A stretch of DNA of 23,021 bases, from positions 1 through 23,021 of IMG/VR virus record IMGVR_UViG_3300022198_005506; one strand, given 5' to 3'. Both the position numbers and the translations under genes were made by a program. The stretch is from a virus. Each line of letters opens with the position of its first letter. Position 1 is the stretch's first letter. The notes beneath the pieces were generated by a model. That model was not told where the DNA came from, ran no database searches, and was given only the letters and a program-made list of their open reading frames with translations. Of the stretch, positions 1 through 23,021 are shown piece by piece.

Positions 1-99
1 CTTCACTCAGGTGGCACCTGCTCCACGGCGTCGCTTCACTCAGGTGGCACCTGCTCCACGGCGTCGCTTCACTCAGGTGGCACCTGCTCCACGGCGTCG
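1..99. repeat. Three perfect 33-bp tandem repeats
   Basis: Three identical 33-bp units occupy 1-33, 34-66 and 67-99 with no mismatch, and the window begins at a unit boundary, so the array may continue to the left. Each unit holds the near-palindrome CAGGTG-G-CACCTG. The period is a multiple of three and all three forward frames stay open. In frame 2 the unit reads FTQVAPAPRRR. The perfect identity points to recent expansion. It could be the coding repeat of a protein tail, or a DNA site such as a packaging signal next to the terminase gene. There are no spacers, so this is not a CRISPR array. Confidence 0.95.
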
Positions 100-139
100 A
101 ACCGACCCGGAAACCTACCAGCGGAACGCCGCTACTTAA
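2..139 (+). CDS. C-terminal end of a repeat-rich basic protein (5' partial)
   Basis: Reading frame 2 is open from the left edge to the TAA at 137-139. It encodes three copies of the 11-residue unit FTQVAPAPRRR followed by TDPETYQRNAAT. The frame stops before the terminase ribosome binding site, as a preceding gene should. The position just upstream of the large terminase is where a small terminase subunit (DNA-recognition subunit) commonly sits, and a basic, proline-rich tail could bind DNA, but no small-terminase domain is visible because the rest of the gene lies outside the window. The other two forward frames are also open across the repeats, so frame choice rests on the stop position and on the plausible basic, low-complexity composition. 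Function unknown. Confidence 0.4.
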   Translation, partial: FTQVAPAPRRRFTQVAPAPRRRFTQVAPAPRRRTDPETYQRNAAT

Positions 140-224
140 CCCCCTCCCCCATGTCGAAAAAAAATCAAAACAAAAATTGCGACCTTTTTGCTACGATACA
201 ACGAGAAAGGGTAGAGGTGTTGCG
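140..224 (+). other. Intergenic leader of the terminase gene, A-rich
   Basis: This spacer starts with a C-rich run, then an A-rich stretch at about 156-176 with runs of eight, four and five A, which would bend the DNA. The ribosome binding site AGAGGTG at about 213-219 lies just before the terminase ATG at 225. I looked for -35/-10 pairs and found none with acceptable spacing. A promoter or packaging-related bend is possible but not shown. Confidence 0.3.
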
Positions 225-1637
225 ATGGAAGTCAGTGCGAAGCAGATGGAGTTATTGCGATGTCCTGCGGAGTGGGTTTTATTTGGCGGAGCTGCTGGTG
301 GTGGTAAGAGTTACGCGTTGATGTTGGACATGTTGCGTCACGTTCAGGGTCCGCACGCGAAGAGTCGTTATCGTGGTGCGATATTCCGTGAGACGTTTCC
401 GCAGTTGGACCAGCCGGGCGGATTGCGGGACGTGAGCAAGAGTATTTATGAGCCATTTGGAGCGGTGTTTAATCACACGAGCAATGAGCATCGATTTCCG
501 AGTGGGGCGAAGATCAGTTTGAACATTTTGAACAGTCCGAAGAAGCGGAACGAGTATGTTGGCGCGCAGTTTGACAGTTTGGTGATCGACGAGGCCAATT
601 TATTCAAGCCGGAGGACGTGTTGTTTTTGTGGGGTCGGTGCAGGTCGGCGTGTGGTGTGAAGCCGACGTTACGGATGAGTACGAACCCTGACAGGGACAG
701 TTGGTTATTTGGGATGGTTCATTGGTATTTGGACGAGAACGGTTATCCGGATCCATCGAAGAGCGGAGTGATTCGTCATTTCCGTCGTGTTGGGAATGAG
801 TTCGAGTGGTTTGAGAGTGAGCAGTATGGTGACGACGGGAAGCGGTTGACGAACAGTTTTGCTTTTATTCCGAGTAAGTTGAGCGACAACACGTTTTTGA
901 TGAAGAGCGACCCGAGTTACGGCGACCGTTTGATGCAGTTATCGGATTCGGAGCGAGAGAGGTATTTGGGGGGTTGTTGGTTTGAGAGCAGTGTGAGTGG
1001 TACGGAGTGGGATCGGTCATATTTTCGTGATTTGTTAATTGAGTGGGACGAGTGGCCGAGGCCACGTCATGAGGACGAGAGTATTCGGATGTTTGCAGTG
1101 GATCCGAGCAAGGGTAAGAGTGAGAAGGAGGGGGACTACAGTGCAATTTGTTGTTTGATGCAGTACGGGGACTTGAAGTATGTGAGTGCGGATTTGGCTC
1201 GTCGTCCACCGGGTGAGATTGTGGAGTCATTATTTGAGTTTTGTCAGAGGGACATTCATCGGATTACGCAGCGTGACTTGATTGGGATTGAGTCGGTTGC
1301 ATTTCAGGAGGTGATGAAGGATTTGATATACCGATATGCGGCGGATCATCCGGAGTATGCGTTGAGTCAGTATTTTCAGCGTGGCGGTCGATTGATTGGC
1401 GTGAAGGACATGTTGAAGAAGGAGATGCGTATCAGGCGTTTGGACGGTCCGATTCGTGGTCGTCGGTTTCGTTTTTTGAACAATCCGGGTACGGGGTTGT
1501 TGTTGAGTCAGTTGCGTCAGTTTGACGGTCGTGGAGGTAAGGGTAAGCACGACGACGGTCCTGACGCGTTAGCGATGTGTCAGCAGATGCCGATATATTT
1601 GGAGCAGTTTTTGGACAGTGAGCGGAAGGGCGTGTGA
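225..1637 (+). CDS. terL: Terminase large subunit (DNA packaging ATPase/nuclease)
   Basis: This is the motor that cuts concatemeric phage DNA and pumps it through the portal into the prohead using ATP. The 470-residue product has the expected two domains. The N-terminal ATPase shows Walker A GGAAGGGKS near residues 21-29, Walker B SLVIDEAN near 118-125, and the coupling motif STNPD. The C-terminal RNase H-like nuclease shows an acidic VDPSKGKSEKEGDYS stretch, an IGIES strand and the closing HDDGPDALA, which supplies metal-binding aspartates. I start at ATG 225, preceded by AGAGGTG, rather than at TTG 177, which adds 16 unconvincing residues and has no ribosome binding site. All of about 43 leucine codons are TTG or TTA and none is CTN, unlike the capsid genes downstream. 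The length is normal for the family. Confidence 0.95.
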   Translation: MEVSAKQMELLRCPAEWVLFGGAAGGGKSYALMLDMLRHVQGPHAKSRYRGAIFRETFPQLDQPGGLRDVSKSIYEPFGAVFNHTSNEHRFPSGAKISLNILNSPKKRNEYVGAQFDSLVIDEANLFKPEDVLFLWGRCRSACGVKPTLRMSTNPDRDSWLFGMVHWYLDENGYPDPSKSGVIRHFRRVGNEFEWFESEQYGDDGKRLTNSFAFIPSKLSDNTFLMKSDPSYGDRLMQLSDSERERYLGGCWFESSVSGTEWDRSYFRDLLIEWDEWPRPRHEDESIRMFAVDPSKGKSEKEGDYSAICCLMQYGDLKYVSADLARRPPGEIVESLFEFCQRDIHRITQRDLIGIESVAFQEVMKDLIYRYAADHPEYALSQYFQRGGRLIGVKDMLKKEMRIRRLDGPIRGRRFRFLNNPGTGLLLSQLRQFDGRGGKGKHDDGPDALAMCQQMPIYLEQFLDSERKGV

Positions 1638-1638
1638 G

Positions 1639-1986
1639 ATGAGTGAGTTACCATCGGGCAGAGAGCAGGCGAGAGTTGGCGGCACTTGTGACGGTACATC
1701 TTTGTTGGATGACAGGCGAGCACCAGTGGACAGAGACGGGCCAGTAATCCGCAAGAGCATTGGTGCGGCACCAGTATCAAGACCTGCTAAAACGGAAATA
1801 AGTTACGAATACCCAGCGACAGGAGAGGGCGACATTAGCCCGGTTGCTTTGATGGCTTTGCTTATTGTTCTTTTATTACTGGGGATTGATGCGATGGACA
1901 GTCCGAACAGGGCAAAGCCCCCTCAGACGGACGACATTTTGGACGACATTGCGGTCGATGTGTTGCTGCAGCGGCGTTTGTTTTGA
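1639..1986 (+). CDS. Small single-pass membrane protein, unknown function
   Basis: The 115-residue product has a polar, charged N-terminal half, one clear hydrophobic helix at about residues 69-85 (VALMALLIVLLLLG) and a short acidic tail ending LLQRRLF. ATG 1639 begins one base after the terminase stop and is preceded by GGAAGGG; the upstream GTG at 1618 would overlap terminase and is less likely. I do not recognise the family. Its last codons and stop fall within the first copy of a 24-bp direct repeat (1964-1987). A single transmembrane helix could suit an accessory inner-membrane protein, but membrane genes between terminase and portal are unusual and no role can be assigned. Confidence 0.7.
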   Translation: MSELPSGREQARVGGTCDGTSLLDDRRAPVDRDGPVIRKSIGAAPVSRPAKTEISYEYPATGEGDISPVALMALLIVLLLLGIDAMDSPNRAKPPQTDDILDDIAVDVLLQRRLF

Positions 1987-1987
1987 G
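1964..1987. repeat. 24-bp direct repeat, left copy
   Basis: This 24-bp sequence, starting TGCTGCAGCGG and ending TTTTGAG, is repeated exactly at 2306-2329. It covers the last codons and the stop of the membrane protein gene. The two copies are 342 bp apart, start to start, and flank one complete small gene. Confidence 0.95.
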
Positions 1988-1999
1988 TGCGGAGGGGTT

Positions 2000-2305
2000 A
2001 TGAAATTGCCATTGATCGGTGGTCCACGAGATGGGGAAATGGTGCGGTGCTGCTTCGAGGACAACTGCAATTGTCAAAAGTTCGGGCACGGTGCGCCGGA
2101 CGGAAACAAGATTTGTGACGGTTACGTCGAGTGGCTAGTGTATCGTAGGACTGAAGCTGGTTGGGTCCCAGATCGAACACAGCGAGAGGCAATGATCGTG
2201 ATGGGAATCTGCCCGAGGTGCGACCGCCCAATGCCGGAAGGTACGATCTATTGCAAGAACTGCGGTGCGGAAATGAATCCGCTGGAATCTGAATGGCCTG
2301 GGTGA
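2000..2305 (+). CDS. Small zinc-ribbon protein, possible inserted cargo gene
   Basis: The 101-residue product starts with a GGPRDGEMV segment. GGPxDG-type openings are common in small phage hypothetical proteins. It has a cysteine cluster CCFEDNCNC near residues 16-24. It ends with a zinc ribbon of two CxxC pairs, CPRC and CKNC, 14 residues apart, expected to bind one zinc. ATG 2000 is chosen because GGAGG at 1991-1995 precedes it; the longer reading from 1865 would overlap the membrane protein gene. The gene fits exactly between two copies of a 24-bp repeat, and its codon choice (for example GAA and AAA) differs from terminase and portal, so it looks acquired. Zinc ribbons bind nucleic acid or protein; no specific function is visible. 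Confidence 0.75.
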   Translation: MKLPLIGGPRDGEMVRCCFEDNCNCQKFGHGAPDGNKICDGYVEWLVYRRTEAGWVPDRTQREAMIVMGICPRCDRPMPEGTIYCKNCGAEMNPLESEWPG

Positions 2306-2329
2306 TGCTGCAGCGGCGTTTGTTTTGAG
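2306..2329. repeat. 24-bp direct repeat, right copy
   Basis: This is an exact second copy of 1964-1987, beginning one base after the stop of the zinc-ribbon gene. Here the sequence is noncoding. The remaining 77 bases before the portal gene hold a GGGAG ribosome binding site at 2393-2397 and no clear hairpin or promoter. Confidence 0.95.
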
Positions 2330-2406
2330 ATTGTCGGTTTGCGGTCAGTGGGGTTATTTTGTTGTGCTTGTGTGTTTTACGGTGTGATTTCCGGGAGTGA
2401 CGGGCG

Positions 2407-4065
2407 ATGTCAGACAGAGACATGATGGAAGCGGCCAGAGCGATAGCCTTGATGGAGGGCAAGATGGCTGTCGTGGCATCGGCGATGTTGGAGGAGTTGC
2501 GTTCCAGTTGTGGGGAGGGTCGGATTGGTGATTTGGACATTCCGGGCAGCGGCGAGTTGTTTGACGAGAACACGACGATCGAGGAGATCCGTGAGCGTAT
2601 TGCGATAGGTCGTGAGTGTGCTAAGACGCCGTGGGGTAAGAATGCTCGGGAGAACAAGAAGTTTTACACGTGTCACACTGGTCACACGTATGCGGTGAAG
2701 CCGCGTGCTGAATCGGATCAGGGTGACGACACAGCGCGTGAGGCGTTGTCGGGTCCGATTCGTGCGATGCAGGAGTATTTGGCGGACTGGATGCAGCGGA
2801 ACGGCTGGGGATTGCGTCAGGGTGAGGTTTCGGAGCGACTGGTTGAGGAGGGCGAGTGTTTCGACGTGCTGTATTTCCCGGAGGGCGGTGAGGTCGAGTT
2901 GTCGTTCGTTGAGGCGACTGATTTGGCGTTGGATCCGAACAGCAGGTATCAGGACGCTGAGGAGCGGAGTTTGCCGTACCGTGACGAGTTGGGTGTTCGG
3001 TGGCAGAACAACATATTGAACAGGCGAGTTGGTTATTTCGTGGATGGTGGTGACGACGGCAGTGGTCAGTGGATCCGGGAGCTTCAGACTGCTCCGCGTG
3101 ATGCGTCGGGCTTGGTGGACTTTGAGTTGTTGCGATCGGACAGTAACGAGTGGAGTGTTACGGGGGAGTTACGGGCGGTGTTACTGGGACGCCGGCGGAA
3201 CGTGACGAGCCGGAGTCCCCGGGGGTTGACGTTTTACTGGGAGGTTCGTGAGGAGTTGAAGTATGCGAAGACGTTGCTGTCGAATTTGATGCGTGTGAGC
3301 ACGTTTCAGAGCACGTTCGGTGCGATTCGGACGATCCGGAGCAACATGGACGGCGACGCTGTGAGGAGCATGTTGAATTCGGGCGGTGGCGGGAAGGTTG
3401 GTCAGGACGGCGAGACGTTCGACCAGCCGCAGGTTGCGGTGGTGACGAAGCCGAGCACGGTGGACTATGAGTTTCCGGAGACTGGTGCGAGCAACGAGAA
3501 CATGATCATGTTTTTGGATTCGTTGCTTCGGTCTTGTGCGGCGGGTCTGAGTTTGCCGGAGTTCATGCTGACGATGAACGTGAGTCAGGGGAATTTCGCG
3601 AGCACTTTGGTGAGCGAGGGTCCATTTCATAAGGCGGTTGGGTATTGGCAGAATCAGATGTCGTCTGAGGACTTGTTGATTTTGGACCAGGTATTGCGTG
3701 TTGCGGCGGTAAATTTGGAGGGGATTGGTTTCACGGTGGAGGATGTGGATCGGGTTCGTTTGATTGCAGACGGTCCGATTGTTCAGACTCGGAACAGGAT
3801 GGAGGAGTGGGAGATCCACCGGGACGCGTGGGGTTCTGGCAGGATCAGTGGTAAGACATTGAACACGAGGATGGGCTGGGCGTATGAGGAGGAGCAGGCC
3901 CAGCGTCGCAGTGAGCAGAGCGAGATTGAGCCGCCGTTGACTGAGAATCCGGGAACATGTGGCACACCGGGTCCGAATCCGGACAATCGGGGTGATCAGA
4001 TGCGTGAACCGGGCGTTTTGAGTGGCGATCCGGGTCGGACTTCGCCGGCGGATAATCAGGGTTGA
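2407..4065 (+). CDS. Portal protein
   Basis: The portal is a dodecameric ring at one capsid vertex through which DNA enters and leaves, and it docks the terminase and later the head-tail connector. The 552-residue product follows terminase and precedes the head protease, the standard place. It shows the usual portal layout: a helical N-terminus; a wing-like region containing RAMQEYLADWMQRNG, then VEEGECFDVLYFPEG near 146-160 and a strand-rich section; and a late segment near residues 380-400, LSLPEFMLTMNVSQGNFAST, resembling the conserved portal stretch in which an asparagine/serine-rich turn precedes the final helices. The C-terminal 60 residues are proline-rich, acidic and probably disordered. 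Start ATG 2407 has GGGAG nine bases upstream. Leucine codons are mostly TTG, as in terminase. The family is assigned by pattern and position, not by search. Confidence 0.85.
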   Translation: MSDRDMMEAARAIALMEGKMAVVASAMLEELRSSCGEGRIGDLDIPGSGELFDENTTIEEIRERIAIGRECAKTPWGKNARENKKFYTCHTGHTYAVKPRAESDQGDDTAREALSGPIRAMQEYLADWMQRNGWGLRQGEVSERLVEEGECFDVLYFPEGGEVELSFVEATDLALDPNSRYQDAEERSLPYRDELGVRWQNNILNRRVGYFVDGGDDGSGQWIRELQTAPRDASGLVDFELLRSDSNEWSVTGELRAVLLGRRRNVTSRSPRGLTFYWEVREELKYAKTLLSNLMRVSTFQSTFGAIRTIRSNMDGDAVRSMLNSGGGGKVGQDGETFDQPQVAVVTKPSTVDYEFPETGASNENMIMFLDSLLRSCAAGLSLPEFMLTMNVSQGNFASTLVSEGPFHKAVGYWQNQMSSEDLLILDQVLRVAAVNLEGIGFTVEDVDRVRLIADGPIVQTRNRMEEWEIHRDAWGSGRISGKTLNTRMGWAYEEEQAQRRSEQSEIEPPLTENPGTCGTPGPNPDNRGDQMREPGVLSGDPGRTSPADNQG

Positions 4066-4126
4066 GAATTGGGCTTTGGTGTTTTTGGGCGTGAATTGTT
4101 AGAAACTGAGTGAGGAGGCGAAAGTC

Positions 4127-4180
4127 ATGAGAATTCAGAAGTGCAATTGTGGTGGTGGCAAGAAGGGTGGCGGCAAATGA
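4127..4180 (+). CDS. 17-residue leader peptide MRIQKCNCGGGKKGGGK
   Basis: This very short reading frame has the best ribosome binding site nearby: AGGAGG at 4113-4118, eight bases before ATG 4127. It ends in TGA overlapping the next ATG (ATGA, 4177-4180), so ribosomes finishing it are placed to start the protease gene. The peptide has a CxC pair followed by glycines and lysines. Its last codons also contain AAGGG at 4163-4167, a possible ribosome binding site for the next gene. It is probably a coupling leader that sets translation of the protease-scaffold. A role as a free basic, metal- or nucleic-acid-binding peptide is possible but unsupported. Confidence 0.6.
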   Translation: MRIQKCNCGGGKKGGGK

Positions 4181-5166
4181 GTCGGCGCAAGCAGCAGCAG
4201 GATTCTGAGCATGTTGTCGAGCAGTTCGACTTCTTGATGACGGAAGATTCCGTTGTGGAGGAGTTGGAAGACGGCGGCGGCACGATGGTTCGGGGCATGA
4301 AGTTGCTGGGTTTGGAGTCGAGGAATGGCCGCACTTACGACACTCATGGCGTCCGATCGACTGGTTCAGACCGGTTGACTGGTGCCCGGGTGTTTTTGAA
4401 TCATCCGGCACAGGCCACGGATGCACGTCGTTACGAGGACCAGATTGGTTCGGTGGTAACGGCGAAGTATCGCGAGGGGCAGGGACATTTTGGCGACGTT
4501 CGGTTCAATCCGAAGCACGCTGTGTATGAGCAGTTGATGTGGGACATCCGGAACAATCCGAGCGGGTTGGGGATGAGCATCAACGCCAGTTTGAAAGTTG
4601 GTCGCCAGCGGGATTCTGCCGGGCGCATCGTGGTTGAAGGGATCCATTCGATCCGATCAGTGGACATTGTTACCCATCCGGCGACGACGAATGGGGTTTT
4701 TGAGCATGAGGAGACAGACGTGGCAGAATTGACACCAGAGCAGTTGCTTGAGGGTCTGAAGAGTCATCCTGAGATTCTGGAGCAGTTGAGGCAGGATGAT
4801 GCTGCTGCGGCTGAGCAGACGAAGGTGCAGCAGGCACTGGAGGCAGCTCAGGCGGAACTTGCTCAGATCAAGGCCGAGCAGGCTGCAGCGGCTCGCTTGG
4901 CGGAAGTAACCGAGCAGGTTGATACGCTGCTGAAGGACAGTCCGTTGAGCGGATTGTCTGAGAAGGTGGTTGAGCAGGTTATTGCGATTCCTGCTGAGCA
5001 TTCTGAGCCGATTCGTCTGTTGCTGGAGTCGGTTGTTGCGGCTGTCGGCGAGTTGAAATTGGCCCGTGGCGGAGAGCCGGACAGTGGTGCTCCCCGTTTG
5101 GGTAATCAGAAGCGGGCTGGTGGCGGGAAGTTGAACCTGCGTGCCGAGCTGGGAATCAAGTCCTGA
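4177..5166 (+). CDS. Prohead maturation protease fused to scaffold domain
   Basis: The 329-residue product joins two head-assembly functions. Residues about 35-180 look like a prohead serine protease of the herpesvirus-assemblin type fold. Candidate active-site residues are His76 in FLNHPAQ and Ser134 in GLGMSINA, with Asp163 or His167 in SVDIVTHPA as the possible third member. Residues about 185-265 form an alanine-, glutamine- and glutamate-rich coiled coil typical of scaffolds that guide capsid assembly and are then digested. The C-terminus ends in a basic, glycine-rich tail that could touch the capsid protein. ATG 4177 overlaps the leader stop; starting at GTG 4141 would give an odd tryptophan-rich extension and is rejected. 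The exact peptidase family is not settled. Confidence 0.8.
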   Translation: MSRRKQQQDSEHVVEQFDFLMTEDSVVEELEDGGGTMVRGMKLLGLESRNGRTYDTHGVRSTGSDRLTGARVFLNHPAQATDARRYEDQIGSVVTAKYREGQGHFGDVRFNPKHAVYEQLMWDIRNNPSGLGMSINASLKVGRQRDSAGRIVVEGIHSIRSVDIVTHPATTNGVFEHEETDVAELTPEQLLEGLKSHPEILEQLRQDDAAAAEQTKVQQALEAAQAELAQIKAEQAAAARLAEVTEQVDTLLKDSPLSGLSEKVVEQVIAIPAEHSEPIRLLLESVVAAVGELKLARGGEPDSGAPRLGNQKRAGGGKLNLRAELGIKS

Positions 5167-5212
5167 ATTGGTGATCTTGTTTTGTGAATACGTTGCTGTT
5201 TGAGAGCAGCAG

Positions 5213-5218
5213 AAGGAG
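5213..5218 (+). promoter_or_regulatory. Strong ribosome binding site of the decoration gene
   Basis: AAGGAG lies nine bases before ATG 5228 inside a purine-only stretch. Close matches precede the capsid gene (AGGAG, 5814-5818) and the tail tube gene (AAGGAG, 9533-9538), the three proteins expected in highest copy. Most other genes here rely on weaker or coupled sites. Confidence 0.7.
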
Positions 5219-5227
5219 AGAGAGAAC

Positions 5228-5770
5228 ATGCCACAGTGCAAAGATTGCCAGTACCAGAACGGAAGACTCGGTTCTGGCATCAATGTTGAGCATCTGACCC
5301 TGCCGGTCGACGGCGATGGTGTTCCGACGATTGAGATCTGCCCGGGCGACTTCCTGACGAAAGACACGGCAACGACTGGTGTCACGAAGGCTGGTCTCGT
5401 TGAGGATGTCACGTGGAACACTGACCTCGACACGACTCGTGGCGACGCGATTGCTGCGTTTGCCGGCGTTGCGTATGGGGAAGTGGAGACTGACGCGTGC
5501 ATCGCTGGTCAGGAGCCTACGGTTCCCTACGTTCGCCCTGAGCCGAACCTGCTGTTCCGCCGCAGTTACCTGCTGACGGATGCGACAGGTGCAGAGACTG
5601 CTGCCACGTATCAGCAGGGTGACCTGTTCACGTTCTCGAAGGATCCGTCGGCGAACGCCCTTCTGGCACACAAGTTGACGCCGACCGCGGATGTCAATCT
5701 GGCGGTTTTCAAGGCGGTTGAAGATTCTGGTCCGGACGCGAAGTCTCGCGTCATGGTCGAGTTTGTCTGA
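5228..5770 (+). CDS. Probable capsid decoration protein
   Basis: The 180-residue product lies between the protease-scaffold and the capsid gene, where many siphoviruses encode a head-stabilising decoration protein that binds the outside of the expanded shell. It is rich in Gly, Thr, Val and Asp, has no hydrophobic helix, and looks like a beta-rich small domain: GDFLTKDTATTGVTKAG, then a strand-rich middle and RVMVEFV at the end. The N-terminus has a CxxC pair (MPQCKDCQY). A strong AAGGAG ribosome binding site and frequent CTG leucine codons suggest high expression, as expected for a protein made in hundreds of copies. The assignment rests on position, size and expression signals; no family motif is certain. 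Confidence 0.6.
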   Translation: MPQCKDCQYQNGRLGSGINVEHLTLPVDGDGVPTIEICPGDFLTKDTATTGVTKAGLVEDVTWNTDLDTTRGDAIAAFAGVAYGEVETDACIAGQEPTVPYVRPEPNLLFRRSYLLTDATGAETAATYQQGDLFTFSKDPSANALLAHKLTPTADVNLAVFKAVEDSGPDAKSRVMVEFV

Positions 5771-5826
5771 TCTCGGTTTCGTTTGTTATTTGATCGGGAA
5801 TGAGCCCGAGAACAGGAGATGAAGCG

Positions 5827-7059
5827 ATGGTACTGAAGAGTCCGAACAGCGGTGTGACGCGAAAGCTGCTGGATGCGGTTGAGCAGCATGGCGAGTCTGA
5901 AGTGATGCCTGAGTTTGATGGCATTCTTGAGTCTGGCGACATGCACTGGAGCGAGTTCGACCTGACTGAGTGTCTTCGGAAGGACTTGGGTGCTGACTGG
6001 CGTGGCAATGCTCGCCAGATGAGCCAGAACGCTCTGGAAGCGACGGTGACCAAGGGCACGTTCGTGAAGTTCGCTGAGAAGTTGATTCGATTCGGCCTTC
6101 GCGAGACTCCGAAAGAGGAGTATCTGTTGCTTGGTCGCGTTTCAGCGGAAACGAAGGGTGAGTGCGAGCGGGCTTACCGTGACAAGGGGATCTTCAGTGA
6201 TCCGTCGGTTGAGGAAGTTCGTGAGTTGCAGGCACCACCGTCATTCGGTGTTGCGAGTGACTTCATGGATCATCCGGAGGGGTCTCAGGTTGGTCTCGGT
6301 TTTGAGTTCACCCGCGAGGCTCTGTGCGAGGATCCGAACGGTTATCTCGCCCAGCAGGTTCCGAAGCTCGCTGACGCGCACAACCAGCACTGGGAGAATC
6401 AGTTGCTGGATGCGTTGATTGGGTATCGTCAGACTTACAATCGTTCTGGCACTGCGTATGGGACGTTCTACGGTCCGGATGCTGCGGTCACCACGCCGTT
6501 CCCGAGTGGGACTGGTGGTCCGTGGATCAACGCGATGCGGAACGACATCAACTGCCCGAGTGATTTTCAGGCGGTGAAGGATTATCTGTACGACTTCCGC
6601 GATCTGTTCCACGGTCGTCCGGTAACAGTTCCGACTGACAACCTGACGATTCTGACCAGCCCGAAGAAGCGTGACGAGATCAATCCGCGGATTCGTGCTG
6701 GTGCGGTCGAGCATGACGGCACCAGTTGCGACGGCGGCAGCACGACGTACAAGTACATCAGCACCCATGCGGTTGCTGCGAACATGGACGTCACACTGCA
6801 GGCGTACCAGCGTCTGGCTGATCGGATCGTTCTTCGCTACGGCGTGACTCGTGCTGCAGCAGAGAAGTGGATGTGGTTCGGATCTGACATCAACGCATTC
6901 ATCGGTCTGGTTTACCAGATTCGCCCGGAAGTGACTCGCATCAACATCAGTGGTGAGATGCAGGAGAAGCGGATCGTGGCGAAGTGGACCAGTCTGTCAA
7001 AGGGTTACAGTTACGTGAAGGATCCGATGCGGGGCTTCATGTGTACTCCGACGCCGTGA
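5827..7059 (+). CDS. Probable major capsid protein
   Basis: This 410-residue product would form the icosahedral shell. Support: its order after portal, protease and decoration genes; its size, typical for an HK97-fold subunit; its strong ribosome binding site; and the terminator directly after it. The N-terminal 60 residues are acidic and helical. The middle has strand-rich segments such as RPVTVPTDNLTILTSP, and the C-terminus holds TRINISGEMQEKRIVAKW, followed by a short SYVKDPMRGFMC tail, like the closing strands of capsid proteins. ATG 5827 is preferred over ATG 5800 because AGGAG sits eight bases upstream at 5814-5818. There is no long N-terminal scaffold domain, in keeping with the separate scaffold upstream. 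The fold is inferred from context. Confidence 0.8.
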   Translation: MVLKSPNSGVTRKLLDAVEQHGESEVMPEFDGILESGDMHWSEFDLTECLRKDLGADWRGNARQMSQNALEATVTKGTFVKFAEKLIRFGLRETPKEEYLLLGRVSAETKGECERAYRDKGIFSDPSVEEVRELQAPPSFGVASDFMDHPEGSQVGLGFEFTREALCEDPNGYLAQQVPKLADAHNQHWENQLLDALIGYRQTYNRSGTAYGTFYGPDAAVTTPFPSGTGGPWINAMRNDINCPSDFQAVKDYLYDFRDLFHGRPVTVPTDNLTILTSPKKRDEINPRIRAGAVEHDGTSCDGGSTTYKYISTHAVAANMDVTLQAYQRLADRIVLRYGVTRAAAEKWMWFGSDINAFIGLVYQIRPEVTRINISGEMQEKRIVAKWTSLSKGYSYVKDPMRGFMCTPTP

Positions 7060-7092
7060 TGACTGCTTGACAGATGCACCTGAGCAGGTGAT

Positions 7093-7125
7093 AAACGGTG
7101 AGGCGATTTTGCCTCACCGTTTTTT
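7093..7125 (+). terminator. Rho-independent terminator after the capsid gene
   Basis: AAACGGTGAGGC (7093-7104) and GCCTCACCGTTT (7111-7122) form a perfect 12-bp stem with a six-base loop, and the 3' arm runs into a T tract ending at 7125. It lies 33 bases past the capsid stop and 21 before the next ATG. It would end or reduce transcription after the high-copy head genes, lowering expression of the connector genes. Confidence 0.92.
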
Positions 7126-7146
7126 CATGGGCGTGGAGAAAAACAG

Positions 7147-7473
7147 ATGGCTGACAGTGAGAAGTCGGGGGACTCCTCGATTCGGAAGGCGGCTGCACCG
7201 GTTGAGCCGCTGCGGCATTATTTGGTGAAGTTGCAGGGCGGTCCTCCGAAGGTAGTTCGTGCTCGTCGTGACTTGAGTGCTCCGCAGTTGCATCAGGCTT
7301 ACATGGGCTCACTCAGTTTTCGTGGGCGGACTGCAGCGGAGAATCCGGAAGACGAGTTTCCGGAGTGTCGAGTGATGACCGAGGCTGAGGTGACAGGTCC
7401 GACATACCGGCATTTGTTCCAGGCTTCGTCTGTGGATCCGGAGCGGTATCCGAGCATCATTGAGGTGACGTGA
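7147..7473 (+). CDS. Small head-tail region protein, unknown
   Basis: The 108-residue product is soluble with no signal or membrane helix. Its first 20 residues are charged and probably disordered, followed by a compact domain with a strand (LRHYLVKLQGGPPKVVRARRD) and a helix, ending acidic with SIIEVT. GGAG at 7135-7138 lies eight bases before ATG 7147. It is the first gene after the capsid terminator and overlaps the next gene by one base, so it belongs to the head-completion set. Phages often place a head-fibre, capsid-associated or connector protein here, but I cannot name the family. Confidence 0.7.
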   Translation: MADSEKSGDSSIRKAAAPVEPLRHYLVKLQGGPPKVVRARRDLSAPQLHQAYMGSLSFRGRTAAENPEDEFPECRVMTEAEVTGPTYRHLFQASSVDPERYPSIIEVT

Positions 7474-7790
7474 TGGCATCCTGCCTGAGTTGTGCCGAGC
7501 TAGAAACGAAGATTTGCGATTTGGCTGCGAAGCTGGCGAGTGATCCGGGCTGCGCCGGGATCAAGAAGAGCGAAGCGGGCATTTCTCACGACACGACGGC
7601 ACAACTTCAGGGGATGCGTACAGCGTTGGATGTTTACCGGCAGATGTGGGACGACAAGGACTGTGCATCGCAGACCACCGCGAATCAGTTGTATGAGTTC
7701 GTTCAGACGCCGTGTATTTCGCAGGTATCATGCGGTACGACTTGTCGACCGACGCGTCGGATCGTTTCAGGGCGGAGATACCGTCGATGA
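7473..7790 (+). CDS. Possible head-tail connector protein, small
   Basis: The 105-residue product starts at ATG 7473, overlapping the previous stop as TGATG, with GAGGTG at 7462-7467 as ribosome binding site. It is mainly helical in its first 75 residues, with six or seven cysteines, and ends in a basic tail (TRRIVSGRRYRR). A GTG start three bases earlier is possible. Small helical proteins in this place are often the first connector ring under the portal, but no diagnostic motif is visible and the sequence could be another head-completion factor. It overlaps the next gene as ATGA at 7787-7790. Confidence 0.65.
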   Translation: MASCLSCAELETKICDLAAKLASDPGCAGIKKSEAGISHDTTAQLQGMRTALDVYRQMWDDKDCASQTTANQLYEFVQTPCISQVSCGTTCRPTRRIVSGRRYRR

Positions 7791-8431
7791 GTTGCTGCGA
7801 CGTGAATTGTGATTGCGACTTGTGGTTGAATGGCAACTGCAACCCGCAGTCGATTGTTCACAAGTACTGCGGAGTGCAGACAAGTCTGTTGAAGGCGTCT
7901 GTTCAGCAGATGCCGAATGACTTTGCGCGTCCGGATCAGGGCGTGTACGGTCAGGACAGGATCTTCACATTCAGCAGGAACGAAGCGGACATTGAGAGCG
8001 GTCCTTCTGCCGTGGTGACGTATGAGGGCGACGACTGGCAGGTTTACCGGGCTGTGCCAGTCACGTCCTTTTGCGTCTGGCAGTTATGGGCGAGGAACGT
8101 GGCGTTGTGTTTCAGTTTGACCGAGCCGGTGTTTGTTTACGGCGTTGAGAACTGTGATGTGGCGTGCGATCTGGAGACCGAGGCCAAATTGGAGGATCGT
8201 TGTTTTGGCCGGCTGATAGTGGACGGTGGCTCTCGTGGGTATGACAACGAGGCGATCGAGATGCAGATCAGTCGATCGTTGACGATTGATCGATGGCCTG
8301 TGGGCGAGCATCCGGAGTCTCGGCACCGGCTGAAGGTCGGCGGGAAGTGGTATCGGGTGTTGCAGTTCACGGACAACGGCAGGTTCGTTCCATACACATT
8401 GCAGGTTGAGCGGATCGATGTTTCGTGTTGA
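7787..8431 (+). CDS. Cysteine-rich head-tail joining protein, possible head closure
   Basis: This 214-residue product starts at ATG 7787 within an ATGA overlap and has GGCGGAG just upstream. It begins MSCCDVNCDCD and carries 12 cysteines in total. The C-terminal 40 residues (HRLKVGGKWYRVLQFTD then YTLQVERID) form a beta-rich section resembling the ends of head-closure or head-tail adaptor proteins, which plug the portal channel after packaging. The middle is also strand-rich. Gene order (capsid, connector, this gene, neck-like protein, tail terminator) supports a joining role, though it is about twice the length of typical stoppers. The cysteine cluster suggests metal binding or disulfides. 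Confidence 0.6.
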   Translation: MSCCDVNCDCDLWLNGNCNPQSIVHKYCGVQTSLLKASVQQMPNDFARPDQGVYGQDRIFTFSRNEADIESGPSAVVTYEGDDWQVYRAVPVTSFCVWQLWARNVALCFSLTEPVFVYGVENCDVACDLETEAKLEDRCFGRLIVDGGSRGYDNEAIEMQISRSLTIDRWPVGEHPESRHRLKVGGKWYRVLQFTDNGRFVPYTLQVERIDVSC

Positions 8432-8966
8432 GGTTGAATTCAGAGATCACACAAACGAGGTTATGCTCGAATTGTCGGAGCGATTGGGAGCACTCTGCGC
8501 GGCTGGTGCAGTTGAGTTAGCAGGTAATTACAGGCAGTACCTGACACGCCGGCGGGCGAAGCCGCACAGTCCGAAGGGTGGCATTCCGATTGCGTATAAC
8601 GGTCCGAAGTATGCAAGTTCTGATGAGCGGTACAGGTTCGATGAGGAGATGGATTCCGGGTTGAAGAACAACCGCCCGGAGACGGGTTTTGCGAAGGTGC
8701 AAACGGACTTTCTGGCGAATTACATTTCCTCGGACGGTGGATATATTGGGTTCCGGCGTGACGGGCATGTAGCGAGGCGATCGCAGAACTATCTGATCGG
8801 GTGGGACAACCGGATGTCTGGCGGTCGCACGGATCAGGGAACTGACCCGAGGCCGTGGATCAAGCCGATTTATCAGAGGTACAGGATACGAATTGGTGCG
8901 AATTTACGACGGCAGATGAAGTCTGGTGCATTTCGTAACACCAGGGTTGATGGAGTCCCATTTTGA
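8418..8966 (+). CDS. Neck or tail-completion protein, HK97 gp10-like (tentative)
   Basis: The 182-residue product overlaps the previous gene by 14 bases. ATG 8418 is preferred to TTG 8406. The N-terminus has a strand (FRVEVEFRDHT), then one long helix (VMLELSERLGALCAAGAVELAGNYRQYL), then a basic glycine- and proline-containing linker. This order is the usual one for HK97 gp10-type neck proteins that sit between head stopper and tail terminator. The rest (DGGYIGFRRDGHVARRSQNYLIGWDN) is strand-rich and basic, and the product is longer than most members. The identification rests on layout and position only. Confidence 0.5.
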   Translation: MFRVEVEFRDHTNEVMLELSERLGALCAAGAVELAGNYRQYLTRRRAKPHSPKGGIPIAYNGPKYASSDERYRFDEEMDSGLKNNRPETGFAKVQTDFLANYISSDGGYIGFRRDGHVARRSQNYLIGWDNRMSGGRTDQGTDPRPWIKPIYQRYRIRIGANLRRQMKSGAFRNTRVDGVPF

Positions 8967-8974
8967 AAGGCGTC

Positions 8975-9139
8975 ATGGGGATGCGAAAGTATTTGGTTTT
9001 TGGTTTGGGTTCGGTTGTTGAGTATCATGCCCGCAGTTGTGAGCACGCAGAGTTGCTGCTGGTTCAGGACTTCCCGGACGTGGATGTGTTTTCTGGTTCG
9101 GTGGTGGTAATTGCTGCTGAGTATTGTGAGGCAGAGTGA
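8975..9139 (+). CDS. Small 54-residue head-tail region protein
   Basis: This short frame fills the gap between the neck-like gene and the tail-terminator gene. GAAAGG at about 8965-8970 precedes ATG 8975, and the TGA at 9137-9139 overlaps the next ATG as TGATG, the same coupling used elsewhere here. The product begins MGMRKYLVFGLGSV and contains an alternating hydrophobic run (VFSGSVVVIAAEY), with two cysteines and an acidic end. It is too small for a confident fold; the second ATG at 8981 is an alternative start. Function unknown. The tight packing with both neighbours is the main evidence that it is real. Confidence 0.65.
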   Translation: MGMRKYLVFGLGSVVEYHARSCEHAELLLVQDFPDVDVFSGSVVVIAAEYCEAE

Positions 9140-9534
9140 TGCCGTGCTGTGTGTTTGATGCGTTCAAGCAGGCACTGACAGGTCTGTCTGGCAATCCGAT
9201 TGCGGTGGACGAGTATTACGATGGCGTGAAGCAGAATTCCGACTCCGGTCGGTACTGTGTGATTTCTTCGTCGGTTACATCGGGCGTTGTAACGACAGAC
9301 GCAGTAGAAGAGGTCCACAGGGTCAGCATCTCGGGTTATTTTGAGGTTGAGCATTCGGCTGAGGCGGAGGTCTTTCGGGGCTTGCTGCAGTCGTTTGTAT
9401 TTCAGCCGGGATGTTTGAGTCTTGGGGAATGCGGCTGTTTTTGTGTACGATCGCGTGGTAATTTGCAGCGAGTTTCACGGAGAGACGCGCTGCAGGTGTC
9501 AGTCACTTTGACTGGTACGATGACTGGCATATAA
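9139..9534 (+). CDS. Probable tail terminator protein
   Basis: The 131-residue product sits directly before the tail tube gene. Tail terminators cap the growing tail tube once it reaches tape-measure length and then bind the head connector. The sequence fits the usual shape: an N-terminal helix (VFDAFKQALTGL), strands around GRYCVISSSV and HRVSISGYFEVEHS, a helix in AEAEVFRGLLQSF, and a final strand DALQVSVTLTG typical of the end of this fold. It begins MPCC and has seven cysteines. ATG 9139 overlaps the preceding stop. The assignment is from order and predicted secondary structure. Confidence 0.6.
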   Translation: MPCCVFDAFKQALTGLSGNPIAVDEYYDGVKQNSDSGRYCVISSSVTSGVVTTDAVEEVHRVSISGYFEVEHSAEAEVFRGLLQSFVFQPGCLSLGECGCFCVRSRGNLQRVSRRDALQVSVTLTGTMTGI

Positions 9535-9546
9535 GGAGAGAACACG

Positions 9547-10002
9547 ATGCCATTTGCTGCTGGAACTCTTTGCTGCTCACAGGGAATGTGTGTGCTGCTT
9601 TATGCGAACAGCACGTGGGACAAGATACCACATGTGACACAGATGGCATTCAGTGAGACTGCCAGTACACCAAAACTTGTGACGAGCGATTCTTTTGGCC
9701 GCGAACTGTCGCTGTGCGGCACCGTGAGCACGACAGGAAATCTGTCAATCGCATGTCACGATGGCGTTGCTCCAGAGTTTTGCATCAATCAGTTGGTGAC
9801 ACTTCGATGGGCAATTGATTGTGATCAGATCTGGAGCGGTGGTGCTGCTCTGGGAGTTCCAATAGGAACTTACTATGAGGCGATTGTTCGCATCACCAGC
9901 AAGCCGATTGACATGAATGCTTCTCAGGCTGGTGCCACACTGTTCAACTACGGTTGGGAAGTTGTATCGTGGATACACCAAGGGGCTTGTGGCGGTGGCT
10001 GA
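9547..10002 (+). CDS. Major tail protein (tail tube)
   Basis: The 151-residue product would stack as hexameric rings to form the flexible tail tube. It has the beta-sandwich look of tube proteins: ETASTPKLVTSDSFGRELSLCG at the start, TTGNLSIACHDG in the middle, and the closing stretch YEAIVRITSKPIDM followed by GATLFNYGWEVVS, a common ending for tube subunits. AAGGAG at 9533-9538 is a strong ribosome binding site eight bases before ATG 9547, in keeping with high copy number. It lies immediately before the chaperone and tape-measure genes. The C-terminus ends GACGGG. Seven cysteines are present, which is high for a tube protein. Confidence 0.8.
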   Translation: MPFAAGTLCCSQGMCVLLYANSTWDKIPHVTQMAFSETASTPKLVTSDSFGRELSLCGTVSTTGNLSIACHDGVAPEFCINQLVTLRWAIDCDQIWSGGAALGVPIGTYYEAIVRITSKPIDMNASQAGATLFNYGWEVVSWIHQGACGGG

Positions 10003-10022
10003 CATTTTGAAATGAGGTTCAG

Positions 10023-10556
10023 ATGATTACTGAAGTTTCCGTAGGCGATCGGAAAATCAGAATTGTCCCGAGAGTCCTGCAGGATTATCTGGACAAGGTT
10101 GATTACATCAAGAGTCGCCGCGAAGACCCTTGGGCATTGCTCAGGGGTCTTCCCACTGAGATGAACGTGAGTGACTACACGTCATTCGTTGAAATCGCGG
10201 TATCGACGTGTCATTTGTACTCGTCCTCAGTGACACGGCAGGAGGAACAGCGATTTGATGATTCGCTGGAGGGCTTGATGTTCTCTATTGCCTGCGGGAT
10301 CGCTGCTGCTGAGCGTTCGGCGAAGTCTTCGGCTCAGACATACGCAGATAAGATTCGCCCGAAGCGATTGGAGATTGATGCTTGGAAGCGGCGTGTCAAT
10401 GATGCGTTGAAGCTGTGGAGGGAGGCTACCGCAGATGAGCGGAACCAGATCCAGGCAGCGCTGAGCATTGCAGACACAAGGAATGCGGCAAAAAAATCCG
10501 ATGGCCCGCCCGAGAGCGAAGCAGCAGCGGAGACGGGCCAAAAACAGTCAGCATGA
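10023..10556 (+). CDS. Tail assembly chaperone, G-like (zero-frame product)
   Basis: The 177-residue product lies between the tube and tape-measure genes, the fixed place of the lambda gpG-type chaperone that coats the tape measure during tail assembly. It begins with a strand pair (VSVGDRKIRIVPRVLQDYL) followed by helices such as SLEGLMFSIACGIAAAE. The C-terminal 25 residues are low-complexity and polar. At codons 157-158 the mRNA carries A AAA AAA followed by a hairpin, so a fraction of ribosomes should shift to the -1 frame and make a longer G-T protein of about 232 residues. The TGA overlaps the ATG of the T-like frame. Assignment is strong from order plus the recoding signal. Confidence 0.85.
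   Translation: MITEVSVGDRKIRIVPRVLQDYLDKVDYIKSRREDPWALLRGLPTEMNVSDYTSFVEIAVSTCHLYSSSVTRQEEQRFDDSLEGLMFSIACGIAAAERSAKSSAQTYADKIRPKRLEIDAWKRRVNDALKLWREATADERNQIQAALSIADTRNAAKKSDGPPESEAAAETGQKQSA
10490..10540 (+). promoter_or_regulatory. Programmed -1 ribosomal frameshift signal
   Basis: Seven A bases at 10490-10496 are in register as A_AAA_AAA relative to the chaperone frame, the X_XXY_YYZ pattern. After a five-base spacer (10497-10501), TGGCCCG at 10502-10508 can pair perfectly with CGGGCCA at 10534-10540, a 7-bp stem with a 25-base loop. The -1 frame then runs without a stop from 10496 to the TGA at 10718-10720. This matches the conserved G/G-T recoding of siphovirus tails. Efficiency cannot be judged from sequence. 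Confidence 0.88.
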
Positions 10557-10720
10557 CATCCAATGTTGAAGAGCAGTTTTGGGGGCAAAGAATTGACGAG
10601 TGTCCGTACTTGTCAATTGCGATAGCAGTCAGCCGGGAAGCTGGGATCACACTGGAAGAGGCAAAGTCGCTAACATACGTCGAGGCTTTGCAAGCATTGG
10701 GAGCAGTGTGCTATGGCTGA
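10553..10720 (+). CDS. T-like chaperone extension, made by frameshift (and possibly its own ATG)
   Basis: This 55-codon frame begins with an ATG overlapping the G-like stop (ATGA) but is continuous in the same frame back to the slippery site at 10490-10496. Its main product is therefore expected to be the G-T fusion, with 74 residues added after Lys158 of the chaperone. The segment reads as a helical domain (IDECPYLSIAIAVSREAG, then TLEEAKSLTYVEALQALGAV), like the lambda T domain that recruits tail tube subunits. It overlaps the tape-measure start by eight bases. Separate translation from ATG 10553 is possible but has no strong ribosome binding site. Confidence 0.8.
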   Translation: MTSNVEEQFWGQRIDECPYLSIAIAVSREAGITLEEAKSLTYVEALQALGAVCYG

Positions 10721-13622
10721 TGGCGATTCATTACTTGATGTGTTCGTTCGCGTGTTGCCACAGGAAGGTGATCTTGAGGCAATTCGGGAACACTTGCAGA
10801 ACACTGTCGCTGAAACTACCAGAGCATTTAATCAGCTTGGCAATCAGGCAAATGCACTTGCCCGCCGACAGGATTTCATCCGTAATCAGGGTCGCCGCGG
10901 CTCTGGACCGGCACAGAGGAGTCCAGAAGAAGAAGCCGCACGCCGTGCCCAGGATGAATTTCAAAGTTTGCGAGCGCAGGTCGGGAACGACATCGGCACA
11001 TTGCAGAAGCAGTTGTCTTCATTGCGTGCAGGCGGCTTGCTGACTGACTTGCAAGGCGTTCGCGAGGCTTTCAAGGAAGTAAGCCGTCTGCAGATCAATC
11101 TGTCGGACGGTAACGCAGAAATTGAGATCGAGCAGCGAATTGACCAGTTGCTGGATCTGCGACGCGTTCTGGAAACTATACAGGAACGCGCATCCGACGG
11201 CGGTGGAACATCGACGCCAGTCGAGGGCAATTTGATTGCTGCCCAGAAGCAAGCGAGAAACCTGAAGTCTGAAATTAGTATTGTTCGTCGTGAACTGAAA
11301 GACTTGCGTGCGCCAGAGTTGAAGAAAAGTCTGGAGAGTTCATCGGTCGAATTGGATCGATTGATCGTGCAGATGCGCGAGATGGATGACACGGGTTTGA
11401 CTGCTGGTGCCATTGAGCCGTATTTGGCTCAGTTGCGAAACATTCGTGCTACTGTTTTGTCGATCGGAGACGCCCAGCAGCAGGTGTCGCAAACACAGAA
11501 AAAAGCACTTGATAGATTGTTTGATCTTGAGAACGAACGACTTGCGCTTCAGGACCGTATCAAAGATTTTCCTCCGGGGGTGCTTTCAAAAGACGATCGC
11601 ATAATAATCCAAGGGGTCAACAATGATTTGAGCATGTCGATACGGCATTTGGATGAAATGAGAGCAAGGATCAATGGTACAGCAGAAAGTTGGGACAATT
11701 ACGAACAGGCTCTTAAAAAAGTGGTCTCTAATCAAATGCGCCTTACAGGGCAGTTTGACAGGGTTCGTGCTGCTGGAGTTTCATTCAACACGCTGAGCAA
11801 CAATGCGTATCAGTTGGGACAGGCATTTGAAGATGCCGCAATTGGTTATCAGTTGAATGGAATTGCTGGTGCGGTGAGAGGTGCGTCGAACAATGTGTCG
11901 TTTCTGCTGAACGACCTATCGCGGATACCAGCAATTCAGACCCGCGTTGGCGCATTGTTTAAGTTGAGCGAAAAAGCATCTGAGGCTGTAATTCCGGCTG
12001 TGTCTGGTATTGGTGCTGCACTGGCAATCACAGTCCTGCCGCCGATGATCGAATGGTTGCAAACGCTGAACGACATTGAGTACGGGTTCAATGATTTGGC
12101 GGACAGGATCAAACGTCAGTTTGAAGACATTGATTTGGAGATCAATGTCTCTTTGGATGAACAAGAACTGAATCGAGATCTTCAGAAGATGGAGTCAGTT
12201 CGGGACGTCTTAGAGCGTATTGACGAATTGCGACTGCGATCAGAAGAGATTGTGTTTGAGGTAAGAGCACAGGTTGAAGATCTTCTGACTGCTCCAGCGA
12301 CGCGTCTTTTCCAGCGTGACTTACAGCGGTTTTCTGATGATGTGCAGAAACAAGTTGACAGCCTGCAGAGAAAAATCGACACAGGTGCTTTTTCGGAAGG
12401 TCTTCGTGCAGATTCAGGTCTTGGTCTCGGCGGCGTTGACTTCAGTCCGTCAGAGGTGAGGAGAATTCTAGGGCAAACTGAAGCACAGATTGGTCGATTC
12501 AAAGAAATACAAGCTCTGATAGACATCATCAATCAGGGCGTCGTAAGCATCAACCGGAATGCACAGGATGGAATCCTTAACGCCAATGCAATTCGGCAAA
12601 CCCGAGATGACATTGCAAAACTGAATGAACGGCTTAAATCCACTTCATCCGAACTCACAAAGTCAGACAAGATTACGTTTGATAAAGCAACTGAGTCAGC
12701 AAAAGTACTTGAAGAACGACTGAATAAATTGGTCGAGCCGGCCAGACAATTTGAGTCTCTTGTTGGTGAGCAGTTGACCGCAGCAATTGATGCCGCTGAT
12801 CGAAAAACAAAAGAACTTGCAGCAACACAAGCCGTTTTGCGAGGGCAACTGGAGGGCACCGCCACTGAGTATGATCAGATGGTGCTTGATGTCGGCGAGT
12901 TGGCTCGGCAGTATCAAACATTGATTGATAGCACCATCAAGTTCTACGAGAGCACTGGTGTTGCTGGAGATCGACTGAAGGAGCTGAGAGACAAACTGAG
13001 CAGTGAGGCAGCATTTAATGTTGAGAATGAGATTCTGCGAGACCAGAATGACATCGTCGAGAAGCTGACAAGAGCCGAAGAGCGGTTGGCTGAACTGCGA
13101 GAAAAGAAACAGAACCGAGAGAGTCAGCAGATCAATCTTGATCGTTTCACCACAGCGATTCAGGAGGCAGCGCTGTCACTTGATGAAACCGGATTGGATA
13201 AGAACACTTCTGCGATTCAAGATCTGACACAGGAGATCGAGCGATTGCAGGATGCGTTGTTCAAAATCAATCAAGCGCAGGATGCTGTGCGGACTGGTGC
13301 CGGCGTGGATGTATTTCAGCAAATCGCATTGAGCAGGACTCCACGGCAGCAGATACCCGGTGTGCTGGCCGGAGCGTTCGGAGGTCAGATTGGCGGATTG
13401 CTGGCTGGTTTCGATGCGTTTGCACAGATGCCAAAACGCTTGGTCGGTCCGGCGGAGCAGCAGCGTGAGTTCTTGAGGCAGACTGCAAGTGAAAATCTTG
13501 TCAGGGATTTCACAGCGGCCCTCAATGATACGTTGACCGATGTTCTAAAGAAGCAGCCGATCCGGATCGACAAGCAGTGGCAACCGGAATTTGAAGCACC
13601 GGTATCAAGGATTTCACAGTAA
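10713..13622 (+). CDS. Tape measure protein
   Basis: The 969-residue product is the longest in the window. It sets tail length by spanning the tube during assembly, and is ejected with the DNA. By the rule of about 1.5 angstroms per residue, it predicts a tail near 145 nm. Long, charged, glutamine-rich coiled coils cover most of residues 1-400 and 450-840. One hydrophobic block near residues 424-450 (VIPAVSGIGAALAITVLP) could cross the host membrane. The C-terminal 100 residues are glycine- and alanine-rich. I see no lysozyme or peptidase motif. ATG 10713 overlaps the T-like frame. The gene ends TAATG, coupling it to the next. Confidence 0.88.
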   Translation: MADGDSLLDVFVRVLPQEGDLEAIREHLQNTVAETTRAFNQLGNQANALARRQDFIRNQGRRGSGPAQRSPEEEAARRAQDEFQSLRAQVGNDIGTLQKQLSSLRAGGLLTDLQGVREAFKEVSRLQINLSDGNAEIEIEQRIDQLLDLRRVLETIQERASDGGGTSTPVEGNLIAAQKQARNLKSEISIVRRELKDLRAPELKKSLESSSVELDRLIVQMREMDDTGLTAGAIEPYLAQLRNIRATVLSIGDAQQQVSQTQKKALDRLFDLENERLALQDRIKDFPPGVLSKDDRIIIQGVNNDLSMSIRHLDEMRARINGTAESWDNYEQALKKVVSNQMRLTGQFDRVRAAGVSFNTLSNNAYQLGQAFEDAAIGYQLNGIAGAVRGASNNVSFLLNDLSRIPAIQTRVGALFKLSEKASEAVIPAVSGIGAALAITVLPPMIEWLQTLNDIEYGFNDLADRIKRQFEDIDLEINVSLDEQELNRDLQKMESVRDVLERIDELRLRSEEIVFEVRAQVEDLLTAPATRLFQRDLQRFSDDVQKQVDSLQRKIDTGAFSEGLRADSGLGLGGVDFSPSEVRRILGQTEAQIGRFKEIQALIDIINQGVVSINRNAQDGILNANAIRQTRDDIAKLNERLKSTSSELTKSDKITFDKATESAKVLEERLNKLVEPARQFESLVGEQLTAAIDAADRKTKELAATQAVLRGQLEGTATEYDQMVLDVGELARQYQTLIDSTIKFYESTGVAGDRLKELRDKLSSEAAFNVENEILRDQNDIVEKLTRAEERLAELREKKQNRESQQINLDRFTTAIQEAALSLDETGLDKNTSAIQDLTQEIERLQDALFKINQAQDAVRTGAGVDVFQQIALSRTPRQQIPGVLAGAFGGQIGGLLAGFDAFAQMPKRLVGPAEQQREFLRQTASENLVRDFTAALNDTLTDVLKKQPIRIDKQWQPEFEAPVSRISQ

Positions 13623-14806
13623 TGCCAGCAAAACTCATGCGAACTGGCTACACATACGCCGTTAAAGAGGTTGCTCCACAAATGCAGCCATCGGTGTCTG
13701 GGCTCACTTCGTCTGCAGAACGCCAGTTCATATTACCATGTCAGTATGCGCAGGACTTTGGTCTTCGCGCATTGGGCAAGTTTTACAAGCCAGCAACCTT
13801 TGAGACGCCAGAATTACCAGTCGAATATCCGATCGATACATATAATGTTGGTACAAGCCAGTGGACAACAAGGTATCCACAGCAACTCCGATTGCGCGCT
13901 GTTGGATTTCGTGTTGAACCACCTTCAGATGCCTGCTTCAACAATGACTATGTGTTTCGAGAGGATGATGACTTTGCCATTCTCCCCGGCACAGTCAAAA
14001 ACATTGGGAATGTTGAACAATTATCAAGACACTGGAAGATGGCAGCAACCAGTGATCCCAATGAACTCCCCACAGCAATTAACAATTCGTGTTGCACGTG
14101 TGTTGTTGTTGTTGAATATCAGGAACAGTGGTGGCAGTGCCTTTGGACTGACGCAGTCACCACCACAGAGACAACAGGTGCAATTCCGTGGCTCAATGAG
14201 ACGGCATTTAGAATTGACCGCGTTGCATCATACGAACTGTTTACACGTCCCAGTCGTTCTCTTGTTTGGGATGGCAAGACACCGCCAGACGATCAGATTG
14301 GCCCAGACAGTCATGCTGTTGTGATCATCCCGAGCGCAGAGGTGACTGTTGAGTGGCACAACATTCCGGTTGCAAGGCTGTGCGAACTGGAGACTCATCT
14401 GAACTGTTTCCGCAACACGGTGAATAGCAGTGTTCCAACACTGTTCAACAGATGTCCATGTAGTCAGTCACTGCTTGCAGGGGAGAACTGTGACACGCCG
14501 GCAGAAGGAACAGATTGTCAGTACGAACCAGAGACACTGCTGTTTGTTGATTACGCTGAAGACAAGAATCGACGAACGAACATGTTTGGTCCAATGGACA
14601 CCACGACATTGGTTCTGACATTCAAGCACAAGCGTATCACTACGGCACTGGATCAGGTCGTTGGGCACAACCATTTGCTGTACGACAAGGTGATGGGCGC
14701 TGTTGATGACGATTGGCGACGTGTGAAGGTGCAGGGCGGTACAGACATGTTTCCACTCAAAGACTTCAACAAGATGTTCAAAATGGAAAGCGTTTGCCCG
14801 CCATGA
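13622..14806 (+). CDS. Probable minor tail or distal tail protein
   Basis: The 394-residue product follows the tape measure with a TAATG overlap, where siphoviruses place the distal tail protein that starts the baseplate or tip. The sequence is soluble and rich in strands, aromatic residues and threonine, with 12 cysteines including SCCTC in the middle. Segments such as HAVVIIPSAEVTVEWHNI and TTTLVLTFKHKRI look like beta-sandwich strands. No enzyme motif is visible. Codon use is richer in CAA, ACA and CCA than the head genes. It is a virion component by position; a specific distal-tail family cannot be claimed. Confidence 0.6.
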   Translation: MPAKLMRTGYTYAVKEVAPQMQPSVSGLTSSAERQFILPCQYAQDFGLRALGKFYKPATFETPELPVEYPIDTYNVGTSQWTTRYPQQLRLRAVGFRVEPPSDACFNNDYVFREDDDFAILPGTVKNIGNVEQLSRHWKMAATSDPNELPTAINNSCCTCVVVVEYQEQWWQCLWTDAVTTTETTGAIPWLNETAFRIDRVASYELFTRPSRSLVWDGKTPPDDQIGPDSHAVVIIPSAEVTVEWHNIPVARLCELETHLNCFRNTVNSSVPTLFNRCPCSQSLLAGENCDTPAEGTDCQYEPETLLFVDYAEDKNRRTNMFGPMDTTTLVLTFKHKRITTALDQVVGHNHLLYDKVMGAVDDDWRRVKVQGGTDMFPLKDFNKMFKMESVCPP

Positions 14807-15792
14807 CGTTTCGAACGCCAGACTTTATTCCCGGTCAACCATTAAGTGCTGCACATTTGAACGCAGTGCAGAGAGAGGCATTGCGCGGCAGGATGGCTGC
14901 TGCTCGTGGTCCCGGGATGGCTGCAGTCAATTCCATGGGCGGTCCACAAAGTTCGCACATGCCACGACCGCAGGTTCAGTTGTGCATTGCGACTCAGGAT
15001 TTCCAAGAAGGAGTTGGCGACACTGACCTTTACACGACAGACTTCGTTCCTTCAGGACCAGCAGTTCTCTATCGTTTGAACACGACGACGAGTCTGTACG
15101 AAAGCGAGGAAGAGTACTCACCGTTTCGTGTCTGGGATGTGGCATCGTGGATCGCCGGAGTTCCGACAAATATCAAAAAGGGCACAGTGTTCTATGCAGC
15201 TCTGAACAAAGAGAGCGAGCGGTTGGAAATCATTGCATCCACCGGTATGCAGGTGCTGGAAGGTCTGAATGTCGGCTGCGTGGGTGACGGGTGGTATCGG
15301 ATCGAGCTGGCGGATTTCGATGATACGCCGGCAGCGGATTATTACTACTGCTCCGAAGACATGCAGCAGGAACTGCAGGACGACTGCGATCTGTGCGAGG
15401 AAACGCGACCGGAAGATCTCGACGCATACACTGGGACGTGTGCTCCGCTGGGCGGTGTGATGATGAATCGCACTCGCCCGATCGGCAGGGGCGAATTCGT
15501 CTATGCTCATGACACCAGACGACTGCCGATTCTGGAGGGCGGTCACGTTCGGTTGCTTCCGATCCATCACTGCATCAAGAGTGTTCCAGCGCCGGACAGT
15601 ACTCCGGAAGAGCCGAAGTGGATGGAGGTCAAGGAGCAGTACTACGCCATCATGAGTGCAGAGTATGAACTGCTGCAGATCCCGCTGTCTGACTGGGAGT
15701 GCTGCGACGGCGAAGTGATCCAGACGAAGTGCGATTGGTTGATCATTGAAGGCAAGCACTGTGAAGGATGGGAAGTCACATGCCCACAGTAG
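14803..15792 (+). CDS. Probable tail tip structural protein
   Basis: The 329-residue product starts at ATG 14803 in an ATGA overlap; the longer frame from 14713 would run inside the preceding gene. The opening TFRTPDFIPGQPLSAAHLN resembles the start of many phage tail or fibre proteins, in which a PGxPLSAxHLN-like stretch precedes a domain that attaches to the tail. The rest is acidic, strand-rich and has about 12 cysteines, including YYYCSEDM, DCDLC and WECCDG. No glycosidase or protease motif is apparent. A role in the tip or in host contact is plausible from position. Confidence 0.55.
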   Translation: MTFRTPDFIPGQPLSAAHLNAVQREALRGRMAAARGPGMAAVNSMGGPQSSHMPRPQVQLCIATQDFQEGVGDTDLYTTDFVPSGPAVLYRLNTTTSLYESEEEYSPFRVWDVASWIAGVPTNIKKGTVFYAALNKESERLEIIASTGMQVLEGLNVGCVGDGWYRIELADFDDTPAADYYYCSEDMQQELQDDCDLCEETRPEDLDAYTGTCAPLGGVMMNRTRPIGRGEFVYAHDTRRLPILEGGHVRLLPIHHCIKSVPAPDSTPEEPKWMEVKEQYYAIMSAEYELLQIPLSDWECCDGEVIQTKCDWLIIEGKHCEGWEVTCPQ

Positions 15793-16355
15793 GATTGCCG
15801 GGAGTTCGAAAGAAGCGGGCGGTTGTTGACTGTTGCTGCAACCGCGGTTGCTGCGAAGATCGCTGCGTTCCTTTGGTTGTGAAGACTGTAAATGGTCAGT
15901 TGGCAGAAGTCCCGAACACAGACTGCGAAAATCCACTGCCGGTGCAGTTAAACGTCACGGTCACTGCAACATCCAGTTACGGCAACTTCACCTGCTTCAA
16001 CAACACGGGTGTGCTGACATTCAAGACACCAATCAGCGGTGGCACGAACTGCTGGCAAGGCAGGATCTCAGGGTCTTGCACGGACTGCAACGGCGCGACG
16101 TTCTCCTACGTCTACGACATTGTTCTTTGCTGCCGGAATGTCGACAACGAATACACAATCAGCATGGTTCCCGTTGAAACGACATGTCCTGCTGAGACCC
16201 TGACAGAGACTGCTGGAGCAACAACCTGCGATCCATTTTTGATTTCCGGTTGCTGGTCTACTTTCGGTGGCTGCTTTGTTGGCTGCCTGGACGGCACGGA
16301 TCCGATCCCATCACCGTCCTTCACTGTGTGCTTTGAGATTTATGAGGTTCCGTAA
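15780..16355 (+). CDS. Cysteine-rich virion-like protein
   Basis: The 191-residue product contains 19 cysteines, about one residue in ten, starting with DCCCNRGCCEDRC near residues 17-29. There is no signal peptide. The body is rich in Thr, Ser, Gly and strands (QLNVTVTATSSYGNFTC), like a small secreted beta domain held by disulfides. ATG 15780 is chosen because GGGAAG lies just upstream; ATG 15768 is an alternative that adds four residues. It overlaps the end of the preceding tail gene by 13 bases, and the next gene starts within its stop (TAATG). It is a candidate tail tip or receptor-contact protein. I do not recognise a family. Confidence 0.6.
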   Translation: MPTVGLPGVRKKRAVVDCCCNRGCCEDRCVPLVVKTVNGQLAEVPNTDCENPLPVQLNVTVTATSSYGNFTCFNNTGVLTFKTPISGGTNCWQGRISGSCTDCNGATFSYVYDIVLCCRNVDNEYTISMVPVETTCPAETLTETAGATTCDPFLISGCWSTFGGCFVGCLDGTDPIPSPSFTVCFEIYEVP

Positions 16356-17764
16356 TGGCGTTGCCGGAGATCTGGGAGCAGCATCTGCGTGAGGGCACTG
16401 AATTCGGCAAACGGATCGCTGCGGCGATCGAACGCAGGGAGAACCCCAAACCTCGCCGGATCGGCAGTTTGGTTCGGGACGGGCGTGAGAACAGCCGCGA
16501 TCGGTTATACAAGAAAGCCATGTCTGTTGAAGTGAAGCCGCGTCCATTTGCCCAGCGGCCGAAGGTAAATCTGGTGTATCACATCTGGCCTCGGGTTGGT
16601 GGGTGGATTTGGCATGTCGAGCGTTTGCGTGAATTGATCCCGCTGTGTGACGGCCAGATCATTATCGGAGTCAGCACAGGGCCTGGCGCAGATTCAGCCG
16701 AAGCTGTGAAGGCAGAGTTGCCGTTTGAGCAGATCAGATGGATTGAGACATCGAACATTGCTCGGGCGCCGAATGCCAGTGGTCACCGCATTGGGGAACT
16801 GCAGACGGCAGTACCGGCGATGCGTATGCTTGATCTGACTCAGGATTCGGTCACTGTCTACGCACACGCCAAGGGCCAGCAAGAGCATACAATTGGCAGC
16901 GAGGCGGTCAATATCTGGACAGGTCTGATGTATGAGTCAGTCACATTTCGGATCGACGAAGCAATTCAGAAGTTATCGGAGGGGTATTCTGCATTTGGAT
17001 CAATGAGGACATTTGGCTTGCGTCCATTGATGCCGAAGTACAAGTGGCATTACAGCGGGACGTTTTACACGTTTCGAACGCAGGACTTTTTGCAGAACGG
17101 ACGAATGCCAGAGTATCAGTTACGTTATGGTGGGACTGAGGCATGGCCGGGCGACTGCATTCCGGCGTATCAGGCTTACTGCAGCATCGGAGACAACATC
17201 AGCATTGGCTCTTGTTACAACCTGTCTTCCATTTATGACCGGATCACTGAACATTCCCGGAAGATCAGTTTTGAGCATGGTCCTGTTGAAATGCAGCAGC
17301 ACTTCCGAGAGTTCGAATGGCTCAAGCCACAGTTCGCGCACATGCGGCGAGTGCTGGTAATCGGATCCTACAGTGGCGGTCTGGAGTATTATCTGAAGCA
17401 GGCCCACCCGCATGTCGAGTTCGTGTCGGTGGACATTTCTCCGCAGCCTGAGAACGTGGCTCCGCAGATGATTGTTGGAAGCAGCACTGACCCGGCGATT
17501 CAAGAGACGATCCGCGGCATGGGTCCGTTCGATGGCGTCTTCATCGACGGGGATCACAGTTACAATGGGGTGAAAGCGGACTGGGAGTTTGCGCGGAGTC
17601 TGAATCCACGCAGAATCTGGTTTCATGATATCACTCAGAGTTCGTGGCACGAAGCAGCAGGTTCATTCGTGCATTGGTTGTGGAAGGAGATCACGCCGCA
17701 ATACCAGACTGATCAGAAGACGGTTGGTTGCGGCTGGGGCGGAATAGGAGTTGTGAAACTGTGA
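16355..17764 (+). CDS. Glycosyltransferase-like domain fused to SAM-dependent methyltransferase
   Basis: The 469-residue product has two parts. Residues about 70-310 (NLVYHIWPRVGGWIWHVERL, YAHAKGQ at 169-175, SAFGSMRTF, WHYSGTFYTFR) resemble glycan-related transferases with an H-K-G motif; this part is tentative. Residues about 330-469 are a class I methyltransferase of the Methyltransf_24 type: the SAM loop VLVIGSYSGG at 333-342, acidic VSVDISP at 357-363, the hallmark FIDGDHSYNGVKADW at 396-410 and FHDI at 423-426. The protein could add and methylate a sugar on the virion or on host surface glycans. It overlaps both neighbours and leads a three-gene transferase cassette. Confidence 0.75.
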   Translation: MALPEIWEQHLREGTEFGKRIAAAIERRENPKPRRIGSLVRDGRENSRDRLYKKAMSVEVKPRPFAQRPKVNLVYHIWPRVGGWIWHVERLRELIPLCDGQIIIGVSTGPGADSAEAVKAELPFEQIRWIETSNIARAPNASGHRIGELQTAVPAMRMLDLTQDSVTVYAHAKGQQEHTIGSEAVNIWTGLMYESVTFRIDEAIQKLSEGYSAFGSMRTFGLRPLMPKYKWHYSGTFYTFRTQDFLQNGRMPEYQLRYGGTEAWPGDCIPAYQAYCSIGDNISIGSCYNLSSIYDRITEHSRKISFEHGPVEMQQHFREFEWLKPQFAHMRRVLVIGSYSGGLEYYLKQAHPHVEFVSVDISPQPENVAPQMIVGSSTDPAIQETIRGMGPFDGVFIDGDHSYNGVKADWEFARSLNPRRIWFHDITQSSWHEAAGSFVHWLWKEITPQYQTDQKTVGCGWGGIGVVKL

Positions 17765-18480
17765 TCGTGGCGGTTCAGGTGTGTGTCGATTTCGCTGATC
17801 TGCTACAGCACACTGCTGTGGTCAACAGGGATCAGTTCGACAGGTTCTTGGTGGTGACGCATCCGGAAGATTACGAGACTCTGCAGGTGGTGAAGGATCT
17901 GCGTCTGGAGTGCATTACGACCGAGACGTTTTATGAAAACGGGGCGTCGTTCAACAAGTGGGCGGCGATGCAGGAGGGGCTGGATTATGTGTCACATGGC
18001 GGATGGACAGTTCTCCTTGATTCGGACATTTTCTTCCCCATCGGGTGGCGGTCACAAATCCGTTTGCAGGATGACAAAATCTTTTGTCCTCGGCGGCGGA
18101 GCGTCCGCAGGATGCGTGAGGTTCCGGAAGAGCGGCATTGGCGTCGGGTCCGTCAGATTGCGGATGAGCCGTTTGCCGGCTACGCGTTGATGTTCAACCG
18201 GAGTTCGCAATACTGCCCGCCGGTTCGATTGTTCCGTTCAGATCTGGAGTGGGCGGGGACTGGCGATCAGGAGTTGATTCAGCACTGGCCGGCGACGATG
18301 CAGGTTCGCCCGGGGTTCGAGGTTATGCACGTTGGTGAGTTGAAGCAGAACTGGGCAGGCAGGGTGCAACCGTTCGTGGACGGCGAGCGGCCCCGGGACT
18401 GGGAAGACCGTTTGTCCATGCAGGGGGCGATTGAGCGTCAGATGCGACTGGTCAACCGAGTGGATTTCCAGTACCGATGA
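17761..18480 (+). CDS. Putative glycosyltransferase (GT-A type)
   Basis: The 239-residue product has the look of a short GT-A glycosyltransferase: an opening strand IVAVQVCVDFADLL, FLVVTHPED, then FNKWAAMQEGLDYV at 64-77 and the metal/nucleotide-sugar motif LLDSDIFF at 85-92, a DxD. A later acidic stretch, WAGTGDQELIQHW, could carry the catalytic base, and VMHVGE follows. I start at GTG 17761, which overlaps the preceding stop as GTGA with AGGAG at 17746-17750; TTG 17728 is a less likely start. The donor sugar and acceptor cannot be inferred. Confidence 0.65.
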   Translation: MIVAVQVCVDFADLLQHTAVVNRDQFDRFLVVTHPEDYETLQVVKDLRLECITTETFYENGASFNKWAAMQEGLDYVSHGGWTVLLDSDIFFPIGWRSQIRLQDDKIFCPRRRSVRRMREVPEERHWRRVRQIADEPFAGYALMFNRSSQYCPPVRLFRSDLEWAGTGDQELIQHWPATMQVRPGFEVMHVGELKQNWAGRVQPFVDGERPRDWEDRLSMQGAIERQMRLVNRVDFQYR

Positions 18481-19190
18481 AGATGCTTGTATTCGTCGAC
18501 TGCGAGTACTGGTCGCATGACATCAGTCGATTCCGGTTGGCGATCATGCGTCAGACACTCATTGAGTCACTCAGGAAATGCCAGATCCACAAGAATGACA
18601 CGCTATTCGTCCTGAAGATGTGCCCGATGGATCCCAGGTGGGGCGAGCGTCTGGAAGCATTTCGCGGGTTCCACCGGTGTACCGTGTTCGAGCAGAACAG
18701 GATTTCGCACTACCGGCAGATTCCCCGTATCGAAATGAACCTGCACGATGACGTGTCATTGCATCCGGAGTTCTTTCGCACGGCGGTTCATCTGGTCAGT
18801 CAGCAGCCGGGCAAGGAAACGATCTTCATCGACTTCAACTCTGGATACGTCCTGCGCAAAGACAGCACTCAGGCAGTCACCACGCGTCGCCAGCCTGTCC
18901 GTTTGCGGATGATCCGATCGAAAGGACGTGCGGGCAGAACAAGCGTCACAGCGGGCGACAGGAGGCTCTGGTTGCAGGTTGCACACAAGTACTCGGACTA
19001 TGATGCGGATGAGATCGCGACGGGTGATGTGAGCAATGACTCTTTGTGGTCTGCGGTACATCTGCCTACACTGAAGTTGTATTGCGGTGTCAGGATGTGT
19101 ACGGGGACAGCAGCCGGTGCTGTCGCATTCCGCCACCGAAGCAAGTCGTTCATTCATGCAGAAAGTTATTCGCGAGGGCGTCGACGATGA
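18477..19190 (+). CDS. Putative glycan-modifying protein, rhamnosyltransferase-like (tentative)
   Basis: The 237-residue product begins with a strand (MKMLVFVDC), then SRFRLAIMRQTLIESLRKCQ and DTLFVLKMCPMDPRWGERLE. This order of an RF motif, a helix and a strand ending near a D-P recalls the putative rhamnosyltransferase family, in which RF...R...SL..Q precedes the core. The later TIFIDFNSGYVLR and the arginine-rich middle are less typical, and no clear DxD is present; DD occurs in LHDDVSLH. It overlaps both neighbours by four bases (ATGA). Context supports a sugar-related role; the sequence alone does not prove one. Confidence 0.45.
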   Translation: MKMLVFVDCEYWSHDISRFRLAIMRQTLIESLRKCQIHKNDTLFVLKMCPMDPRWGERLEAFRGFHRCTVFEQNRISHYRQIPRIEMNLHDDVSLHPEFFRTAVHLVSQQPGKETIFIDFNSGYVLRKDSTQAVTTRRQPVRLRMIRSKGRAGRTSVTAGDRRLWLQVAHKYSDYDADEIATGDVSNDSLWSAVHLPTLKLYCGVRMCTGTAAGAVAFRHRSKSFIHAESYSRGRRR

Positions 19191-19495
19191 GTTTTCTGGA
19201 AGTGATCACTGTCTGTCTGGGTAGTTACGGGTTGGCGTTCACATTGGCGAACTTGCCCGGTCCATTTGGTTTGGCTGCGAGTTTGAAGGAATTGCTGTCA
19301 CCGTATGGTGTGCGCAGGGAATGGATCAGGCACGGAATGAATTGCCCGATCTGTTTGAGTTGCTGGTTTGCAATTCCGATGAGCGTATTGATTTCACCAT
19401 CGGTAGGCGTGAGAGATGTCGTGATTTGCTCCTGTTGTGCGACAGGATTTGCGAGCGTGGTCTACATGCTGAGCCCACCTGCTGGAAGCGATTGA
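19187..19495 (+). CDS. DUF1360-like small membrane protein
   Basis: The 102-residue product has two or three hydrophobic helices: residues about 4-22, 58-70 and 77-95. Between the first two it shows WIRHGMNCPICLSCWFAIP, matching the CPxC-x2-C-W pattern of the DUF1360 family of small phage and bacterial membrane proteins, whose role is unknown. Cysteines 53, 56 and 59 could bind metal or form disulfides, and CSCC at 81-84 adds more. ATG 19187 overlaps the preceding stop (ATGA); the longer frame from 19046 lies inside the upstream gene. In phages such proteins often lie near lysis genes. Confidence 0.65.
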   Translation: MSFLEVITVCLGSYGLAFTLANLPGPFGLAASLKELLSPYGVRREWIRHGMNCPICLSCWFAIPMSVLISPSVGVRDVVICSCCATGFASVVYMLSPPAGSD

Positions 19496-19504
19496 GCATC
19501 CCCA

Positions 19505-19566
19505 CCCTGCCGGTCATTGCCGCTATGAACCTCAGCGGAACGCCTCTTTGGCCGGCAGGGCTTTTT
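19505..19566 (+). terminator. Probable terminator with nested hairpin
   Basis: CCCTGCCGG at 19505-19513 pairs with CCGGCAGGG at 19552-19560, a perfect 9-bp outer stem, and CCGCT at 19520-19524 pairs with AGCGG at 19534-19538 inside it. A C and five T follow (19561-19566). It lies 10 bases past the DUF1360-like stop and just before the GGAG ribosome binding site of the next gene. It probably terminates or attenuates transcription, and could also affect access to that ribosome binding site. The T tract is short, so efficiency may be partial. Confidence 0.65.
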
Positions 19567-19577
19567 GGAGCAGTCTG

Positions 19578-19985
19578 ATGCAACACGTCACAACGGCACA
19601 GCAGATGCCCGTCGTTCAGATTCAGGATGAAGACGGCAGATTCTGGTACAGTTTCACGGAGGATTGCACACTGCACGTCAGGACTCAGTTAGGGTTCGTG
19701 CGTGAGTACGCGATCCAGAAGGGGTACTGTTGGGATGGTGCCAGTATTCCGCAGGCGTTATGGATGGTGGTCGGCCATCCGATGGACGAGCGGTTCAAGT
19801 TTGCATCGTGTGTGCATGATTTGAATTGTGAGGAGTCTACGACGCAGTATCAGCGCCGTGAGGCTGATTCGATTTTCGAGTATCACCTGTATGAAGCGGG
19901 TGTTGGCAGATTAAGATGCTCAGCGATGTGGCTGGGCTGTCGGATTTGGGCGTTGTTTCTTTGGCCGATATGGAGGCGATTATGA
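19578..19985 (+). CDS. DUF1353 family protein
   Basis: The 135-residue product carries the family pattern: KGYCWDGASIP at 48-58, then a tryptophan, SCVHDLNC at 77-84 with the conserved HD pair, and RREADSIFEYHL at 93-104, with the conserved R..AD..F. DUF1353 proteins are common in phages, often near lysis or tail genes. The invariant His/Asp residues suggest a hydrolase or metal site, but the activity is not established to my knowledge. ATG 19578 has GGAG about eight bases upstream; TTG 19548 is rejected because it lies within the hairpin. The C-terminus is hydrophobic (WLGCRIWALFLWPIW), perhaps membrane-associated. It overlaps the next gene as ATGA. Confidence 0.75.
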   Translation: MQHVTTAQQMPVVQIQDEDGRFWYSFTEDCTLHVRTQLGFVREYAIQKGYCWDGASIPQALWMVVGHPMDERFKFASCVHDLNCEESTTQYQRREADSIFEYHLYEAGVGRLRCSAMWLGCRIWALFLWPIWRRL

Positions 19986-20401
19986 GTGCTGCACGTTTGG
20001 CGTTTGCAAGGACGACTGTGGACGGGTTGAATCTGGCATCGGAGCCGATCTGCCGCGTTGGGTCTGATGGGAAACGGACGGGAATTGGTGTCGATGGAAT
20101 CGTCACGCTGATCACCCTTGTGTTCGACAAGTTGATCCAGTGCCGGCAGATCAACAACGACCCTCAGCGACTGCAGAATTTTGCGAATTCGCGAACTGCT
20201 CAGGGCGTGGCGGAGCGACAGGCGGCTCGCGAACTGCGACGGCAGGAGAAGAGAGCAAGGGCTGTTGAGCGTCAGACCGGGTGGCCTGCAGATCCGGAGC
20301 AGTTCCGGGTTGAGGAAGAGAGTGTGAGCCGTCTGGTTGCATCCGGGCTGGAGAAGATCCGGAATTCTGACGACAAGCAGCTTGCTGCACTGTGTGGTTG
20401 A
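19982..20401 (+). CDS. Uncharacterised helical protein
   Basis: The 139-residue product starts at ATG 19982 with GGAGG at 19972-19976, overlapping the DUF1353 gene stop as ATGA. The N-terminal part (SEPICRVGSDGKRTGIGVDG, then IVTLITLVFDKLIQC) has a hydrophobic helix that is marginal for membrane insertion. The centre, RQAARELRRQEKRARAVE, is a strongly basic helix, and the end is acidic and helical. I do not recognise a family. Position in the accessory cluster suggests a membrane- or envelope-linked role, but this is a guess. Confidence 0.6.
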   Translation: MSAARLAFARTTVDGLNLASEPICRVGSDGKRTGIGVDGIVTLITLVFDKLIQCRQINNDPQRLQNFANSRTAQGVAERQAARELRRQEKRARAVERQTGWPADPEQFRVEEESVSRLVASGLEKIRNSDDKQLAALCG

Positions 20402-20413
20402 TTGGAGGTTCCC

Positions 20414-21109
20414 ATGAGGTTCGCAGCACCATTTTCACTGCTGTTCTTTGTGATCGGACAGCAGTTATCTGAAGAGATCACGTTGCCGGTTCGTCCGGCT
20501 GGGCCGATTCAGCAGCAGGAGGAGCCTGTTGATCAGATCATCGACAGTTTCTCGGAAGACGAGATTTACTTGGTGGAAAGCGACGAGCAGTTACTGATTG
20601 CCACGTTTCCGGATGGCATCGTTGATGTCCTTCCGTTTGAACAAGGCAAGGGGCTATTCTCTCGGTTCGCCGGCGGGAATGGCCCAGAGTTTCGTTCGGT
20701 GCAGAAGAAGTTCGGATACGGTTTGACCGGGACAACGACCGGGGACGGTCAGTTGCTGCTGATCCCGATCAGTAATCCATCCGGGTTGATTCGGCAGAAC
20801 ATCACGATTACTGAAGGCCGCGGGGAGGATCTGATTGATCCGATTCCTCCTCCGCTGAAAGACGACGTTGATCGTGCGTTTGAATCCTACGAACAGGGCT
20901 GGAGAGATCTTCAGCGTCAGTTGGCGGACAAATTGGATTCAGGCGAGATTACATCCGAAGCGGCAGCAGCAGACTGGTTTCGCGATGGGATCACAGAAGT
21001 CCGCCGGCGGGCATTTGGTGAGATTCTGGAACTCGAAGCAATTGAGTTCGGTGGCGATGACTGGTCTGCACAGCGGCACGCAGACTACATCAGGGGGTAT
21101 GTGAAATGA
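20414..21109 (+). CDS. Predicted exported protein with N-terminal signal peptide
   Basis: The 231-residue product begins MRFAAPFSLLFFVIGQQLS, a short positive start and hydrophobic core typical of a signal peptide, so the mature protein should act outside the cytoplasm. The mature part is acidic. It has a strand-rich middle (QLLIATFPDGIVDVLPFEQG, then DGQLLLIPISNPSG) and a helical C-terminal part with EQGWRDLQRQLADKLDSG. GGAGG at 20404-20408 precedes ATG 20414 by five bases; TTG 20402 is rejected. It overlaps the papain-like protease gene by four bases, so the two probably act together, perhaps as partner or substrate, but no family is recognised. Confidence 0.65.
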   Translation: MRFAAPFSLLFFVIGQQLSEEITLPVRPAGPIQQQEEPVDQIIDSFSEDEIYLVESDEQLLIATFPDGIVDVLPFEQGKGLFSRFAGGNGPEFRSVQKKFGYGLTGTTTGDGQLLLIPISNPSGLIRQNITITEGRGEDLIDPIPPPLKDDVDRAFESYEQGWRDLQRQLADKLDSGEITSEAAAADWFRDGITEVRRRAFGEILELEAIEFGGDDWSAQRHADYIRGYVK

Positions 21110-21951
21110 AGAACAGCTTGCTTTTGCCCACTGATGAAGAACGGGAAGAACTGGCGAACATGCTGTCTGTCAGTTCGCGAGTTAACACAGCGGACTTACC
21201 GGGGTATCTGGATGTTCTTCAGGATCTTCGGCGAAGTCCGTTGCCGCAGATGCAGGTTGAGCGTCAGCAGCGATCTGACTGCCAGGGGAATGCTGCCGCG
21301 AACGGTGTGGAGTCGACGACATGGGGCAGCACGGGTGTCATGCCCGTGCTCTCTGAGATGTTCGCCTACAACGCATCTGAGTATCTCATGGGGCCACGCT
21401 ACGTGGGACGGGATTCCGGGAGCAGTATGCACTCCGGTGTTCGTCTGATGACGCGCGGCATCCCTGAACTGGGCGTTGAGCCCGGGATTCCGACGGAAGC
21501 AGACTGGCCGTACAGCAGGTACTGCAGAAGTGCGGCGGAGTTCGAGCGGTATGCTCGTGGGATCAAAACGGAATCGGCATGGGTTGAAGAGGTTCAACCG
21601 ATGCCCAGTTGGGACGAGGCTCTGGCATTGGTTGCAGCGCGTGGTCGCTTGCATATCGGCACATGGTGGGATGTTGCGTGGAAGACAGCCTCGGACGGCA
21701 CGCGGATCATGAGTCGTGTGCCAACACGTGGCGGCGGTCATGCTACGACGTGTATTTGGGCACGATACATTGATGGTGAATGGTTCCTGGCAGACTGGAA
21801 CAGTCACGGGTACGGTCACTTCCTGATTCCGCAGGGCGTGTATGAGGGTCTGCAGCGGGCACAGTGCGATCCGTTTGGCGGGTTCGCATTGATCCCGCCG
21901 CGGATGGTGGAGCGATACAACAGGGTTCAGACTGGAGGAGGATACGTATGA
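21106..21951 (+). CDS. Papain-like cysteine protease
   Basis: The 281-residue product has the catalytic layout of a C1-type papain fold: QQRSDCQGNAAANG with oxyanion Gln54 or Gln55 and nucleophile Cys59, GGGHATTC with His212, and ADWNSHGYGHFLIP with Asn232. These match the Q..C, H and N-S-x-G blocks of papain. There is no signal peptide, so it may be released by lysis, act in the cytoplasm or be carried in the virion. Possible roles include processing of virion proteins, host envelope protein cleavage or peptidoglycan peptide cleavage, since papain-like folds also occur in cell-wall hydrolases. It overlaps its neighbours by four bases on both sides. Confidence 0.75.
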   Translation: MKNSLLLPTDEEREELANMLSVSSRVNTADLPGYLDVLQDLRRSPLPQMQVERQQRSDCQGNAAANGVESTTWGSTGVMPVLSEMFAYNASEYLMGPRYVGRDSGSSMHSGVRLMTRGIPELGVEPGIPTEADWPYSRYCRSAAEFERYARGIKTESAWVEEVQPMPSWDEALALVAARGRLHIGTWWDVAWKTASDGTRIMSRVPTRGGGHATTCIWARYIDGEWFLADWNSHGYGHFLIPQGVYEGLQRAQCDPFGGFALIPPRMVERYNRVQTGGGYV

Positions 21952-22424
21952 GAAGGCTGTGTTCGAGACTGACTCTGAAGAACTGGGACACTTTTGGGAT
22001 CTTGTTGTTTTGTCTGATATTTCTTGCACATGTGATTCTCTCAGGGCTGAAATCCGGGCAAGCGGATGAGCCGCATCCGTATGTGGGCGCAACGGGATCT
22101 TCGCTGGATCAGCGTGTTGCTGATCTTGAACGCCGGGTGGCGGAATTGGAGAACCCGGCTGTTCAGGCAGCAGACAGAAAAGTGCTGGAGGTGATCACGA
22201 TGGAAAACTGCGGAGCTTGCCGGGTGTTCGAGGCAGATCTCCGGCAGGCTGGCACGCAACCGATTGACGTTCGGTACGTAAAAACATTCCCGGGTGATCC
22301 GAATCTGCGTCCAGCGTTCCGCTGGCGGCTTAATAATGGAACCTATGCTGTGCAGTCTGGATACAGTCGTGGTAGTCTTCCCCGCCTTGTTTCTGCGGTC
22401 CAGAACCAGATTCCGAAACAGTAG
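21948..22424 (+). CDS. Membrane-anchored thioredoxin-like protein
   Basis: The 158-residue product has a basic N-terminus, one transmembrane helix at about residues 16-32 (FGILLFCLIFLAHVILS), a short coiled coil (LDQRVADLERRVAELE) and a thioredoxin-like domain. That domain has the redox motif C-G-A-C at 88-91 after strand KVLEVITMEN, and later strands DVRYVKTF and TYAVQSGYS. The topology suggests the domain faces the periplasm or cell exterior, where it could form or reduce disulfides. GGAGGAGG at 21934-21941 is an excellent ribosome binding site six bases before ATG 21948. The cis-proline usual before the last strands is not obvious, so the family fit is good but not certain. Confidence 0.7.
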   Translation: MRRLCSRLTLKNWDTFGILLFCLIFLAHVILSGLKSGQADEPHPYVGATGSSLDQRVADLERRVAELENPAVQAADRKVLEVITMENCGACRVFEADLRQAGTQPIDVRYVKTFPGDPNLRPAFRWRLNNGTYAVQSGYSRGSLPRLVSAVQNQIPKQ

Positions 22425-22488
22425 ACAGCTTTGGTTTGCGGATCTGCGTTTGATTACAATCCGCCGCAGGTTCTATCGGGGCTGAACG

Positions 22489-22713
22489 ATGACGGATGAA
22501 GAGACAGCAGAAGATCAGGACGACGGCGATGGTGCGTTTGAATGGCAGAACAATCGCAGCATCAAACTAAATAAAAAGAGCGTCGCGTCCGTTGTCCGGA
22601 TTGCAGAACTCGTGATGAAACACATTGGCCCATACTTGCTTTGGATCGTCGCTGCAATAGCGTGGGGGATATTCATTGTAAGTACATTTTATGCGTGGAG
22701 TTTAATTCAATGA
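22489..22713 (+). CDS. Small C-terminal-anchored membrane protein, possible holin
   Basis: The 74-residue product has an acidic N-terminal half (DEETAEDQDDGDGAFEW), a short basic stretch, and a strong hydrophobic helix at about 48-70 (PYLLWIVAAIAWGIFIVST). Its size and its pairing with a second membrane gene (ATGA overlap) fit a holin or holin partner, but one helix with a cytoplasmic acidic head also fits other small membrane proteins. The ribosome binding site before ATG 22489 is weak (GGGG at 22480-22483). No endolysin is identified nearby except the papain-like protease candidate. Confidence 0.6.
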   Translation: MTDEETAEDQDDGDGAFEWQNNRSIKLNKKSVASVVRIAELVMKHIGPYLLWIVAAIAWGIFIVSTFYAWSLIQ

Positions 22714-23021
22714 GCGGCGTGATTTGGCAGGAGTTTCTGCACGTATTAGTAGCCGCATGGATCTGTTTTGCAACGGGTGCCATCCTGTGGCACTGGCGAG
22801 CATGGGCCACGTTTGCCGGGCTGCAACACTGCAGCAAGCTCCTGCTCTTGCTGTCGCCTGTGCTGCTGTCGGCGTTTGGGTATCGTTCGACTGAAGCGGT
22901 GAGAACAGCGGAACTACTGGCACAGCAGCCACGAGCAAGAAGCGTTTTTGACGAGGCGCCACGATTGGTGGCGGACATTGACACGGTCACAACAAAAGGG
23001 GGTACAATCGTTGAGTTTACC
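22710..23021 (+). CDS. Membrane protein, 3' partial
   Basis: From ATG 22710, overlapping the previous stop (ATGA), the frame stays open for 104 codons to the window edge. It has two hydrophobic segments, FLHVLVAAWICFATGAILW at residues about 9-27 and LLLLLSPVLLSAFGY near 44-58, then a soluble part with helix AVRTAELLAQQPRARS and an acidic stretch continuing out of view. Two helices and a soluble C-terminus could fit a holin- or spanin-like lysis component, but the gene is incomplete. Function unknown. Confidence 0.65.
   Translation, partial: MSGVIWQEFLHVLVAAWICFATGAILWHWRAWATFAGLQHCSKLLLLLSPVLLSAFGYRSTEAVRTAELLAQQPRARSVFDEAPRLVADIDTVTTKGGTIVEFT

Follow-up and report, generated by a model that had tools for sequence, protein, structure and literature searches.

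Why should a virus encode, immediately behind a cysteine protease, a small membrane protein resembling a thioredoxin, and on what would such a protein act? The DNA analysed here (the window, i.e. the whole 23,021-base IMG/VR record IMGVR_UViG_3300022198_005506) carries terminase, portal, capsid-protease and tape-measure genes, and its virus likely infects a planctomycete, since a contig of a Planctomycetaceae metagenome-assembled genome (MAG) encodes a protease 95% identical to that of the window together with homologs, in unchanged order, of the genes on the window's right-hand side, on a contig of 10 kb, a size at which a binning error is conceivable. Loci with related proteases in two further genomes of the host family (G118 and G183) agree with a planctomycete host. 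The record opens (positions 1-105) with a 33-base unit, seen in translation, that occurs three times in a row head-to-tail, possibly as an assembly artefact or an end repeat.

Table 1. Features of the protease-thioredoxin cassette in the window (product names and functional sites are predictions; residue numbers refer to the respective protein).
Feature	Position	Strand	Basis or remark
Exported-looking conserved gene directly upstream of the protease, third module member	20402..21109	+	tblastn; protease-bearing viral records
Papain-fold (C1A-like) cysteine protease, putative	21106..21951	+	18-sequence alignment, model, PDB fold match
Putative catalytic residues C59, H212 and N232	21280-21282, 21739-21741, 21799-21801	+	invariant
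Envelope-anchored thioredoxin-fold protein, predicted, 158 aa, type I slot protein	21948..22424	+	ATG at 21948
Transmembrane (TM) segment, residues 16-34	21993..22049	+	predicted N-in/C-out
Coiled-coil helix, residues 53-68	22104..22151	+	model; coiled-coil peptides matched by the family profile
Compact thioredoxin fold, residues 77-155	22176..22412	+	model and structure comparison; dN/dS ~0.1
CGAC active-site motif, residues 88-91	22209..22220	+	CxxC in 32/32 loci
Proline P122, invariant; expected to be the cis-Pro of the fold	22311..22313	+	alignments
Small single-TM protein, 74 aa, positional holin candidate only	22489..22713	+	same position in other type I cassettes
Second small membrane protein	22710..23021	+	runs off the window

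Sequence and model together predict an envelope-anchored thiol-disulfide oxidoreductase as the product of the gene behind the protease, and we regard its identity as an anchored thioredoxin-fold protein as highly probable. The hydrophobic segment is flanked by a charge of +4 on its N-terminal and -1 on its C-terminal side, so that the C-terminal thioredoxin domain should face the periplasm, and all members of the family that we examined have an anchor at the N-terminus, be it a TM helix, a signal-like segment or a lipobox. An AlphaFold2 model (11 family members) comprises a TM helix (residues 10-35), the coiled-coil helix (53-68) and a core (79-153) of beta-alpha-beta-beta-beta-alpha topology, in which strand 79-84 precedes C88-x-x-C91 at the start of helix 89-101, the NCGAC segment (residues 87-91) thus placing its CxxC where the helix that follows core strand one begins. 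Model confidence was mostly pLDDT 80-90 for the core blocks, with one block at 67, and 71 overall (pTM 0.46). Structure comparison returned mainly thioredoxins (TrxP with a Z score of 7.3 over 78 residues, SoxS with 6.7, the C-terminal domain of DsbD with 6.7 and E. coli thioredoxin with ~6, with KaiB and certain thioredoxin-like subunits of mitochondria tying), values that, lying below 8, are modest and indecisive by themselves. Independently of the fold match, thioredoxins ranked first when the family sequence profile was compared with the PDB (E 0.0012), and 5 of 11 family members match Pfam Thioredoxin_7 (best 8.5e-5). The window protein alone gave no thioredoxin match in Pfam, its matches in Pfam and PHROG being weak and of coiled-coil type only; the corresponding protein of G183 passes the PF00085 cut-off.

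A CxxC motif by itself is weak evidence, several other window proteins containing one. The CGAC motif stands above chance because the CxxC is intact in all 32 loci inspected (some of them near-copies), and because the presumed cis-Pro and a Gly-Tyr pair near the C-terminus are invariant as well: C88, C91, P122, G138 and Y139 are unchanged across the alignments, P122 being the presumed cis-Pro ahead of the strand that faces the active site. Comparison with the close relative on the MAG contig revealed purifying selection on the thioredoxin domain (dN 0.064, dS 0.676; dN/dS ~0.1) and a less constrained stalk (N-terminal part: dN 0.209, dS 0.515; dN/dS ~0.4). The earlier note on this DNA, which had described a membrane-anchored, thioredoxin-like protein with a CGAC motif and an export-oriented domain, is thus borne out by the anchor, the fold and the conserved CxxC.

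Some relatives of the gene depart from this pattern. At L114 a tandem thioredoxin-like paralog that has lost both active-site cysteines (L114:712-1182, AKYGSPQS) lies between the protease and an intact WCGPC copy. At L046 (IMGVR_UViG_3300045125_000038) the thioredoxin gene and its neighbours appear frameshifted, with WCGPC in another frame, probably through sequencing errors. A second thioredoxin relative, with the motif EDCIPC, is found at a contig edge of the same MAG (L048:2589-3215, G027 contig C301) among neighbours that we named by eye from their sequence as a thyX-like gene, a DNA polymerase A-like gene and a CsrA-like ORF.

The preceding gene encodes a putative papain-fold protease. 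In an alignment of 18 sequences C59, GGHAT and WNSHG are invariant, Cys59 being the sole invariant cysteine, and the protease model (pLDDT 90.5) best matches xylellain in the PDB (Z 18.8 over 227 residues), with the S-layer protease Cwp84 at Z 15.9. Fold and the residues C59, H212 and N232 together assign it to the papain fold; the comparison of its sequence profile with the PDB found no relative, and the placement comes from the fold search alone.

How tightly are the two genes linked across phages? The earlier note had based its link to the protease on gene overlap, which in the window amounts to the 4 bases shared by the thioredoxin start codon and the protease stop; a 4-base overlap is present in 25 of the 32 loci inspected. 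A direct search of viral contigs and GenBank phages with the window protein gave no match, as the protein is too divergent for single-sequence search, and relatives were reached via the protease, then synteny, then the thioredoxin of locus L027. The protease-seeded scan found 22 loci in viral records and one in the MAG; the thioredoxin comes next in 13 of the viral loci (L026 being cut by the contig end and L046 frameshifted), a different protein, certain or probable, in 7 (L038 by kinship only), and 2 are cut off. A reverse scan seeded on the L027 thioredoxin, which ignored the protease, yielded 21 loci, and the protease lies upstream, usually with an ATGA overlap, in 20 of the 20 with upstream DNA (including L114, where the CxxC-less gene separates the two), a figure that is no census of all phage thioredoxins, the L027 seed recovering its own subfamily. 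Given this co-occurrence, the proposed link holds as a linkage that goes beyond overlap alone, and fails as an obligatory pairing.

The exported-looking gene upstream accompanies the pair wherever the DNA of a locus reaches that far, and the small TM protein recurs at the equivalent place in other type I cassettes (those with a thioredoxin behind the protease). The module is present in phages of the window type (G005, G008, G017, G018) and also in G013, G014, G016 and G026, which are without detectable homologs of the window's terminase or cysteine-rich genes; the unit of thioredoxin conservation is the cassette, not the virion backbone. Neither the protease (two queries) nor the window thioredoxin had a match among 50,697 GenBank phage records; the conserved phage gene pair is real, and has no counterpart in the catalogued phages searched. 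Among 170 genomes of the host family, the thioredoxin profile matches a single one, the MAG containing the phage contigs, and the protease was found in 3, as well as in 2 of the 392 genomes of a second set. An origin of either gene from the host chromosome was rejected on these counts, and the distribution of both looks phage-specific. A DUF1353 protein (window 19548-19985; PHROG tail assembly chaperone) is encoded upstream of the cassette and lies near it in several relatives too.

The slot behind the protease is modular. In type II loci (L003, L035, L039, L040, L043, L044 and probably L038) the thioredoxin is replaced by a lipoprotein-like or anchored protein with a coiled coil, a 'DHGI...LHaxlH' segment and a CPGGVCP-like C-terminal tail (for example L003:9104-9838); the two such proteins tested had no family match, and the thioredoxin profile and PF00085 detected nothing elsewhere in the type II records, some of which are perhaps fragments, PF00085 being a weak probe here that misses most type I records too. 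Type III comprises L086, L087 and L088, prophage loci of one planctomycete (G118), where an exported trypsin-like serine protease fills the slot (L087:5411-6271, Pfam Trypsin_2 1.9e-9, with a CPGGVCP tail in the L087 copy). The G118 cassette sits shortly before the terminase gene, and the lysis genes of lambdoid phages occupy a similar place ahead of terminase. In G183 the slot again belongs to a thioredoxin, with WCGPC, whose gene overlaps by 4 bases that of the very divergent protease before it. In the protease tree, whose root is uncertain and several of whose branches are long, type II forms a branch within type I, with starred support and with L031/L032 as its neighbours, so that one thioredoxin replacement explains the pattern; the thioredoxin proteins of L031/L032 already possess a C-terminal two-cysteine tail. 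The thioredoxin is therefore replaceable and the pair is not obligatory, as 7 viral and 3 prophage loci keep the protease with another protein in the slot, and these slot swaps behind one protease offer a natural comparison set.

What, then, could the thioredoxin do? One proposal, which in the earlier note took the form of disulfide exchange in the cysteine-rich tail proteins at lysis, is that it helps tail or virion proteins of the phage that are rich in cysteine to fold or to exchange disulfides. The note's picture of a phage with cysteine-rich tails is a fair description, several window ORFs being 5-10% cysteine (the protein encoded at 15768-16355 has 19 cysteines in 195 aa, no Pfam match and, among the relatives tested, only a near-identical copy in the MAG), and the richness of window-type phages in such ORFs is what commends the proposal. 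However, G013, G014, G016 and G026 keep the thioredoxin without homologs of these genes, and G023 presents the combination that the earlier note had named as telling against its idea, i.e. the protease and a 569-aa protein with 40 cysteines (L055:3487-5193), and no thioredoxin found; the cysteine-rich genes of such other backbones are non-homologs, so that it is the general idea and not one specific pair that is probed. Moreover, virions are put together in the cytoplasm, and the domain should lie across the membrane from there, in the periplasm. The link to cysteine-rich tails was rejected on gene distribution, by which tail-protein assistance is already largely refuted, and we consider this role very improbable. 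The thioredoxin could also be a dedicated redox partner of the protease, keeping Cys59 reduced or freeing it from a mixed disulfide in the oxidising periplasm and serving as an in-trans device for the timing of lysis. Such a role would accord with the 20/20 co-occurrence, with translational coupling, with the status of Cys59 as the only invariant cysteine of the protease and with P1 Lyz, an earlier case of a phage lysin controlled by disulfides (PMC3556154), but the viral and prophage loci that retain the protease with no adjacent thioredoxin speak against it, as does the branching of type II within type I, the lineage of the protease having thus persisted after the thioredoxin was lost. Activation of Cys59, which the earlier note had also put forward, is accordingly possible and no general requirement, and we think it rather unlikely to be the principal role.

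In joining a TM segment to a coiled coil the protein recalls inner-membrane spanins, and its slot permits domain exchange while retaining the anchor and the helical stalk, as might be expected if this periplasmic protein aided disruption of the outer membrane, with the thioredoxin as a structural or cross-linking head. Yet the CxxC is invariant even in divergent members, and a purely structural head would need none; nor was an o-spanin partner recognised in a survey that covered nested lipoproteins unsystematically, which leaves a spanin-like role improbable. A further candidate role is interference with the redox balance of the host envelope, or superinfection exclusion, independent of lysis: an exported redox domain of phage-specific distribution (1/170 host-family genomes) would suit either, but the tight coupling to the protease and the place within a cassette of membrane proteins are at odds with both, and we judge this possibility quite improbable.

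As the best explanation, although a tentative one, we favour that the thioredoxin and the protease jointly attack a disulfide-stabilised host envelope at lysis. Planctomycete envelopes have been described as made of cysteine-rich protein stabilised by disulfides, and cysteine-rich YTV-domain proteins are present in cell wall preparations (PMC8567305). The YTV domain occurs in all three candidate host genomes (Planctomycetaceae) versus none of 14 control genomes. Starting from the computed fold, active-site residues, anchor, protease coupling, phage-specific distribution and likely host type, we propose that the thioredoxin, whose gene is translationally coupled to that of the protease and lies with it in a cassette for exported and membrane proteins, would act in the reducing direction, with electrons from a putative donor, on disulfide cross-links of a protein-rich envelope as its presumed substrate. 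The protease would be freed at the time of lysis through a holin-type membrane lesion; the periplasm-facing thioredoxin would loosen the cross-links, perhaps keeping Cys59 of the protease reduced as well, and the loosened envelope would then be cut by the protease.

A protease and a disulfide-active protein at the envelope fit the dismantling of a disulfide-stabilised protein layer, and envelope attack is further favoured by the G118 cassette, where a second, trypsin-like protease occupies the slot shortly before terminase. No peptidoglycan-hydrolase Pfam family was found at E<=1e-4 among the predicted proteins of G013 (51), G023 (53) and G017 (54), protein sets that come from simple gene calling in which genes across piece borders are lost, with Pfam lists complete at this threshold; the PHROG scan of G023, seen through the best 25 of 42 families, is compatible with an endolysin there. 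Several observations count against envelope attack. Peptidoglycan is present in planctomycetes too, and lysozyme acts on their sacculi (PMC4432640); with transpeptidases in all three candidate host genomes as well, a muralytic lysin too divergent for recognition may exist. The thioredoxin can be replaced, as seen above, the holin family searches of small TM proteins were negative (the single-TM protein of the window having no family match), and next to the thioredoxin gene nothing was recognisable as an electron donor for a periplasmic reductase. Since no signal peptide is apparent in the protease, its contact with the thioredoxin stays putative. On balance we advance a lysis-related envelope function as a reasoned hypothesis, no less guardedly than the joint attack itself. 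The broader proposition that protein-walled planctomycetes are lysed by a reductive-proteolytic route with an interchangeable second envelope effector, instead of a canonical peptidoglycan-degrading endolysin, appears doubtful to us, if conceivable.

The open-licence literature on planctomycete phages with thioredoxin or lysis genes contained nothing on such a system, and in the papers and phage records searched the escape of phages from planctomycetes seems undescribed. For decades there has been dispute over what the planctomycete wall consists of; the gene pair points to an envelope component that a phage may need to break, and makes it testable whether a disulfide-linked protein layer is load-bearing.

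Among known systems, the periplasmic thioredoxins SoxS, TrxP and the C-terminal domain of DsbD, which are among the best structural matches, share the exported fold, the CxxC and the presumed cis-Pro with the window protein. Unlike them, it is phage-encoded and protease-coupled, has a coiled-coil linker and is without a known reductase partner. Its C88-P122 spacing of 34 residues is shorter than the CxxC-to-proline spacing of E. coli thioredoxin, which is ~44. Cytoplasmic phage thioredoxins and glutaredoxins of the NrdC/NrdH type are likewise phage-encoded with a thioredoxin fold, but they are soluble and serve nucleotide metabolism, whereas the window protein is anchored and sits in another gene context, which sets it apart from the soluble cytoplasmic class. 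The C1A proteases xylellain and Cwp84 have their fold in common with the phage protease, which differs in its apparent want of a signal peptide and in forming a family of its own with no PDB sequence match. Akin to Rz-type inner-membrane spanins, the window protein is predicted to combine an N-in TM segment with a periplasmic coiled coil. P1 Lyz and SAR endolysins, finally, are comparable only under the model of a redox partner for Cys59, as phage lysis factors with thiol-disulfide control, P1 Lyz demonstrating that disulfides can govern phage lysis (PMC3556154); control is intramolecular in P1 Lyz, whereas here it would fall to a separate thioredoxin acting on an unrelated class of enzyme.
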